A stretch of DNA of 64,000 nucleotides from a bacterium SCSIO 12741 (lineage in GTDB: Bacteria > Bacteroidota > Bacteroidia > Flavobacteriales_G > Salibacteraceae). Location: the NCBI GenBank assembly GCA_024398055.1, contig CP073749.1, forward strand, positions 2,232,594-2,296,593, given 5' to 3'. The first letter of the stretch is position 1. Every line of letters starts with the position of its first letter. This document shows positions 1-64,000 of the stretch, in pieces. A program made the translations under genes and the position numbers. The notes beneath the pieces are model-generated. The model saw only the letters and a list, made by a program, of their open reading frames with translations, had not been told where the DNA came from and ran no database searches.

Positions 1-478
1 TGACCGCAGCGGTGTAATCACTAAATTCATGACGGTGGTAATTTGTATTAGCGTTATCTATCACAATTTTAATTAGAATGACATTTTGGTGGTCGTAGGT
101 ATAGGTCGCTGTATGGTTTCCAGGACCGGAAATATTCCTATGTCCGTAGTGATTTTCCCTGTACAAGGTTTTCGTGGAACGAGCAAGCCTTGTGCCGTCA
201 TAGAAGTAACGATATTCCCAAAAGAGACAATCAACGCTGTCACAATACATAGTGTCGTCAAAGTTTTCGTAAATCTTGTTTTCAAAAAACGATTGATGCA
301 AGGTGTCTCTTTTCCCCCCGTTTGTGCGTATTGCAAATAGAGGTTTCCGATTTCCATCGAGCACAAAGTGATACTGTTGGAAGTAATCTGGGTTTATCCC
401 CTCATCCGAATCCTTTTTACAGGATGAAAAAAACAGGGTAGTTAGGAAAATTCCTAGAATAAATAGGGATGGTCTCAT
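1..478 (-). CDS. Lipoprotein, third tandem paralog (partial, runs off left edge)
   Basis: The frame is open from the ATG at 478 to the window edge (159 codons). It starts with a hydrophobic signal ending in FFSSC followed by KKD, a typical Bacteroidota lipoprotein signal with Cys at about residue 20. After the signal it shares landmarks with the two upstream genes: a YHFVLDGN stretch (YHITLN in the others), a DTMYCDS motif (DTLSCDS in the others), and a late YTYDHQN followed by FSDYTA (YSDLTA or YSTLTA in the others). It is therefore the third copy of a tandem family, although clearly diverged. The start lies 22 bp after the stop of the second copy, with a small hairpin at 481-497 between them. 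The function is unknown. The protein is probably exported and lipid-anchored. The C-terminus is outside the window. Confidence 0.8.
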   Translation of the reverse strand, partial: MRPSLFILGIFLTTLFFSSCKKDSDEGINPDYFQQYHFVLDGNRKPLFAIRTNGGKRDTLHQSFFENKIYENFDDTMYCDSVDCLFWEYRYFYDGTRLARSTKTLYRENHYGHRNISGPGNHTATYTYDHQNVILIKIVIDNANTNYHRHEFSDYTAAV

Positions 479-480
479 AC

Positions 481-497
481 AGAGGGTTTATCCCTCT
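481..497 (-). other. Short hairpin just before a lipoprotein start codon
   Basis: AGAGGG and CCCTCT form a perfect 6-bp stem with a 5-nt loop, ending 2 nt before the ATG at 478. There is no T-run, so it is not a standard terminator. It could affect translation initiation of the downstream lipoprotein. Confidence 0.35.
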
Positions 498-500
498 AAT

Positions 501-1310
501 TTACTTAAAAGTATAAGACAAATCGCATCGGGTTATCGATCGGGTGCCAGTGCTTTTTTGTTCTGTGGTAATATATACGTGGGTAACGTAGCCTTGGGTA
601 TTCATTCTATAGCTGTATTCCTTAGTAATGGCATGACGCGACCCTCCGCCTTCGAAGTAGTTGCTTTTTACCAGATTTGGACTTTGCCCTTCAAACAAGA
701 TGTTGGTATTGAACTTGGCTGTCAAATCGGAGTAGGTAAAACCATAGACGATGGGGTTGGTCTGATCTTTTGTCTTGGTGATGCGGAGCAATTGATCGCC
801 TTCGTATTCATAGGTGGAAATGGTTTCTGGAGAAGCATTTTTTCTTTCTCCCTGCGGAGTATAGAGATAGGTTCCATGTGAGTAACTAAGGATCCGGCCA
901 TTGTCATAATTCATCCAGGCTTCTTCAATCAGGCATCCCGTTGAGTCACAGGATAGGGTGTCCTTCAGTTGTTGATGTTCCCCTTGAGCGTTGAGTAGGT
1001 AGGAGCTCATTATCGTATCGGAGTCGTTAGAAAGGTTCCAGGTGAACTGCTCGTCCTTTCCCTTGAAGTATTGAAAGCGATCGGTCTTGCCGTCTTTGGT
1101 GTGTTCCATAGCCACCCGATCCAAGTCTGTATTCAAAGTGATGTGGTAGGTTTCAATTTCATCGGGTGTAACTTCCGATTGTTTGGGTTCTTCTACTGGG
1201 GTAGGTTCATCTTTTTTGCAAGAATAAATGCTGAGGGTCGCCAGGACAAGAAAGGTGTAAAAAATGGCTTTTGGTGAAGGAAGGACAACGGGAGAGGATT
1301 GGATATTCAT
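501..1310 (-). CDS. Lipoprotein, second tandem paralog
   Basis: A 269-residue protein of unknown function. A hydrophobic N-terminal segment ends in LSIYSC followed by KKDEP, giving lipidation near residue 31. The mature part carries YHITLN, a DTLSCDSTGCLIEE segment with a Cys pair, GERKNASPETISTYEY, and a C-terminal region rich in Tyr and alternating hydrophobic residues. The same ordered landmarks occur in the 1502-2272 protein (DTLSCDSNGCILEE, GEREKAGPETVSTYTY), so the two are close paralogs. The repeated sugar-like YD/YN and Y-x-Y pattern resembles beta-rich surface proteins of the RHS or YD-repeat style, but no repeat is clear enough to name. It probably sits on the periplasmic or outer face of the outer membrane. 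Confidence 0.85.
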   Translation of the reverse strand: MNIQSSPVVLPSPKAIFYTFLVLATLSIYSCKKDEPTPVEEPKQSEVTPDEIETYHITLNTDLDRVAMEHTKDGKTDRFQYFKGKDEQFTWNLSNDSDTIMSSYLLNAQGEHQQLKDTLSCDSTGCLIEEAWMNYDNGRILSYSHGTYLYTPQGERKNASPETISTYEYEGDQLLRITKTKDQTNPIVYGFTYSDLTAKFNTNILFEGQSPNLVKSNYFEGGGSRHAITKEYSYRMNTQGYVTHVYITTEQKSTGTRSITRCDLSYTFK

Positions 1311-1465
1311 CAGAAGGGCTTATCAAATATTTGAATGCGCGATAATAGCTCCTAACCCACAAAAAAATCCCCTTCCAATATTAAGTTTAGTTCAATTCCA
1401 TGCGAACTTAATTCGAGATAACCTCAAAAGAGCTGACAGGGATTAGATTACTATCTGAACTCCAA

Positions 1466-1490
1466 GTTGAAGATTGAATGTTGAAGATTG
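1466..1490. repeat. Perfect 11-bp intergenic direct repeat
   Basis: GTTGAAGATTG occurs at 1466-1476 and again at 1480-1490 in the 190-bp spacer between two lipoprotein genes, and is followed by a degenerate copy (GGATATTGAAA). Similar TTGAAAATT words occur in the 20727-20815 spacer. It looks like slipped or decaying intergenic sequence. No coding potential is seen. Confidence 0.5.
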
Positions 1491-1501
1491 GATATTGAAA
1501 A

Positions 1502-2272
1502 CTACTCAAACGTATAGCTGATGTTGTACTGAACAATGTTTCTGATTCCTGTGCCAACGTGGATTCGGGTATCGGTCATTTGGGTAACCAAGGATTGGCT
1601 GTTCAGTTGATAACTATAACTGCGGTTTGTGGAATAACGCGATCCGCCGCCGTCGTAGGACGAAGTCTTGACCAAATATTCTCCGGTTCCACCAAACAAG
1701 GAATTGGTATTGTATTTGGCTGTTAGCGTGGAGTAGGTGTAAGTGGTTGATATTGGATCAGTACCATCTGTGGAATGGCTCACTTTTATAAGCTGATCGT
1801 TAGAGTAGGTATAGGTAGAAACTGTCTCAGGGCCAGCTTTTTCACGCTCACCATTTGGTTTATAGAGGTACCTGCCATTAATCGTATTTTGTAATCTGTT
1901 GTTTTTGTAATGGGCCCATTGTTCTTCCAGAATACAGCCATTGGAATCGCAAGACAAGGTGTCTTTGGATTGAAGGTGTTCTCCATCGGCCATGTGCTCT
2001 CTTACTGTTTTGGTGGTGTCCCCATTTGATTCAATCTTCCAGGTATAGACATTATTTCCGTCTTTGGTGTACCAGTATTTTTCTACTTGATTGCCTTTGG
2101 TGTACTCCATCGCCACCCGCTCGAATTGGGCATTTAGTGTAATGTGATAACTCTCAATGGCATCTGGAGGAACGGTTGTTTGAGGCTCCACCATAAGTGG
2201 GTCGTCTTCCTTTTTGCAGCCAAATAATACCAGTAGGGCGGCAAGAAAGGTGAAGGTAAAAAGTCGACTCAT
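1502..2272 (-). CDS. Lipoprotein, first tandem paralog
   Basis: A 256-residue protein of unknown function. I chose the ATG at 2272 because it opens directly into the signal MSRLFTFTFLAALLVLFGC, with lipidation at Cys19 followed by KKEDD. An earlier in-frame ATG at 2293 would only add seven polar residues. The mature sequence repeats the family landmarks: YHITLNAQF, DTLSCDSNGCILEE with two Cys, GEREKAGPETVSTYTY, then YTYSTLTAKYNTN. It is the upstream member of a three-gene tandem array transcribed leftwards. It is most likely anchored in the outer membrane. Nothing in the neighbourhood reveals its role. Confidence 0.85.
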   Translation of the reverse strand: MSRLFTFTFLAALLVLFGCKKEDDPLMVEPQTTVPPDAIESYHITLNAQFERVAMEYTKGNQVEKYWYTKDGNNVYTWKIESNGDTTKTVREHMADGEHLQSKDTLSCDSNGCILEEQWAHYKNNRLQNTINGRYLYKPNGEREKAGPETVSTYTYSNDQLIKVSHSTDGTDPISTTYTYSTLTAKYNTNSLFGGTGEYLVKTSSYDGGGSRYSTNRSYSYQLNSQSLVTQMTDTRIHVGTGIRNIVQYNISYTFE

Positions 2273-2325
2273 GAGTTTTGAATGAGGATGCAATGCTAAA
2301 TACGTATGACCCGGGTTTGGGTTGG

Positions 2326-2952
2326 CTATTGTCCGGCTTTGGCCTTTTTCAGAAAGTAAGCCTTCATTTTAATAAAAGACTCATGCGGATTGTCTTCCAC
2401 CGATGCATCGGCCAGCCAGGTGGGAATGGATCCTCCAGTGGTTGCTCTTCCTTCTTGAAACACTTCCACCGTTTCAGCATCAATTTGGGTAATTCGCCAA
2501 AAACCTTCCGACCGCGGTATTCTCACGTAGTCATCCTTTTTTGGAATGTAATGCGGTATTGCTGTGTAGTACAAAAATTGGTTGCCAGCGGTGTCTTCCG
2601 AATGGACAAATTTTACCACTATGTCACGATCATCTACTGGCCATGGAGCTTCGTAAACGTTATAGATGATAAACTCTTTTTGCTGAGACTGATGTAGAAG
2701 TTTCGATTCCTTACAGCTCTTCATCCAATCCGTTCGATTATCCCATTCCATCAAAAAAGCCATGACCGAATCTGCTTGGGCCGGGAAGCGGGTTACCGCC
2801 CGATAGGCTCTGAGGGGCCATCCAGGAGCATCTTTGGTATATACCTGTACTCCGTTGCTCTTTTTTTGAAGAGTCCATTTCTCCTGAGCTTTCGTGGAAA
2901 ATCCCCAAAGCAACAGAAAAATTAGGGCGGATGTAGCTGAAAATGAGCGCAT
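2326..2952 (-). CDS. Secreted START-domain protein
   Basis: A 208-residue protein with a cleavable signal peptide ending near FSTKAQ. The rest is one START (StAR-related lipid transfer) domain, recognised from the pattern of a QKKSNGVQVYTKD opening, a WDNRTDWM segment, the PWPVDDRDIV motif in the middle and an IPRSEGFWRI stretch near the end. START domains form a hydrophobic cup that binds lipids. Periplasmic or secreted bacterial versions of this size are common in Bacteroidota but mostly uncharacterised. The ATG directly abuts the T-run of a terminator-like hairpin (2953-2990), so expression may depend on read-through from the division cluster. Confidence 0.85.
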   Translation of the reverse strand: MRSFSATSALIFLLLWGFSTKAQEKWTLQKKSNGVQVYTKDAPGWPLRAYRAVTRFPAQADSVMAFLMEWDNRTDWMKSCKESKLLHQSQQKEFIIYNVYEAPWPVDDRDIVVKFVHSEDTAGNQFLYYTAIPHYIPKKDDYVRIPRSEGFWRITQIDAETVEVFQEGRATTGGSIPTWLADASVEDNPHESFIKMKAYFLKKAKAGQ

Positions 2953-2990
2953 AAAAAAATCGGTTATGAAAATAAATATTCATAACCGAT
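2953..2990 (-). terminator. Intrinsic terminator after the yqeY gene, abutting the next ATG
   Basis: On the minus strand a 12-bp perfect stem, ATCGGTTATGAA with TTCATAACCGAT, surrounds an 8-nt loop and is followed by a run of seven T. It ends the long division-gene transcript 22 bp after the 3012 stop. The T-run touches the ATG of the START-domain gene without a single spacer base. Confidence 0.85.
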
Positions 2991-3011
2991 TGGGAAAGGA
3001 TAAATAATAGA

Positions 3012-3461
3012 TTAACTCAGCATCTTTCTAACGAGCTGCGATACAAGTTTATTGTCTGCTTTGCCAGAAAATTTTTTAGTGGCCATTCCCATCACTTTTC
3101 CCATGTCTTTCATGGAGCTTGCTCCGGTTTCGGCGATGATGCTTTTGAGTCCTTCTTCAACCTCTTCTTCCGAGAGTTGTTCAGGCATGTATTTTTCAAT
3201 GACTTTTACTTGAGCCAACTCTACATCGGCCAGGTCTTGACGGTTTTGGCCCAGGTAGGCTTCTGCTGCCTCATTGCGCTGCTTGATCAGTCGTTGAATA
3301 ACTTGGATTCCGGCTTCTTCAGAAACCTCGTTATTTGCGCCTTTTTCAGTGGCGGCCAGCAACAAAGCTGATTTTACAGCACGAAGAGCGTCGAGTTTTT
3401 CACGCTCTTTGGCCTTCATGGCATCTTTAATGTCTGCGTTTACTTGTTCGGCAAGAGTCAT
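3012..3461 (-). CDS. GatB/YqeY domain-containing protein
   Basis: A 149-residue single-domain YqeY protein. It has the family features: an N-terminal MTLAEQVNADIKDAMK helix, the ALRAVKSALLLA segment, EEAGIQVIQRLIKQR, the YLGQNRQDLAD loop, and a C-terminal GKVMGMATKKFSGKADNK region like the tRNA-binding tail of GatB and GatE. Stand-alone YqeY proteins have no settled function. An effect on aminoacyl-tRNA metabolism is often suggested by homology. It starts 2 bp after the ftsZ stop and is therefore co-transcribed with the division genes. A strong terminator follows. Confidence 0.92.
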   Translation of the reverse strand: MTLAEQVNADIKDAMKAKEREKLDALRAVKSALLLAATEKGANNEVSEEAGIQVIQRLIKQRNEAAEAYLGQNRQDLADVELAQVKVIEKYMPEQLSEEEVEEGLKSIIAETGASSMKDMGKVMGMATKKFSGKADNKLVSQLVRKMLS

Positions 3462-3463
3462 TA

Positions 3464-5230
3464 TTAGTCTACGTTATCGTGTAAGAATGAATTGTTAGAA
3501 CGGAGTTCGGTTTTCTTTTTTCCTTCTTCGTCTTCTGATTCGGAAAGGGTAAAACGAGAAACCTGAGACTCAGAAGAGTGAGAAACATCATCCAATTCTA
3601 CGGAACGACGCTTAAATGCAGGCTCACTTTCCAAAGAGGCGATTCCCGATGGCGTTTTCAGCTGCATGCTCAAGTTTCTCAATCGAGCCATTCTTTCCTG
3701 GGCTACCTTGTGTCTCTCTTCTGGAGAAAGGTTAGACTCTTCCTCTTTAGGAGCAGGAGCAGGTGCCGGAGGCTGTTCAGCTACAACGGGCTCTTCCTTT
3801 TTAATCTCAATTTCGATACGTTCTGGTTTGTCGCCAGCCAATTCCTGGTCCGGAGACTTGAGTTCCGGTTCCAGGGAGTAGCTTTTCGTTTCGGCGATGT
3901 CTTCCTGAGGCTCTTCCTGGGTGAATGAAGTAAAAGACTCAGGAGTTGTTGGGGCAGGGACCTCGTCCTCTAATTGATGACGAATAATATCCTTGGGCTC
4001 CGAAGGCGTTTCAATGGTTCTGTCTTCGGGCTCTATTGTCTTTTGTATCGCTGGGCCTGATTTAAGTACAGGTTCCAGGTTTTCAGTTTCATTTTTTTCA
4101 GGAGCAGGCGTCTGTTGTTGTGATGATGAAGCATCAAAAATACTTGCCTGAGTGGCCTGTGGGCGCTGTGGTTGCGATGGAATAGGACGAGTCAATTCAG
4201 TTTTGATGTCGTCATCCAGGCGATTAATACGCGTTCTGGGTTCTTCCTGGATAATCTGAGTTTCTCCTGAAGCATGGGTAAAACCAGTAGCGATAATCGT
4301 AATGTTGATCTCGTGATCTTCCAGTCTTTCGTCCAAACCGTGTCCCCAGATAACTTCCGCTTCCATTCCCGCTTCGTCTTCGATGAAATCGGTGATTTCG
4401 GTGATTTCATCCATCAGAATCTCACCTTTACCATAGGTAATGTTCAACAGTACATGAGCGGCACCTTTGATGTCGTTTTCGCTCAATAGAGGTGAGTTCA
4501 ATGCATGTTCAACAGCTACCTGAGCACGGTCTTCTCCAGTGGCTCTTGCCGATCCCATAACGGCTACACCACTGTTGGTCATAACCGTTTTCACATCGTT
4601 GAAATCCACGTTTATTTTACCGGTATTGGTAATGGCCTCGGCAATTCCTTTAGCGGCCGTGGTCAATACGCTATCCGCTTCTTCAAAGGCATTGTCCAGG
4701 GTAAGGTTCCCGAACATCTCACGAAGTTTGTCGTTGTTGATTACCAAAAGGGTATCTACATTATCACGCATGTTTTTGATCCCTTCATCGGCTCTTCTGC
4801 GACGTTTCTTTCCTTCAAATGAGAAAGGCATGGTTACAATACCAACGGTCAATACGCCCATTTCACGAGCCGCTTGAGCGATTACTGGAGCAGCACCTGT
4901 TCCGGTACCTCCACCCATTCCGGCGGTAATGAAAATCATCTTGGTGGTTTCACCCAACAATCCTTTGATCTCATCAATGCTTTCAATGGCCGCATTTTCA
5001 CCCACACTCGACTTCGAACCAGCTCCCAATCCCGAGGTTAAGCTGGAACCCAGCTGTACCTTTACGGGGACAGGGCTAATGTCAAGAGCCTGTTGATCGG
5101 TGTTGCATACCATAAAATCAACGTCCTTAATTCCTTGGCGGTACATGTGGTTTACCGCGTTGCTTCCGCCGCCACCTACACCGATGACCTTAATAATGGA
5201 GAATTGTTCTTTGGGCAAATCAAACTTCAT
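3464..5230 (-). CDS. ftsZ: Cell division protein FtsZ
   Basis: The bacterial tubulin homolog that polymerises with GTP to form the cytokinetic ring. The 588-residue protein has the nucleotide-binding [13 protein letters not shown] motif near residues 17-29, the tubulin signature GGGTGTG at about 106-112 and the catalytic T7 loop NVDFNDV at about 207-213. The GTPase core ends near residue 330. A very long Pro/Glu/Gln-rich linker follows (about 340-570) and then a conserved C-terminal peptide [10 protein letters not shown], which is the usual Bacteroidota form and is expected to bind FtsA. The length exceeds the 380-400 residues of Escherichia coli FtsZ almost entirely because of this linker. 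It lies directly downstream of ftsA (22 bp). Confidence 0.98.
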
Positions 5231-5252
5231 GATCTACAATTTATATGCGTGA

Positions 5253-6638
5253 TTAATCTTCGTCTTCTTCTAAAAATTTACGAGTGCTGCTGATCAGCCT
5301 CTTCAAAAATCCCTCCTGGTTAGGAGTATCCAAATCGTTGGCCGTGTACGAGGTTTCAGCCTCTTCTTCAACCAACTCTTCTTCTTGTTGCTGTTGCTGC
5401 TCCTGCATCTTTTGCTCCATTTGCTGCATGAGCAAATCGCTGTTGATTTTGGAAGCGCTTTCCTGAGCCAACTTCTGCTGGAAGTCGATGTATTCGTAGC
5501 CTTTCAATACCAGTCCAACACCGGTTGAGAATGTAGGGCTTGTAATTTCTTCGGTTCCTGAAGCCAGGTGCTCAGCTGGATATCCAATTCGGGTATCCAT
5601 TCCAGTAGTAAATTCGAAAAGCTGAGTAATGTGGCGCAATTGTGAACCACCACCGGTTACCACGATTCCAGCAATCAAGCGATTTTCGTAGCCTGAGTTT
5701 CTAATTTCGTAGTACACCTGCTCAATGATTTCGGTCATTCGAGCTTCGATAATTCGAGCCAGGTTTTTAACCGATATTTCTTTGGCGGGACGTCCTCTCA
5801 AACCAGGAATGGAAACGATTTCTTTTTCCAGATTTTCGCTGGCCAGGGCTGAACCGAATTTTACTTTCAGTAGCTCGGCTTGCTTGCGAATGATGGAACA
5901 CCCTTCTTTAATGTCTTCGCTAATGATGTTGCCTCCAAAAGGAATTACCGCCGAGTGACGAATAATGCTCTCCTGAAAAATGGCCAGGTCGGTAGTACCA
6001 CCTCCGATGTCTACCAGGGCTACACCCGCTTCTTTTTCATCTTCGTGAAGTACGGCTTCTGCAGATGCCAGTGGCTCAAGGGTGATGTCGAGCACCTTAA
6101 GGCCTGCCTTCTCCACACACTTAACGATGTTTTTTACAGCAGCTACCTGAGCAATGATCACGTGGAAGTTAGCTTCCAAACGACCACCCGACATACCAAT
6201 TGGGTTCACAATACCTTGCTCGTTGTCTACAATGTACTCCTGAGGAATTACGTCAATAATCTCCTCACCAGGTTGCATCACGAGCTTAAACATATCGCCA
6301 CGTAGCGATTCCACGTCTTTGCGTGTAATTTCATCTTCGTAGCTATCGCGAATTTTCACGCCGCGGTGCTGGATGCTTCGGATGTGTTGTCCGGCAATTC
6401 CCACATTCACTTCTTGTACAGAAACTCCTGAGCGCTCTTCAGCCTGGCGAATGGCTTCTTTGATAGCCTCTACTGTTGGGGTAATGTGGGTTACTACTCC
6501 ACGACTTACTCCGGGAGATGGGGCTTTTCCCATGCCCAAAACTTCCAGCTTTCCGTGCTCGTTTTTCCGTCCGATCAAGGCAGCAATTTTGGTAGTACCA
6601 ATATCTAATCCAACAACGTAATCCGTAGTAAGTGACAT
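5253..6638 (-). CDS. ftsA: Cell division protein FtsA
   Basis: An actin-like ATPase that tethers FtsZ filaments to the membrane. I chose the ATG at 6638 (461 residues), 4 bp after the ftsQ stop. A TTG 24 bp upstream would overlap ftsQ. Phosphate-binding motifs are visible (VVGLDIGTTK near the N-terminus, VDIGGGTTD in the middle, VVTGGGSQL later). The C-terminal tail is unusual: a Gln/Glu-rich stretch (MQQMEQKMQEQQQQQEEE) precedes a terminal amphipathic helix, GFLKRLISSTRKFLEE, which is expected to insert in the inner membrane. Family knowledge supports the helix. The function of the Gln-rich spacer is unknown. Confidence 0.97.
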   Translation of the reverse strand: MSLTTDYVVGLDIGTTKIAALIGRKNEHGKLEVLGMGKAPSPGVSRGVVTHITPTVEAIKEAIRQAEERSGVSVQEVNVGIAGQHIRSIQHRGVKIRDSYEDEITRKDVESLRGDMFKLVMQPGEEIIDVIPQEYIVDNEQGIVNPIGMSGGRLEANFHVIIAQVAAVKNIVKCVEKAGLKVLDITLEPLASAEAVLHEDEKEAGVALVDIGGGTTDLAIFQESIIRHSAVIPFGGNIISEDIKEGCSIIRKQAELLKVKFGSALASENLEKEIVSIPGLRGRPAKEISVKNLARIIEARMTEIIEQVYYEIRNSGYENRLIAGIVVTGGGSQLRHITQLFEFTTGMDTRIGYPAEHLASGTEEITSPTFSTGVGLVLKGYEYIDFQQKLAQESASKINSDLLMQQMEQKMQEQQQQQEEELVEEEAETSYTANDLDTPNQEGFLKRLISSTRKFLEEDED

Positions 6639-6642
6639 AAAT

Positions 6643-7509
6643 TTATCGTTTAGTGCAAACAACCTGATTCTTGTATTTCAAATTCAGGGTTGAATATTCA
6701 TTCCAACCCGTTTTACTCAAACCCTGCTGGTAAAACAGCAAGAGCTTGTCGAATTTTTCTTCCAACCGATTGGCCTTGCCCAGCAAGATGCTGTGGTTGC
6801 CAACTCTGGGTTGTAGTTCAAATTCTCCGTTATCGTTTACATACACCTGAGATATCTGGGCTTTCCAGAATGGGTTTTGGTGAATGTAGAGGGCGAGGTC
6901 AAACAACTCTTTGAGCTGAGTGGCCCCTGGTAATTCTTCTTTTTGTACTTCCAGCTGTGCAATAAGCGATGTGTTCTGAACAGCGGTCGTGTTGCTTTGT
7001 CTGAAAATCCGGCTCAAATCATTTTCCAGATCCTCCAGGCGATTTACCGTGGAGAAGGGAATGTTGATCGATCCGTTGGCAATCAATACCCGGGCGGCAA
7101 ACTGGTGGGAGAGTGGCATCAAACTTCCGTACTGATCCAGGTAAAAGCTTTCGTTTTGATCGTTGTAGATGCGGATGATTGGGGTGCGCTCGGTGATGTT
7201 TACCACAATCTTTCCATCGATGCTTGTAAATACTTCAGCGGTTTCTACCGATGATTTATTGCGCAAAAGCTGCTCTAAATGTTGAATGTCGATGTCATTC
7301 ATCAGGTGGCCAGTAGTAGCGTAACCCTGATTGGTAAACAGGTTTTGAACGTCCTTCTCGGTAATGAAACCCGATTCGTCTGCCTGTTCAATATGGATTT
7401 CCAGGGAGCTTGTTTCCTGCAAATCTTTTTTCTTTTCAGCAAAGCCCAGTAGCAAGGCAATCCCTCCGAGAAGGCCAACCCATGTCAATATGTCTACCAG
7501 TTTCTTCAC
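6643..7509 (-). CDS. ftsQ: Cell division protein FtsQ/DivIB-like
   Basis: A bitopic membrane protein of the divisome (288 residues). One transmembrane helix lies at about residues 8-24 (ILTWVGLLGGIALLLGF). A POTRA domain follows, beginning around EIHIEQADESGFITEKDV, and then the FtsQ beta domain with ISQVYVNDNGEFEL. In other bacteria FtsQ recruits FtsL and FtsB and connects the cytoplasmic ring to septal wall synthesis. The gene overlaps murC by 4 bp (ATGA), which indicates translational coupling. Sequence identity across the family is low, so the call rests on topology, the POTRA pattern and its position between murC and ftsA. Confidence 0.9.
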   Translation of the reverse strand: MKKLVDILTWVGLLGGIALLLGFAEKKKDLQETSSLEIHIEQADESGFITEKDVQNLFTNQGYATTGHLMNDIDIQHLEQLLRNKSSVETAEVFTSIDGKIVVNITERTPIIRIYNDQNESFYLDQYGSLMPLSHQFAARVLIANGSINIPFSTVNRLEDLENDLSRIFRQSNTTAVQNTSLIAQLEVQKEELPGATQLKELFDLALYIHQNPFWKAQISQVYVNDNGEFELQPRVGNHSILLGKANRLEEKFDKLLLFYQQGLSKTGWNEYSTLNLKYKNQVVCTKR

Positions 7510-8876
7510 TCTGCTGTGATTTCTAATAAATTGTCTCTTAGAGGATTGGCGAGTTCACCGATGTCACCTGCCCCTAAGGTCATTAGTATTTGTAAATTTT
7601 TGTTTTTAAAGAAGTCTTTCGCTAAAAGCGCATCCTTTTTTACTAACTTTTTGTTTTTGATAACTATGCGGTCCAAAAGCATCTGGGAATCCACGCCAGG
7701 TAAGGGTTTTTCGCGTGCCGGATAGATGTCCAACAGGAATATTTCATCCAATAGGGAGAGGGATTCGGCGAAGCCATCTGCAAAATCGCGAGTCCTTGAA
7801 AATAGGTGGGGTTGAAAGATTCCGGTAATGGATTTTCCCGGAAACAACTCACGGGTGGCCTCAATTACGGCTCTCAATTCTTCGGGGTGATGCGCATAGT
7901 CATCAATGTAGATCAAGTCCTCCTGATGAATCTTGTACTCATACCTTCTAAAAATGCCTTTGAAGGCAGCGAGGCCTTGGCGACACTGCTCGGGTGATAC
8001 ACCTGCTTCAAGGGCTGCAGCTACCGCAGCACAAGCGTTTTCTACGTTGTGTCTTCCTGGAAAAGAGAGTCTAAAGTCGGTGTAGACTTGCCCCTTAATT
8101 TCCAAATCAAAATGAGAATGGCCTTGTTCGCTTTTTAGATTGATGGCCTGGATGTTAGCGTCTTTTTTTGAGCTGTATATTACCGGTTTACCCGGACCTT
8201 CCAGAGGAATGGTTACCCGGTCGTTGATGATCAGTTTCCCATCTCGATCAATTTGATGGGTAAAGGTTTTGAAGGTTTCGTGCAGATCTTGTTCAGAGGA
8301 GTATATATCCAAGTGATCCGCGTCTACTGAGGTAATGGTTCCGATTTTGGGGTAGAGCTGCAAAAACGAGCGGTCGTACTCATCAGCTTCAACTACCGTC
8401 CATTCGGCATTTTCATCAAGTAGTAGGTTGGTGTTGTAGTTGAGTGAGATTCCACCTAAAAACGCGGCACAACGAACGCCGGCATGCTTGAGTAGGTGAG
8501 CCGTCATGGTGGAAACGGTTGTTTTGCCATGGGTTCCGGCCACGGCAATTGTGGGTGATTTTCGGGTAATCATTCCCAGTACTTCCGACCGTTTGTACAA
8601 GGGAATCCCTTTCTCCTGAAAATAATGAAGAAGTGGATTGTCGGCGGGTACAGCTGGGGTTCGTACCACGAAATCGGGCAGTTCATCATTTACCTGTGGA
8701 GTGTGGTCAAAGGTGACGGAAATGCCTTCCGATTCAAGTCCTCTTGTAACGGGCGAGGGAGTTTTGTCATAACCTCCAACGGCGTATCCCAGTTGATGGA
8801 AATACCGGGCCAGGGAAGACATTCCGATGCCTCCAATACCCACAAAATAGATACGACGGACTTGACTTAAATCCAT
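7506..8876 (-). CDS. murC: UDP-N-acetylmuramate--L-alanine ligase MurC
   Basis: Adds L-Ala to UDP-MurNAc, the first amino-acid step of the peptidoglycan stem. The 456-residue protein has the Rossmann GIGGIGM motif at about 13-19, the ATP-binding GTHGKTT at 114-120, the central-domain VEADEYDRSFL segment with metal-ligand residues, and the C-terminal DDYAHHPEE motif typical of MurC. Its stop codon overlaps the ftsQ start by 4 bp and it starts 1 bp after the murG stop, within the dcw operon. Confidence 0.97.
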   Translation of the reverse strand: MDLSQVRRIYFVGIGGIGMSSLARYFHQLGYAVGGYDKTPSPVTRGLESEGISVTFDHTPQVNDELPDFVVRTPAVPADNPLLHYFQEKGIPLYKRSEVLGMITRKSPTIAVAGTHGKTTVSTMTAHLLKHAGVRCAAFLGGISLNYNTNLLLDENAEWTVVEADEYDRSFLQLYPKIGTITSVDADHLDIYSSEQDLHETFKTFTHQIDRDGKLIINDRVTIPLEGPGKPVIYSSKKDANIQAINLKSEQGHSHFDLEIKGQVYTDFRLSFPGRHNVENACAAVAAALEAGVSPEQCRQGLAAFKGIFRRYEYKIHQEDLIYIDDYAHHPEELRAVIEATRELFPGKSITGIFQPHLFSRTRDFADGFAESLSLLDEIFLLDIYPAREKPLPGVDSQMLLDRIVIKNKKLVKKDALLAKDFFKNKNLQILMTLGAGDIGELANPLRDNLLEITAE

Positions 8877-8877
8877 A

Positions 8878-9981
8878 TTAATGTTTCATCAATTGAATGA
8901 CTTCATCTGCGATCAAATCGGCTGAATTGGGCAGTCCAAGTCGGGTAATGTTTTCGGTTAGTTTCTGTAATTCGGTGTCGGAGTCAAGCAATCGGGTTGC
9001 TTCTGACCAAAGGCGATCTGGAGCTTCCGCATTTTTTACGATGACGGTGGCGTCATGTTGAGCCAGGGCCACGGCATTTTTGGTTTGATGATCTTCTGCA
9101 GCGCTTGGTAGCGGAACAAGAATGCAAGGTTTTCCGGTTAAGCACAATTCGGAAACAGCAATAGCTCCGGCTCTGGATATAACGAGATCTGCCGCTGCAT
9201 AAGCCAAGTCCATTCTTCGAATAAATTCATGAACCCGAATCGATTCGCTGCTCAGTTTATCTACTGCTGCTTTTACTCCAGGATAGGAAATTTTTCCGGT
9301 TTGCCATACCAATTGGTAGGGGCTGTCATTGATTTCGTTGAGGCTCAGAAGCAGGCTGTCATTAACCGCCTTGGCTCCTAAACTTCCACCAATGATGAGT
9401 AGTGTTTTTTTGTTTGGATCGAGTTGGAAAAATTCCTGTGCTTCTTCTTTTTTGCCAGCTATGTCAATAACTTCTGAGCGAACGGGATTTCCAGTTAAAA
9501 CCAGTTTTTCGGCAGGAAAAAAGCCGTCCATATTTTCAAAGGCTACGCATACCTTACTTACGGATTTGCCCAAAATCTTATTGGTGACTCCCGCATAGGA
9601 GTTTTGCTCTTGGATAAGGGTAGGGATTTTGAGCTTGGAGGCAACTCTCAAAACCGGACCTGAGGCATAACCACCGGTTCCAATAACCACATCGGGATTG
9701 AATTTTTTGACGATTTTGCGGGCGTCGAGTATACTCTGGATAACCTTAAAAGGAAACATGAGATTGCGTAGACTCAGATTTCGCTGAAACCCACTGATCC
9801 ACAATCCTTCAATTGGGTAACCGGCTTGAGGAACTTTTTCCATTTCCATTTTGCCCTGGGCGCCAACGAAGAGAATGTCTGGATCATCCAGCTTTTCTTT
9901 GAGGGAATCTGCAATGGCGATAGCCGGAAAGATGTGACCTCCAGTTCCTCCTCCAGAAATGATGATTTTAGGCGATGGCAT
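8878..9981 (-). CDS. murG: UDP-GlcNAc:undecaprenyl-PP-MurNAc-pentapeptide transferase MurG
   Basis: The glycosyltransferase that converts lipid I to lipid II on the inner face of the cytoplasmic membrane. The protein is 367 residues with GT-B fold motifs: the N-terminal GGGTGGHIFPAIAIA loop at about 10-24, GTGGYASGPV near residue 100, GGSLGA around 200 and the C-terminal donor site ISRAGAIAVSEL. The gene overlaps ftsW by 14 bp and is followed by murC after 1 bp. Lengths and motifs are standard. Confidence 0.97.
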   Translation of the reverse strand: MPSPKIIISGGGTGGHIFPAIAIADSLKEKLDDPDILFVGAQGKMEMEKVPQAGYPIEGLWISGFQRNLSLRNLMFPFKVIQSILDARKIVKKFNPDVVIGTGGYASGPVLRVASKLKIPTLIQEQNSYAGVTNKILGKSVSKVCVAFENMDGFFPAEKLVLTGNPVRSEVIDIAGKKEEAQEFFQLDPNKKTLLIIGGSLGAKAVNDSLLLSLNEINDSPYQLVWQTGKISYPGVKAAVDKLSSESIRVHEFIRRMDLAYAAADLVISRAGAIAVSELCLTGKPCILVPLPSAAEDHQTKNAVALAQHDATVIVKNAEAPDRLWSEATRLLDSDTELQKLTENITRLGLPNSADLIADEVIQLMKH

Positions 9982-11140
9982 AATCGTCTATTTCTATTTT
10001 TTTCTTGCTTTCCAATTCTATTCCCCGACTCACGCTTAAAATCACACCAATGCTGATGCAGGTGAACCAGGTGGAAGTTCCTCCCATACTCACAAGGGGC
10101 AGGGGCTGACCGGTAACCGGTAAGAGATTGACGGCAACGGCCATGTTGATCATGGCCTGAAAGACCAGTAGAAAACTCAAGCCAAGTGCCAGCAGTTGCG
10201 GAAAAGGTTTGTCGGTTCGTCCAGCCATTCTAAGGGTTCGGAAAAACAGGATGAGGTACAAGGCGAGTATAAATACTCCTCCGATCAGTCCGTATTCTTC
10301 CAAAACAATGGCGTAGATAAAATCGGAGTATGGGTGAGGTAGGAAGTTTCGCTGAGAGCTATTTCCAGGTCCTACACCAATGGGGCCACCCAGTGCCACG
10401 GCTACCTTGGCCTGATTGGACTGGTAGTCGGCATTTGGGTCATTCTCACCATCCGAGAAATTTTCAATCCGAGAAATCCAGGTTTCCAATCGGGGGAATA
10501 CTTCCGGGAAGGATTTGGCGAGTAGAAACGCAAAGGCAATGACTACTATACCAGCGGGTATCAAGGATAGAAAATGCTTGAACGGAACGCCTCCCATAAA
10601 CATCAAAACCAGGCAGCAGGTAAATAATACGGCGGCTGTACTGAAGTTAGCAGGCAGTATCAGCGCGCACACAATGCCAACGGGAATGATGATAGGTAAA
10701 AAGCCTTCTTTGAATTTGTTGAGTACCTCTTTCTTGATCCAAATCATGCGGGCTACATACATGATTAGGGCCAGCTTGGCGAGGTCAGATGTTTGAAAGG
10801 ATTGATTGATAATTGGAATTGTTAGCCACCTACTTGCGTTGTTTAGGTTTGTTCCAATCATCAGAGTAAGAAGCAGTAAGGGTATACTGAGGTAGAGCAG
10901 CAGCTGGGCGATACGCGAAAAGTAGGAGTACTTCATTTTGTGCGTAACGTACATCAGTACAAATCCTAACCCTAAAAACAGGCCATGTCTAAAGAGGTAA
11001 TAAAAGGTATTACCACCATGGTGTTTGTAGGCGAGGGTAACAATGGAGCTATACACCAAAAGAAGGCTGAATACGGCCAGAATGAGCGCAATCAACCAAA
11101 TGGCGCGATCTCCTTTGAAATATTTGAGTGCTTCTTTCAA
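9968..11140 (-). CDS. ftsW: Septal peptidoglycan polymerase FtsW (SEDS family)
   Basis: A 390-residue polytopic membrane protein of the SEDS family with about ten hydrophobic helices. SEDS proteins polymerise lipid II together with their partner class B PBP, here the FtsI encoded upstream in the same cluster. Visible family motifs are GGPIGVGPGNSSQR (the loop carrying the conserved catalytic region), the EEYGLIGG segment and the late VSMGGTSTW stretch. It lies between murD and murG, which identifies it as FtsW rather than RodA. Confidence 0.95.
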   Translation of the reverse strand: MKEALKYFKGDRAIWLIALILAVFSLLLVYSSIVTLAYKHHGGNTFYYLFRHGLFLGLGFVLMYVTHKMKYSYFSRIAQLLLYLSIPLLLLTLMIGTNLNNASRWLTIPIINQSFQTSDLAKLALIMYVARMIWIKKEVLNKFKEGFLPIIIPVGIVCALILPANFSTAAVLFTCCLVLMFMGGVPFKHFLSLIPAGIVVIAFAFLLAKSFPEVFPRLETWISRIENFSDGENDPNADYQSNQAKVAVALGGPIGVGPGNSSQRNFLPHPYSDFIYAIVLEEYGLIGGVFILALYLILFFRTLRMAGRTDKPFPQLLALGLSFLLVFQAMINMAVAVNLLPVTGQPLPLVSMGGTSTWFTCISIGVILSVSRGIELESKKKIEIDDYAIA

Positions 11141-11158
11141 GTTCCTCCTGTTCTTGGT

Positions 11159-12502
11159 TTAAAGTCCTCTAACTGCTTCTTTAAATAAACGTCCTCTTTC
11201 TTCGTAATTTTCAAATAGATCGAAGCTCGCACAAGCTGGTGAAAGCAGTACAGAATTTCCTTTTTCACTGATTTTGTAGGCCATCATTACGGCCTCATGC
11301 ATGGAAGATGCGTCCACGATGTGGTCAACAATACCAGCAAATGCATTGTGGATTTTACGGTTATCCTCTCCTAAGCATACAATGGCTTTTACCTTGTCGG
11401 CTACCAATTCGTCCAGCATGCTGTAGTCATTTCCTTTATCCACGCCCCCTACAATCCATACAGTAGGTGCGTCCATGCTTTCCAGGGCATACCAGGTACT
11501 GTTGATGTTGGTAGCCTTAGAATCGTTGATGTAGCGAACGCCACATACGCTGGTCACGTATTCCAGGCGGTGTTCCACGTTTTGAAAGTCGGAAAGACTT
11601 TCTCGAATAATTTCTTTGCGCAGCTCCAGAATTTTTCCGGCGACTCCAGCTGCCATGGAGTTGTAGATGTTGTGTTTACCCTGTAGTGCTAACTTTTGAA
11701 TGGACATGGTAATTTCCGAATTAGTATTGTTTATAATGATTTCCTTGTTTTCAATCCATGCTCCTTCTCCTTCGGGTTTTTCCGTCAGTGAGAAGGGTAA
11801 TAATTGGGCTTGGGTGGGATGCTGCTTGAGGTAAGAAGTGATTTCCGGATCGTCCTGGTTGTAGATCAAGTAATCCGATTCATTCTGATTTTCCGTAATC
11901 CGGAATTTAGAATGGACGTAATTCTCCATTTTGTAATCGTAGCGATCAAGATGATCGGGGGTGATGTTGAGCAAAATGGCGATGTGCGGTTTAAACGTCT
12001 CAATTCCGTCCAATTGGAAGCTGCTAACTTCCAAAATGGCCAAATCCGGAACATCCTCCTGGGCAACCTGAAGGGCGAAGCTGTCTCCAATGTTGCCTCC
12101 CAATATGACTTCTCTACCCGATTTTTGGATCAGGTGATGCGTCAATAGGGTGGTCGTCGTTTTTCCATTCGATCCGGTAATAGCTACAAGGGTGCCTTCG
12201 TAGAATCGAGCTCCCCATTCGATTTCACTAATCACGGGGATGCCTTTTTCCTTTAAGGCTACAACGAGAGCTACATGGTCCGGAATTCCTGGACTTTTTA
12301 CCACGATATCTGCGTTCAGAATGTTGTGCGAAGTGTGTTTTCCTTCTTCAAACAGTATCTCATGATGTAAAAGAACGTCGCGGTATTTATCACTTAGGGC
12401 CCCTGCGTCAGACAGGAATACCTCGTACCCTTTTTTTAATCCCAGAATAGCGGCGCCCACACCGCTTTCTCCACCGCCCAATACGACTAATCGCTGGCTC
12501 AT
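11159..12502 (-). CDS. murD: UDP-N-acetylmuramoyl-L-alanine--D-glutamate ligase MurD
   Basis: Adds D-Glu to UDP-MurNAc-L-Ala. I chose the ATG at 12502 (447 residues) because it opens directly into MSQRLVVLGGGESGVG, the expected N-terminal nucleotide-binding loop, and lies 2 bp after the mraY stop. A longer reading from 12562 overlaps mraY with unrelated sequence. TGSNGKTT at about 109-116 is the ATP loop. NITPDHLDRYD and the C-terminal VWIVGGVDKGNDY and LLSPACASFDLFENYEERG motifs are typical of MurD. Confidence 0.97.
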   Translation of the reverse strand: MSQRLVVLGGGESGVGAAILGLKKGYEVFLSDAGALSDKYRDVLLHHEILFEEGKHTSHNILNADIVVKSPGIPDHVALVVALKEKGIPVISEIEWGARFYEGTLVAITGSNGKTTTTLLTHHLIQKSGREVILGGNIGDSFALQVAQEDVPDLAILEVSSFQLDGIETFKPHIAILLNITPDHLDRYDYKMENYVHSKFRITENQNESDYLIYNQDDPEITSYLKQHPTQAQLLPFSLTEKPEGEGAWIENKEIIINNTNSEITMSIQKLALQGKHNIYNSMAAGVAGKILELRKEIIRESLSDFQNVEHRLEYVTSVCGVRYINDSKATNINSTWYALESMDAPTVWIVGGVDKGNDYSMLDELVADKVKAIVCLGEDNRKIHNAFAGIVDHIVDASSMHEAVMMAYKISEKGNSVLLSPACASFDLFENYEERGRLFKEAVRGL

Positions 12503-12504
12503 GC

Positions 12505-13755
12505 CTACCGCAATTTCAAGGTCACAATGGTTACAATGGCGAGCATTACTCCGATGATCCAAAATCGAGCAACGATCTTGGCTTCAGGAATACCTAACTT
12601 CTGGTAGTGGTGGTGAAGTGGAGCCATTTTAAAGACCCGTCGACCTTCACCGAATTTCTTTTTGGTGTATTTGAAATACCCCACCTGAATCATTACCGAT
12701 AGGTTCTCTACCAGGAAGATTCCACATAGAATGGGGATCAATAATTCTTTTCGAATAGCAATGGCGAATGCTGCTATTATTCCTCCAATGGCAAGGCTTC
12801 CCGTATCGCCCATGAATACTTGAGCAGGGAAGGAGTTAAACCACAAGAACCCAACACAAGCTCCCACGAAGGCGGCGATAAAGACCACTAATTCACCGGA
12901 GTTGGGTATGTACATAATGTTGAGGTAGTCGGCAAAAAAGTAGTTACCGGATACATAGGCGAGGATGCCCAGAGTCGCACCGATAATGGCCGAGGTTCCG
13001 GTGGCTAATCCATCCAGTCCATCGGTCATGTTGGCCCCGTTGGATACAGCCGTAATGATCAGGATGACAATAGGGATGAAGAGCAACCAGGTGTATTTGG
13101 CCAGGGATGGATCAATCCATTTAACCAGCCAGGCGTAGTCAAACTCGTTGTTCTTGACAAATGGAATAGTGGTCTTCAGATCTTTGGTTTCTTCCCATAC
13201 ATAGTCTCTGTTTGAGGAAGTAGCATCTTCATCACTTAGCGTTTGCGCGGCTTGCTGGCTGTCTTCGATAAATACCTTGTGACGTACAGGTGTATGGTCA
13301 TTAAAAATCAATACCAGGGCGATCAACAAACCGATTCCAACCTGTCCAACAATCTTGAACTTTCCGGCTAGACCTTCTTTGTTTTTGTACTTGATTTTTA
13401 GATAGTCATCCAAAAAGCCGATCATGCCCAGGCCTACCGTGGCAATGAGCATGAGAATGATGTAAACGTTGTCCAGCTTAGCAACCAATAGAGTGGGGAT
13501 GAGGATGGAGGCCAAAATGATCAGTCCGCCCATGGTAGGTGTGCCTTGCTTTTGCATTTGCCCCTCCAGTCCAAGGTCTCGAACGATTTCTCCGTATTGC
13601 CTTTTTTGCAACCATCGAATAATTCGCTTTCCAAAAACCATAGAAATGGTTAGGGATAAAAAGGCGGCAAGTGCAGCTCGGAAGGTGATGTAGTTAAACA
13701 CCCCGGTTGCAGGAACGTCAAGTTCATTCAGGTATTGAAACAGGTAGTACAACAT
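12505..13755 (-). CDS. mraY: Phospho-N-acetylmuramoyl-pentapeptide transferase MraY
   Basis: Transfers phospho-MurNAc-pentapeptide to undecaprenyl phosphate to make lipid I. The multi-spanning protein has 416 residues with the conserved GTPTMGGL segment, the Asp-rich FLDDYLK motif, [15 protein letters not shown], and [10 protein letters not shown] near the C-terminus. It is 50-60 residues longer than the E. coli enzyme because of a polar, acidic insertion at about residues 165-215 (from [15 protein letters not shown] to FDYAWLV). As far as I recall, such an insertion is common in Bacteroidota MraY. The gene starts 2 bp after the murE stop. Confidence 0.97.
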
Positions 13756-13757
13756 TG

Positions 13758-15221
13758 TTATTGAGCAAACTGATTTAGGTAGTCCGTGAGAATTTCCATG
13801 TCGTTAAAATCATAGGTCTCATTTCCTATGATCTGATAGTTTTCATGGCCCTTGCCAGCAACCAGGATAATGTCCTTCTCTCCGGCCATGGATACTGCTG
13901 TTTTTATAGCGTCTTTTCGATTTGTTATGCTTAATGTTTTCTTGAAGTCTGCCGCATCCACGCCGGCCTCCATATCGCGAATAATCTGTTCGGGATCTTC
14001 GGATCTGGGATTGTCTGACGTGAAAATGACTTTGTCGCTTCCTTTGGTGGCGATTTGAGCCATTTGGGGTCTCTTGCCCTTGTCGCGATCACCTCCGCAC
14101 CCCACTATGGTGATGACTTGCTCATTTCCCGTACGGATGTCCTTGATCGTTTCAAGTACTTTCTCCAGGGCATCTGGAGTGTGGGCATAGTCCACAATGC
14201 CGGTTACCTGCATGGGGCTAATGGTGTATTGAAAGCGGCCTGAAACGGATTGTAACTTCGATAATTCGGTAAGTATGGGTAGTTCGGATTCGCCCAATAG
14301 GCGGGCTACACCATACACACAGAGAATATTGTAGGCATTGAATTTTCCGATCAGTCGGGTCCAAACATCGTTTCCGTTAATGTTGAGTTGAAGTCCGTTA
14401 AAATCGTTTTCAATGATTTTGCACTTAAAGTCAGCCATAGAGCGTAATCCGAAAGTGCTCAGCTTGGCTTTGCTGTTTTGTACCATGATTTCGCCATGGA
14501 AATCGTCACTGTTGATCAGTGCATCGCTGCCTTTGGTCAATCCATCAAACAACAGCTTTTTAGCGGCTATGTAGTTGTCGAATGTTTGGTGGTAATCCAG
14601 GTGGTCCCGAGTTATGTTGGTAAACACCGCCACCCGAAATTGCAGTCCGGTGGTGCGATGTTGAACCAAGGCATGTGAACTCACCTCCATAAAACAGTGG
14701 GTGCATCCTTCTTCCACCATTTGAGCTAAAAGACGGTTAAGTTCAAGTGGGTTAGGGGTGGTATGGGTGGCTTTAATCTCTTGACGGTGAATTCGATTGA
14801 CCACCGTTGAAAGAAGTCCGCATTTGTAGTTGAGCTGGGTGAAGAGCTCAAACATGAGTGTGGCGCAAGTCGTTTTGCCATTAGTGCCTGTTACACCAAC
14901 CAATTGAAGTTTTTCGGAAGGGTTGTCGTAAAAGTTGCAGGCCATATTGGCTAAGGCTGCATGCGAATTTTTGACCTGGATGTAGGTGATTTCCGGGTTT
15001 ACTTCGGCAGGAAGTTCTTCGCACACTACGGCGATAGCTCCTGAATCAATAGATTTGGATATGTAGGCATGGCCATCGCTATGGGTGCCGCGAATGGCTA
15101 CAAAAACCGAAAATGGACATACCTCACGGGAGTCGAAACAAATGTTTTCAATCGCCACGTTCGTGGATCCCGTTACATTCAGGATATTGGTACGATATAA
15201 TATGTCTTTGAGCAGTTTCAT
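13758..15221 (-). CDS. murE: UDP-MurNAc-L-Ala-D-Glu--2,6-diaminopimelate ligase MurE
   Basis: Adds the third stem-peptide residue. The 487-residue enzyme has the ATP loop TGTNGKTT at about 111-118, the SSHAL and [10 protein letters not shown] motifs, and a DNPR motif in [15 protein letters not shown] is the established signature for meso-diaminopimelate specificity, as opposed to lysine. The stop codon region overlaps the ftsI end by one base (15221). The C-terminal [12 protein letters not shown] segment is also characteristic. Confidence 0.97.
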
Positions 15222-17335
15222 TAGGTCAATTTCAGTTTGATAACCCCGTTTTTGTCGATCCGACTTCCGGGTTTAGGAATCTGTTCGCGAATGACACCTC
15301 GTCCCTCAAATTCTACTCGCATTCCCAGGTTTTCAACCAGGAATATGGCGTCTCTTATGTCCATTCCGACCACGTTTGGAACGAGGCCATCTTTTATTGA
15401 TCTGTTGTAATAGGTTACATCCTCGGAGCCGGTGCTCGTAGCAACCCAGTTGCCTGGATCTTCTCCACGATTTACATCCACATCAATCGTATTGAAAACC
15501 TGGTCGAGGTCTTCGCGATTGCCATTGCGGGATACTGGGATTCGGGTTTGGGCGGTAAATTCTTGTTGCTCTTTAAGTTCTTCGTGTAGCTGAATACTGG
15601 TGGCGTAAACTTTGTCTGCGATTTCCTTGAAAATAGGACCAGCAACCAGGTTTCCATAATACACATTTTTAGAAGGGGCGTTTACCACTACTATGCAGGA
15701 GTACATCGGGTCATCTGCAGGAAAATAGCCGACGAAAGAGGCTTGGTAGCTCACCTTGCTGGCGTATTTATAGCCGTATTTGGCGTTGTAGATCTGAGCG
15801 GTTCCTGTTTTACCGGCAATTTTGTAGTCACTGTTTTTAAGGTTACGAGCGGTTCCGTTTTCGACCACTCCTTCAAGCATGGTGCGTGCTTTATTAATGG
15901 TGGCTTTGGAGCAGATCGCAGGATTGATTACTTCCGGTTCAAAGGTTCTGATCACCTTGCCCATGGTACGGATTTCATTAACGAATCTTGGCTTAACCAT
16001 TACGCCATCATTGGCTACGGCATTATAAAAGGTGAGAATCTGTAGTGGAGTTAGGGCTACTTCATAGCCGTGTGAAATCCAGGGAAGGGAAATTCCACTC
16101 CAGGAAGGGTCGCTTGCCGATTTGATTTGAGGTGTCCCTTCGCCATAAATCTCAAGACCCAAAGGTTGGTTTAGATTCATCTTATATAAGCGATCGATAA
16201 ATTGCTGGGGGCTTTTACTGTAATTCTCATTGATGATCCGGGCTACCATAATATTGGAGGAAACCTCAAATCCGTGTTTCACCGTTACCGTACCAAAACC
16301 ACCTTTGTGGGAGTCATACATTTTCTGGTCGTAAAACTTGAATACTCCGCGACCGGTTTTTACGCTGTCATCCAAGTCGATGTAACCATCTTCTAGGGCT
16401 ACAATAAGGGAGGCCAATTTAAAGGTGGAGCCGGGTTCCGTGCTTTCACCCACGGCGTAGTTGTAGCTTTCCCAGTAATTTCCGGATGGAGTTCGGGTCA
16501 AGTTGGCGATGGCTCTTACTTCACCTGTTTTTACTTCCATAAGCACTACGCAGCCATGATCGGCTTCCTGCTTCGCTAACTGCTCCATCAACGCGTTTTC
16601 AGCCACATCCTGAATGTTCATGTCCAGGGTGGTGTAAATATCTGACCCGTCTTCTGGTTCAATTTCGTTGTCGTCGGTTACCGGTTTCCAGTTTCCGCCA
16701 CCGATTTTTTGCATCAGTCGCACTCCGCTTACGCCGCTTAGCGTTTGGTCGTAAGCACCTTCGAGTCCTACAGGTTTAGCGTTGTTTCGGCTATAGCCAA
16801 TAGTTCGCGAGGCTAAAACCTGGAAAGGTTTTTCGCGTTTGTTCTGTTGGAGGTAGATAAATCCACCTTTATATTGTCCTTTTTTGAAAATCGGAAAGGA
16901 GCGCAGTTCTTTTAGGTGAGTATAGTTTAGGTTTCTTCCTATTAAGTGGTAACGCTTGCCATTGTCACGAGCTTCTTGTAGTTCTTCCCGCCATTGTCCC
17001 TGGCTCTTGTGGTTGAGTAGGGTGCTTAGGTGATAGGATAAGCTGTCAATTTCTTCTTCCCAGATTTTGTCGGTCAAGGCCTCAGTTACGCAATCAAAAC
17101 GTACTTCGTATTTAGGAATGGAGGTGGCCAGCAAACTGCCGTCGGTGGCATAAACATTTCCTCGAATGGCTTCAATGGTTTTGTATTTCAGAGAATGGTT
17201 GTGGGCCATTTCCTTCCATTCATCGCCCTGTACATATTGTACAACAATGATCTTGTACACAATAGCGAGGCCGAAAACTACCAGCAATAGGTAGATCGTA
17301 TAAAAGCGGCGGGATGTATTTCCTTTATTGGCCAT
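15221..17335 (-). CDS. ftsI: Class B penicillin-binding protein FtsI/PBP3-like with C-terminal PASTA domain
   Basis: The septal transpeptidase that cross-links peptidoglycan together with FtsW. I chose the ATG at 17335 (704 residues): it follows an AAGGAGG ribosome-binding site 5 bp upstream and opens into a cytoplasmic tail and one transmembrane helix (YTIYLLLVVFGLAIVYKIIV). An earlier in-frame start at 17419 would overlap the ftsL-like gene fully. Catalytic motifs are STFK at about 303-306, SSN at about 359-361 and KTGT at about 509-512. The last 55 residues (LVPNVVGMDIRDAIF onwards) form one PASTA domain, which is uncommon in proteobacterial FtsI but frequent in this phylum. It overlaps ftsL by 11 bp. 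Confidence 0.95.
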   Translation of the reverse strand: MANKGNTSRRFYTIYLLLVVFGLAIVYKIIVVQYVQGDEWKEMAHNHSLKYKTIEAIRGNVYATDGSLLATSIPKYEVRFDCVTEALTDKIWEEEIDSLSYHLSTLLNHKSQGQWREELQEARDNGKRYHLIGRNLNYTHLKELRSFPIFKKGQYKGGFIYLQQNKREKPFQVLASRTIGYSRNNAKPVGLEGAYDQTLSGVSGVRLMQKIGGGNWKPVTDDNEIEPEDGSDIYTTLDMNIQDVAENALMEQLAKQEADHGCVVLMEVKTGEVRAIANLTRTPSGNYWESYNYAVGESTEPGSTFKLASLIVALEDGYIDLDDSVKTGRGVFKFYDQKMYDSHKGGFGTVTVKHGFEVSSNIMVARIINENYSKSPQQFIDRLYKMNLNQPLGLEIYGEGTPQIKSASDPSWSGISLPWISHGYEVALTPLQILTFYNAVANDGVMVKPRFVNEIRTMGKVIRTFEPEVINPAICSKATINKARTMLEGVVENGTARNLKNSDYKIAGKTGTAQIYNAKYGYKYASKVSYQASFVGYFPADDPMYSCIVVVNAPSKNVYYGNLVAGPIFKEIADKVYATSIQLHEELKEQQEFTAQTRIPVSRNGNREDLDQVFNTIDVDVNRGEDPGNWVATSTGSEDVTYYNRSIKDGLVPNVVGMDIRDAIFLVENLGMRVEFEGRGVIREQIPKPGSRIDKNGVIKLKLT

Positions 17336-17699
17336 TTCCCTCCTTGCGTTTAACGATTTTCTTAGGAGGCTTAAAGGATTCTTTGAGACCCATGCCTTTT
17401 TCGTCGATGATGCGGGCAAGTTGTGACTGCTTACTCTTGTGCATCAATTCCGATTTGATGGTGATGTACTCCGATCTCAATTCCTTGATCTCATTGTTCG
17501 TCTTGTTGATTTGGCGAACGTTTTCTTCAGCCAGAAAGCCGTTTGAGATGTAGATTAGAGCAATCAGGGCAAGGAATAAGAAGTAGGGCAGGTGCTCAAT
17601 GACTTTTTCCCGGGTGAGGATGTTGCCATTAATCAAGTCTGCAATCAGATTGATCTTTTTGCGCGTTTTTGGGGCCTTATTTTTGGATTCGCTTGCCAT
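17325..17699 (-). CDS. FtsL-like small bitopic division protein
   Basis: A 124-residue protein with a basic N-terminus, one transmembrane helix at about residues 38-57 (LPYFLFLALIALIYISNGFL) and an extracytoplasmic coiled coil with heptad-like spacing (EENVRQINKTNNEIKELRSEY). FtsL proteins diverge too fast to recognise by identity. The call rests on size, topology and location between rsmH and ftsI, where ftsL sits in nearly all dcw clusters. Bacteroidota annotations often list this gene as an FtsL-like or S-adenosyl-methyltransferase-associated protein. It directly abuts rsmH (one-base overlap at 17699). Confidence 0.8.
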   Translation of the reverse strand: MASESKNKAPKTRKKINLIADLINGNILTREKVIEHLPYFLFLALIALIYISNGFLAEENVRQINKTNNEIKELRSEYITIKSELMHKSKQSQLARIIDEKGMGLKESFKPPKKIVKRKEGNGQ

Positions 17700-18598
17700 T
17701 AGTTCTTTATTGCAATCCTCAATCGGGCGCTTCGAGCGCGGTTATTCAATTCGATTTCTTCTTCCGTAGGCACAATGACCTTTCGATTCAGAGGTTCGAA
17801 AGGGCGTTGAATGTTGCCGTACAGATCCTTGGTGAGTTCGCCTTCAAAGTTTCCCGAACGCATGTAATTCTTAACCAGGCGATCTTCGAGTGAGTGATAA
17901 GAAATGATCACCAGACGTCCTCCGGGTTTGAGGACCTCTTCTGTTTGGTTAAGCAAGCTTTTTAAAACGTCCAGTTCCTTATTGACTTCGATTCGGAGTG
18001 CTTGAAAAACCTGAGCCAGAAACTGATTTTGTTTATGGGGTGGGGCGAGTGAACCGGCCAGGTCTCTAAGTTTTCCGGTCGTGTCGATTGGACCGTTTTC
18101 GCGGGCTTCTAAAATGGCTTTTACCAGGCGAGTTGGATTTTTTATTTCACCATAAAGACGAAATAATTGCTTCAGCTCTCCAGGCTCGTAAGTTTGAAGG
18201 ATATCCGTGGCGGACTGGGTGATGCCGGGATTCATCCGCATATCCAATGGACCGTCAAAGCGAAATGAAAATCCACGGGATCCTTCATTAAACTGATGTG
18301 ATGAAACGCCTAAATCTGCAAGTAGTCCATCAACGGGGATAGCGCGGTAAAGGCGCAAAGAGTTTTTTAGGTACTTGAAATTTTGATGGACGAGGATGAG
18401 TTTGGCGTCATCTACTTTATTGGGTAAACTATCGGGGTCTTGATCAAATGCGATAAGTTGGCCTTGGTCCAGTTTTTCGAGAATAGCAGAGGAATGTCCG
18501 CCACCGCCATAGGTAACATCCACGTAGCTGCCATTAGGTTCGATATTCAAACCTTCCAAGCACTCCTGAAGTAGAACGGGATTGTGGTAATCACTCAT
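17699..18598 (-). CDS. rsmH: 16S rRNA (cytosine(1402)-N(4))-methyltransferase RsmH
   Basis: Methylates N4 of C1402 in the decoding centre of 16S rRNA using SAM. The protein is 299 residues, with YVDVTYGGGGHSSAIL near the N-terminus as the SAM-binding loop, DGLLADLGVSSHQ, FRFDGPLDMRMNP, FQALRIEVNKEL and the C-terminal ISYHSLEDRLVKNYMR motif, all diagnostic of MraW/RsmH. The gene overlaps the end of mraZ by 8 bp, as usual for this conserved pair. Confidence 0.97.
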   Translation of the reverse strand: MSDYHNPVLLQECLEGLNIEPNGSYVDVTYGGGGHSSAILEKLDQGQLIAFDQDPDSLPNKVDDAKLILVHQNFKYLKNSLRLYRAIPVDGLLADLGVSSHQFNEGSRGFSFRFDGPLDMRMNPGITQSATDILQTYEPGELKQLFRLYGEIKNPTRLVKAILEARENGPIDTTGKLRDLAGSLAPPHKQNQFLAQVFQALRIEVNKELDVLKSLLNQTEEVLKPGGRLVIISYHSLEDRLVKNYMRSGNFEGELTKDLYGNIQRPFEPLNRKVIVPTEEEIELNNRARSARLRIAIKN

Positions 18599-19061
18599 TT
18601 TCTTCCTCGGGATTTACGCCTCCCATCACTTCTTCAGCCAGTTCAGAGAAGTCAAATTCATCGCTGTTTAGCATGGCTTCGTAGTGTTCTTTAGACCAGA
18701 TTTCGATCCGTTCTCCATTGCCCAGTACTTTGATTTCCTTGCCGATTTCGGCGGTGGTAGAAAGTACTTTGGGGATGAGTAGGCGACCCGTGCCATCCAG
18801 TTGGACTGGAGTGGCGCCGTTGTTGAATTTCCGGATAAACAGAGCGTTTTTGCGAATAAATCGGTTGAGCTTATTGAGTTGTTTGCTCACCTTATCCCAC
18901 TCTTGTTTGGGGTACAGAACCAAGCATTTTTCGTGTGTGTCCCGGTTGATGACAAAACCTTCATGTACAAGGGATTCCATCTGCTTTTTCAAGCCATTAG
19001 GAAGCATCATTCGCCCCTTGGCGTCTACACGACAGTCATATTCCCCTAACAAATTGATCAT
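18591..19061 (-). CDS. mraZ: Transcriptional regulator MraZ
   Basis: The first gene of the dcw cluster: a DNA-binding protein built from two SpoVT/AbrB-like swapped-hairpin repeats. It has 156 residues from the ATG at 19061. An alternative TTG at 19079 would add six residues. The two repeat signatures are visible: DAKGRMMLP at about 13-21 and LDGTGRLLIP in the second half. In E. coli and Mycoplasma, MraZ binds direct repeats spaced 10 bp apart upstream of its own gene, and four such boxes occur here at 19107-19145. It most likely autoregulates the cluster. Confidence 0.95.
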   Translation of the reverse strand: MINLLGEYDCRVDAKGRMMLPNGLKKQMESLVHEGFVINRDTHEKCLVLYPKQEWDKVSKQLNKLNRFIRKNALFIRKFNNGATPVQLDGTGRLLIPKVLSTTAEIGKEIKVLGNGERIEIWSKEHYEAMLNSDEFDFSELAEEVMGGVNPEEENE

Positions 19062-19089
19062 CACTCGGATTTCACCCAAAAAACAGCGA

Positions 19090-19097
19090 TAAAAGTA
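19090..19097 (-). promoter_or_regulatory. Possible -7 element of the mraZ promoter
   Basis: TACTTTTA on the minus strand matches the Bacteroidetes -7 consensus TAnnTTTG at all but the last base. It lies 28 nt upstream of the mraZ ATG and immediately downstream of the four MraZ-type boxes. No clear -33 TTG at ideal spacing was seen. Confidence 0.35.
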
Positions 19098-19106
19098 CGA
19101 CTATTT

Positions 19107-19145
19107 TACCACTTTCTACCACAAGCTACCATTTTTTACCACTTT
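19107..19145 (-). promoter_or_regulatory. Four MraZ-box direct repeats (10-bp period)
   Basis: On the minus strand four copies of an AAAGTGGTA-like word follow one another with exactly 10-bp spacing. The TACC of each copy on the plus strand begins at 19107, 19117, 19127 and 19137. Three cores are GTGGTA and one is ATGGTA. MraZ of other bacteria recognises TGGGN or AAAGTG-type boxes with the same 10-bp phase. The array ends 45 bp upstream of the mraZ ATG and would overlap the -33 region of the proposed promoter, a geometry that fits autorepression. Confidence 0.8.
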
Positions 19146-19309
19146 GTTGAAAACTTTTGATTTTTGCGGTGTCCCAGGCGCACTGAGGGATTGCGTGAAA
19201 TGGGCGTAAAATGTGAGTAGTGAGGCATTAAGGTGGAAGTGTCGGCTGGGCAATGAACATAGTAGTGTTAATACAGCATGGTTCATGCACTAGCGGTAAG
19301 GGCAAAATG

Positions 19310-19317
19310 ATTAATTT
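19310..19317 (+). promoter_or_regulatory. Possible -7 element for the hydrolase-engB operon
   Basis: TAATTTTG matches the Bacteroidetes -7 consensus TAnnTTTG exactly and lies 26 nt upstream of the ATG at 19344. A convincing -33 element is not visible, so this is tentative. The rest of 19146-19309 holds no recognisable gene. Confidence 0.35.
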
Positions 19318-19343
19318 TGAATTTCCGCAATCGCATACCGTGA

Positions 19344-20108
19344 ATGGAATACGAGCTTAAGAAAGAAGGAAAGTTTGAATATCTGGAAGAAGGGGAAGGG
19401 CCGGTTATAGTAATCCTACACGGATTGTTTGGCGCCATGAGTAACTTTCAGGACGTTGTCCCCCATTTTAGCAAGAAGTATAAAGTAGTTATTCCTTTAC
19501 TACCTATCTATACCTTGCCTGTTATTAATACCCATGTAAAGGCCCTGGGTAAATTCCTTCGTGAATTCATTGAATTCAAAGGATATGAAGAAGTGAACCT
19601 GTTGGGCAACTCGCTCGGAGGTCACGTGGGGTTGATTTACACCTCCCGCTATCCCGAAGGTGTGAGAACACTTACTTTAACAGGAAGTTCTGGATTATAT
19701 GAAAACGCTTTTGGTGGATCATTCCCCAAAAGAGGCAATTACGAATTCATTCGTAAAAAAGTAGAATACACATTCTTCGATCCTAAAAACGCTACTGAGC
19801 CAATGGTTAATGAGTGTTTTGAGATCGTAAATGACAAAAGTCGTGCTCTCCGTGTGATCGCTTTAGCCAAGTCGGCTATCCGTCACAACATGGCCAAGGA
19901 GCTTCCTACCATGGAAACACCTACGTGCCTGATCTGGGGGAAAAACGATTTGATTACACCTCCCGAGGTAGCAGAAGAATTCAAGGAATTGATGCCTAAA
20001 GCCGATCTATTCTGGATCGATAAGTGTGGCCACGCCCCAATGATGGAGCACCCTGAAGAATTCAACAAGATTTTGACCGATTGGTATGATCGGGAATTGG
20101 CTTCTTGA
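19344..20108 (+). CDS. Alpha/beta-fold hydrolase
   Basis: A 254-residue cytoplasmic alpha/beta hydrolase. The oxyanion segment HGLFGAMSNF lies near residue 26. The nucleophile elbow GNSLGG places Ser at about residue 91. The acid is in IWGKNDLITPP and the catalytic His in KCGHAPMMEHPEE near the C-terminus, so the triad is complete. The substrate cannot be read from the sequence. Its partner is engB, whose ATG overlaps the stop by one base. This hydrolase-engB-gldC-gldB-nadE neighbourhood is common in Flavobacteriia. Confidence 0.88.
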   Translation: MEYELKKEGKFEYLEEGEGPVIVILHGLFGAMSNFQDVVPHFSKKYKVVIPLLPIYTLPVINTHVKALGKFLREFIEFKGYEEVNLLGNSLGGHVGLIYTSRYPEGVRTLTLTGSSGLYENAFGGSFPKRGNYEFIRKKVEYTFFDPKNATEPMVNECFEIVNDKSRALRVIALAKSAIRHNMAKELPTMETPTCLIWGKNDLITPPEVAEEFKELMPKADLFWIDKCGHAPMMEHPEEFNKILTDWYDRELAS

Positions 20109-20728
20109 TGTTCGCCCCCGTTTCTTTTGTAAAAAGTAGTGATCGGTTGGAGATTTGTCCAACACCCGATCGTCCCGAGTATGCCTTTATTGGTCGTTCC
20201 AATGTGGGGAAGTCCTCGTTGATCAATTGCCTGGCTCATAAAAAAGGGTTGGCCAAAACGTCCGGACGCCCAGGAAAAACCAAGTTGATCAATCACTTTT
20301 GGTTTGATGAGGTTCCAGAGCAACCGAAATCGGGCTGGTACTTGGTTGACCTACCTGGATATGGTTATGCAGCGGTTTCCAAAACCGAACGAAAAAAATG
20401 GTCCAAGTTTATTGAGGAATACCTGATCAAAAGGGAAAACTTGATGTATACCTTCGTGCTGCTCGATAGCAGGTTGGAACCTCAAAAGATAGATATGGAG
20501 TTTATCAATTGGTTAGGCTCTGAGGGAATTCCTTTTGTATTGGTATATACCAAAGTAGATAAGCTTACCAAAAATGCCCTGGCCAAAAATCTGGCCGCCT
20601 ACCGCAGAAAATTATCGGAAACCTGGGAAACTTTACCCCCTCAGGTCATTACTTCTTCTACAGAAGGAAGAGGAAAGGATGAATTGCTGGAGCTTATTCG
20701 GGAGACGAATGGGCTTTATCAATCTTAA
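20108..20728 (+). CDS. engB: Ribosome biogenesis GTP-binding protein EngB/YsxC
   Basis: An Era-like P-loop GTPase needed for large-subunit ribosome assembly. The protein has 206 residues from the ATG at 20108 (overlapping the hydrolase TGA by one base). The G1 loop is GRSNVGKSS at about 29-37, G2 includes SGRPGKT, G3 is DLPGYG and G4 is TKVDK. The AKTSGRPGKTKLINHF segment is characteristic of EngB rather than Era or Der. It ends the rightward operon, followed by an AT-rich inverted-repeat spacer. Confidence 0.96.
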   Translation: MFAPVSFVKSSDRLEICPTPDRPEYAFIGRSNVGKSSLINCLAHKKGLAKTSGRPGKTKLINHFWFDEVPEQPKSGWYLVDLPGYGYAAVSKTERKKWSKFIEEYLIKRENLMYTFVLLDSRLEPQKIDMEFINWLGSEGIPFVLVYTKVDKLTKNALAKNLAAYRRKLSETWETLPPQVITSSTEGRGKDELLELIRETNGLYQS

Positions 20729-20815
20729 ATGATCAGGTTCAATTTTAAATTTTCAATTTGTGCTACCTGAGAAGCATTGAAAATTGATCATTTACCCTTA
20801 AAATTTAAAATTGAA
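20727..20815. repeat. Nested AT-rich inverted repeats between convergent genes
   Basis: Three perfect inverted pairs are packed into 89 bp between the engB and gldC stops: AAATGATCA (20727-20735) with 20785-20793; TTCAATTTTAAATTTT (20738-20753) with 20800-20815; and TTTTCAAT (20750-20757) with 20776-20783. The pairs are mutually exclusive in part, so alternative folds are possible. It may terminate both converging transcripts, although the stems are AT-only and no canonical G/C stem is present. Confidence 0.6.
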
Positions 20816-21151
20816 TCATTGCTTGTCAATGATTCCCGTTTCTTCTCCAAAGTACCGGGCAAACTCTCGCATGTGAAACGCCATGTTATCTTCACCAGTG
20901 GCTCGGTTGTAGGAGTCAGCCATGGTGAGCATGGTTTGGTGGAAAAAGATGCGCATATCATCAACAGTCATATCCTTAGTCCAAAGGTCAATCTTGAGGG
21001 TGTTTTTGGATTTCTTATCCCAAATAGAAATTAAGGTGGCATCACACACTCCCTGTTCCTGATTATCCGAAGAGGACCATTTCATTCTTTCTGGAACGTG
21101 GTTTTCATCCAGTTCCACATCTATGCTGATTTGTGTTTTTTTCAGAGCCAT
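20816..21151 (-). CDS. gldC: Gliding motility protein GldC
   Basis: A 111-residue soluble protein matching GldC of gliding Flavobacteria: it opens MALKKTQISIDVELDENHVPE, continues through MKWSSSD and DATLISIWDKKSKNTL, and ends with the conserved FAREFG-like segment (MREFARYFGEETGI). The partner gldB is encoded 1 bp upstream, which is the usual gldBC arrangement. GldB and GldC are required for gliding in Flavobacterium johnsoniae. GldC is thought to be accessory to GldB. The gene is also found in non-gliding relatives, so its presence alone does not prove motility. Confidence 0.9.
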   Translation of the reverse strand: MALKKTQISIDVELDENHVPERMKWSSSDNQEQGVCDATLISIWDKKSKNTLKIDLWTKDMTVDDMRIFFHQTMLTMADSYNRATGEDNMAFHMREFARYFGEETGIIDKQ

Positions 21152-21152
21152 A

Positions 21153-22163
21153 CTACAATGAGGGTTTGTATCCTGATTTGTTCAGAATGATTTGGGGGTC
21201 GGAGGTGTTGAGTAATTCTTCAGGGGTCACTTCGGAATTGTTTTCCATGTAGGAACGAACAATCTTCCAGCCCATCCAAAAACCAATTTGGGAAGGGGCT
21301 TCTTGGGAGAATCCTGTTGTAAAAGGTCCTTCGGCCAAGTATTTCTGGTATTGATTCCGGTGAATATTGAAGAGTAAATTTTCGTTTACAAAGTGTCCCC
21401 AAAGCATGGTTTCGTTGGTCTCGCACCATTCCAGTTGTTTGCTGGTCCAGCCAATCTTAATGGAGTCCGGTGTTTCGGGCAACAAAAGATCGAGCATGTA
21501 AAAGATTTTACCAGCGTAAACCATTTCATTGAGCAGGGTTTTGTTTTCAGGGTCTGGCTCAAAGTCGCTTTGAATCCACCCTTTAACGGCATCCTTAACC
21601 AAAAACTGGCGGTTCAATTTTCTTTTCCGGTAAGCCGGGTAGCCCAATTGACTGTAATAATAGTAATCTGAACCCAGGTACATATCGAGCCCAATTCCCA
21701 AAGTTGAATCGGAAGCAGCAATGGCGTAGTTAAAACCAGATATATAGGTTACCACCTGAGGAATAGGACGCTCGGGCAAATAGTGCTTGAAATAGCGAAA
21801 AGCTTGTTTGAGTTCTTCCTGTTCCGGTTCAAGATCCCCTAAGGTCTCTTGGGTTTTGTTGTAAATCTTTTGGATGTCAGAATCATAAACAAAATCCTTT
21901 AATACACTGGGTAGCAAAGGGTCGTTTACTGCACCTACATTTAGGATGCTTTCTACATATTGACTAAAGAAGTTGCCGTATTTTACCTTCAGTGCCGGCA
22001 CTTTTTCCTCCATGGAGTACTTTTTGGCAAAGAGTTCACGGTCCAATCTGCTCCATCGCAGATCCACTTCAATTTGACTTACATCGGGTCTCTTTGAGCC
22101 TCCCACACAAGAGGTTATCAAAAGAAGAATAGGGAAAAGTTTGAGTATGTCTTTCAGAGGCAT
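21153..22163 (-). CDS. gldB: Gliding motility lipoprotein GldB
   Basis: A 336-residue lipoprotein. I chose the ATG at 22163 because it begins MPLKDILKLFPILLLITSC, a clean lipoprotein signal with Cys at residue 19, and because a consensus -7 box (22196-22203) lies just upstream. The longer frame reaching 22256 would run through that promoter and into the divergent gene. GldB matches in length, in the DVSQIEVDLRWSRLDRELF opening of the mature part and in conserved TYISGFNYA and LGIGLDMYLGSDYYYY segments. It is thought to act at the periplasmic side of the gliding/T9SS apparatus. It precedes gldC by 1 bp. Confidence 0.9.
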   Translation of the reverse strand: MPLKDILKLFPILLLITSCVGGSKRPDVSQIEVDLRWSRLDRELFAKKYSMEEKVPALKVKYGNFFSQYVESILNVGAVNDPLLPSVLKDFVYDSDIQKIYNKTQETLGDLEPEQEELKQAFRYFKHYLPERPIPQVVTYISGFNYAIAASDSTLGIGLDMYLGSDYYYYSQLGYPAYRKRKLNRQFLVKDAVKGWIQSDFEPDPENKTLLNEMVYAGKIFYMLDLLLPETPDSIKIGWTSKQLEWCETNETMLWGHFVNENLLFNIHRNQYQKYLAEGPFTTGFSQEAPSQIGFWMGWKIVRSYMENNSEVTPEELLNTSDPQIILNKSGYKPSL

Positions 22164-22195
22164 AATTGAAAAGCCTGTAAAATTGTAAAACGACG

Positions 22196-22203
22196 CAAAT
22201 GTA
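22196..22203 (-). promoter_or_regulatory. Probable -7 element of the gldB promoter
   Basis: TACATTTG on the minus strand fits the Bacteroidetes consensus TAnnTTTG perfectly. A TTG lies 16 bp further upstream, close to the expected -33 position. It sits 32 nt before the chosen gldB ATG and supports that start. Confidence 0.45.
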
Positions 22204-22221
22204 GCAATACCAAATAAAGCA

Positions 22222-22998
22222 ATGCACACGATTCGAGCTTCTGTTTTTACCCTCATCTTGGGGATGGTTTGCCTCTCCTTTTCAAGTTATGCTCAGGAAG
22301 CACCTAAGCGCTTCAAATTTGGATTGATGGTGGCACCCACCTTGAATTGGCTCTCTTCTTCCAATGATGGATTTGAGTCTCGAGGGTTTACTCCTAATTT
22401 GAATTATGGTTTGTTTGCGGATATCGCCTTCAAAGGGCATTCCAGGTATTTTTTCTCTACCGGAATGACCTTGGTTTCCAACGGAGGTCGGGCCCACTAC
22501 TTCGGCGTGTCGGAAGTAAATGATGAGCAATATGAATCCAGCAACGAAGTAGAGGTACGTAACCGCTATTTGGAAGTTCCGCTGGGATTTAAGCTGCGTT
22601 CAGAAGAGATTGGTTATTCCGTTTTTTCCGGTTGGTTTGGTTTCGGTACTGGTTTTCGAGTTCGTTCTTTGCAAGATCGAGAGACTGTCATTTTTACGGA
22701 ATCTGGAGAAAAGCGGGAATCTGTAACCGATGAAGATATTAGCGACCAAATCAATCCTGTTCGTTTGTCCCTGCTCTTGGGCTTGGAATGGGAACGAAAG
22801 ATTTCTGGGGACACGTATTTCACGTTCGGCTTTACGCTCAACAATGGGTTGACCAACATATATAATGGCAATTCCTATGCAAGAGGAGAAAATGGTCAAT
22901 TGGATTGGGAAACGGTCAATGCTGATGGTTCGGCTAACGGGCCGAAGTTAAAAGCGACTTCAAGTACCCTCGCATTGCACTTGGGAGTGTATTTTTGA
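22222..22998 (+). CDS. Outer membrane beta-barrel protein (PorT-like family)
   Basis: A 258-residue exported protein. The signal peptide ends at about SSYAQ (residue 24). The mature part shows alternating hydrophobic strands with Tyr/Phe girdles, for example FKFGLMVAPTLNWL, YGLFADIAFKGHSRYFFSTGMTL and the C-terminal SSTLALHLGVYF ending in an aromatic residue. This is an eight-stranded-type barrel of the broad PorT/porin-like family in Bacteroidota. It lies between the divergent gldB and the nadE gene 33 bp downstream. PorT itself functions in T9SS, but this assignment is only to the fold. Confidence 0.75.
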   Translation: MHTIRASVFTLILGMVCLSFSSYAQEAPKRFKFGLMVAPTLNWLSSSNDGFESRGFTPNLNYGLFADIAFKGHSRYFFSTGMTLVSNGGRAHYFGVSEVNDEQYESSNEVEVRNRYLEVPLGFKLRSEEIGYSVFSGWFGFGTGFRVRSLQDRETVIFTESGEKRESVTDEDISDQINPVRLSLLLGLEWERKISGDTYFTFGFTLNNGLTNIYNGNSYARGENGQLDWETVNADGSANGPKLKATSSTLALHLGVYF

Positions 22999-23031
22999 TG
23001 CCCAATTTGTGTGAAGAGTTAAGAAGGATTC

Positions 23032-23814
23032 ATGGATTATAAAGCAGTGGCAGATCACATTACGTCCTGGTTAGGCGATTACCTTGCTGAATCAGGTACC
23101 AAGGGTTTTGTGGTTGGAGTGAGTGGTGGAATCGACTCGGCAGTATCATCTGAGTTGGCGGCCCGGACCGGGGCACCTGTTCTTTGTGTGGAAATGCCCA
23201 TTTATCAGGCCGAGAGCCAAGTCAATCGGGCGGTAAAGCACATGGAATATTTACAAGAGAAGTATTCCAATGTCTCTATTGAGCGTGTTGAATTAACAGG
23301 CGTTTTTGATTCCTTCTTGAATGCTGTACCCAAAGTTTCTGACGATCAGGATACGGGATTAACCTTGGCCAATGTTAGGGCCCGGGTTCGCATGACAACC
23401 TTGTACTATTTTGCCGGACTTCAAGGCTCTTTAGTGGTGGGTACCGGAAACAAGATCGAAGATTTTGGGATTGGATTCTATACCAAATATGGAGATGGCG
23501 GAGTTGATCTAAGCCCCATTGCCGATCTGACCAAAACCGAAGTTTACGCATTAGGTGCTGAACTGGGAATCATCGAAGACATTATGAATGCCCCGCCTAC
23601 CGATGGCCTTTGGGGAGATGATCGTACCGATGAAGATCAAATTGGAGCGTCATATCCCGAGTTAGAATGGGCTATGGACTTTTCCGGGGATGAATCCACT
23701 TTAAGCGATCGTCAAAAAGAGGTATTGGGCATTTACCGTCGATTGAACCGGGCCAATACCCATAAAATGGTTCCTATTCCGGTTTGTACTATTCCTGATT
23801 CCCTTCGTTCGTAG
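23032..23814 (+). CDS. nadE: NAD(+) synthase (ammonia-dependent type)
   Basis: Amidates deamido-NAD to NAD in the last step of NAD synthesis. The protein is 260 residues with the adenylation P-loop SGGIDSAVSSELAARTG at about 33-49, the GTGNKIED motif and the later PPTDGLWGDDRTDEDQIG segment. It lacks the N-terminal glutaminase domain of long NadE enzymes, so it should use ammonia directly. Its 3' end overlaps the converging peroxiredoxin gene by 26 bp. gldBC-nadE adjacency is typical of Flavobacteriales. Confidence 0.96.
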   Translation: MDYKAVADHITSWLGDYLAESGTKGFVVGVSGGIDSAVSSELAARTGAPVLCVEMPIYQAESQVNRAVKHMEYLQEKYSNVSIERVELTGVFDSFLNAVPKVSDDQDTGLTLANVRARVRMTTLYYFAGLQGSLVVGTGNKIEDFGIGFYTKYGDGGVDLSPIADLTKTEVYALGAELGIIEDIMNAPPTDGLWGDDRTDEDQIGASYPELEWAMDFSGDESTLSDRQKEVLGIYRRLNRANTHKMVPIPVCTIPDSLRS

Positions 23815-24349
23815 AGGTCATTCCGCGAATTACCCGCAAAGACTCTTTGATGTGTTGCTCTGGATTGAGTTGGCTGTTAAAGACGTATTGAACCACTCCT
23901 TGCTCATCTATTATATAGGTTACGCGCGAAGGAATTAGGCCTAACCAGCCCGTTGGCACTCCAAACAGTTTTCTTAATTTATTTCCCTGATCACATAATA
24001 AGGAATAGGGAAGTCGGTGTTTTTCGATAAACTCCCGATGCGACTTGGGTGAGTCGTTGCTGATTCCATAAATAGTAGCACCCAAATCCTGAAAATCGTG
24101 GTACTCGTCTCTGAATGAGCAGGCCTCTTTGGTGCAGCCGGGGGTGTGGTCTTTGGGGTAGAAATAGAGCACAACCGGACCTTGACCTAAAATAGATTCC
24201 AGCGTTACCGAATTGGAATCTTGATCTATCGTTTCAAAGGCTGGAATGTGGTCGCCAATTTTCAATTCACTCTGGGCCATAGATGAGAAATATGCTAATC
24301 CTGCCAATAGGAGGATTGAGACGAGAATAAGTTTATATCGAAAGCGCAT
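23789..24349 (-). CDS. Peroxiredoxin, BCP/PrxQ type, with N-terminal export signal
   Basis: A thiol peroxidase of 186 residues. The active-site segment DHTPGCTKEACSFRDEY contains the peroxidatic Cys and, five residues later, the resolving Cys typical of BCP/PrxQ enzymes. The preceding VLYFYPKD strand is also characteristic. An N-terminal hydrophobic stretch (YKLILVSILLLAGLAYFSSMAQ) makes this a periplasmic or membrane-anchored form, unlike cytoplasmic E. coli BCP. The start overlaps the end of pfkA by 17 bp, so it is translationally coupled to it. The 3' end overlaps nadE by 26 bp on the other strand. Confidence 0.92.
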   Translation of the reverse strand: MRFRYKLILVSILLLAGLAYFSSMAQSELKIGDHIPAFETIDQDSNSVTLESILGQGPVVLYFYPKDHTPGCTKEACSFRDEYHDFQDLGATIYGISNDSPKSHREFIEKHRLPYSLLCDQGNKLRKLFGVPTGWLGLIPSRVTYIIDEQGVVQYVFNSQLNPEQHIKESLRVIRGMTSTNEGNQE

Positions 24350-25304
24350 CTATCAAAGGAAATAGCGAAGAGCGAAGAGGCTTCTTCCGTTGAATAGAAT
24401 CCTGAACAGAAGTTTCGGTTACTTCCCAATTCTGCAAACCTACCATGATATCTGACTTGCCGTCCAAAAGGGATAGTACTGCTTGATGCCCCAGCCGGCT
24501 GCCCAAAACCCGATCGATCGTACTGGGTTTTCCTCCACGTTGTAGGTGGCCCAATATGGTTACCCGGGTGTCGTATTCGTTGTAGTGTTGTTTCACCTTT
24601 TGAGCAATTTCCAGGGCACCGCCTCCGTCATCGCCCTCAGCAACGATAACAATGCTGGAGTTCTTTTTGTGCTTCCTGCTTTCCTTGAGTTTGTTGACCA
24701 GGTCGTGAATGTCGGTTACGGTTTCAGGTAAAAGAATTTCTTCCGCCCCCACGGCAATTCCGGTGTTTAAGGCAATGTATCCAGAGTCTCGACCCATCAC
24801 TTCCACAAAAAACAAGCGATTGTGCGAAGCTGCCGTGTCTTTGATTTTATCAACGGCTTCCACCACGGTATTGCAGGCCGTGTCAAAACCGATGGTGAGA
24901 TCGGTTCCAAATAGATCATTGTCAATGGTACCTGGAACTCCGATGTAGGGAATGCCGAATTCCCGATGGAAGATTTCGGCTCCCGTAAAAGATCCGTCTC
25001 CACCGATAACGATCAAACCTTCAATGCCGGCGGCCTTAACCTTTTCAAAAGCCTGTTGCCTGCCCTCAGAAGTTCTAAACGATTCCGATCGTGCCGAGCG
25101 CAGAATAGTGCCGCCGCGTTGAAGAATGTTTGAGACATCACGAGAATTTAGCGGAATAAAGTCGCCTTCGACTAATCCATTAAATCCTTCATAGATTCCC
25201 ATTACCTCCACTTCATGAAACAAGGCCGTTCGAACCACTGAACGAATGCAGGCATTCATGCCCGGGGCATCACCGCCCGATGTAAATACACCAATTTTTT
25301 TCAT
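24333..25304 (-). CDS. pfkA: ATP-dependent 6-phosphofructokinase
   Basis: The glycolytic kinase that phosphorylates fructose-6-phosphate. It has 323 residues from MKKIGVFTSGGDAPGMNA. Another ATG 6 nt upstream is possible. It has the ATP site TSGGDAPG, IGGDGSFTGA, the catalytic GTIDNDLFGTDLTIGFDTA loop and the MGRDSGYIA sugar-phosphate motif. Gly rather than Asp at the third position of GGDGS favours ATP over pyrophosphate as donor. It overlaps the peroxiredoxin gene downstream. Confidence 0.96.
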   Translation of the reverse strand: MKKIGVFTSGGDAPGMNACIRSVVRTALFHEVEVMGIYEGFNGLVEGDFIPLNSRDVSNILQRGGTILRSARSESFRTSEGRQQAFEKVKAAGIEGLIVIGGDGSFTGAEIFHREFGIPYIGVPGTIDNDLFGTDLTIGFDTACNTVVEAVDKIKDTAASHNRLFFVEVMGRDSGYIALNTGIAVGAEEILLPETVTDIHDLVNKLKESRKHKKNSSIVIVAEGDDGGGALEIAQKVKQHYNEYDTRVTILGHLQRGGKPSTIDRVLGSRLGHQAVLSLLDGKSDIMVGLQNWEVTETSVQDSIQRKKPLRSSLFPLIDALSI

Positions 25305-25358
25305 AGTCATCAATTGCCGCTGAAAGGTACGGAAGAGACTTGAGAAATGAGATGCGAT

Positions 25359-25374
25359 CCCGATGGTTATCGGG
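25359..25374. repeat. Palindromic hairpin CCCGAT-ATCGGG with degenerate GAGAT repeats
   Basis: A perfect 6-bp stem with GGTT loop. It is followed to about 25440 by irregular TTCGAGAT, TTGAGAT and CGAGAT words spaced 7-10 bp. A comparable hairpin followed by GATTCGCGATT occurs at 31348-31380. Such palindrome-plus-GAGAT spacers look like dispersed intergenic elements. No function is evident. Confidence 0.5.
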
Positions 25375-25517
25375 AGAGATTCGAGATTTGAGGTTCGAGA
25401 TGCGAGATATCAGGATTGAGATATGAGAATGGGAGACTTGAAATCCGAACAGGGCATTTGCGGTTAGGTTACCTTTATGCCATGCAATTTAATGAAGCGA
25501 CTAAAGTTGAATTTGGG

Positions 25518-26129
25518 ATGAAGATTTTGATTCAATTGATTGTTATGGCCGTAGTTGGAGTGTCATGTGTAGGCGAGGAGCTAAACAATCAGAAGAGTCT
25601 GACTTTGTCTGATGACATTGATTCAATTGATGCTAATAGAGATACGACTGGAACTTTCAATCAAATTAGCTTCGTGGATGTTACTGATTTTTTTAGGAGA
25701 CATAAAGAGGTTGAATTGGTGGAAGTAATTCCAATAGACAGTGTTGGTCGAATCACTTTAATCAAGAAAATGCACGATAGTGGATTATGGCCAGATGCAG
25801 AATCATCCTCTTATTCGACAATAAGGTTCTCGGATGGGAAGAAATGCAATATTTCGTTCCATTTAATTGAATTCAAAAGTCTCTCTTCAGCCGAGGAGAG
25901 TTTTAGGAAAATGAAAGAGCTGGTTGATTCGGATTCTTATTTTGAGAAACCGTTCAACTTATTTTACATCGACGGAAATAAAATCTACCTTTTTTCTGAT
26001 ATGATATTTTCAGAAACTGATTTTGGCTACGAGGTGTTAATTAATATGGTCCAAAGCTTTTGCCCTGAAGAAGCAGTTTATAATTCTCCAGATCCAGGAT
26101 TTAAGCAGGTAATCCAAAACTGTAGGTAG
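25518..26129 (+). CDS. AT-rich orphan lipoprotein, unknown function
   Basis: A 203-residue protein from the ATG at 25518, chosen because it opens into MKILIQLIVMAVVGVSC, a lipoprotein signal with Cys17. An in-frame start at 25416 would add 34 non-signal residues encoded in the repetitive spacer. The mature part is acidic and Ser-rich with no recognisable domain. The segment SSAEESFRKMKELVDSDSYF looks helical. Sampled 60-bp lines of this gene are about 30-32 percent G+C against about 45 percent in the adjoining pfkA line counted, suggesting recent transfer. It is alone on its strand between pfkA and the L,D-transpeptidase. Confidence 0.7.
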   Translation: MKILIQLIVMAVVGVSCVGEELNNQKSLTLSDDIDSIDANRDTTGTFNQISFVDVTDFFRRHKEVELVEVIPIDSVGRITLIKKMHDSGLWPDAESSSYSTIRFSDGKKCNISFHLIEFKSLSSAEESFRKMKELVDSDSYFEKPFNLFYIDGNKIYLFSDMIFSETDFGYEVLINMVQSFCPEEAVYNSPDPGFKQVIQNCR

Positions 26130-26176
26130 TAATAATGAAAGGCTTTTGATGGATTGACTATCCAATAAAGTTTAGA

Positions 26177-26932
26177 TTACCCCACACTATGCCGCCCAGT
26201 AGGCAAAAAGCCAATAGATGGCAACTTCTTATGGGTATTGAAGTAATCATAACCCTTTTTTAAGTCCAGCCATAGATTGAGCTTATCTGTTTCTCCGGCA
26301 TGTTCAGATTGAAGGGCTTTTAGGGTTTCGTCCTCCAAACGGCTGGGGAAAAGGGTTACTGGAATATTACCCTGGCCGCTATTTTTAGCCTCAATGCATA
26401 GAACGTAAAGTTGTTCGATCAAAGGATCGGTGATGGGGAGGCAGCCTATGGTTACACAGGAACCATGAATGAATATGTCACCACCGGGTCGGCTTTTGTC
26501 GCTCAATATTTTGTCGGATCGGTTGGGGTAGTTGATGCCCAAAGACAGGTGAAAATTACTCACCGGATTAAAACGATCAATGTGGTAATAGCCTTCCGGA
26601 ACCTGAAGGTCGCCTTGACGTCGCTTCGGGCCTATTTGCCCGGATTTGGAACAAATGGGAAAGGTGACTAAATGCCGATAGGTGTCGTCCGTTTTCTTTT
26701 TGGCCCAGACCTCAAGTTCGTCCTCTGCTTTGAATGCGCGGAGATAAATACGCAAATTGCTGGCACTTAAATTTTGGCTTGCAAGGGTTTGGTCGAGCCA
26801 GCTCTGTTGGTTTGCATAGGCTTGTCGTACTCGCTGATAACGTCTCTGCTCTTGTTTAAAGCCAGAAGATTGGGCCATCAGGACCAGGCACAAGACCAAG
26901 GCACTTGCCGTGTAAAAAATGGATCGGATCAT
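26177..26932 (-). CDS. L,D-transpeptidase family protein (YkuD/YafK type)
   Basis: A 251-residue exported enzyme with a signal peptide at residues 1-20. The YkuD catalytic signature is present as IHGSCVTIGCLPITD: His in HGS and the nucleophilic Cys in IGC. Upstream, TFPICSKSGQIGPKRRQGD and VPEGYYHID match the substrate-channel strands of YafK-like proteins. These enzymes form or cleave L,D-bonds in peptidoglycan, for example attaching or releasing wall-linked proteins. The exact reaction cannot be read here. Two further Cys near the active site (SC and LC) are noteworthy. It lies downstream of the TonB receptor by 34 bp. Confidence 0.85.
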   Translation of the reverse strand: MIRSIFYTASALVLCLVLMAQSSGFKQEQRRYQRVRQAYANQQSWLDQTLASQNLSASNLRIYLRAFKAEDELEVWAKKKTDDTYRHLVTFPICSKSGQIGPKRRQGDLQVPEGYYHIDRFNPVSNFHLSLGINYPNRSDKILSDKSRPGGDIFIHGSCVTIGCLPITDPLIEQLYVLCIEAKNSGQGNIPVTLFPSRLEDETLKALQSEHAGETDKLNLWLDLKKGYDYFNTHKKLPSIGFLPTGRHSVG

Positions 26933-26966
26933 ACGAGGTAACGTTGTTGGCGTAAAAATAGTGGAT

Positions 26967-29402
26967 TTAAATACTTGCCCGAATGGAAAGTATCAGGTTG
27001 CGACCGGCGGCAGAAATACCGGAAGAGTAGGGGCGGTAGTGGCGATCCAGAATATTTTCCAAAGCCACGTTGGCTTCAAAGTAATCCAGGAATTTGTAGG
27101 AAGCTCGGATGTTAAGCGTGTACCAGGCCGGCGTTCCATCCTGGGTATACAAATGAGGCTTTCCTTGTTCTTCCGGGGCTAAGTCATCCCAGTGTCTCCA
27201 GGCATTGTATTGCGTGTAGAACTCTGCTCTAAGCTTTTCAGTTTTGTAGAAGGCCGATGTTTTTCCAAAGGCAGGAGAAACGTGTCTTAGGGGAACGTTG
27301 TCCACCAAGTCCTCTCCATCCATCCAGGTAAAGGTTTGAATGACCCCGAGCTTTTTAGACAGATTCGCCTTGAGGTTAAAAGAAGCCCCATAAATGTGAG
27401 CTTTACCCGTATTGGTAATCATTTGAACCTGGCTCATTTCTCCATCGTACAAAATGGAGTCCTGACCGTTGAGTTGCGCGTCTCTACGAACCATGGCATC
27501 CACGAGGTATGTGTAAAAACCAACGAGTTCCACGATTCCTCGATCACGAAGTGTACGAGATACACTCAGGTCAGCATTGTAGGCAAATTCAGGTTTAAGA
27601 TTTTCATTAGGTACAATCACCTTTCCCGGCTCTGAGTCAAATACCTTGGCGATGTCATCCACATTCGGTGATCTAAATCCAGAGGCCGTATTCAGTTTGA
27701 GTTGCCATTTCTCTCCGGGGCGGTATATGAGTCCCAAAAAACTTCCGTTGAGCGCCGATGTAGTCAGCTTGATTTCATCAAAGTCAAAGTCGTAATATGT
27801 AGTATCTGTAAAACGACTTTTCATGTAGATGTAAGTGTAGCGAAGCCCTGTGCTAAAGGTCCACTTCTTATTCAGCTTGAAATTGTAAGTCACATAGGCC
27901 GCGGCATTGGCCCAGTCGCTTCCTCCATCTGGGTAACGGGTGGAAGTTTGTCCGTGTTCTTCGGTTTCAATGTCGTAGGTCCAGGCCTGGGAGAATACCG
28001 TGTTCCAAACGCCTTCAATTCCGTAAAACAGGGAGTGCTTGGAATTAATCTTTTTGTCAAATTCCAGGTTGACCGTATAGGCGTTTACTCGCTCATCTCG
28101 GGTTCTGCGGGTAGATCGGTTAAAGCGTCGGTCAATTCTTGATTCGTTAAAATACTGGTAGCCTACAATAATTCTTGAGCGATCCCAGGCGTCATTCTGA
28201 ATGTCAAAGTCAGCTTCCAAGGTTCCAAAAAACCATTCTTGAGGGCCGTAGTCCCAGCGAGCATATTTAGGTACTACTCCAGTGCTGTCTGTCGCTTCTT
28301 GGCTTACTTGTGTCAATCGATCGTAGCGGGGCACCAGGGATGAGTTGGAATACTGAAGGTTGAGGTTGAGGTCAATGTTTCGGGTAGGTTGGTAGCGCAG
28401 TTTACCCATGAGGTTCATTTGGCTATATCCTGAGCTCTTTTGCAAATTAACATTGCTATTGGCAAAGGCTGTGTCCTGCCCTTCATAGGTTCCCTGAAAC
28501 CAGGTTCGGGTTCCAAATTCCGGGTAGTTACCTCGATTGGCTCCGGTACGCAAATCTTCGTAATCGGATAGAGTCAATCCTGCGACCGCGGCCCATTTAT
28601 TTCCTCCACCTGCCAGGCGAACATGGGCCGTTTTTTCCTCATTGGCTGTGGAATAGCGGAGTAGGGTATTGATTTTCCAGATGGTTGAATCCTTGCGGAA
28701 GGATAATTCGGGTTTAACCGTATGAAAGCTCATTACTCCACCTAAGGCATCACTTCCATAGATCACTGACCCTGGACCGTAAATTACCTCGGTGTTGTCC
28801 ACCGTGTTCGGGTCAATCGCGATAATGTTCTGAAGGTTACCCGCTCTGAATATGGCATTGTTCATCCGAACCCCATCTACCACAATCAAAATCCGGTTGG
28901 CAGAGAAACCTCTAATCATCGGACTACCGCCACCCAGCTGGGATTTTTGAACAAATACCTGACCGGATTCACTCAATGCATCCGCTGCGGTTTGAGGGTT
29001 GTTAAAGCTAATCTCCCGAGCCGGAATGGTCGAAATTGTACTTGGAATTTCCGTGGCGAGCTGTTCCCGCTTATTTGCATACACCATCACTTCGCCTAAG
29101 TCAACTGCGCTCGGGGTGAGATAAACGGTGTTGTTGGCCGCTACGACTTCAGAGTAGGAAACAATTTTTCGGGTGTACGATGGATGGTGAAAGATGAGCG
29201 TATCCGTTTTTTGAAAACCGGTTAAATCAGCTTTTCCTTCCGGATTGGAAAGGGAGCTGTGCTTCTGTTCATGATCAATAACAAAAACCTCTGCAACTGG
29301 CTTCAAGTTGTCAATATCAAAAAGGGTCACTTTTTGAGCCTGCAACTTCAATCCAAAGCCCAAAAGGACGAACAGAAGATAGGTTGTTATTTTTTTGATC
29401 AT
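26967..29402 (-). CDS. TonB-dependent receptor, haem/haemoglobin-receptor-like
   Basis: An 811-residue outer membrane receptor. A signal peptide (to about residue 22) precedes a short carboxypeptidase-like domain and a plug with EVMVYANKREQ, GGSPMIRGFSANRILIVVDGVRMNNAIFR and VIYGPGSVIYGSDALGGVM. A 22-strand-type barrel follows, ending in LILSIRASI. The plug motifs resemble the TonB haemoglobin/transferrin/lactoferrin receptor family, so iron or haem import is a reasonable guess. No haemophore, ABC importer or Fur box was recognised nearby. It follows lepA by 26 bp and may be co-transcribed. Confidence 0.88.
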   Translation of the reverse strand: MIKKITTYLLFVLLGFGLKLQAQKVTLFDIDNLKPVAEVFVIDHEQKHSSLSNPEGKADLTGFQKTDTLIFHHPSYTRKIVSYSEVVAANNTVYLTPSAVDLGEVMVYANKREQLATEIPSTISTIPAREISFNNPQTAADALSESGQVFVQKSQLGGGSPMIRGFSANRILIVVDGVRMNNAIFRAGNLQNIIAIDPNTVDNTEVIYGPGSVIYGSDALGGVMSFHTVKPELSFRKDSTIWKINTLLRYSTANEEKTAHVRLAGGGNKWAAVAGLTLSDYEDLRTGANRGNYPEFGTRTWFQGTYEGQDTAFANSNVNLQKSSGYSQMNLMGKLRYQPTRNIDLNLNLQYSNSSLVPRYDRLTQVSQEATDSTGVVPKYARWDYGPQEWFFGTLEADFDIQNDAWDRSRIIVGYQYFNESRIDRRFNRSTRRTRDERVNAYTVNLEFDKKINSKHSLFYGIEGVWNTVFSQAWTYDIETEEHGQTSTRYPDGGSDWANAAAYVTYNFKLNKKWTFSTGLRYTYIYMKSRFTDTTYYDFDFDEIKLTTSALNGSFLGLIYRPGEKWQLKLNTASGFRSPNVDDIAKVFDSEPGKVIVPNENLKPEFAYNADLSVSRTLRDRGIVELVGFYTYLVDAMVRRDAQLNGQDSILYDGEMSQVQMITNTGKAHIYGASFNLKANLSKKLGVIQTFTWMDGEDLVDNVPLRHVSPAFGKTSAFYKTEKLRAEFYTQYNAWRHWDDLAPEEQGKPHLYTQDGTPAWYTLNIRASYKFLDYFEANVALENILDRHYRPYSSGISAAGRNLILSIRASI

Positions 29403-29428
29403 GGCCGGGTTTGCTGCAAAAATCGGGC

Positions 29429-31219
29429 CTAATCGTTCAGCTTGAGAACGGCAAGGAAGGCAGATTGTGGAACTTCAACGTTACCCACCTGCTTCATTCT
29501 TTTCTTACCCTTTTTCTGCTTTTCGAGAAGTTTCCGTTTACGACTGATATCACCCCCATAACATTTGGCGGTAACGTCTTTCCGAAGGGCTTTGATCGTT
29601 TCCCGAGAAACAATTTTGGCTCCAATAGCGGCCTGAATAGCAATATCAAACTGCTGCCTTGGAATAAGCTGTCTAAGTTTTTCGCAGATTTTCTTACCAA
29701 ATGGGTAGGCATTTCCACGGAAAATTAGAGCTGACAAAGCATCTACCTGATCACCATTAAGCAGGATGTCCAACTTAACGAGATCCGATTTTTGGTATCC
29801 GATGGGAGTATAGTCGAATGAGGCGTACCCTTTAGAAACAGACTTTAGACGATCGTAAAAATCAAATACGATTTCGGCCAGTGGCATCTCAAAGTTCATC
29901 TCTACCCGGCTAGTAGTCAGGTAAACCTGGTTTTTAAGTATTCCCCGTTTTTCGATACACAGATTCATCACTTGGCCAAAGTAATCGGCCTTGGTAATGA
30001 TTTGAGCATTGATGTATGGCTCCTCTACGTAATCGAGGGTAGATGGATCGGGAAATTCACTTGGGTTGTGTACGGTATGGGTTTCTCCTTTTCTCGTTTT
30101 AGCAATGTAGGATACGTTAGGAACTGTAGTAATCACGGTCATATTGAACTCACGATCCAGACGTTCCTGAACGATTTCCATGTGAAGCATTCCCAGGAAT
30201 CCACAACGGAAACCAAACCCAAGTGCTGCAGATGATTCTGGCTCAAAGGTTAGGGAAGCATCGTTGAGTTGAAGTTTCTCCAGGGATTCACGGAGCATTT
30301 CGAAATCTTCGGACTCTACCGGATAAATACCGGCAAATACCATCGGCTTCACATCCTCAAATCCTTGAATGGCTTCTTCGCATGGAGCTTGTACCGTGGT
30401 AATCGTATCTCCCACTTTTACTTCACGGGCTTGTTTGATTCCCGAAATGATGTAACCTACATCTCCAGTCAATACCTCGGGTCTAATTTCTTGATTGAGG
30501 CGCAGAATACCGATCTCATCAGCATTGTATTCTTTGCTGGTATTCATGAACTTAACACGGTCGCCTTTTTGAATTTTTCCGTTAAATACCCGGAAATAAG
30601 CGATAATTCCACGGAAAGGGTTGAACACGGAGTCAAAGATCATGGCTTGTAACGGCGCATCGGGATCTCCTTCTGGTGCCGGAACGCGTTCCACAATGGC
30701 TTCGAGAACCTTGTCTACTCCTAATCCGGTTTTTCCGGAAGCTTCCAGAATATCTTCCCGGTCGCAGCCAATCAGCTCTTCAATCTGATCTTTTACCTCT
30801 TCCGGCATGGCGGAAGGAAGGTCCATTTTATTGATCACTGGAATGATTTCCAGGTCGTTTTCAAGGGCCAAATACAGGTTGGAAATGGTTTGAGCCTGAA
30901 TTCCCTGGGTGGCGTCCACGATGAGTAGTGCTCCTTCACAGGCCGCAATACTTCGGGAAACTTCGTAGGAAAAATCCACGTGTCCCGGGGTGTCGATCAA
31001 GTTCAAAGTGTAGGTGGTTCCATCTTGCTCATAGTCCATCTGGATGGCGTGACTCTTAATCGTGATACCACGCTCCCTTTCGATATCCATATCATCCAGG
31101 GTCTGCTCCTGTAGTTCTCGGTCCGAAACAGTTCCGGTTTGTTGAAGCAATCGATCCGCCAGGGTACTCTTACCGTGGTCAATATGTGCAATGATGCAGA
31201 AGTTTCGAATGTCTTTCAT
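29429..31219 (-). CDS. lepA: Elongation factor 4 (LepA)
   Basis: A translational GTPase of 596 residues that binds stalled or initiating ribosomes. The G1 loop AHIDHGKST at about 11-19, [10 protein letters not shown] switch [10 protein letters not shown]3 and NKMDLP G4 are clear. The domain order continues to the LepA-specific C-terminal domain ([22 protein letters not shown] and [17 protein letters not shown]). The distinctive [27 protein letters not shown] region separates it from EF-G. Confidence 0.97.
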
Positions 31220-31237
31220 TCACTCAAAATTAAGCCG

Positions 31238-31245
31238 CGAAAATA
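31238..31245 (-). promoter_or_regulatory. Possible -7 element for lepA
   Basis: TATTTTCG on the minus strand is one mismatch from TAnnTTTG and lies 18 nt before the lepA ATG. The same TAnTTTCG variant precedes the EEP-nuclease operon at 56662. The -33 element is unclear. Confidence 0.3.
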
Positions 31246-31347
31246 CTACTTTATTCCCGATTTTATCGCCTCAAAGCAAGGCCATTATTGCCGTCGGTAG
31301 CGACATGCCTCTCACTTCCGCTTAAGTATGACCAGCATTAGCTTCGT

Positions 31348-31364
31348 ATCCCTCCCATAGGGAT
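31348..31364. repeat. Intergenic hairpin ATCCCT-AGGGAT followed by GATTCGCGATT
   Basis: A perfect 6-bp stem with a 5-nt loop in the 242-bp spacer between divergent lepA and the ABC permease gene. It is followed by ATCGGGATCGATTCGCGATTC, resembling the spacer at 25359-25390. The remainder of 31220-31461 holds no gene that I can support. Confidence 0.4.
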
Positions 31365-31461
31365 CGGGATCGATTCGCGATTCTCATTAAGATTTGTTTG
31401 CTTTTTTGTCTCTTCACACCTGACTCTATCAGGCTGGTCTTTTTACCTTGGATTTTCTAAA

Positions 31462-32409
31462 ATGAAAAAATCTGTCCTTCTTCTTTTGGCGTTGCTGCGG
31501 GTTCGGCAATTCTTCCGTCAGGCCCGGGAAGTGGGTTGGGTTTTTATCATTCTCGTTGCAGGACTCACGGTTGGTGTTTGGGGGCGAGCCATTCCTTTTG
31601 TGCAAGAAGCTGATGAAATGCATATGGCCGGTGCTGGTTTGGCTTTTGCCTTGAGCGTGCATCTAAAAAGGAGGGATTTTCCTTTTCTGTCTAAGCTTCA
31701 ATTGCCCATTCGTTTGGCTTTAACTGTGGAGTATTCCCTGATGCTCCTTCCATTTAGCCTGTTAATCGTTTGGATTGGGTCGCTGAGTCAAGGAATCGCC
31801 TTTTTTGCCTCCGGGCTTGCCGTGGTGATTTTGGGTGCAAATACTTTATCAGGCAGAGGGGGTGGAAAATGGCCGTGGGATTTAGGGCGCTACTTGCCCC
31901 TTGATCTGTTTGAATGGAAAAGCAGTTTGCGACGTTATCCATTGGCTTGGGTCGTGGCTTATGGGCTCCTGATTTTTACCTGGTATCATCCTCTGTTTTT
32001 AATCTTTGGGGTTATCATCGTATTGCTTCTTTTGCTCAGCTTATACGAAGAGGTGGAGCCCCAAGTTCTGTTTCCAAAGTCGGCAACGGAGTTGCGTCGC
32101 AAGTGGTGGAGACAGAGTATAGGATTACAAATCACCCTTTTTCCTTTCTATTTGATACTCCTTGCCACTCGAGCTGATTTTTGGTTCGTTATTCCCGTGG
32201 CCATTCTCCTCTTGGGAATGCTTCAGTCCTTTTTCCTATTCAATAAATACGCGTCCTATATTCCATTTGAAAAGGCCTTGCCTTCCAGTGTTACTCATTC
32301 CGTTTTCGCGGCTCTATTGATTATCCCTGGTGGGTTAATTATCAATTTATTCTGGTGTTATGGTCAGTACAAAAAGGCGGTTAAAATGCTAACTCAATTC
32401 TATGCTTAA
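31462..32409 (+). CDS. Integral membrane protein, probable ABC-2-type permease partner
   Basis: A 315-residue protein with about eight hydrophobic helices, for example VGWVFIILVAGLTVGVW, LMLLPFSLLIVWIGSL and FLIFGVIIVLLLLLSL, and basic loops. I do not recognise a named family. Its stop overlaps the ATG of the following ABC ATPase gene by 8 bp, so the pair almost certainly forms one ABC exporter. The substrate is unknown. The intergenic region upstream is shared with divergent lepA. Confidence 0.8.
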   Translation: MKKSVLLLLALLRVRQFFRQAREVGWVFIILVAGLTVGVWGRAIPFVQEADEMHMAGAGLAFALSVHLKRRDFPFLSKLQLPIRLALTVEYSLMLLPFSLLIVWIGSLSQGIAFFASGLAVVILGANTLSGRGGGKWPWDLGRYLPLDLFEWKSSLRRYPLAWVVAYGLLIFTWYHPLFLIFGVIIVLLLLLSLYEEVEPQVLFPKSATELRRKWWRQSIGLQITLFPFYLILLATRADFWFVIPVAILLLGMLQSFFLFNKYASYIPFEKALPSSVTHSVFAALLIIPGGLIINLFWCYGQYKKAVKMLTQFYA

Positions 32410-33070
32410 GCTCCAAAATGTTTCCGTAGGTTATGGCGACGAGGCCATTCTTAGATCCATCAACCTGGAGGCCTCTCCGGGAGAGGTGATTGGAATTTTA
32501 GGAAGAAACGGTTCGGGGAAAACTACGCTCTTTCGCACCCTGAGCGGTTGGTTGAAGCCCATGTCTGGTGATGCTTACTTTCAGGGGGAAGCTTTGAATC
32601 GTTCTCAGGTGGCATTTTTGGAGGCCGAACCCTCCTTTTACCGGTTTATGAAAGGATCGGAATACCTGGAATTGATTAACGGGGGTAAAGATCGTTTGGC
32701 AGAGTGGGGGCAAGCCCTTGATTTGCCTTTGGATCGATTTGCCGATGAGTATTCTACCGGGATGAAAAAGAAATTGGCCGTGGCTGGAACCTTTATTCAG
32801 GAGAGGCCCATAATGCTGCTCGATGAACCCTTTACCGGGGTTGACCTGGAAAGCAATGAGAAGATTTACGCCATTATTCAGCATTACGCAAAAGACCGCG
32901 TGGTTCTGCTGTCTTCTCATTTGTTGGCCACCCTTACCGAAATAGCCGACCGCATTGTTTGGTTGGATAACGGTGAAATAAAAGAGGTTTACGATAAGGG
33001 TTCCTTTGATGCTTTGAAAGCCTCCTTTCGGGAGTCTGCAATTCGCGGATTGGACGGACTTTTGGGTTAA
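32402..33070 (+). CDS. ABC transporter ATP-binding protein (exporter type)
   Basis: A 222-residue ATPase. Walker A GRNGSGKTT lies at about 34-42 and Walker B is PIMLLDEPF. The signature is the variant YSTGMKKKL instead of LSGGQ, as usual in ABC-2 exporters of the CcmA/Nat family. The switch His is in LLSSHLL. It is translationally coupled to the membrane protein encoded immediately upstream. The transported substrate cannot be inferred. Confidence 0.92.
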   Translation: MLKLQNVSVGYGDEAILRSINLEASPGEVIGILGRNGSGKTTLFRTLSGWLKPMSGDAYFQGEALNRSQVAFLEAEPSFYRFMKGSEYLELINGGKDRLAEWGQALDLPLDRFADEYSTGMKKKLAVAGTFIQERPIMLLDEPFTGVDLESNEKIYAIIQHYAKDRVVLLSSHLLATLTEIADRIVWLDNGEIKEVYDKGSFDALKASFRESAIRGLDGLLG

Positions 33071-33116
33071 TAATCGGCAATTGCAGGATATATCTAAAAC
33101 CTATAAGATTCAATTA

Positions 33117-33124
33117 TATATTTG
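33117..33124 (+). promoter_or_regulatory. Possible -7 element for metF
   Basis: TATATTTG fits TAnnTTTG exactly and lies 16 nt upstream of the metF ATG. No convincing -33 element is visible at standard spacing. Confidence 0.35.
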
Positions 33125-33140
33125 CTGACCTTATTCGATT

Positions 33141-34097
33141 ATGAACGTTGTTGAAAGTATAGAGAAGGCCAAAGGTAAAACCCTGTTTTCCTTTGAAATC
33201 TTACCTCCCCTAAAAGGGAAGGGAATTGATGCCTTGTATGCGGCCATTGACCCGCTAATGGAGTTTAATCCTAGTTTTATTAACGTAACCTACCACCGTG
33301 AGGAATATGTGTACCGCAAGGAAAACGACGGACTTCTTCGTCGCATTTCTACCCGGAAGCGTCCAGGCACAGTAGGTATTTGCTCGGCCATTCAAAACAA
33401 ATACAAGGTGGAGGCAGTTCCTCACCTAACTTGTGGAGGTTTTAGCAAAGAGGAAACGGAAAATGCGTTAATTGACTTAAACTTCTTAGGAATTCACAAC
33501 GTTTTGGCCCTGCGAGGAGACCCCATCAAATCGGAGCCTAATTTTGTTCCTGATGAATTTGGTCACAGCTACGCTTCAGAGTTGGTTGGTCAAATCGTGA
33601 ATATGAATAACGGAATCTTCTTGAACGAGGAGATGATGAATTCTGCTCCTACCAAGTTTTGCATTGGTGTAGCCGGCTACCCAGAAAAGCATTACGAGTC
33701 TATGAGCATGAAAACCGACATCAAACACTTGAAAGAGAAAATTGATGCGGGCGCCCATTACATCGTTACTCAGATGTTTTTCGATAACCAAAAGTTCTTT
33801 GAGTTTGTTGAGCTCTGTCGGGAAGCTGGAATTACGGTTCCCATTATTCCTGGAATCAAGCCGATTACCACTCCTCGACACCTGCACTTTTTGCCTAAAA
33901 CTTTCAAGGTTGACTTCCCAGAAGAATTGGCATCCGAATTAGATGCATGCAAAAACAAAGAGCAGATTCGTGAAGTAGGAATTGAGTGGGCGATTAAGCA
34001 GGCCAAAGAGTTGAAGGCGGCAAAAGTTCCTTCCATTCACTTCTACACGATGAGTCGTTCCAATGCGATCCACCGCATTGTATCGGAAGTTTACTAA
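33141..34097 (+). CDS. metF: Methylenetetrahydrofolate reductase
   Basis: Reduces 5,10-methylene-THF to 5-methyl-THF for methionine synthesis. It is a 318-residue TIM-barrel flavoprotein with the family pattern FSFEILPPLKGKG at the N-terminus, FINVTYHREE, HLTCGGFSKEE, LALRGDP and IVTQMFFDNQKFFEFVE, then PIIPGIKPI. The length matches bacterial MetF. Its TAA overlaps the stop codon of the converging murI gene. Confidence 0.96.
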   Translation: MNVVESIEKAKGKTLFSFEILPPLKGKGIDALYAAIDPLMEFNPSFINVTYHREEYVYRKENDGLLRRISTRKRPGTVGICSAIQNKYKVEAVPHLTCGGFSKEETENALIDLNFLGIHNVLALRGDPIKSEPNFVPDEFGHSYASELVGQIVNMNNGIFLNEEMMNSAPTKFCIGVAGYPEKHYESMSMKTDIKHLKEKIDAGAHYIVTQMFFDNQKFFEFVELCREAGITVPIIPGIKPITTPRHLHFLPKTFKVDFPEELASELDACKNKEQIREVGIEWAIKQAKELKAAKVPSIHFYTMSRSNAIHRIVSEVY

Positions 34098-34891
34098 GAG
34101 AGTTTTTCGAGCTTAAGCTGAATTTCTTCCCCGAAGAAGAGTCGGGTTATTTCCTGAAAGGCGAGCGTATGATCGGATACGTAGAACTCGTCCTTTGCAG
34201 CATTTTTACCATCGGCGGATAGGTCATGCTCTTCCAGCATTTTTTGAAGGGCAGAAGCCACCATGTGAGATGAATCCAGTACTTCGGTTTTACCTTGGTA
34301 GTAGGTTTTTATTTCATCCACCAATAGCGGGTAATGCGTGCATCCAAGAATCAAGGCTTTAATTCCTTCCAAGTCAGGTTGAGAAAGGTAGTGCTTAATG
34401 GCCTGCTCACTAATTTCGCTTCCGGCAAAACCTTCCTCGATTAATGGGGCCAGCAAAGGCGTCATCAAGGCTTGGCACGAAGCAAAGTCACGCAATTGGT
34501 CTTGATAAACCTTCGACTTAACGGTAGCCTTGGTTCCAATCACTCCTACGGGTTCGCCTGAGAAGTGCTCCCGCACATAATCCACCATAGGTGCAATTAC
34601 ATTGATAATCGGGAGTTGATCTCCATACTTTTCTCGAATGGGATGATAGGCAGAAGCAGAAGCAGAATTACAGGCGATAACAATCACCTTGCACTCCTTT
34701 TGGATAAGGAAGTCGCTTATGGCTAAAGAGTATCGTGTAATGGACTCTGGAGACTTATCACCGTAGGGTAGGTGAAGGGTGTCGCCAAAGTAAATGAGTT
34801 TTTCATTGGGAAGTAAGCTTTTGATGGCTCGGGCAACCGTAAGTCCACCGACACCAGAATCAAATATGCCTATACTTCCCGTTTTACTCAT
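34094..34891 (-). CDS. murI: Glutamate racemase
   Basis: Supplies D-glutamate for peptidoglycan. It has 265 residues from MSKTGSIGIFDSGVGGLT. The two catalytic cysteines are in VIACNSASA and ILGCTHYPLL, and YFGDTLHLPYG matches the substrate-binding loop. The ATG lies 4 nt after the T-run of a terminator-like hairpin (34896-34920), so expression may depend on read-through from the ompH-bamA cluster. As I recall, an ompH-ompH-murI order is common in Bacteroidota. Confidence 0.96.
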   Translation of the reverse strand: MSKTGSIGIFDSGVGGLTVARAIKSLLPNEKLIYFGDTLHLPYGDKSPESITRYSLAISDFLIQKECKVIVIACNSASASAYHPIREKYGDQLPIINVIAPMVDYVREHFSGEPVGVIGTKATVKSKVYQDQLRDFASCQALMTPLLAPLIEEGFAGSEISEQAIKHYLSQPDLEGIKALILGCTHYPLLVDEIKTYYQGKTEVLDSSHMVASALQKMLEEHDLSADGKNAAKDEFYVSDHTLAFQEITRLFFGEEIQLKLEKLS

Positions 34892-34895
34892 GGGC

Positions 34896-34920
34896 AAAAA
34901 AAAAACCGCCAGAGGCGGTT
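34896..34920 (-). terminator. Intrinsic terminator between ompH and murI
   Basis: On the minus strand AACCGCC-TCT-GGCGGTT forms a perfect 7-bp GC-rich stem followed by a run of about ten T. It ends 4 nt before the murI ATG and starts 7 bp after the ompH stop codon. Confidence 0.9.
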
Positions 34921-34927
34921 CTTAATG

Positions 34928-35485
34928 TTATTTAGGAGCAGATGCAGGAGCCGCGGCTGCTGCGGTGATGCCCATTTGTTTTTTCACCAGGGGTAGAATG
35001 TCATCCCCTTCAGGATAGTAAAGAACCGATCCTGTACCCGTATCAAAAATGTAAGTGTATCCGTGCTCTTTCGCAACGGCGGTGATAGCATCCTTAGCCT
35101 TTTTGATAAGAGGCTCCATCAACTCTACTTCTTTTTGCTGAAGAGACTGTTGAGCTTTGCTTTGGAATTCTTGAATTCGCTGCTGCAATTGGATGATCTC
35201 TTCTTCCAATGAAGCACGAACTACTTCGTTCATGGTTCCTTTAGCCGCTTCCGTTTGATAATTGGTGTATTTCTTTTCGTATTCCTGGGTCATAGAAGCC
35301 AATTGAAGCTCCAATTGCTGACCAAATGCTGCCAACTTAGTTTCGGCGGTATCTCTATCTGGCATCACCATCAACAGGTCGTTAGAGTTGATGTGACCGA
35401 ATTTTCCAGCTTTTTGTGCGGAACTGTTAAGAGCCAGTCCAAAAAAAGCTACCAGAATCAGGCTGTGTTTCAAAAATGATTTCAT
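34928..35485 (-). CDS. OmpH/Skp family periplasmic chaperone
   Basis: A 185-residue exported protein. The signal peptide ends near NSSAQ. The mature part begins with KFGHINSNDLLMVMPD, followed by a long Gln/Glu/Lys-rich coiled coil (about residues 55-125) and a closing beta segment YIFDTGTGSVLYYPEGDDI. This is the Skp tentacle-chaperone layout. Skp holds unfolded outer membrane proteins in the periplasm. The C-terminal Ala/Pro-rich tail (AAAAAPASAPK) is an add-on. It is one of two tandem copies downstream of bamA. Confidence 0.92.
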   Translation of the reverse strand: MKSFLKHSLILVAFFGLALNSSAQKAGKFGHINSNDLLMVMPDRDTAETKLAAFGQQLELQLASMTQEYEKKYTNYQTEAAKGTMNEVVRASLEEEIIQLQQRIQEFQSKAQQSLQQKEVELMEPLIKKAKDAITAVAKEHGYTYIFDTGTGSVLYYPEGDDILPLVKKQMGITAAAAAPASAPK

Positions 35486-35521
35486 GTTCTTACATTTTTA
35501 GGGGTTGCGAAAATAGGCCTA

Positions 35522-36037
35522 TCATTTAGAATATCCTAATTTTTTGATGACGATGTCCGTCTTGTCGTACCTTGAGTTTGAGTACAATATATTGGATGTA
35601 CTGGCCAGGTCAAACACCACTGCGTAGTTGTTTCTATCGGCCAAATCTTTGAGGGCTTCATAGATTTTATCCTGCAGTGGTTTGATCAACTTTTGACGGG
35701 TTTTGAAAAGCTCTCCATTCACACCAAATTTCTCTTTTTGGTACTGTCGAACTTCTTCTTCCTTCTTCAGAATTTCTTCCTCTCTTTTCTTCTTCAAATC
35801 TTCGGTCAAAAGGATTTTCTCGGCTTTATAGGCCTGGTACAACCGTTCAATATCCTTGTACTTCAATTCAATCGTTTCCTGCCATTGCTTCGACAGTTTA
35901 TCGAGTTGTTCTTGAGCTTCTGAATATTCAGGCATGCTCTCGAGAATCAGCTCGGTATTGACATAAACAAACTTCTGACTAATGCCATCGAAGGCGAACA
36001 AAAACAGAAAAGGAAGGATAAGAGCAATCTTTTTCAT
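35522..36037 (-). CDS. OmpH/Skp family periplasmic chaperone, second copy
   Basis: A 171-residue paralog of the 34928 gene. I chose the ATG at 36037 over a TTG six nt upstream. The signal peptide (MKKIALILPFLFLFAFDGISQ) is followed by KFVYVNTELILESMPEYSEAQ, a coiled coil rich in EEEILKKEEEVRQ, and the closing strand AVVFDLASTSNILYSN. It lies 14 bp downstream of bamA and is presumably co-transcribed with it, delivering clients to the BAM complex. Confidence 0.93.
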   Translation of the reverse strand: MKKIALILPFLFLFAFDGISQKFVYVNTELILESMPEYSEAQEQLDKLSKQWQETIELKYKDIERLYQAYKAEKILLTEDLKKKREEEILKKEEEVRQYQKEKFGVNGELFKTRQKLIKPLQDKIYEALKDLADRNNYAVVFDLASTSNILYSNSRYDKTDIVIKKLGYSK

Positions 36038-36051
36038 CTTCAAGGTATCAA

Positions 36052-38696
36052 TTACAGTTCTCCAAGATTCGCGCCAATTGTAAAATGGATTTGCGAACGG
36101 TCCATTCCAGGACGACCAACAACGTCGTCAAATCGGTATCCCCAGTCTAAACCAAGTAGTCCAAACATAGGGAGAAAGATCCGAACTCCAAGACCGGCAG
36201 AGCGTTTAAGTTGGAAAGGGGTAAATTGGGATATATCGTTCCAGGTATTTCCGGCTTCAGCAAAGCCCAGCATAAAGATTGTAGCGTTTGGATTCAAGCT
36301 CAACGGGTAACGAAGCTCTAAGGTATATTTCGCAATCGATGTACCTCCGGTAATGGCCGAGATAGATCCATCATCGTAACCACGCAAGGCGATAATCTCA
36401 CGTCCATCCAGCTGGAATCCGGTCAAACCACTACCCCTAAGTAGAAGCGTTCGAATGGTGCTGGTCCAATGTCTCCGTTGTAGTATCCCAGGAATCCAAA
36501 TCCTACCTTGGCTTTCAATACCAGGTTTTGTTTCGGAATAATTGGGGTGTACCAGTCGCAGGTTACTTTCCACTTGTAGTACTCAATCCAGCGATACTTC
36601 TCCTGGTCTTCAAGGGCCGTGTAGTCTTTGTTGTTAAAGGCCGAGTAGGGTGGAGTCAACTGCATGGAAACCTTGATGTCGGATCCGTGAGTTGGATATA
36701 CGATTCCGTTTCCACCACCTAAAGAGTTACGGTTAAGTGTGACTTTGTAGAACAGGTTATTGGAAAAACCATTGTCAAAAATGAAGGCATTCCAGTCCTT
36801 CATCTCGTAGTTCTGATAGCTAAACTCATGGCGGAGGATGAAGTAATCATCCGGCCATTTAAGCTGCTTTCCTAATCCTACGGATACACCGGCAATGTTG
36901 ATGTGTCTACGGGCTGGGTTGTCAATTTTCTGTCCACGGTCGTTTTCTATTCGACGTCTTTCACCATTCGTCTGAACGGAGTAGTATCCGGAGAAGGTAA
37001 AGGAAATGGGTTTTTTACCCCCTAACCAAGGCTCCGTAAACGACATGTTGATCGAGGAGAACCAACGTCCACTGGTTTGACCTCGGATCGATAGTTTCTG
37101 TCCATCACCACTCGGAAGAGGTCGCCATTCTTTAAAATTCAAAAGGTTTCTCAGCGAAAAGTTGGTAAAGGAGATACCAGCAGAACCCACAATACGACCT
37201 CCTCCAAATCCACCCGAAAGCTCAATCTGATCGGAAGGCTTTTCAGCTACGGTATACTCGATGTCTACTGTTCCGTTCTCTGGATTTGGCATGGGTGTCA
37301 CGTTCATCGCCTGCGGGTCAAAGAACCCAAGTACGGATAGTTCACGCTGCGAACGCATAATGTCGCTTCGGCTAAACAGGTTGCCCGGATAGGTCCGAAT
37401 CTCCCGGTAAATAACGTGGTCGTTGGTTTTGGTGTTTCCCGCAACATACACTTTGTTGATTCGGGCTTGTTGTCCTTCGTACATGCGGATTTCGATATCC
37501 ACAGAATCATTCTCTACGTATACCTCTACCGGAGTTACCTGGAAGAATAAGTATCCCTCATCCATATACAAAGACGAAATGTCTTGCCCCATTGGGTCCA
37601 TGAACAAGCGTTGCTCCAGCAAATTGGGGTTGTAGATGTCTCCTTTCCAAATACCCAAAATACTTCGAAGTCGATACGTGTTAAACTTGGTATTACCAAT
37701 CCACTTGATGTTACGGATAAAGTATTGTGGCCCTTCATCAATGGCCAGCTCAATGTTAATGGTCTTTTCGTCGTGCGGATAAATGGAGTCCTTTACGATT
37801 TTGGCATCGCGGTAACCGTAGGATTTATAGCGCTCAATGATGGCCTTCTTGTCCGCATCGTAGTTGCTTTCGATAAACTTGGAAGACTTAAAAATATTGA
37901 GGTGGATATTGTCGGTGGCGTAGTCCCACATGATACGTCCGGCATTCGTCGAGTCTTTGGAGGAAACGGTGGACGAGGAGGCATCGATTATCATGCCTTC
38001 TAAATCGTAGAAAGGCTCAAAGTTGCTTTTCTCACGAGTTTCCTTCATGGCCCGCTTTAGCACGTAGCTGGTCATGTTTTTGTTGTCGGAAATCGTGATG
38101 GAGTTGATTTTTACCTTTTTCTCTTTTTCGATGTATACGGTCAGAATAACATGGTCATCCAATTTGGGATCTACCCGCTGCTCAATTCTTACATCAGCAT
38201 TCAAAAATCCTTTCTGGATGTAGTAGCTTTTTACTTTTTCCCGGGTTGTTTGGATTAGATTCTCGGTTACAATCTTTTCCCGGTAGAGTTCGATGTCATC
38301 ACGAATATCGTTGACTTCTGATTTACGGGCACTTCCTTCAAACTCAAAATAGGAGAGACGGGGTTGCTCCTTGATGTAGATGTCCAAAAAGATGTTTTCT
38401 CCCTGAATTCGGGTATAGCTCACCTTGACATCTTCAAAGAGTCCTTGCTTCCATAGTTTTTTTACGGCTTTCGAAATTTCATCACCAGGAACGGTAATTC
38501 GACGACCCACTTTCAAACCGGAGATCATAACCAGTGCACTGGCGTCCAGTTTTTTGGCTCCAGATACGGTTACACCACCAATCCTGTATTCTTTGGGTTC
38601 GGTATAATCAACGGCATTACCTCCAATCTCAATTTGAGCGAACCCACTAAAGGTCAGAGAAAGTAAAAACAGAATTATGAGAAGGCCTTGCTTCAT
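36052..38696 (-). CDS. bamA: Outer membrane protein assembly factor BamA (frameshifted as sequenced)
   Basis: The core of the beta-barrel assembly machine. From the ATG at 38696, a signal peptide and five POTRA domains (for example YRIGGVTVSGAKKLDASAL, YFEFEGSARKSEVNDI, KVKINSITISDNKNM) lead into an Omp85 barrel with GGFGGGRIVGSAGISF and FTEPWLGGKKP. The frame stops after FERFYLG. The rest of the barrel (GSGLTGFQLDGREIIALRGY through FTIGANLGEL) continues in another frame. Adding one G to the G4 run at 36434-36437 restores the expected FERFYLGGSGL and gives an 881-residue protein. Because bamA is essential, a sequencing error is likelier than a real lesion. It overlaps the end of uppS by 4 bp. 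Confidence 0.93.
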
Positions 38697-39439
38697 CCAG
38701 GTTGCACTTGTTCGCTCGTTTTACCAAATCTTCTTTCTCGTCCCTGATACTTCAACACAGATAGGTATAAATCATCCTTGGTAAAATCCGGCCAGAGTTT
38801 TTCCAAAAAGATCAATTCCGTATAGGCCAACTGCCAGAGTAGGAAGTTGCTGATGCGCTGCTCTCCACTTGTTCTGATCATGAGTTCAGGATCTGGAATG
38901 TTCGCCGTACTGAGGTATTGTTTGAAATCATCTTCGGTAAACTCATTTTCATCCAGATTGTTGTGCTTGGCATCAGAAATTACCTTTTTCACCGCGTTCA
39001 TGATCTCCCAGCGTGAACTGTAGCTCAAAGCCAGAATCAAATTCATCCGCTTGTTGTCCTTGGTTTTTTCCATGGTGTCAAGCAAATGAGCGTGGCATTT
39101 GGGTGGAAGAGAATCGGTGTCGCCAATGGTCATCAGGCGAATGTTGTTTTTCTCCAGGGTAGGAAGTTCTTTGGTCATGGAATTGACGAGCAGCTCCATC
39201 AAAGCATTTACTTCTCTTTTTGGACGGTTCCAGTTTTCGGTAGAGAATGCGTACAGTGTCAGGTTTTTTACTCCGATTTCTGCACTGGCTTCTACCGCAT
39301 TCCGAACGGCTTTAATTGCGCTTCGGTGGCCAAAAATTCGGGCCTTGCCAATCTTTCTGGCCCAACGGCCATTTCCATCCATAATGATGGCAATGTGGTT
39401 GGGTACATTGTGCGCGTCTATCTTGTCTTTCACGTCCAT
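38693..39439 (-). CDS. uppS: Isoprenyl transferase, undecaprenyl diphosphate synthase-like
   Basis: A cis-prenyltransferase making the C55 lipid carrier for wall and surface polysaccharides. It has 248 residues from the ATG at 39439. An in-frame TTG nine nt upstream lies inside a terminator T-run. The catalytic Asp is in IAIIMDGNGRWA, followed by GHRSAIKAVRNAV, TLYAFSTENWNRP and the C-terminal RTSGEQRISNFLLWQLAYTEL motif. The stop overlaps the bamA start (ATGA). uppS-bamA adjacency is conserved in Bacteroidota. Confidence 0.96.
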   Translation of the reverse strand: MDVKDKIDAHNVPNHIAIIMDGNGRWARKIGKARIFGHRSAIKAVRNAVEASAEIGVKNLTLYAFSTENWNRPKREVNALMELLVNSMTKELPTLEKNNIRLMTIGDTDSLPPKCHAHLLDTMEKTKDNKRMNLILALSYSSRWEIMNAVKKVISDAKHNNLDENEFTEDDFKQYLSTANIPDPELMIRTSGEQRISNFLLWQLAYTELIFLEKLWPDFTKDDLYLSVLKYQGRERRFGKTSEQVQPG

Positions 39440-39446
39440 CTGAATC

Positions 39447-39474
39447 AAAAAAAAAGTCCTTCAGATCAGGACTT
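39447..39474 (-). terminator. Intrinsic terminator upstream of uppS
   Basis: On the minus strand AAGTCCT and AGGACTT pair around a 7-nt loop and are followed by nine T. It ends 7 nt before the uppS ATG and lies 35 bp after the stop of the PorG-like gene. Confidence 0.85.
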
Positions 39475-39509
39475 GGTAATGGGCGAGCAAATATACTCTT
39501 TTTTAACCG

Positions 39510-40321
39510 TTAATGTACCGCGTTGTATTTGCATAGGTTGGGGTTCTTGCCGATTCGGATGAGCATGGTGAATGTGGTAAACGCATAGAAATCGGGCCGT
39601 TGAGAATTACCGCGCTGCATTCCCCATTCGTTTTGCCCGTTTCCATTGTCTAAACTGCGATTGGATAAGGCCTGTGCCACGGTACCCATTTCAGATGGAT
39701 TGTCGGGATAAGTAGTGCTTACATCATCCAGGTAATCGGTAAAGGTGCGACGCATCCCATATTCCACATTGAACAATACGCGGTGCGAAAATTTAAATTT
39801 TAATCCGGCACCAAAAGGCAAGGCAAATTGAAACCGGCTGTATGGACTGGATTGACCTTCGGTTTGGTAATCCCGAAGGCTGTATGCATTTCCATCCAAA
39901 TCGGCTTTGGGGTCAAACCAGAAAAAAGCAACACCGGTAAACAGATAGGGAGTCATGAACTCATCCCGAATAAAGGTGTTGTACTCAAAAAAGTTAAACT
40001 CAAATTGACTGGAGAATTCATAAAGCCTTGACGTGAAACTGAGATTTCGGTTTCGATTGATCTCGGAATCAGACAGGGCATCATCTCCACTTATTCGACC
40101 AATTAAGAAGGAATTCTTCCAGGCCCACCGGTTGTTTTTGAACGGCAGTCGATGAACCAGCCCATAGGTAAAGTGGGTGGTTTTGGTTTTAAAATGACTC
40201 GAACTTAAATCCCCAGGTAATAGGACATACCCATTGCAGGCCCAACCTCGGTTAGACCCTGGCCTTTCAGCATGGGTGCTATAGAGCACAAAGTAAGGAG
40301 TAATGCAAACGCCTTCTTCAT
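39510..40321 (-). CDS. PorG-like (DUF6089) outer membrane protein, second copy, frameshifted as sequenced
   Basis: Paralog of the gene just upstream (40345). A start ATG at 40321 opens a signal peptide (MKKAFALLLTLCSIAPMLKGQ) and the strand GLTEVGPAMGMSYYLG, then hits a stop. The remainder, from DLSSSHF to the C-terminus, continues in another frame. Adding one G to the G4 run at 40211-40214 restores YYLGDLSSSHF and gives about 270 residues. Shared landmarks with the 40345 protein are GVAFFWFDP versus GVGIAGFYFNP, SRFQFALPFGAGLKFKF versus SRFSFAIPAALGMKYAL, and TDYLDDVSTTY versus IDYLDDVSTNY. PorG of Porphyromonas is an outer membrane part of T9SS. A copy-specific role is unknown. Confidence 0.82.
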
Positions 40322-40344
40322 GGGATAAAAGTATAAAAGTTGAA

Positions 40345-41247
40345 TTAGAATCTTGGACGGAACGAACTTCCCTTAAGAATCTTGTATGAAAAGGTGATCA
40401 TCGTTGTAAAAAACGCGTCATTGTTGTCGGGACTACCGCGTTTTTCTCCTGGGTGTGTCCAGGTAGGATATTCACCAGAGCTTGGATCGGCCAGGTAAGC
40501 AGCCATTTCTCCATTCTCAGATAGGATGGCGTCGTTGTCGTAGTAGTTCGTACTAACGTCATCCAGGTAATCGATAAAAATAAATCGGTAGTTCAACTCA
40601 AGGCCAACGTTGATTTGCGTGTTAAGCGCATATTTCATACCCAATGCGGCAGGAATGGCGAACGAAAAACGGCTGTACTTTTCAGGATTTCCTGCAATTC
40701 CCTGTCCCTCTGTTCCCAGCGGCTGAAGAGAATGGTACTTGCCATCAGAACCACGTCCTGTTGGGTTAAAGTAAAATCCAGCGATACCTACTCCTGCATA
40801 AGCTGAAATATTGGACAAGAAAGAAGAACGAGCTCCTCTCAATCGGAAGGCGTGACCAAATTTTTCTTTTACAAAATAGTAGCGATACATAATACCCAAT
40901 TCATACACATGAGTATTGATGTCGAAATTACGGTAGCGGCGAGCTTCGTTACCCGCATACTTGTCATTGGCATGCAAAAAGCAATAGCTAAAAGAAGCCA
41001 GTACCGACATGTCTTGACGAAGGTGATAATTGAAATTTCCAGTAAAGGAAGCTCGGGTAGATTTGAAGTTCAGGTCGGTAATAAAGTGATCGGGTTCGTC
41101 TTGAAAACCACCCACGTCACTCAGCATAAAGGATGGGCCAATACCTGCGGTCAGCTCCATTCGGTAGCTTTTCCACTTTTGTCCGAAGGTGACCACTGGA
41201 AGGGTTACCAAGAACAAGATCAACAGTTTGTATATCCTTTGTTGCAT
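40345..41247 (-). CDS. PorG-like (DUF6089) outer membrane protein, T9SS-associated
   Basis: A 300-residue barrel-type protein with a signal peptide ending in VVTFGQ (about residue 22). The body shows alternating strands (MELTAGIGPSFMLSDVGGF, HVYELGIMYRYYFVKEKF, SAYAGVGIAGFYFNP) and an IDYLDDVSTNYYDND motif typical of DUF6089. Its location upstream of uppS, bamA and two ompH genes matches, from memory, the porG locus of Porphyromonas gingivalis, where PorG is an essential outer membrane partner of the PorK/PorN ring. T9SS function here is inferred from family and synteny, and fits the T9SS cargo proteins encoded at 51018-56640. Confidence 0.82.
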   Translation of the reverse strand: MQQRIYKLLILFLVTLPVVTFGQKWKSYRMELTAGIGPSFMLSDVGGFQDEPDHFITDLNFKSTRASFTGNFNYHLRQDMSVLASFSYCFLHANDKYAGNEARRYRNFDINTHVYELGIMYRYYFVKEKFGHAFRLRGARSSFLSNISAYAGVGIAGFYFNPTGRGSDGKYHSLQPLGTEGQGIAGNPEKYSRFSFAIPAALGMKYALNTQINVGLELNYRFIFIDYLDDVSTNYYDNDAILSENGEMAAYLADPSSGEYPTWTHPGEKRGSPDNNDAFFTTMITFSYKILKGSSFRPRF

Positions 41248-41264
41248 ATGAGTGCTTAGTGTGG

Positions 41265-41272
41265 CAAATATA
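41265..41272 (-). promoter_or_regulatory. Possible -7 element for the porG-uppS-bamA cluster
   Basis: TATATTTG on the minus strand matches TAnnTTTG exactly, 17 nt upstream of the ATG at 41247, in the 80-bp gap after nadK. The -33 element is not obvious. Confidence 0.35.
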
Positions 41273-41327
41273 AAAAATGATCTATCATGCGATTCATTCT
41301 TATACGATAAGTGGAAAATTTTTCGGT

Positions 41328-42209
41328 TTAATTGCGCTGATCCAATCCCCAGTGCAATTTGTTGCTGATGGTTTTTAGGAAAGTTTGACCGTTTAATCGT
41401 AGCAATCGCATTTTGGCAGGATACTTTTCAATCACCAATTCCATGTTCGAGTCAATGGTTTCCATGCGAGAATCCAGCGAGACTAGGAAATACTTGCTGC
41501 GGCCTTCCACTTTTAGCCTGATTTTTTTGTGATCGGGAATCACAAAAGGGCGTGAGTTAAGGTTGTGAGGGGCTACGGGTGTTATGACAAAATTGGCCGA
41601 ATTGGGTTGTATGATCGGGCCACCGCAACTCAGGGAGTAAGCGGTAGAACCGGTGGGGGTGGAAATAATTAATCCATCGGCCCAGTAGGTATTCAGAAAT
41701 TCATCATCCAGGTAGGTATGGATGGAGATCATTGCTGAAGTGTCTTTTTTGTGAACAACCAATTCATTCAAGGCAAAGTGTACATCGCCAAAAAGGTCTT
41801 GGTTGGTGTTCAAGGCGATCATCGTGCGATCATCGTAATAAAACTCCCCATCAAAAATCATGGCCAGAGCCTCGTTAATGCCCTCACCACGAATAGTAGA
41901 AAGAAATCCCAATCGACCGGTATTGATTCCCGCCACAGGAATTCCTGAATCTTTGACCAGCGTGGCTGAATCCAAAATGGTACCGTCGCCTCCAACGGAA
42001 AGTAGGATGTCGGCAAATTCGATCAGCTGCTTGGAGTGAATGAACGTACCGGCGTGATCGGGTAACTGAATCCGGGCCTTGAGGTAATCGAAAAAGGGAT
42101 CGTAGATTAGTAACTCAACTCCACGGCGATTTAGCTCATCAAACAGTTCCTGGATGTACGGGATGTGTTGATCCTGAAACAGTCGGCCATAAATCGCTAC
42201 GCGTTTCAT
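41328..42209 (-). CDS. nadK: NAD kinase
   Basis: Phosphorylates NAD to NADP. The 293-residue protein has the diagnostic SVGGDGTILDSA motif near residue 74, GINTGRLGFLSTI, and the TPTGSTAYSLSCGGP loop that binds NAD. APHNLNSRPFVIPD is also typical. It lies 5 bp downstream of the CBS-domain gene and ahead of the porG-uppS-bamA set, a conserved order in this phylum. Confidence 0.96.
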   Translation of the reverse strand: MKRVAIYGRLFQDQHIPYIQELFDELNRRGVELLIYDPFFDYLKARIQLPDHAGTFIHSKQLIEFADILLSVGGDGTILDSATLVKDSGIPVAGINTGRLGFLSTIRGEGINEALAMIFDGEFYYDDRTMIALNTNQDLFGDVHFALNELVVHKKDTSAMISIHTYLDDEFLNTYWADGLIISTPTGSTAYSLSCGGPIIQPNSANFVITPVAPHNLNSRPFVIPDHKKIRLKVEGRSKYFLVSLDSRMETIDSNMELVIEKYPAKMRLLRLNGQTFLKTISNKLHWGLDQRN

Positions 42210-42214
42210 AAGAG

Positions 42215-42877
42215 TTAGATGTTGAGGTAGTTCATCAAATTGTCGTAGTTGTCAATCAAATCGTCGTTGGCATCACTTTGATCATAACTCGCCGTAATGT
42301 CGTAGTCGAATCGCTCCAGGGCCTGGATGACATCCTGAATGTTGAGCTTATTGATTTTCAACGTGACCTCGATGGTTGAACTGTCTTGATTTCTGGATAC
42401 GAAAGAGCCCAAAATTTTGGCATCGTTGCTTTCCACGATTCGGGCAATTTCGGTTAGGCTGTAATCCGTATTGAGAATATCCATCACAATTACCCCTCCA
42501 GGGCTCTTGACGACGGGCATCTCCGCAATTACTTCCATTAGGTTGGCTACAGTAATCACTCCTACAAATAATTCTTTGGGGTTCAAAATCGGGATCAGGG
42601 TAACCCCGTATTCTTCTACTTTGCGCAAAACCTCAAAAACATGTTCGTTGCTGTAAACATGCATTTGAATCAAGTAATTCAAATGATCGGAAATGCGTTC
42701 GGTAGGATCTTCAATAGCTAAGAGGTAATCTTCGTGAACCAATCCCAGGAAAAGAGGTCCATCCACCACGGCTAAATGCATGACTTTGAATTCATCCATC
42801 CATTCGATGGCCTGCGCAACAGAATCGTGTTTCGATAATGTTGGAATCTCCGTTACTAGAATCTCACTTGCGAGCAC
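42215..42877 (-). CDS. CBS domain-containing protein
   Basis: A 220-residue cytoplasmic protein with two CBS repeats. The first spans about 1-60 (ILVTEIPTLSKHDSVAQAIEWMDEFKVMHLAVVD) and the second about 75-125 (EVLRKVEEYGVTLIPIL and FVGVITVANLMEVIAEM). A C-terminal ACT-like segment follows (IVVMDILNTDYSLTEIARIVESN, then EVTLKINKLNIQDVIQAL). CBS pairs bind adenosine nucleotides. Adjacency to nadK suggests energy or pyridine-nucleotide sensing, but this is inference. Confidence 0.9.
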   Translation of the reverse strand: MLASEILVTEIPTLSKHDSVAQAIEWMDEFKVMHLAVVDGPLFLGLVHEDYLLAIEDPTERISDHLNYLIQMHVYSNEHVFEVLRKVEEYGVTLIPILNPKELFVGVITVANLMEVIAEMPVVKSPGGVIVMDILNTDYSLTEIARIVESNDAKILGSFVSRNQDSSTIEVTLKINKLNIQDVIQALERFDYDITASYDQSDANDDLIDNYDNLMNYLNI

Positions 42878-42917
42878 TCTTAATTAGCTAAATTTGACCG
42901 ATCAAATCTAAGGTTTT

Positions 42918-43640
42918 ATGGCAAAATTGAGTGTTAACGTAAACAAAATTGCGACCCTTCGAAATGCCCGGGGAGGCAACCTTCCGAACTTGGTAAAAGC
43001 GGTTTCGGATATTGAACAATTTGGTGCAGAAGGGATTACAGTTCACCCCCGTCCGGATGAACGACATATCCGCTACCAGGATGTACATGATATCAATTCC
43101 ATTTATTCTACAGAATTTAACATTGAGGGATACCCCAATGCTAAGTTTATGGAGCTGGTGCTTGCTGTAAAGCCTACTCAGGTTACTTTGGTGCCGGACC
43201 CTCCTGGGGTGCTCACTAGCAACGCCGGATGGGATGCCGTTACGCATTTGGATATGTTGACCGAAGTGGTGACCGAATTTAAAAATGCCGGAATCCGAAC
43301 TTCGCTATTTATGGATGTGGATTTGTCCCTCTATGAAGCAGCTGCAAAAACAGGAACAGATCGAATTGAATTGTACACCGAAGCTTATGCAAGCCAATAC
43401 CATCAAAACCGTGAAGAGGCGGTAAAGCCATACGCGGAAGCTGGTATTCGGGCAGGTGAATTGGGCCTGGGCTTAAATGCAGGTCATGATTTGAACTTGG
43501 ACAATTTGAAATTCTTCAACCAAGAGGTAACAAACTTGTTGGAAGTATCTATCGGCCATGCCTTGGTCAGTGATTCACTGTACTACGGATTAGAAAACAC
43601 CGTGGCCATGTACAAAAGAGAATTGAGAGATGACGCTTAA
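42918..43640 (+). CDS. pdxJ: Pyridoxine 5'-phosphate synthase
   Basis: Condenses 1-deoxyxylulose-5-phosphate with aminoacetone phosphate to give pyridoxine 5'-phosphate. The 240-residue TIM barrel has the conserved KLSVNVNKIATLRNARG start, GITVHPRPDERHIRYQDV, FNIEGYP, VTLVPDPPGVLTSNAGWD and the GLNAGHDLNLDNL loop near the C-terminus, followed by SIGHALVSD. The last 11 bp overlap the start of the following hydrolase gene. Confidence 0.96.
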   Translation: MAKLSVNVNKIATLRNARGGNLPNLVKAVSDIEQFGAEGITVHPRPDERHIRYQDVHDINSIYSTEFNIEGYPNAKFMELVLAVKPTQVTLVPDPPGVLTSNAGWDAVTHLDMLTEVVTEFKNAGIRTSLFMDVDLSLYEAAAKTGTDRIELYTEAYASQYHQNREEAVKPYAEAGIRAGELGLGLNAGHDLNLDNLKFFNQEVTNLLEVSIGHALVSDSLYYGLENTVAMYKRELRDDA

Positions 43641-44393
43641 TTATAAGGTTTTCGGTGAGGGGAACCCCTGTTGATTCTGCATGGATTAATGGGGATGTTA
43701 GACAACTGGCAAGGGCCTGCCAAGTACTACGCTGAGCACTTTCAGGTATATATCATCGATGCCAGAAACCATGGCCACTCTCCCCATTCACCGGAGTTTA
43801 CTTACGAACTCATGGCCGATGATTTATTGAATTTTGTGGAAGAACATGACTTGGATTACTTCCATTTGATGGGTCATTCCATGGGTGGGAAAACGGTGAT
43901 GAAATTTGCCCAAAATCATCCGGATTATGTGGACAAACTCATTGTGGCCGACATTGCACCGAGAGCTTATCCTGTTCATCATCAACAAATCTTAGCTGGA
44001 TTGAATGCCTTGGATTTTGAGGTGATTAAGAGCCGTGGCGAGGCGGAAAAAGCCTTGGCCTCTTATGTTCCAGAATTGGGTGTTCGTCAGTTTCTTCTCA
44101 AGAACATGTATTGGAAGGAAAAAGGCAAATTGGCCCTTCGCTTTAACCTCGATGCGATTACCGAGAATATCGAATTGATTGGAGAAGGAATCTTCGACCG
44201 TATCTATGAGGGACCTACCCTTTTCATCCGAGGTGAAAAATCAAAATACGTATCCGAAGAAGATTGGAAGGATATTCAGTTGTCGTTTCCGCAGGCAGAA
44301 TTGAATACGGTTAAAGACGCTGGACACTGGCTACATGCCGAGAAACAAGCGGAATTTATTCAAGAAACTACGGAATTCTTACTTCGGGATTAG
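43630..44393 (+). CDS. Alpha/beta-fold hydrolase (frameshifted near the start as sequenced)
   Basis: The gene starts at ATG 43630, overlapping pdxJ by 11 bp, and reads MTLNYKVFGEGNP before a stop. From about 43671 another frame continues with LLILHGLMGMLDNWQG to the end. Adding one C to the C4 run at 43665-43668 joins them into a normal 254-residue hydrolase (GEGNPLLILHG). The nucleophile elbow GHSMGG and the acid and His region (TLFIRGEKSKYV and DAGHWLHAEKQ) are intact. The closest named relatives are YbfF-like esterases. An alternative start at the TTG at 43671 would lack the first strand and is less likely. Confidence 0.82.
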
Positions 44394-45619
44394 TCGAAGT
44401 CTGTTGTCAATTTGAAGCGCAACACCCGTCCGTTACCGGCATCAGCAACGTAGAGTATTTTGTTGAGGTAAGCTACTCCCGTAGGATTGTTAAACTGTCT
44501 CAAGTCTTGTCCTCTTCCGCCAAAGGATGCCAGGATTTGCTTAGATTCAGCTGAGAATGGAGGTGGATTTACCCCTTCATATCCCTTACTGGTAAATTGA
44601 TACAAAGAATCCTTTTCAGAATCAACTACGAAAATGTAATTGGTTCCATCACCAGCATAAGTTACCCCGCGAGGAGCTGAAAACTTATTTGCCTCATACA
44701 GGAAGCCGTCGGCCTTGCTCGTGTCTTTGGAGTCTAATTCATCCAGAAAGTATACACCGCCATTTTCACTTTCCTCATACTTGATGTATTGCACCTTTAG
44801 AGAAAGGTCTGGATCAACTGAGGTAAAAAGAAAATCACGGCTATCGGTAATGGCAGCATTCTGAGGCGGCTGAGCCAAGGTGCTGATACCCACAGGACGG
44901 CTAAAGTAGTCAAGTACGGATCCAGATGGGGTTTGTACAATCAAAGGAGAAATAAACTTGTCTTTTTCACCGGTCAAAAGATCTGGGCCTACCAATAGAA
45001 CGGCATCGTCTGGTCCGCCCAATTGTCCTGTGTTTTGATTAGGGCCATTGCGTGTTATGTAGTAGTTCGAATTCCCCAATACTCCAATTCCTTCAAAAGT
45101 GATCTCCTGATCTTCAACGATGGCAGTAGGAATGTTTTTGTAGTAAGGATGAATAATGACCGGGGTAATTTGAGCGTGCTGTAATCCATGCGAAATACCG
45201 CTGCTCTGGTGGATGCGGTAGATGCAGGCCAAGGTCAATGTTTGAGGCTGACCATTCACTGTTACAAGTGTGTCATAAGTTCCGGAGGCCAATAAATCCA
45301 ATGTACGATCCTGGGCAATGGCTTTTAATCCTGGAATTTTAACCCGGTGCAATTCTCTTCCGGATAAGTCCATGGAAACGATCTCTTCACTTCCACCATC
45401 CAAAATGTACATCAATTGGTCAAACCCTGCCAATACTTGAGTAGGTCGGGCAAAGTTGTCCAATACCGGTTGAATCGGTACGTAGGCCACTTCACGTCCA
45501 GTATATACTGGCTTGTCGATGAACTCCAGGTCGGTTTTTTCACCGAACACTCCTTTACAGCCTGTGGCTACCACAGCGAGCAAAAGAATCGATCCTAAGA
45601 TGAGTTTAATTCTGTCCAT
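44390..45619 (-). CDS. NHL/beta-propeller lipoprotein
   Basis: The last gene of a seven-gene secretion locus. The 409-residue lipoprotein has the signal MDRIKLILGSILLLAVVATGC with Cys21. The mature part looks like a beta-propeller: blades are suggested by DQLMYILDGGSEEIVSMDLSG, PRGVTYAGDGTNYIFVVD and the terminal NHL-like repeat FNNPTGVAYLNKILYVADAGNGRVLRF. It begins within the last 14 bp of the PorV/PorQ-like gene. Its stop shares bases with the stop of the converging hydrolase. The function is unknown. A surface-exposed scaffold or binding role is plausible. Confidence 0.8.
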   Translation of the reverse strand: MDRIKLILGSILLLAVVATGCKGVFGEKTDLEFIDKPVYTGREVAYVPIQPVLDNFARPTQVLAGFDQLMYILDGGSEEIVSMDLSGRELHRVKIPGLKAIAQDRTLDLLASGTYDTLVTVNGQPQTLTLACIYRIHQSSGISHGLQHAQITPVIIHPYYKNIPTAIVEDQEITFEGIGVLGNSNYYITRNGPNQNTGQLGGPDDAVLLVGPDLLTGEKDKFISPLIVQTPSGSVLDYFSRPVGISTLAQPPQNAAITDSRDFLFTSVDPDLSLKVQYIKYEESENGGVYFLDELDSKDTSKADGFLYEANKFSAPRGVTYAGDGTNYIFVVDSEKDSLYQFTSKGYEGVNPPPFSAESKQILASFGGRGQDLRQFNNPTGVAYLNKILYVADAGNGRVLRFKLTTDFD

Positions 45620-46646
45620 TGCTTTCTACTTTGCGTTCCTCAGGTTTGTAAAGTCTTAGATTTAAGCCGATGTGGTGTTGTACTCCAAAGAAGGTAGTAG
45701 GCACAAAGGCATATTGAATATGCAAGGGGTGGTGACCAATCCGGGTTTTAAATCCAGCTCCAAAAGTGGGGTAGGTGTAAGACTTACGTCCCAGTACATA
45801 TCCCGCTCTAACGAATACCAACTTGCGGTAACCGTATTCCAATCCCATGCTAATGTTTTCGCTGTTATCATTCGGGTGATTCAACTGAACAGCGGCCAAT
45901 AATTCGTGCTTATCCGTTTGAATAGGGTACATGGAAATTCCCAACTTAAATACGGTTGGCACAGGGTATCTTTCCGGAGTTGGGGTAGAGTTCTGGTTAA
46001 ATTTCAATTCCTGAAAATCGCCACTTAATGCAGTACTTCCACCAAAGTTTGAAACCACTACGGCAAAGCTGAGGTCTCTTACATCAGTTTGGTACAAAAA
46101 TCCCAGATCAGCCGTGAAGGTGTTGTTCTGGTATTGTGCGATACTCTCGTGGATATAATTCAGTTTTAATCCAAAGGAGAATTGATCACTCAATTGCTTG
46201 GAGATGCCCAATCCAATGGCGGTGTTCACCACGTAGAAATATTCTCCCGTACCGTGAGGCTGAAATTCAGTTCTCACTTCTTGACGACCAGAAGAAAGGT
46301 TGTTTACCGTTAGGGCAAAGGCAGCGGTTCTTTTCTCCCAAGGTTGAACCACGCTCAAGAAGGTCTGATTGATTCCATTTCCAATCAAAAGATTCGACGT
46401 GCCTATCGAAGTTGAACTCACCGAAGTAATGGCTGCTGGATTCGTAAAAGACGTAAATCCATCACCCCTTAAGGTAACGTTCGAGCTAGCCATACCCAGA
46501 GATCTTGGGCTGGCATCATTTTTCAAATAACTTAATGCAGAAGAACCGGTACGCTGTCCACCAAGGTTAGGCAAAATCTGAGCCTGAGCTGCTAAACCTG
46601 TAAGGAATAGAATTCCGATCGCTGCGATATGTTTCCAAGTATTCAC
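45606..46646 (-). CDS. PorV/PorQ-family outer membrane protein
   Basis: A 346-residue exported barrel. The signal peptide ends at AAQAQ (about 22). The mature start has SALSYLKNDASPRSLGMASSNVTLRGDGFTSFTNPA, the landmark of the PorV/PorQ (UPF0164, FadL-like) group, followed by many amphipathic strands and the C-terminal YAFVPTTFFGVQHHIGLNLRL. PorV shuttles T9SS cargo to the attachment complex, and PorQ relatives belong to the same system. Its position among T9SS-cargo genes suggests a dedicated acceptor, which is inference. It lies 3 bp after the TonB receptor gene. Confidence 0.83.
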   Translation of the reverse strand: MNTWKHIAAIGILFLTGLAAQAQILPNLGGQRTGSSALSYLKNDASPRSLGMASSNVTLRGDGFTSFTNPAAITSVSSTSIGTSNLLIGNGINQTFLSVVQPWEKRTAAFALTVNNLSSGRQEVRTEFQPHGTGEYFYVVNTAIGLGISKQLSDQFSFGLKLNYIHESIAQYQNNTFTADLGFLYQTDVRDLSFAVVVSNFGGSTALSGDFQELKFNQNSTPTPERYPVPTVFKLGISMYPIQTDKHELLAAVQLNHPNDNSENISMGLEYGYRKLVFVRAGYVLGRKSYTYPTFGAGFKTRIGHHPLHIQYAFVPTTFFGVQHHIGLNLRLYKPEERKVESNGQN

Positions 46647-46649
46647 GTA

Positions 46650-49520
46650 TCAGAATTTAAAAGCTAAACCATAAAATATTTGAGTAGGTGCCTGCCAACG
46701 AGCGGGGTTGTCAGGTGGTAGACCGGTGGCCTGCGGATCCGGATATTTAGGATCTCTCCAATCTTCAGGAACGTCATCACCTTCCCGGTATCCGTCGCCG
46801 GTTACCGGATTCACGATATAAGCGTTCTTGTTGTTGAACAGGTTGCGAACCTCAAAGCTCAGCGACAATGCCTGCTGACGCTTGGTGTTCTTAAGCACAA
46901 AATCTTTGGTGATTTTTAAATCGGTCCAGAACCAAGCCTTCGCGATTTCGGAGTTTGGACGATCACTCTGGTATTGGTAGATAGGACGGCCGAAATCGTT
47001 GTATCCTGCAAGTTCCACAGGTGTGTAGCGGAAGCCTGACTTATAGTTAGTGGCCAGGTAAATTCGGATGTGATCAAAGGCTTTAGAGCCAAATAGACGC
47101 ATGGTGGTGTCTGTGTTCATAATTACACCCAATTTCAAATCCCATGGACGGTCCCAGGTAAGAGGCTGCTCTTTGGTGTTGTCCACAAATCCCTGCTGGC
47201 GAATTTGCAATTCACTTTCACGAGCCGAGTTTGATTTACCACGAGCCGACTGGAAGGATCCGTTAAAGAACAACTTGAAGTACTTGGCAATTCTTTGGGT
47301 GACTCCCAATTCCACCCCTACGATTCGGGCGTAGTCCTGGTTGTAGTAAATTTTACGACTAACGAGTTTACCGGTTTGATCTTCCAGAATGGCGTATCCT
47401 GATACAATGTAGTCGTACTTGTCGTTGTTGTAGGCTGCAACGGTTACCCCAAGGTCTTTTGTGATTTGGGATTTGATACCAATCTCATAACTCACTGTCG
47501 ACTCCGGTTTGATAATGGGGTTACCAATGGTTGCCAATGGAGAGCGATCGAGGTAATCAGGATCAAGACCAGCGTAAATAAAACGAGGGTGAGGCATCTG
47601 CATCGAGTGACCGTAGTTGAAGTAAAGAACGTTGTTCTCAGTAACCGGGAAGGATACATTCAACTTAGGTAACAATCGATTCTGCCAGCGTTTGCCAAAG
47701 ATTTTAAAGGTTTCGTCCTGGTAGGTCGTTCTGGACTCATCCTGAAGCAATACTTCATCGTTTTCTACAGCTGCGTCCAGTTCTTTACCATAAGCCCAGT
47801 AGTTGTAGCGTAGACCCAAGGTGGCAGAAATCCCTTTGTAGGTGATTTTGTCCTGTAGCCAGAATCCACCTTCGGTAGGACGGGCAAACCAGATTTCGGA
47901 AGACGATCCAACACTGATAGAAGGGGTAGAAAGCGAATCGTTAATCTGAATCGGAGCACCTACCCATGGACGGAATACATCAGCCCATTGGTATTCTTTT
48001 TCCTTGTGTTCCCATCCAAACATAAACTCGTGGTTCTTGTTGTTGGGGAAGTAACTTGCTCTAATTTTTCCTGTGTATTCCTGAACGTAGTGATCGTGCC
48101 AGCGCTCGGCAATACCACCGTTGTTTACCAATCCCGGGCCAGGCAATACATACACCTGATCAGAACCTGGGTTGTACAATTCAATTGGATCGGTCACAAT
48201 CGATTCCGGATCGTAAATCTGATCTACGGTTGCAGAGCGGAATGGACGTCCATTGGCATCAGCCCTTAAGTTGGTGAATAAGCGGCCTAAGGCTACCTTG
48301 ATATTCCAATGATTGTTGATGTAATGTTGGAAGTTCATTACGGTCAAATTGGAACGGTGGGTATAGGTGTTACCTGCATCTGGATCCAAGGCAAAGTCAT
48401 ATTGCAAACCGGGACGAACCACGGCGTCAAATCCAACAATTTGAAGGGAACGGGTACTTTGATTAATCGCAATACTGTGCTGATTGGTCAAAGTAAGTTT
48501 GGTCCCTGGTTTGAACTCGTAAGAAAGCTTTATCGTATTCGCAAACTTGTTGTTCTGTCTTGGTGCCCAAACGGAGTCATTGTCTGGGAAGAGTGAGCTA
48601 TGCAACTGATTCGCTTGAATGCGGTAGTAGTCGTCCGACATAAAGGCATTGGCACTCACAAAAAAGCGAAGTTTCTTTTTCGTCCAGGGAATCGATCCTC
48701 CAATGGCGAGGTCAATGATATCCGTATTCCAACTGGGTCCGGCATTCACTCGGCTTTGTAGCAAGGTAGTTTCGCCGGCACTCATCGACCAATCCCCAAG
48801 ATTGTCACGTTGCCAGCTACCAGCAATTTGAAATTGCTCGCCGCCTTCACGGATCTGGGTGGAAACCACTCCTGAAGCGCCACTACCGTATTCGGCTCCG
48901 GCACCACCCGTAATCAGCGATACATCGCTAATTGAACTACTTTGTACGCTTACTCCAAATCCCGTTCCGGAAAGGGGGTCCTGGGCACTAATTCCGTCAA
49001 CCAAATACTGAGTTTCGTAATTTCGACCACCCCGAATGTTAATTCCATCAGGAGTCTTGTTTACCCCTGCTTGCATGGTCACAATATCCGTTACATCCCT
49101 AACGGCCATATTCTGGATATCTTCTTCGGTGATTTTCACCTCAGAGGCAGCATCCTCCAGGTTAATGATGTTCTTTTCACCAACGATCACAACCTCATCC
49201 ATTACCGTGCTTCTCAGGTTGAGATCCACGTTGAGCGTTTTTGTTTCGCCAGCTTTAATGGTGATTCCGTTGTACTGCTTATCGGAATAACCGATGAAGG
49301 ACACTTTCACGGAGTAATCACCCGGTTTAATGTCTTTGATCTCGTAATTCCCGTTGATGTCGCAGCTTACTCCTTTGTAGGTACCTACCAATACAACGGT
49401 GGCGCCGATCAAGGTTTCTTTACTATCAGCATCCCTAATCACTCCTTTCAGGGTACCGGTTTGGGCCAGCAATGTTTGACCCAAAAGAAGGGTCAGTACC
49501 AGGGTCATTAACTGTTTCAT
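46650..49520 (-). CDS. TonB-dependent receptor with carboxypeptidase-like N-terminal domain
   Basis: A 956-residue outer membrane receptor. A signal peptide (to about 20) is followed by a CarboxypepD_reg-like domain (GTLKGVIRDADSKETLIGATVVL and YSVKVSFIGYSDKQY), the TonB-plug region (MDEVVIVGEKNIINLEDA, INIRGGRNYETQYLVDGIS, ITGGAGAEYGSGASGVV) and a long barrel ending in FYGLAFKF. No SusD partner is present, unlike glycan-uptake loci. Instead it is flanked by a lipoprotein and a PorV-like barrel. The substrate is unknown. Neighbouring nuclease and OB-fold proteins hint at nucleic-acid-derived ligands, as speculation. Confidence 0.88.
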   Translation of the reverse strand: MKQLMTLVLTLLLGQTLLAQTGTLKGVIRDADSKETLIGATVVLVGTYKGVSCDINGNYEIKDIKPGDYSVKVSFIGYSDKQYNGITIKAGETKTLNVDLNLRSTVMDEVVIVGEKNIINLEDAASEVKITEEDIQNMAVRDVTDIVTMQAGVNKTPDGINIRGGRNYETQYLVDGISAQDPLSGTGFGVSVQSSSISDVSLITGGAGAEYGSGASGVVSTQIREGGEQFQIAGSWQRDNLGDWSMSAGETTLLQSRVNAGPSWNTDIIDLAIGGSIPWTKKKLRFFVSANAFMSDDYYRIQANQLHSSLFPDNDSVWAPRQNNKFANTIKLSYEFKPGTKLTLTNQHSIAINQSTRSLQIVGFDAVVRPGLQYDFALDPDAGNTYTHRSNLTVMNFQHYINNHWNIKVALGRLFTNLRADANGRPFRSATVDQIYDPESIVTDPIELYNPGSDQVYVLPGPGLVNNGGIAERWHDHYVQEYTGKIRASYFPNNKNHEFMFGWEHKEKEYQWADVFRPWVGAPIQINDSLSTPSISVGSSSEIWFARPTEGGFWLQDKITYKGISATLGLRYNYWAYGKELDAAVENDEVLLQDESRTTYQDETFKIFGKRWQNRLLPKLNVSFPVTENNVLYFNYGHSMQMPHPRFIYAGLDPDYLDRSPLATIGNPIIKPESTVSYEIGIKSQITKDLGVTVAAYNNDKYDYIVSGYAILEDQTGKLVSRKIYYNQDYARIVGVELGVTQRIAKYFKLFFNGSFQSARGKSNSARESELQIRQQGFVDNTKEQPLTWDRPWDLKLGVIMNTDTTMRLFGSKAFDHIRIYLATNYKSGFRYTPVELAGYNDFGRPIYQYQSDRPNSEIAKAWFWTDLKITKDFVLKNTKRQQALSLSFEVRNLFNNKNAYIVNPVTGDGYREGDDVPEDWRDPKYPDPQATGLPPDNPARWQAPTQIFYGLAFKF

Positions 49521-49521
49521 A

Positions 49522-50958
49522 TCACTTAAATTCCTGGTTTAAGACTTTGTCGAAAAGGGCATCCGTATTTGCGGGTATTCCATTGGCATCATACAATCCA
49601 AGTCCAATGTGGACCTGGTAGGTATTTCCGGAAAGTTGACGTCGGGCTCCAATGTGATCCGGGCCATTCCATCCTGGTGGTTCGTCCAGATCTGCTGTCA
49701 TAATGCTTTCTGCATCCGAAGAAGGAACAAAAGGCGAAACAGCAGGGGAGAAACTTGTCGGCTCTAAATCAGGATAACCCTGAGTTCCGGTAATGGTAGT
49801 GCCACCGGCTTTTAGGAATACGGATCCATTAAATCGGGTAGAGCGATCCATGGGGAATACGCCAAATACAATCGAGTTACTATCCAAATCAGCAGGAAAA
49901 TACCCAATGGTAAAGATCTTACCGCCGGAGTTGTAGTAGTCCTGAATGGATCGAGCCGAAGATTCGAAGATCAAGTTCTCTTTTTTGGTGTTTTCGTTGA
50001 AGTAAGGCTTCCGGTCAGAGAACATACATACCTTCTCATACTGCTTGATCAATAGGGAGAAAGTAGGATCCCAAAAAGTAGGTTGCCATTTTCCATTATC
50101 AATGGCGTAGTCAATGTAGTCGAAAGTCGGGTATACATTTCCGATATGTTGGCGGTAAAAGGCGTTCTCACTAATGTCTGCCCCGATCACCAGCAAGTCA
50201 GAAGTTTTGTTTTTGAAGTACAATCCGGAAATAGTATCCGTATTACTTTCTGAATTGGCAATGTCTATGGCTTGGATGTAGATGTTGTTGGTGTCATTCA
50301 GTTTTAGGCCGGTCATTGGGGTACTCTCTGCTTCTGAGGAAGTGAACCATACAGTAGCATTCATGGTGCCTGTTCCAGAAACATTTTCAGGAACCAGGGT
50401 TAGGTTGTCGATGTTTTTGTCCACCTCAAACCAATCGCCTTCATTGATCCGGATTCGAACATGCTTGAGGTTTTCGAATCCATCAGGATCAGAAGCTTCC
50501 CAGAAAAGGGTTGCGATCAGGTAGGCCGTGTCGGCAGTGGAAAAACTGTGGTTGAAAGTTACTTCGGGAGGGCTGTTTTTAATAGGTACTCTCACATAAG
50601 CAGGAGAGGGGTCTTTGATGCCATCGTTGTCAATGGATCGAACATAAAAATCGATATCGGTGGTGTCTGAGCCTTCTTCAATGTCAAATACGAAGGTGCT
50701 GTCAAATTCAGTGGTGTAGAACCAGTTTTGACCATCTTGTGAGATTTCAAAGCCTTCGATGTAACCATCGGAGTCGGTTCCCATCCAGGAGAGGCGAACG
50801 GTTGACTTTAACCGGTTTTCTCCAACCTGATTAATTACATGGGGGGTGACTACGGTCTGAGGTGCCTCATTGGCATGTCTGTCTCCCTTTTTACAGGTAA
50901 TGAGCAATCCAGCAGACAAGAGGATTAACAGCCCGGAAAGAAACGATGTCAATTTCAT
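49522..50958 (-). CDS. FN3-like repeat lipoprotein with C-terminal Rossmann-like region
   Basis: A 478-residue lipoprotein with the signal MKLTSFLSGLLILLSAGLLITC (Cys22). Two fibronectin/Ig-like modules are visible: VRLSWMGTDSDGYIEGFEIS with IDFYVRSIDNDG, then PPEVTFNHS with ATLFWEASDPDGFENLKHVRIR. The second half (from about residue 255) has alternating strands and helices (DLLVIGADISENAFYRQH, SIQDYYNSGGKIFTIGYFP) reminiscent of a glutamine-amidotransferase-like Rossmann fold, but I cannot name it. It lies 1 bp upstream of the TonB receptor gene. Its ATG is 4 nt after a strong terminator-like hairpin. Confidence 0.8.
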   Translation of the reverse strand: MKLTSFLSGLLILLSAGLLITCKKGDRHANEAPQTVVTPHVINQVGENRLKSTVRLSWMGTDSDGYIEGFEISQDGQNWFYTTEFDSTFVFDIEEGSDTTDIDFYVRSIDNDGIKDPSPAYVRVPIKNSPPEVTFNHSFSTADTAYLIATLFWEASDPDGFENLKHVRIRINEGDWFEVDKNIDNLTLVPENVSGTGTMNATVWFTSSEAESTPMTGLKLNDTNNIYIQAIDIANSESNTDTISGLYFKNKTSDLLVIGADISENAFYRQHIGNVYPTFDYIDYAIDNGKWQPTFWDPTFSLLIKQYEKVCMFSDRKPYFNENTKKENLIFESSARSIQDYYNSGGKIFTIGYFPADLDSNSIVFGVFPMDRSTRFNGSVFLKAGGTTITGTQGYPDLEPTSFSPAVSPFVPSSDAESIMTADLDEPPGWNGPDHIGARRQLSGNTYQVHIGLGLYDANGIPANTDALFDKVLNQEFK

Positions 50959-50962
50959 GGGT

Positions 50963-51006
50963 AAAAAAGATTATCCAGGCCCGACTTGATGTCGAACCTG
51001 GATAAT
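50963..51006 (-). terminator. Strong terminator-like hairpin inside the T9SS operon
   Basis: On the minus strand ATTATCCAGGTTCGAC pairs with GTCGGGCCTGGATAAT (16 bp including two G-U pairs) around a 5-nt loop, followed by CTTTTTT. It lies 11 bp after the 51018 stop and its T-run ends 4 nt before the ATG at 50958. It would lower transcription of the lipoprotein, TonB receptor and PorV-like genes relative to the three cargo genes. Confidence 0.85.
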
Positions 51007-51017
51007 TTCAAAAGAGT

Positions 51018-53171
51018 TTATTGAACCACCAATTTTCTATTTTCCAATAGAGCTCCTTGTGGAGTAGTGATTGTGATCTGGTAGATACCAGCATCAAATG
51101 TGTCAAGATTTACGCGGTTTTCGTTCAATGCAGTGTAGCGAACGAATACCGTTTTTCCGCTCAAGTCGCGGATGTAAATGTGAATTACTTCTTCAGAAGA
51201 CAAGTTGTTGATGTTAACCATGCTTCCAGCAGGGTTAGGGTAGATCTGGAAGTTAGGGTTCTCATAGATATGCTGAACTACTGAATTAGTAGTGTCTTGA
51301 GTCGTATCTGTAGAGTGGTTAATGCCCACAAAATCATCATTGTTTCTTGGAAGCAACTTCATGTTACCAAAGCTGTAAGAAGCAATACCGATCAAGGTGT
51401 CCATGTGCATAGTGTCGCTTACCAATACTTTGTCAGTTGGGTAAGGATCTTTAACACGAGTACTTGCGTTTACATAAGAAACCCAAATGGAGCTAACGCC
51501 TTCACGTCCGGCCAAAATACGGGCACCAGATGCTGGATTCAATTCGTCAGTACCTACGCGGTATTCTGCAAAGTTGTTTCCTCCGCCTGCATCAGCGTTG
51601 GTGTCTACAACGTGTACTTTCTTATCACCTGTTCCATTAACCAAAGCGATCAAGACACCTTCATACTTTTCGTTGCGTGCAAAGTTGTATGAGGTCAAAG
51701 AATCTGGATCCAATGGAAGTGGGTTCACTGTTCCGGTACCTTGTTTGCTACCTGTAGTAAAGGAGATTTGAGTCAAACCGAAAGCTTCTTGCACGTTACC
51801 AGTAACTTCGATTTTGTCTCCTCTTTCAAAAGTTTGACCCGCATTGGTGATTTCAACACCGCTCCATCCACCAAGTGCGTTTTCGTCCTGGATGTGGATT
51901 TTTACCAAGTCACCATCCTTACCCGTTGCAGTAACAACACCGGTAACGGTTACTTCTTGGTTTAGGTAAGGAGAGTTTCCGTCAGGGAATGGAGTAAACT
52001 GAACATCAAAAATGCTCAATCCGTTGTCTCTTACTCGGTAGGTGTAAGTTCCTTGAGTAGGATCAGAACCTGGCAATTGAGTTACGTTAGAGCTATCATC
52101 TTTAGCTCTTAGGTAGTAGCGGATAAAAGTTCCGTCAGCTTGAGCTGGGATAGTTCCTTTGTAAGTAAATCCTGACTGAAGAGTCATGGCTACTTTGGTA
52201 AAGTTCATGTTCATTGGATCTGTACCCGTTGCCCAGTATAGATCAGTTTCAACCAAGCTACCATCCAAGTCAACGATGTCAGCAGTAATGTCTACAGCCT
52301 GAGAGCTGGTAGGAACAGCAGGAGTACGATTGATGTTAGAAATACGTGGTGCAGAAGGACCGTAGTTGTAGTGAGACTGCTTGTAAGGGTGAATCTCATA
52401 TCCACGGTTGTTTTCACCAGGACAGTTGTTCTTACTGTGGATGATGATACCGCTAATGGAGTTGAATTTGTCACCTACTGATGGAGGGGCAAACGTTCCA
52501 GGGTTTCCTGAAGGGTGGTTTGTGTAGGTAGGTAGCTTTTGAGCAAAGAAGTGGTCACCTACGTTGATTAGGTCGCCGTTTTTGTCTTTTACTACAAAGC
52601 TTACACGGTTACCGCTAAATGGGTTTACCGATACAACCTCAAGGTCTGTAAGGGTAACTAAAGAACTTTCCCACTGCTCACCAGTAGTCAAGTTGTTGTT
52701 TTGCTGATTGTCGTTGAAAGTTCCAACAGAAAGAGTTGTGTCTTCAACAACGTTGTTACGGCTCAAAATTTTGATCGCACTGTTGGTCAAAAGCGGCTCA
52801 AACTGAGTCTCACCTTGATACTGGCTCAAGTGACCAACAGCAATAATTTCATCTCCTTCTTTCAAAGAGCGAATGCTAACATTGTAAACGGCGTTTGGGT
52901 CACCTTGACGAAAACGCAAACCTCCAAATGGAGAAGGCTTTAAGGATTGACTGATTTGAATGTTGTGACTTGAAGACCCGTATTCAATTCCGTCAACCAA
53001 ACAGAATCCTCGAACGTATACCGTGTCGCCACTGTATCTTGATTCGTCGTCGCAGTTTCCTAGTTCGGCTTGAGTTTTAAATTGAATGGAGTCAATACTG
53101 AGTGTGTCATATTGTGCATTTGCTGCCAGGCAGAACCCAGAAACAAAGAGAATTAGTAGCCAATTTTTCAT
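51018..53171 (-). CDS. Secreted OB-fold protein with T9SS sorting domain
   Basis: A 717-residue secreted protein with a signal peptide ending in AANAQ. OB-fold-like modules are suggested by GDTVYVRGFCLVDG with HNIQISQSL and EGDEIIAVGHLSQYQGETQFEPLL near the N-terminus, and by EVTVTGVVTATGKDGDLVKIHIQDE with RGDKIEVTGNVQEAFGLTQI in the middle. The layout resembles the OB-fold regions of YhcR-type nucleases. A middle segment (PAVPTSSQAVDITADIVDLDG) is FN3-like. The final 75 residues (FQIYPNPAGSMVNINNLS to GALLENRKLVVQ) are a type A T9SS C-terminal sorting domain. No nuclease active site is visible. Confidence 0.82.
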   Translation of the reverse strand: MKNWLLILFVSGFCLAANAQYDTLSIDSIQFKTQAELGNCDDESRYSGDTVYVRGFCLVDGIEYGSSSHNIQISQSLKPSPFGGLRFRQGDPNAVYNVSIRSLKEGDEIIAVGHLSQYQGETQFEPLLTNSAIKILSRNNVVEDTTLSVGTFNDNQQNNNLTTGEQWESSLVTLTDLEVVSVNPFSGNRVSFVVKDKNGDLINVGDHFFAQKLPTYTNHPSGNPGTFAPPSVGDKFNSISGIIIHSKNNCPGENNRGYEIHPYKQSHYNYGPSAPRISNINRTPAVPTSSQAVDITADIVDLDGSLVETDLYWATGTDPMNMNFTKVAMTLQSGFTYKGTIPAQADGTFIRYYLRAKDDSSNVTQLPGSDPTQGTYTYRVRDNGLSIFDVQFTPFPDGNSPYLNQEVTVTGVVTATGKDGDLVKIHIQDENALGGWSGVEITNAGQTFERGDKIEVTGNVQEAFGLTQISFTTGSKQGTGTVNPLPLDPDSLTSYNFARNEKYEGVLIALVNGTGDKKVHVVDTNADAGGGNNFAEYRVGTDELNPASGARILAGREGVSSIWVSYVNASTRVKDPYPTDKVLVSDTMHMDTLIGIASYSFGNMKLLPRNNDDFVGINHSTDTTQDTTNSVVQHIYENPNFQIYPNPAGSMVNINNLSSEEVIHIYIRDLSGKTVFVRYTALNENRVNLDTFDAGIYQITITTPQGALLENRKLVVQ

Positions 53172-53185
53172 AACACTGATTTTAC

Positions 53186-55297
53186 TTATTTAATAATGGT
53201 GAATTTTCCTTTGTAAACTTTATTGGTTTCAAGATCCTTTACCGAGAACAGGTAAAGACCCCGAGCGATGTTTTGTCCTTCTGAGGAGATGAGATCCCAG
53301 CCGTGTTCTCCACCCGAAAATTCGGTGGTTTCCACATCGGAGAACTGGGTAAACCACTCCGTATCACTTCCGTCGTAATTCTGATCGTGATCAATTTCGT
53401 CAATCAAGTCACCTGCCATGTTGAAGATGCGAATCACACAACGTTCAGGCAAATTGGCAAACATGAGCTTCTTGGTCGTTTGTCTTTGGCTAAAACCTTC
53501 CCATCCTGCTTCCAGGTAGTAAGGGTTCGGGTACACGAAGGGACCATTTTCTTCCAAGTCTTTGTTGGGAGGGGTTCCCATGAATACTCGCTTACTATTG
53601 GCCAATGGGCTTGATTCCAACGATTCCAATTTGGCTTCTTCATCTCCCCGGTCAAAAGCAGAGACGGAAGCGATGTATTGCCAACCGTTGAGCAAACCGG
53701 TGATGGTGTATTTGTAGAAATATTGATTGGTGTCTCCTTCAAATGTTTTTGGCTCGGCCAATTTGATGTCATCAAAACCAGTCTCATAAAATAGCTTGTC
53801 TCCGATCAAATCGTAAACCGCAATCTCTTTCATCGATTCGATGGGGTTGATGGTTTTCTCTACATCAAATCCCAACTTGGACAGGTAAATACGGTATCCG
53901 GCAAAATCTTTTTCCCGAGAAATAGGGTCAATCGATGACTCAGCATTGTCTGACCAATAGATTTCCATTTGATTGTCTCCAGGAACAAAACGAGTAGCTG
54001 GAATATTTGGAGGAGCAGGAAGGATGTAACGATCCAGTTTTCCGTTACCATTCAGGTCTTCTCCCGGATCCAGAATTCCGTTTCCGTTTTTGTCTTCTCC
54101 GTAGTAAGCCGTTTGGGCCCAAATAGCGTTGCTTACCAACTTCTGCTGTTGAAAGGCATTGTTTTCGGAATTGGGCTTACCGTCTTCATTTTTCTTAGCA
54201 CATAGAATAGCGAAAGAAATGCGTACCTGATCACCGGGCTGAACATCGCGGAATGGGCCAATAGATACCAAATCCGAGCGGTTTCCAGGGTCATTGATTT
54301 TGTCGGCCAGGTAAACGCCTTGGTGCTTTGGTGGAATTGTGTCGTACTCTTCTTTCCAGTCGTTTCTCCAATTCAAACCTTGGGTGAGCTTTTTGTATTT
54401 CTGATCATCCGTTGCAGGTGAGAAAAGTAGAGGCTCAGACGTGTTGCTCCAGGTCCAGGCGTTGTAGTTAACCTTAATGGCACTGTCTACGCTTGGGTGG
54501 TGATAACCATTCTTGTCTTCAGCGCCCAAAAATTTGTGGCCGAAGTAGCTTTCAGTAAATCCCGGATCACCGGCTGCGTCATAGCAGTATCCGATATGAA
54601 GAGAATCGTTGTAGCCGTTTCCGCCTTTGTTGTAGAACGCCGTACCGCCACTTCCTGCTGGAGTAACGTTTACATTTCTAATCACGGCATTGGCAAACAT
54701 TCCAATGTAAACCGAGTCCAATACATCTTGACCATTGTTGGTGAAGGTGTAATCCATGATCACGAAAAAGTTACTGAAAGCGTAGTTCCAGTTATACGAT
54801 TCCAGGTGTACATCAAAGCCAAGCGGCTGATTGTGATCCGTAATCTTAATTTGAGTCCCAGGAACTACCACATTCTTATCGGTAAAGTCTGCCAGAAAAT
54901 CCTGGTGAGAGATGGCCTCTGCTGAGTATTTTTTGCTGTTGAATAGGGACGAACGTTCGGTAATTACTGCTGTTTGCTCAGCTGTCATTTCATAGCCGCC
55001 TGCTCCCGTGGAGTATCCTTTGGAGTTGTCATAAGCAGCTGTGCTCACGGCAAAACTTCCTTTAATGTTGGCACCTACCCAAATTCCACCTTCAAAAAGG
55101 TGCTCAATTCCAGAATTTTTGGGGTATTCGCAGGATGGTGCACCAGACAATTGAAAACTTCCTTTAAAGGAGTTTCCGATTACCCCGACGTTATTCATCG
55201 TGAGGCCAACATCACTTGCTGTGGTAAATACTTCAACCTGAGCATTAAGGCTAACGCCAGATATTAAGAAAATCAGGGAGAGCAATCGACTTGTCAT
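53186..55297 (-). CDS. Large secreted protein with Ca-binding-like repeats and C-terminal FlgD/T9SS-type domain
   Basis: A 703-residue exported protein. I chose the ATG at 55297, which opens the signal MTSRLLSLIFLISGVSLNAQ and overlaps the upstream stop (ATGA). The N-terminal two thirds have no domain I can name, although GSFQLSGAPSCEYPKNSGIEHLF at the start recurs in Bacteroidota surface proteins. At mid-length, DKNGNGILDPGEDLNGNGKLDR contains two Asp/Asn-rich loops like EF-hand or dockerin calcium sites. An FN3-like region follows. The C-terminus (FVYPNPYYLEAGWEGF to YKGKFTIIK) is a FlgD-Ig/T9SS-like sorting module. Confidence 0.8.
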   Translation of the reverse strand: MTSRLLSLIFLISGVSLNAQVEVFTTASDVGLTMNNVGVIGNSFKGSFQLSGAPSCEYPKNSGIEHLFEGGIWVGANIKGSFAVSTAAYDNSKGYSTGAGGYEMTAEQTAVITERSSLFNSKKYSAEAISHQDFLADFTDKNVVVPGTQIKITDHNQPLGFDVHLESYNWNYAFSNFFVIMDYTFTNNGQDVLDSVYIGMFANAVIRNVNVTPAGSGGTAFYNKGGNGYNDSLHIGYCYDAAGDPGFTESYFGHKFLGAEDKNGYHHPSVDSAIKVNYNAWTWSNTSEPLLFSPATDDQKYKKLTQGLNWRNDWKEEYDTIPPKHQGVYLADKINDPGNRSDLVSIGPFRDVQPGDQVRISFAILCAKKNEDGKPNSENNAFQQQKLVSNAIWAQTAYYGEDKNGNGILDPGEDLNGNGKLDRYILPAPPNIPATRFVPGDNQMEIYWSDNAESSIDPISREKDFAGYRIYLSKLGFDVEKTINPIESMKEIAVYDLIGDKLFYETGFDDIKLAEPKTFEGDTNQYFYKYTITGLLNGWQYIASVSAFDRGDEEAKLESLESSPLANSKRVFMGTPPNKDLEENGPFVYPNPYYLEAGWEGFSQRQTTKKLMFANLPERCVIRIFNMAGDLIDEIDHDQNYDGSDTEWFTQFSDVETTEFSGGEHGWDLISSEGQNIARGLYLFSVKDLETNKVYKGKFTIIK

Positions 55298-56640
55298 GGC
55301 TGTAAAAACACTTTTTGAGTTCCGATCCATTGATGGCCTGAATACATACTAATCAGATAAATTCCAGCTTGCTCAAGAGAACTGGGCAAAAGTAATTCAA
55401 TATCCTCGGTTGAAATGTTAAAAGTGGAAGAATATAAAGACCTGCCAGTCAGGTCAGAAATCTGTATTTGCCAGGATTCTCCTTGAGGGCCATTCGTAGA
55501 AATTCTTAATCGGTTGTCATTCCAGCGTTTTACGGAAAATTGACGCCCCGTTTTACCGGCCAAATCATTCACGGATGAAGGAATGCTTGTACTCGCTTTT
55601 AACTTTAAAATAACAGGCAGGTGATCTGACATGCCGTACAAGGCATCTGCAATTTGGGTGGAAACTACAGTATTGGCTGGAGAATTAATGCTTTGGTTGT
55701 ATCTCTTGCCGTCCTGACCGAGGGCATCGTAGCTACTGTCCACATATTGCATCTGATCGTGCCCCTGCATTAGGGATTTGCTTAGCAAAATTTGATCGAA
55801 CCGATCGTCCATTCCGCCTGAGGAAAAACAGGCATTGCTATTCGAAGAATGAGTGGACTGAGTGTGGATATCGGCAAAACTGCTGTTGTTGTTCCATTTC
55901 CCAGGTCGGTTAATGGGGTCTTGAAAGCTGTAATCAGGCTGGACGTAATTCGTGAGGTTTTGATAGCCCGTTTCGGTGCTGTTGTAAACATTAAGATCAC
56001 CGGCAAAAATCATGTTGCCATCTCGGTAAGTGTTCGCCAGGTAGTCCATAACGCCTTGGGTAGTCCAGGCGCGTTCATTTCGGTCATTGGAAGAATTGCC
56101 CGCTTTCAAATGAGATACGATGTATTTGAACCGAACGGTATCGGCTCCGTGATCCAGGTATTCGCCTTTAAAATAAAGCTGGTGCATATCAATGGATCGA
56201 ACATAACGGTTGCCAGCGCCATCCTGGGTCATTTTATCTACCCACGACCAGCCCACTTTTTCGGTGTTGTAGAAGAGCATGTTGCACAAGTTCTGACTTC
56301 CACCTGTCTGCAATTCGGTTCTGGCGTACTTTGTTTCGCCATCAACATTTAGGCATCGCTCCAGGATGCGTTGGCCATAAACGGTGTTGCATCCCATTTC
56401 ATTTACGGTGAAAATATCGGGCTTAACATGGGCCAGGATTTTCTTCAGATGGCCGTCTTTGGTGTTAATGTTGTTATTGGAAGTGTTGCATTGATTGCTT
56501 GTAGCACCGTAGTACAACAAGTTATAATGCATAATTGTTAGGGTGTCGCTAAGATCGATAGTGGTCTGGCTAAATGATAATAAAGGCCAGAAAACCAACC
56601 AAATAGAGAAAAAAAATCGCCTCATATGAGCCTGCTTCAT
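55294..56640 (-). CDS. Secreted endonuclease/exonuclease/phosphatase (EEP) family protein with T9SS sorting domain
   Basis: A 448-residue exported hydrolase. I chose the ATG at 56640. Another at 56625 also precedes the signal (FFFSIWLVFWPLLSFSQ). The EEP catalytic motifs are in order: MHYNLLYYG (Asn), VNEMGCN (metal-binding Glu), SHLKAGN, AGDLNVYNS (Asp and Asn) and MSDHLPVIL (Asp-His). This places it in the DNase I/sphingomyelinase superfamily, as a nuclease or phosphodiesterase. The exact substrate is not fixed by sequence. The last 75 residues (FSVKRWNDNRLRIST to GTQKVFLQP) are a T9SS-type C-terminal domain. It is the first gene of the seven-gene locus. Confidence 0.88.
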   Translation of the reverse strand: MKQAHMRRFFFSIWLVFWPLLSFSQTTIDLSDTLTIMHYNLLYYGATSNQCNTSNNNINTKDGHLKKILAHVKPDIFTVNEMGCNTVYGQRILERCLNVDGETKYARTELQTGGSQNLCNMLFYNTEKVGWSWVDKMTQDGAGNRYVRSIDMHQLYFKGEYLDHGADTVRFKYIVSHLKAGNSSNDRNERAWTTQGVMDYLANTYRDGNMIFAGDLNVYNSTETGYQNLTNYVQPDYSFQDPINRPGKWNNNSSFADIHTQSTHSSNSNACFSSGGMDDRFDQILLSKSLMQGHDQMQYVDSSYDALGQDGKRYNQSINSPANTVVSTQIADALYGMSDHLPVILKLKASTSIPSSVNDLAGKTGRQFSVKRWNDNRLRISTNGPQGESWQIQISDLTGRSLYSSTFNISTEDIELLLPSSLEQAGIYLISMYSGHQWIGTQKVFLQP

Positions 56641-56661
56641 TTTGCTGACAAGAATGGACCG

Positions 56662-56691
56662 CGAAAGTACTGCTATACATCTTTGCCAAAA
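56662..56691 (-). promoter_or_regulatory. Probable promoter of the T9SS cargo operon
   Basis: On the minus strand TTTTG (56687-56691) is followed after 17 bp by TACTTTCG (56662-56669), close to the Bacteroidetes TTTG/TAnnTTTG pair with one mismatch in the -7 box. It ends 22 nt before the chosen ATG. A small CGGAG-ATA-CTCCG hairpin sits further upstream at 56756-56768. Confidence 0.45.
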
Positions 56692-56812
56692 GGGGCTCAA
56701 AATTAAGGCTTTATTAAATATCCTCTAAAAACGATTATTAACAAATCTTTGGGTTCGGAGTATCTCCGCAGTTTGGCAGCAAGCCTTATATTCGTGCTCG
56801 TTTTTTTATGTT

Positions 56813-57526
56813 TTGTCAGATAGCGTAGTAATCATACCCACGTATAACGAAAGCGGAAATGTCGAAAAGATGATCCGCACCGTTATGGGCCTGCCCAAGG
56901 AAATCGATATTCTTATTGTAGATGATGGATCTCCTGATGGTACGGCAGATATAGTCAAAACACTTCAGCAAGAGTTTCCGGGAAGAATTCTGCTTTCTGA
57001 GCGAGAAGGAAAGCAAGGATTAGGTACTGCCTATATCCATGGATTCAAAGTTGCTCTCGATCATAAGTACGAGTACATTTTTGAAATGGACTGCGACTTT
57101 TCGCACGATCCCAACGATTTGATTCGACTGTATGAAGCTTGTGCCAACGATGGTGCTGATATGAGTGTGGGTTCTCGCTACATCAAAGGAGGAAAGGTTA
57201 AAAATTGGCCGCTCGGTCGTATTTTGATGTCCTACTTTGCCTCGGTTTATGTTCGCTTTATTCTTTGGTTGAATATTCATGACACCACCGCAGGGTTTGT
57301 CTGCTACCGCAGAAAAGTTTTAGAAACAATCGATCTGCATGCTATTCGATTTATCGGATACGCTTTTCAGATTGAAATGAAATATACCGTGCACTTGCAC
57401 GGGTTTTCCATCAAGGAAGTTCCCATTACCTTTATTGACCGGGTGATTGGTGAGTCCAAAATGTCCTCCCGAATTTTTAAGGAGGCCTTGTTTGGCGTGC
57501 TAATCATGAAGGGCAAAAAAATCTAA
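56813..57526 (+). CDS. Polyprenol monophosphomannose synthase-like glycosyltransferase (GT2)
   Basis: A 237-residue family 2 glycosyltransferase. It opens SDSVVIIPTYNESGNVEKMI, with IDILIVDDGSPDGTAD, the DXD-type FEMDCDFSHDP motif, GSRYIKGG and a C-terminal FIDRVIGESKMSS. This is the dolichol/polyprenol-phosphate mannosyltransferase pattern, transferring a sugar from a nucleotide donor to a lipid phosphate. The start appears to be TTG at 56813. The nearby ATG at 56808 is out of frame. It is followed after 1 bp by dihydroorotase, a pairing I recall from other Bacteroidota. Confidence 0.88.
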   Translation: MSDSVVIIPTYNESGNVEKMIRTVMGLPKEIDILIVDDGSPDGTADIVKTLQQEFPGRILLSEREGKQGLGTAYIHGFKVALDHKYEYIFEMDCDFSHDPNDLIRLYEACANDGADMSVGSRYIKGGKVKNWPLGRILMSYFASVYVRFILWLNIHDTTAGFVCYRRKVLETIDLHAIRFIGYAFQIEMKYTVHLHGFSIKEVPITFIDRVIGESKMSSRIFKEALFGVLIMKGKKI

Positions 57527-57527
57527 C

Positions 57528-58868
57528 ATGGCACGTACTCTCTTAAAGAATGCAAGAATCGTCAACGAAGGAAAGATTCTTGAGGCCTCCCTATTGATCG
57601 ATGGTGAAAAAATTGAAGGAATCTATTCCCCGGATTCGGCTCCAGAGGCGGATCAGGAAATAGACCTAACGGGTAAGTTGATCCTACCTGGTGTGATCGA
57701 CGATCAAGTGCATTTTCGCGATCCGGGATTGACCCATAAGGCGGATTTACAAACTGAATCGAGAGCCGCAGTTGCCGGAGGGATTACTTCTTTTATGGAA
57801 ATGCCCAATACCGTGCCGAATACCCTCACCCAGGAATTACTGGAAGAAAAATACGTTCGTGCCTCAGAAGTTTCTTTGGCCAACTATTCTTTCTACATGG
57901 GAGCGTCCAACGACAATCTTGATGAGGTTCTCAAAACGGATCCTACTCAGGTTTGTGGCGTTAAGGTGTTTATGGGGTCCAGCACAGGAAATATGCTGGT
58001 AGACAATGAAACGGCTTTGCGCAATTTGTTCTCCAAGTGTAAGATGCTGATTGCTTCGCATTGTGAGGATGAACAAACCATTCGAAGAAACTCAAGCGAG
58101 TACAAGGAGAAATACGGGGCGGATATTCCTATCCGTATGCATCCGGAAATTCGCAGTGCCGAAGCTTGTTACCTATCTTCTTCATTTGCCGTTTCTCTGG
58201 CTCGTGAATATGGAACACGTCTGCACATTTTACACTTGAGCACGGCTCGGGAAATGGAATTGTTTGACAACGACATTCCACTGAGTGAAAAGAACATTAC
58301 CGCTGAGGCTTGTATTCACCACATGTGGTTTACAGACAGCGATTACGATAAGTACGGAACCCGAATCAAATGGAATCCGGCGGTGAAAACGGAAGAAGAT
58401 CGTCAGGCAATTATTGCCGCTGTAAAAAACAACACGATCGATGTAATAGCCACAGATCACGCACCTCATACCAAGAAGGAAAAAGACTTGGACTACTGGC
58501 GCGCTCCTTCCGGAGGCCCCTTGGTGCAACATGCTTTAGTGGCCATGCTGGATCATTATCACCAGGGAACTTTTAGTCTGGAGGAAATCGTTCACAAGAT
58601 GTGCCATGCTCCTGCCGATTTATTTGGTGTGCAAAACCGTGGCTACATCCGTCCAGGCTATCAAGCAGATTTAGTGGTTGTTGATTTGGATAAATCATGG
58701 ACTGTGCAAGAAGAAAACATCTTGTACAAATGTGGTTGGTCTCCGTTTGAAGGACATACGTTCAAATCTCAAGTTGCTCAAACTTGGGTAAACGGTCATC
58801 TTGCCTACGATCAAGGAGAGATCAGAGAAGGGCAAAACGGACAGCGATTAACTTTTACTCCTCGATGA
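57528..58868 (+). CDS. pyrC: Dihydroorotase, Bacteroidota type
   Basis: A pyrimidine-pathway amidohydrolase that interconverts carbamoyl-aspartate and dihydroorotate. The 446-residue protein has LPGVIDDQVHFRDPGLTHK at about 53-71, FMEMPNTVPNT, KVFMGSSTGNML (Lys that may be carboxylated), IASHCEDE, LHILHLSTA and VIATDHAPHT (catalytic Asp). The first metal motif reads QVH instead of the usual HxH, a substitution I recall from Porphyromonas and Bacteroides homologs, so it is probably genuine. The symbol pyrC is by function. The stop overlaps the following DUF4296 gene (ATGA). Confidence 0.9.
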   Translation: MARTLLKNARIVNEGKILEASLLIDGEKIEGIYSPDSAPEADQEIDLTGKLILPGVIDDQVHFRDPGLTHKADLQTESRAAVAGGITSFMEMPNTVPNTLTQELLEEKYVRASEVSLANYSFYMGASNDNLDEVLKTDPTQVCGVKVFMGSSTGNMLVDNETALRNLFSKCKMLIASHCEDEQTIRRNSSEYKEKYGADIPIRMHPEIRSAEACYLSSSFAVSLAREYGTRLHILHLSTAREMELFDNDIPLSEKNITAEACIHHMWFTDSDYDKYGTRIKWNPAVKTEEDRQAIIAAVKNNTIDVIATDHAPHTKKEKDLDYWRAPSGGPLVQHALVAMLDHYHQGTFSLEEIVHKMCHAPADLFGVQNRGYIRPGYQADLVVVDLDKSWTVQEENILYKCGWSPFEGHTFKSQVAQTWVNGHLAYDQGEIREGQNGQRLTFTPR

Positions 58869-59224
58869 AAAAAAGTGGCTTCATAGCGATTTTAGGAGTT
58901 GCTCTGCTTATTTTTTCCTGTGGAACATCGGAAACAACGGAAGAGGGCTACCCGGTCCTGTCTCGGGATGAAATGGCGAGCATCATTTATGATATGAACC
59001 TTATTGAAGCTGCTTACCGCGGTCGAATGCACAACGATACTCTGGCAGAAAAGAATATGCTGGAGCGAATGACCCACACCTTTGAAAAACGGTCGATAAC
59101 CCGAGAGCAATTTCTATCCAATTACAACCATTATTTAGACGATCCTGAAGAATTGGCTGGAATCTATAACGATGCTTTAGGAAAATTGAGCGCTCATCTG
59201 TCGGAAGTAGAGGCTACCGAATAG
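58865..59224 (+). CDS. DUF4296 domain-containing lipoprotein
   Basis: A 119-residue small lipoprotein with the signal MKKSGFIAILGVALLIFSC (Cys19). The mature region is helical and matches DUF4296: LSRDEMASIIYDMNLIEAAY, then a long linker helix and REQFLSNYNHYLDDPEELAGIYNDALGKL. The function is unknown. I chose the ATG at 58865, which overlaps the dihydroorotase stop. The GT2-dihydroorotase-DUF4296-epimerase order appears to be conserved in this phylum. Confidence 0.9.
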   Translation: MKKSGFIAILGVALLIFSCGTSETTEEGYPVLSRDEMASIIYDMNLIEAAYRGRMHNDTLAEKNMLERMTHTFEKRSITREQFLSNYNHYLDDPEELAGIYNDALGKLSAHLSEVEATE

Positions 59225-59229
59225 TGCTT

Positions 59230-60235
59230 CTACCGGTTCTGCTCCTGAAGAAAAATAGAACAGGTATCTTTTACCGAAGTGGAGATGGGAATAAATTTCA
59301 TGCCCAACTCATTGATGGCCTTTTCATTGGAATAATGTTGCACCTCATTGGCCGACCGGGCTGTTTCTTTGGTAATGACTGGTCTGGAGCGACTAATCAA
59401 TGACCAGATATAATTGAGCCGCCAGGCAATGGAACTCATCCAGGCCGAAGCCTTATAGGGTACTTTGCGCACCGAAAGTTCCTGACAAATCAGATCGAAA
59501 AGCTCTTTAAATTGCAGGTTTTCAGATACCAGTAAATACCGTTCGTTGTTGAGGTCGCTGAAGATCAATTTGGTCATCGCCTTGGCTACATCCCTTACAT
59601 CAACAAAAGCATTTCCTCCGGAAGTATAAAACTTCAGTCCCTTGGCAATGGTTGCGATTAAACTGGTGCTACTTTTTCCCCATTCCCCGGACCGATGATA
59701 ACCGATGGGTTGACGATCGCCACCTGAAGTCCTTCTTCCGCACCACGCCATACTTCCAGTTCAGCGGCGTGTTTCGAATAGCTGTAAAAGGAGTTCTGAT
59801 TTCCCGGTTCCCACAAGTGAGATTCGTCAATAGTGATTCCTGGTTTTTGCTTACCAATAGCGGCGGTAGAACTTACGTAAATCAACTTTTTGACACCTTC
59901 CTGCAGGGCCACATTCACTACGGCTGCAGTTCCTTGAAGGTTAATCTGCTCCATGGCACTTTTATCCCGGGATCGAATGACACCAAAGCTGCGCAATGAC
60001 ATACATAATCAACGCCGTGAATAGCCTCTGTTAAGGTAGCTACGTCGTTGAGCTCACCTTCAATCCATTCAATGTCTTGAAGCTTGTGTTCGAGGTTTCG
60101 ACGTTTTAGAAGACGCTCCAGGGCACGGGTGTCCGAGGTTTCTCTACGAAGGAGGCGTAATTGCTCTCCACGTTCCAATAGTTCGGCGACTAAGTGAGAG
60201 CCCACCAGACCTGTTCCTCCCGTGATGAAAATCAT
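59230..60235 (-). CDS. NAD-dependent epimerase/SDR family protein with two frameshifts as sequenced
   Basis: An extended SDR of about 335 residues read in three pieces. The first (from ATG 60235) has the Rossmann loop ITGGTGLVGSHLVAELL and VCHCAALVSFDP. The second (RDKSAMEQINLQGTAAVVN to IIGPG) includes LIYVSSTAA and the catalytic YSYSK. The third (WGKSSTSLIATIAKGLKFYTSGGNAFVDVRDVAKAM) carries the C-terminal substrate half. Adding one base at the CCCGGG at 59966-59971 and one at the G4 run at 59685-59688 restores a continuous protein matching the family (GPGEWGKSS). The closest functions are dihydroflavonol-reductase-like or sugar epimerases. The substrate is unknown. Confidence 0.85.
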
Positions 60236-60239
60236 GTTG

Positions 60240-60247
60240 CAAAAGTA
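60240..60247 (-). promoter_or_regulatory. Possible -7 element for the SDR gene
   Basis: TACTTTTG on the minus strand fits TAnnTTTG exactly and lies only 4 nt before the ATG at 60235, implying a leaderless or near-leaderless transcript if used. Confidence 0.35.
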
Positions 60248-60317
60248 GTGGGAAATGTGAACAGGTAAATCACCCGGAAGTCATTTAGCTTATTTTTATC
60301 GCATATTTTTTTACTTG

Positions 60318-60830
60318 ATGACCCTTCAATTTGATTTTGATATGGAGGATTGGATGGAGTTTCAAAAGCACTTCATTGCCAATTCCAAAAGAATGAAACG
60401 GACCAAGTGGATGATTACTTTGATTCCACCGGTAATTATGGCCTTTGTGTTCCTTTCCAATCTGAGTAAGCGGGAGGGAGGCGAAATTGCCTTTGGAGCT
60501 ATGGTGGTAATGATGGGGCTATGGATTTGGCTTTACCCCAAACGATTCGACAAACGTGTATTGAAGCAAGTGCGAAATACTATTGAGTCGGGTGACAATT
60601 CAGCTATTCTTGGTTCCACTTCCATTCAATTTGAAGAGGAAGGAATTACCCACAAAACCCCAGAGGTGGAGCGAAAGCTAAAATGGAGTGGAATCAAGCG
60701 GGTGGGAGAATCGGATGAGTACTTCTTTTTGTACGATTCTGCCGTTTCGGCTATTGTGATCCCCAAGAAGAAAATTCAGGTAGCCGAAGAAGAGCTGCGC
60801 GAAGTACTCAAAGCCAACATGCTGGTCTAA
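60318..60830 (+). CDS. YcxB-like membrane protein
   Basis: A 170-residue protein with an N-terminal cytosolic segment (FDFDMEDWMEFQKHFIANSK), two close transmembrane helices (WMITLIPPVIMAFVFLSNL and IAFGAMVVMMGLWIWLYP) and a C-terminal soluble part with IKRVGESDEYFFLYDSAVSAIVIPKKKI, the pattern of the YcxB-like C-terminal domain. The function is unknown. It starts at ATG 60318 and is divergent from the SDR gene. Confidence 0.75.
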   Translation: MTLQFDFDMEDWMEFQKHFIANSKRMKRTKWMITLIPPVIMAFVFLSNLSKREGGEIAFGAMVVMMGLWIWLYPKRFDKRVLKQVRNTIESGDNSAILGSTSIQFEEEGITHKTPEVERKLKWSGIKRVGESDEYFFLYDSAVSAIVIPKKKIQVAEEELREVLKANMLV

Positions 60831-60878
60831 ATGAACGGAATGGGCTATTTTTGAGCAACCAGCGATTCGGGAAAAGCC

Positions 60879-61610
60879 ATGTTTCGATTTTACACACCCA
60901 TTCTAATTCTGCAGTTTTTCTGCCTTTACCACGCTTATAAAAACAAGTCTGAGAGTTGGTGGTATATCCTCATTCTCATGTTTCCATTGGTCGGATGCTT
61001 GATCTACTTATACAAGCATTTTTATTCCCGGCAAAATGTGGAGCGCGTATCAGAAGGTGTAAAACAGGTAATCAACACCAATTACCATGTGGATAAAATG
61101 GAGAAGCAGCACCGCTTCAATGATAGCGTGGGTAATCGGATAAACCTGGCGGATGCCTACTGTGGCGTAGGTCGATTTGAAGAAGCGGTGGAGCTCTACG
61201 AAAGTTGCCGGGAGGGTTACCTCCACGATGATCCAGGCTTGATCATGAAGCTGATGGTCACTCACTTCCAAATGGAAAACTACCGTCCTGTTGTAGAATT
61301 GGGAAAATCCTTGGAAGGCAATAAGGACTTTGAAGACGATTCCTCGAGGGTAGCTTATGCTTGGTCGTTGCATCATTTAGGAGACCAGGAAGAGGCGTAC
61401 CAGGCTTTTGAGATCATGGATGTTCGATTCTCCCATTATGGTCCACGTTTGGAATTTTGTAAGTTTTTGGATGCCAGTGGAAAAAGAGACGAAGCACGTG
61501 AAAGATTAGATCAAATGCTGGACGAGATTTCTCACATGACCCGAAGAGAGCGTAAACCGCATTTACCTTTTGTTCAGTCCATTCAGTCGTTTCGATCTCA
61601 CTTGAGGTAG
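60879..61610 (+). CDS. Membrane-anchored TPR-like protein
   Basis: A 243-residue protein with two N-terminal transmembrane helices (YTPILILQFFCLYHAY and WWYILILMFPLVGCLIYLY), a basic linker, and a helical repeat region with TPR-like units (RINLADAYCGVGRFEEAVELYESCREGYLHD; VAYAWSLHHLGDQEEAYQAFEIM; LEFCKFLDASGKRDEARERLDQM). In the phage-shock and gliding literature such proteins act as scaffolds. No specific role is visible here. It is 48 bp downstream of the YcxB-like gene and probably in one operon. Confidence 0.75.
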   Translation: MFRFYTPILILQFFCLYHAYKNKSESWWYILILMFPLVGCLIYLYKHFYSRQNVERVSEGVKQVINTNYHVDKMEKQHRFNDSVGNRINLADAYCGVGRFEEAVELYESCREGYLHDDPGLIMKLMVTHFQMENYRPVVELGKSLEGNKDFEDDSSRVAYAWSLHHLGDQEEAYQAFEIMDVRFSHYGPRLEFCKFLDASGKRDEARERLDQMLDEISHMTRRERKPHLPFVQSIQSFRSHLR

Positions 61611-61676
61611 TTTAAAATATTCGTGGACTGGATTAGTTCGGTCTGCTTTTTGCATTTCAAATACAAAAGGTGAGTT

Positions 61677-62297
61677 ATGAGATGGTGGGTAATAATAGGA
61701 TTGTTGATATGGACCAATTCGGTCTGGTCTCAGCAACATATTGGAGATTTTGGCTTACAAACGGGAGATATCCTTTTTCAGGACTTTGATTCTGGATTAA
61801 GTGAAGCGATCAAAGAAATATCTCATTCTGAATTTAGCCATGTAGGCGTGGTATTGGTAATCGACCATAAGACCTGGGTACTTGAAGCTGTAAGTCCAGT
61901 TAGGTTGACGGAATTGGACTCCTGGATTGCACGCAACGATCGAAACTTTTATGTAGCCAAAAGGCTCAAAGACGCCGACTCAAGATGGACAACAGAAAAG
62001 CAAGATGAGCTCATTAAAGAGGGACGAAAGTATTTGGGAAAACCCTACGACATCCGATTCGAGTGGAGCAACGATGCGCTCTATTGTTCAGAATTGGTTT
62101 GGAAAGTATACTACGAAGTATTGGGAATTCGGGTCGGAGAAATTCAACGATTAAAAGAGCTGGATATGTCTACTCAAGTCGTTCAGGAGACCCTGTTTAG
62201 ACTCTACGGCAATGAAATTCCTTACGAGGAAATGGTGGTCTCGCCGCAAGCCATTCTCGATTGTCCTTTGCTGATTGAACTACCTGTGAGTAATTAA
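61677..62297 (+). CDS. YiiX/YebB-like NlpC/P60-superfamily cysteine hydrolase
   Basis: A 206-residue exported protein (signal to about WSQQ). It has the permuted papain-like pattern of YiiX: GLQTGDILFQDFDSGLSEAIK, the His motif FSHVGVVLV, and the Cys motif LYCSELVWKVY. A KYLGKPYDIRFEW segment links them. Family members are thought to be amidases or peptidases acting on lipids or peptidoglycan. The specific substrate is unknown. It lies 66 bp after the TPR-like gene. Confidence 0.85.
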   Translation: MRWWVIIGLLIWTNSVWSQQHIGDFGLQTGDILFQDFDSGLSEAIKEISHSEFSHVGVVLVIDHKTWVLEAVSPVRLTELDSWIARNDRNFYVAKRLKDADSRWTTEKQDELIKEGRKYLGKPYDIRFEWSNDALYCSELVWKVYYEVLGIRVGEIQRLKELDMSTQVVQETLFRLYGNEIPYEEMVVSPQAILDCPLLIELPVSN

Positions 62298-62329
62298 TCT
62301 CTTCTGAGCCGAATGATTATCTTGGCTCT

Positions 62330-64000
62330 ATGGTTCACTCAATCCTCAAACACTCCTGGCTATTCCTCGGATTGGCCCTGATTTTTCTTCAAAGTTGTAG
62401 TCCAAATAAACCAGCTCAAAAACCGGCTGATATGATTATTTCGGGCGGGCCAATCTATACCTCTAATGAGCTGACTCCAACCGCCGAGGCAGTGGCTGTA
62501 GCCGATGGTCGAATAGTTTTTGTTGGGTCCATGCAAGAGGCTCAGGCTTTTCAAGGTGAACAGACCAAACAAGTGGACTTAAATGGAAATACATTACTCC
62601 CCGGTTTTATTGAATCGCATGGCCATCTTTACAATTTTGGCTACAGCATGGTTCAGCTGGATCTACGCCCTTGCAAATCTTACGAAGAGGTCTTGGAAAA
62701 GGTAGCTAATGCCACCGAAAAAATGGAGCCCGGCCAATGGATTACAGGAAGAGGATGGCATGAAGGTAAATGGGATAGCCTTCCTTCGGATCAACACAAT
62801 GGATTTCCAACCCATGAGCGATTGTCGCAAGTATCCCCCTTTCATCCGGTAATGCTTACCCGAGCGGGTGGTCACGCTGGATTAATGAATGCGAGGGCCT
62901 TTGAAGTAGCAGGACTAACTCCCCAAAACATAGAGGAAAAGCTCCTTGAAATGGAAGGAGGGAACATTGATCGTTATCCAGATGGGCAGTTTACCGGAAT
63001 CATTCATGATAACGCCAAAGAATGGATGAAACAGCACATGGAAAAGGTGGATTCGCCATCAGAAGTAGCTGGTGTAATGCGATTAGCTATTCGGGCCAGT
63101 CAGGCGGCTGGGGTGACCAGTTTTCATGATGCCGGAATAACGGCCCGCGAATATGAAGGCTATCAATACTTGTTGCATCAGGGAGATTTAGGCTTAAGAA
63201 TGCACGCTATGCTCTATGCCATGGATTCGGCATTTATCGAAAGTTGGTATCAACGCGGACCGATTGTGGATACAACGAACTACCTGTTTTCAGTGAGAGC
63301 GATAAAACTTCATGCCGATGGAGCTTTGGGTAACCGAGGTGCCTGGCTCTTGGAATCCTATACGGATCATCCGGGGCATTTTGGTTTGGAAACCACGTCT
63401 ATGGATTACGTGGAAACTACAGCGAAAAAGGCTCTCGAAAATGGGTTTCAATTATGTGTTCATGCCATTGGAGATCGTGCCAACCGGGAAGTGCTTGATC
63501 GTTATGAGAACGCTTTTCAGGGCTATGATGGAGATGCCTCCGCAGCCCGGTTTCGAATTGAACACGCTCAGCACTTAACTGCTGAAGATATTCCCCGATT
63601 TGCAGAACTGGGGGTTATCGCTTCCATGCAGGGTATTCACATGTCTTCCGATCGCCCCTGGGCCATTGACCGATTGGGGGAAGAACGCATTTTGGAAGGG
63701 GCTTATGTTTGGCAGAAATTGTTGCAATCCGGAGCTCGGGTGATTAATGGAACCGATGTGCCGGTTGAACCCATTAACCCTTTAGCTTGCTTCTACGCAT
63801 CGGTTACACGAAAAACTTTGCAGGGCATGCCGGAAGGAGGCTACGAAGCCGACCAGAAAATGAGTCGTCAGGAAGCCTTAAGATCCTATACCCTTGATGC
63901 AGCCTATGGCTCATTTGAGGAGTCCATTAAAGGTTCGATAGAAGTGGGCAAGCTGGCCGATTTTGTGATCCTGAACCAGGATATCATGACTATTCCAGAA
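62330..64000 (+). CDS. Amidohydrolase family lipoprotein, YtcJ-like (partial, runs off right edge)
   Basis: The frame is open from ATG 62330 to the window end (557 codons) without a stop. It starts with a lipoprotein signal (LFLGLALIFLQSC; Cys at about residue 23). The mature enzyme has the amidohydrolase N-terminal strand region ADMIISGGPIYTSNE, the metal motif FIESHGHLYNFG (HxH), WITGRGWHEGKW, KLHADGALGNRGAWL, CVHAIGDRANREVLD, and FRIEHAQHL, then VINGTDVPVEPINPL. These match the YtcJ/NfdA-like group of metal-dependent hydrolases that cleave N-formyl or imidazole-type amides. The location on an outer or inner membrane face is inferred from the lipobox. Confidence 0.9.
   Translation, partial: MVHSILKHSWLFLGLALIFLQSCSPNKPAQKPADMIISGGPIYTSNELTPTAEAVAVADGRIVFVGSMQEAQAFQGEQTKQVDLNGNTLLPGFIESHGHLYNFGYSMVQLDLRPCKSYEEVLEKVANATEKMEPGQWITGRGWHEGKWDSLPSDQHNGFPTHERLSQVSPFHPVMLTRAGGHAGLMNARAFEVAGLTPQNIEEKLLEMEGGNIDRYPDGQFTGIIHDNAKEWMKQHMEKVDSPSEVAGVMRLAIRASQAAGVTSFHDAGITAREYEGYQYLLHQGDLGLRMHAMLYAMDSAFIESWYQRGPIVDTTNYLFSVRAIKLHADGALGNRGAWLLESYTDHPGHFGLETTSMDYVETTAKKALENGFQLCVHAIGDRANREVLDRYENAFQGYDGDASAARFRIEHAQHLTAEDIPRFAELGVIASMQGIHMSSDRPWAIDRLGEERILEGAYVWQKLLQSGARVINGTDVPVEPINPLACFYASVTRKTLQGMPEGGYEADQKMSRQEALRSYTLDAAYGSFEESIKGSIEVGKLADFVILNQDIMTIPE

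Follow-up and report, generated by a model that had tools for sequence, protein, structure and literature searches.

A terminator-like hairpin kept between a cargo gene and a lipoprotein gene (positions 50963-51006) probably acts as a partial intrinsic terminator within an operon, lowering transcription of a receptor module relative to that of the cargo encoded before it. In the mechanism that we propose, one promoter at the head of the operon would transcribe three genes for secreted-type proteins. Part of the polymerases would then stop at the hairpin and the rest would continue into the genes for a lipoprotein, a TonB receptor, a PorV-family barrel and an NHL protein, and the receptor module would be transcribed less than the cargo. 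The features concerned, in the order of transcription, lie in a window that is the whole 64-kb stretch of DNA analysed:

56698..56705, minus strand: match to the Bacteroidota -7 box TAnnTTTG, TAATTTTG, at the operon head
55294..56640, minus strand: probable cargo, first gene; sorting-domain and endonuclease/exonuclease/phosphatase matches, both below cut-offs
53186..55330, minus strand: secreted-type protein, 714 aa; no family match; C-terminal end T9SS-tail-like, by eye only
51018..53171, minus strand: T9SS type A cargo of 717 aa; its C-terminal sorting domain passes the cut-offs of Pfam and NCBIfam
51007..51017, minus strand: 11-nt spacer from the cargo stop codon (TAA 51020-51018) to the hairpin
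50970..51006, minus strand: terminator-like hairpin; 5' arm 51006-50991, loop ATCAA 50990-50986, 3' arm 50985-50970
50963..50969, minus strand: CTTTTTT tract 3' of the stem; C50969, six T 50968-50963, then ACCC 50962-50959 and ATG 50958
49522..50958, minus strand: 478-aa lipoprotein; lipobox Cys 22 identified by eye, invariant in a 12-row alignment
46650..49520, minus strand: TonB-dependent receptor with a carboxypeptidase-regulatory-like N-terminal domain
45606..46646, minus strand: PorV/PorQ family barrel; family cut-off passed, PorV, PorQ and PorV2 equivalog cut-offs failed
44390..45619, minus strand: lipoprotein-like protein with one NHL repeat

The listed reading frame of the first cargo gene opens at TTG 56700 and overlaps the TAATTTTG box, and ATG 56640 is the likelier start. 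A sequence-only reading of this DNA had given the locus a T9SS label, which holds within limits: the 717-aa protein adjoining the hairpin passes the sorting-domain cut-off, and the other two upstream proteins miss it. The 717-aa protein also has an ExeM/NucH-like stretch that falls far short of its cut-off. The lipoprotein matched no Pfam or NCBIfam family at the thresholds used. Its structure model from 12 sequences (pLDDT 82.8) suggests domains of fibronectin-III type and a C-terminal part of alpha/beta type; the best Foldseek matches, all with low TM-scores, were tandems of fibronectin-III domains. At the far end of the run, the NHL gene overlaps a convergent hydrolase gene (43671-44393, plus strand) by 4 nt (44390-44393).

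The same reading had placed a 16-bp stem followed by CTTTTTT between the third cargo gene and the lipoprotein gene, where it was found exactly, and the T-run does end 4 nt before ATG 50958. Seven of the 16 pairs are G-C, and the loop has five bases. The hairpin RNA has a dG of -25.1 kcal/mol (z -6.6), a stability that none of 200 dinucleotide shuffles equalled (mean -9.4, sd 2.4). Among 339 gene ends in 464 kb of the same genome, located with a crude gene caller, five hairpins, including that at the junction, reached -24.4 or better. The gap that holds the hairpin (59 nt) is the sole one longer than 14 nt across the seven-gene run 56700-44390. When the hairpin is read on the plus strand, TTCAAAAG comes next, with no T-run. 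A 131-base stretch around the hairpin has one match in its own genome, which is itself; the hairpin is therefore not a dispersed (REP-like) repeat.

Homologues of the lipoprotein were found in 41 of the 100 genomes searched, the window's own included. The loci compared came from two sources, namely 30 of those 41 genomes and the best 80 of 87 relatives from named genomes, which are mostly environmental assemblies with titles such as Flavobacteriales, Salibacteraceae, Vicingaceae, Schleiferiaceae, Owenweeksia and Cytophagales, among others. Removal of duplicates left 87 distinct loci, and three without a readable cargo-lipoprotein junction were dropped to leave 84. Most of the loci are metagenome assemblies, many of them short or with flanks of only 1.5 kb, and simple rules were used to call the gene starts and the background genes. 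Two loci, L063 and L064, are nearly copies of each other, and kinship among the rows inflates the apparent significance of p-values. Gene order was identical in 87/87 loci for the genes found (all seven in 35, the middle four in 64), and the hairpin is adjoined by co-directional genes of one conserved cluster.

With a hairpin defined by a dG of -12 or below and at least four T in the next eight bases, the cargo-lipoprotein junction carries one in 66 of the 84 loci (shuffles 6/168), and the other five junctions of the cluster carry one in 0/37, 0/65, 4/82, 1/53 and 7/51. Relaxing the limit to dG <= -9 gave 70/84 at the junction and 28/168 in shuffles. In the flanking DNA of these contigs, 11/101 tandem gaps of 20-80 nt held a hairpin (13/101 with a slightly wider stretch), and in 464 kb of the window's genome 10/59 did, the junction itself included. 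When hairpins with dG <= -14 were picked without regard to T, the junction had one in 69 of 84 loci, and T made up 0.63 of the next 8 nt, compared with 0.00-0.42 after such hairpins at other junctions. What is found at the junction is thus the combination expected of an intrinsic terminator, a stable hairpin with an immediate U-rich tract. The letters of the hairpin differ between genera; its structure and place are kept. Cultured relatives that have it include Phaeocystidibacter luteus LMG 25704 (L074) and Acidiluteibacter ferrifornacis S-15 (L046).

We labelled the loci, partly by eye, as having the hairpin before the lipoprotein start (47), within the coding sequence (18) or not at all (19). 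L110, with a long irregular stem (-12.2), was scored as having none, and L035, L065, L066, L078 and L100, whose starts are uncertain, were scored as having the hairpin before the start; that of L097 sits in a low-complexity repeat. By this scoring, 14 of the 19 hairpin-less loci have nothing at dG <= -9 and five have weak or irregular hairpins only; they include two loci with all seven genes and several with six, and 10 of the 11 rows of one clade are without a hairpin. The function of the hairpin would be dispensable, since it is absent from these 19.

The hairpin begins 3-12 nt past the cargo stop in 42 of the 47 loci that have it before the start, and stop-to-hairpin distances at the junction are shorter than at 22 flank terminators (p 9e-4, a value that is too small because the rows are related); no difference from these terminators was found in stem length (p 0.17) or dG (p 0.33). 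A general rule by which internal terminators hug stop codons failed (eight of internal type, median 22 nt, vs 38 of end type, median 21 nt; p 0.58). Elsewhere, a hairpin shortly before a start (dG <= -12, at least five T, start within 40 nt) was seen at 8 of 827 gene ends. For the 66 hairpin loci, the chosen lipoprotein start lies 2-33 nt 3' of the hairpin in 41, 99 nt in one, and before or inside it in 24, among which we took 18 to be in-frame, five to start later or at an uncertain site, and L110 to lack a proper hairpin. The chosen ATG of L065 is inside the hairpin, 3' of a GAGGAGGA stretch in the 5' arm.

In the 18 in-frame loci, 17 of them from one clade, the hairpin lies within the signal-peptide codons of the lipoprotein. 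In thirteen related in-frame loci, about four codons separate the end of the shared hairpin core from the lipobox cysteine, so that no later start could provide the signal peptide. A tree built by a quick method from the lipoprotein frame, without its N-terminal 60 residues, places the 17 in a clade of 18 rows that includes one hairpin-less row, and the three hairpin states need 8 changes on it. In the 17 loci of this clade (e.g. L044, L055, L063, L075, L076, L082 and L090), homologues of the first cargo gene, the PorV-family barrel and the NHL protein were undetected on the same strand (tblastn, E <= 1e-4), some of the loci being short.

Random synonymous recoding of the first codons in the 18 in-frame loci (200 recodings each) reached the observed stability in 4 of 3600 cases, two of 200 each in L040 and L082 and 0/200 in each of the sixteen others. 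An earlier run over 42 loci, with 60 recodings per locus, had yielded 1/1080 as stable in the in-frame loci, in L063; in six of the 18 (L040, L044, L057, L061, L082 and L090), the most stable recoding missed the observed value by no more than about 1.6 kcal/mol. Among its 24 uncounted loci, L011, L038, L100 and L105 beat all 60 recodings, and L095 and L096 were reached by one and two, respectively; L011, L038 and L105 were left uncounted for long irregular stems and only four T, and L100 for its uncertain start. In 12 distinct rows of one clade, anchored at the cysteine, 181 of 216 pair cells pair, compared with 70-114 when one arm is slid, and changes occur on both sides; the structure tested was derived from the same 12 rows, which favours the true over the slid register. 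Within the sequences compared, the recodings show the in-frame hairpins to be under selection at the synonymous level. It is hardly credible, then, that the hairpin is a leftover or chance palindrome of no function: its absence from the 19 loci fits such a view, but its structure is kept in unlike sequences, far above shuffles and flank gaps, and both the pairing test and the recodings speak against it.

If the hairpin terminates transcription, the genes beyond it must be reached in some way. The Bacteroidota -7 box is given as TAnnTTTG in the portion of PMC9723704 cited here. Of 36 loci, 27 have it ahead of the first gene (5.5 after shuffling); where that gene was not found, 20 of 24 loci have it ahead of the second (3.5 after shuffling). 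At the operon head, only 4/36 loci also carry a -33 element by the pattern used, and a scan for E. coli-type promoters is uninformative for this phylum. TAnnTTTG was not enriched at the cargo-lipoprotein junction (9/84 vs 9.1 in shuffles) or within the 600 nt before it (22/80 vs 24.3), and TAnnTTGY at the junction was not above shuffles; by motif and geometry, a junction promoter was judged unlikely. At two other junctions TAnnTTTG is depleted (1/65 vs 6.9 and 4/81 vs 10.3 in shuffles), and since these counts fall below shuffles a promoter in a minority of the junction loci is possible.

The evidence points to transcription from a single head promoter, with polymerases reading through the hairpin. 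The sequence-only reading had argued that no room for a promoter is left 3' of the hairpin and that the four distal genes need either read-through or a promoter in the hairpin or the upstream gene. Our results bear this out, and the comparison favours read-through among these options, given the lack of box enrichment at or before the junction and the 18 loci with the hairpin in the lipoprotein coding sequence. The suggestion in that reading that the hairpin could set the ratio of cargo to machinery is consistent with these results. Read-through would be obligatory in those loci, because the hairpin is inside the coding sequence, and it is likely in the others. Two separate transcription units, with the hairpin closing that of the cargo and a promoter within the cargo gene or the hairpin opening that of the machinery, are very improbable. 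Blocks of unlike function are indeed separated by the hairpin, nine loci do have the box at the junction, and 21% of start sites are internal in Bacteroides thetaiotaomicron, as stated in the cited part of PMC7366714; however, these boxes do not exceed shuffles, a transcript from an upstream start would still cross the hairpin, and the in-frame loci have it within coding sequence. A hairpin 3' of the seventh gene is rare (9/48 at dG <= -9, 7/48 at <= -12), which counts against this single operon, although it may extend beyond the seventh gene, the next gene being co-directional in 28 of these 48 loci.

Because a ribosome at the cargo stop codon would already cover the beginning of the hairpin, or because the hairpin falls among the earliest codons of the gene that follows, the read-through share probably varies with the lag between polymerase and ribosome. 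In E. coli, the ribosome represses the terminator tR2 almost completely when this lies a few bp past a stop codon, and a terminator placed within the first 100 bp of a coding region is active, according to the excerpts cited of PMC4824070. These precedents suggest that ribosome position matters at the junction hairpin. By analogy, little termination would be expected so near a stop codon as long as translation keeps up, and the repression result could mean that the junction hairpin seldom terminates. Termination in the cell, its efficiency, the ratio of cargo to receptor and the ribosome effect are what we infer from sequence. A doubtful but possible extension is a translation-gated checkpoint, in which the polymerase would reach the receptor module only if cargo translation keeps pace; the hairpin would lie in the footprint of the finishing ribosome or in the signal-peptide codons of the next gene, and selection would have kept it despite turnover of its letters in many lineages, even in coding sequence.

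A hairpin within reach of the terminating ribosome could also be a regulated attenuator that a ligand, a protein or the translation state toggles between termination and read-through, and strong signs of attenuation by leader peptides are reported upstream of amino-acid operons in F. psychrophilum (PMC9723704, in the portion cited). We consider this improbable, as the hairpin letters are unconserved between genera, little space is left outside the cargo gene for an aptamer or antiterminator, and a search of Rfam with the 64-kb window and eight loci returned 0 matches to described RNA families. A riboswitch or known cis-regulatory RNA was rejected on the same absence of Rfam matches and of conserved letters, and a leader-peptide attenuator with a short leader ORF because the preceding frame is the 717-aa cargo gene, with its stop 11 nt away.

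Unequal transcript amounts could arise without termination if the hairpin were an mRNA-stability element, shielding the cargo message at its 3' end once the transcript has been cleaved or is decaying from downstream. The position between cargo and machinery, the stability of the stem and the unconserved letters fit this reading too, and processing of the cip-cel operon in Ruminiclostridium is controlled by stem-loops (PMC10311766, as far as the excerpt cited describes it). Yet a T-rich tract, which stability alone does not need, is kept directly 3' of the 3' arm, and ribosomes making the lipoprotein would cross the hairpin in the in-frame loci. We therefore judge a stability element unlikely.

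Partial termination, the reading that we prefer, has relatives in other systems, as far as the cited parts of these papers describe them. In Flavobacterium psychrophilum, predicted intrinsic terminators that stop transcription in part are given a class of their own (PMC9723704). The closest likeness is to the ABC importers of cellulolytic Clostridia, where stem-loops 3' of the binding-protein genes of Ruminiclostridium gave 20.7-96.1% termination in reporters (PMC9045158): in both cases a stem-loop lies between a gene for an extracellular protein and genes for membrane transport, the distal genes need read-through, and control of stoichiometry is proposed. The importers belong to another phylum and carry another cargo, and termination was measured there, whereas here it is inferred from sequence; here, moreover, the T tract adjoins the start codon, or else signal-peptide codons contain the hairpin. 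As in pyrBI-type and amino-acid leader attenuators (PMC4824070), a terminator lies in or near a translated stretch and the outcome can hinge on ribosome position, but the translated gene here encodes a full cargo protein or the lipoprotein instead of a short leader peptide. The cellulosomal cip-cel stem-loops (PMC10311766) likewise lie within an operon and set transcript ratios; they are described as acting on mRNA processing, unlike the junction hairpin, with its kept T tract. Among the titles and abstract openings listed from the open-licence literature, none described a terminator in this operon or a conserved one inside signal-peptide codons.

A similar layout occurs elsewhere in the window. 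A second, weaker hairpin with a T-run (34890-34927, minus strand) follows ompH (34928-35485) and extends as far as a gene for a racemase (Pfam Asp_Glu_race), which we take to be MurI; the listed start of the racemase is TTG 34897, and the ATG chosen by our script is 6 nt further on. In a side look at 30 family loci (L132-L161; raw counts), a hairpin of dG <= -9 was near this junction in 29 and began 1-12 nt past the ompH stop in 21. A further hairpin with a T-run (2953-3011, minus strand; dG -16.2) separates yqeY from a START-like gene, whose ATG is 5 nt away; no consistent internal hairpin was found at the yqeY junction in family loci. The resemblance at the ompH-racemase junction hints that the layout may be more widespread, although a first general test was negative.

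In summary, a terminator-like hairpin is kept by structure and place, not by its letters, inside an operon of surface proteins, and one clade has it written into signal-peptide codons. Because it is kept within the operon, operon calls that split at predicted terminators would miscut it. The balance between cargo and receptor in the surface operons of Bacteroidia becomes testable at one defined site.
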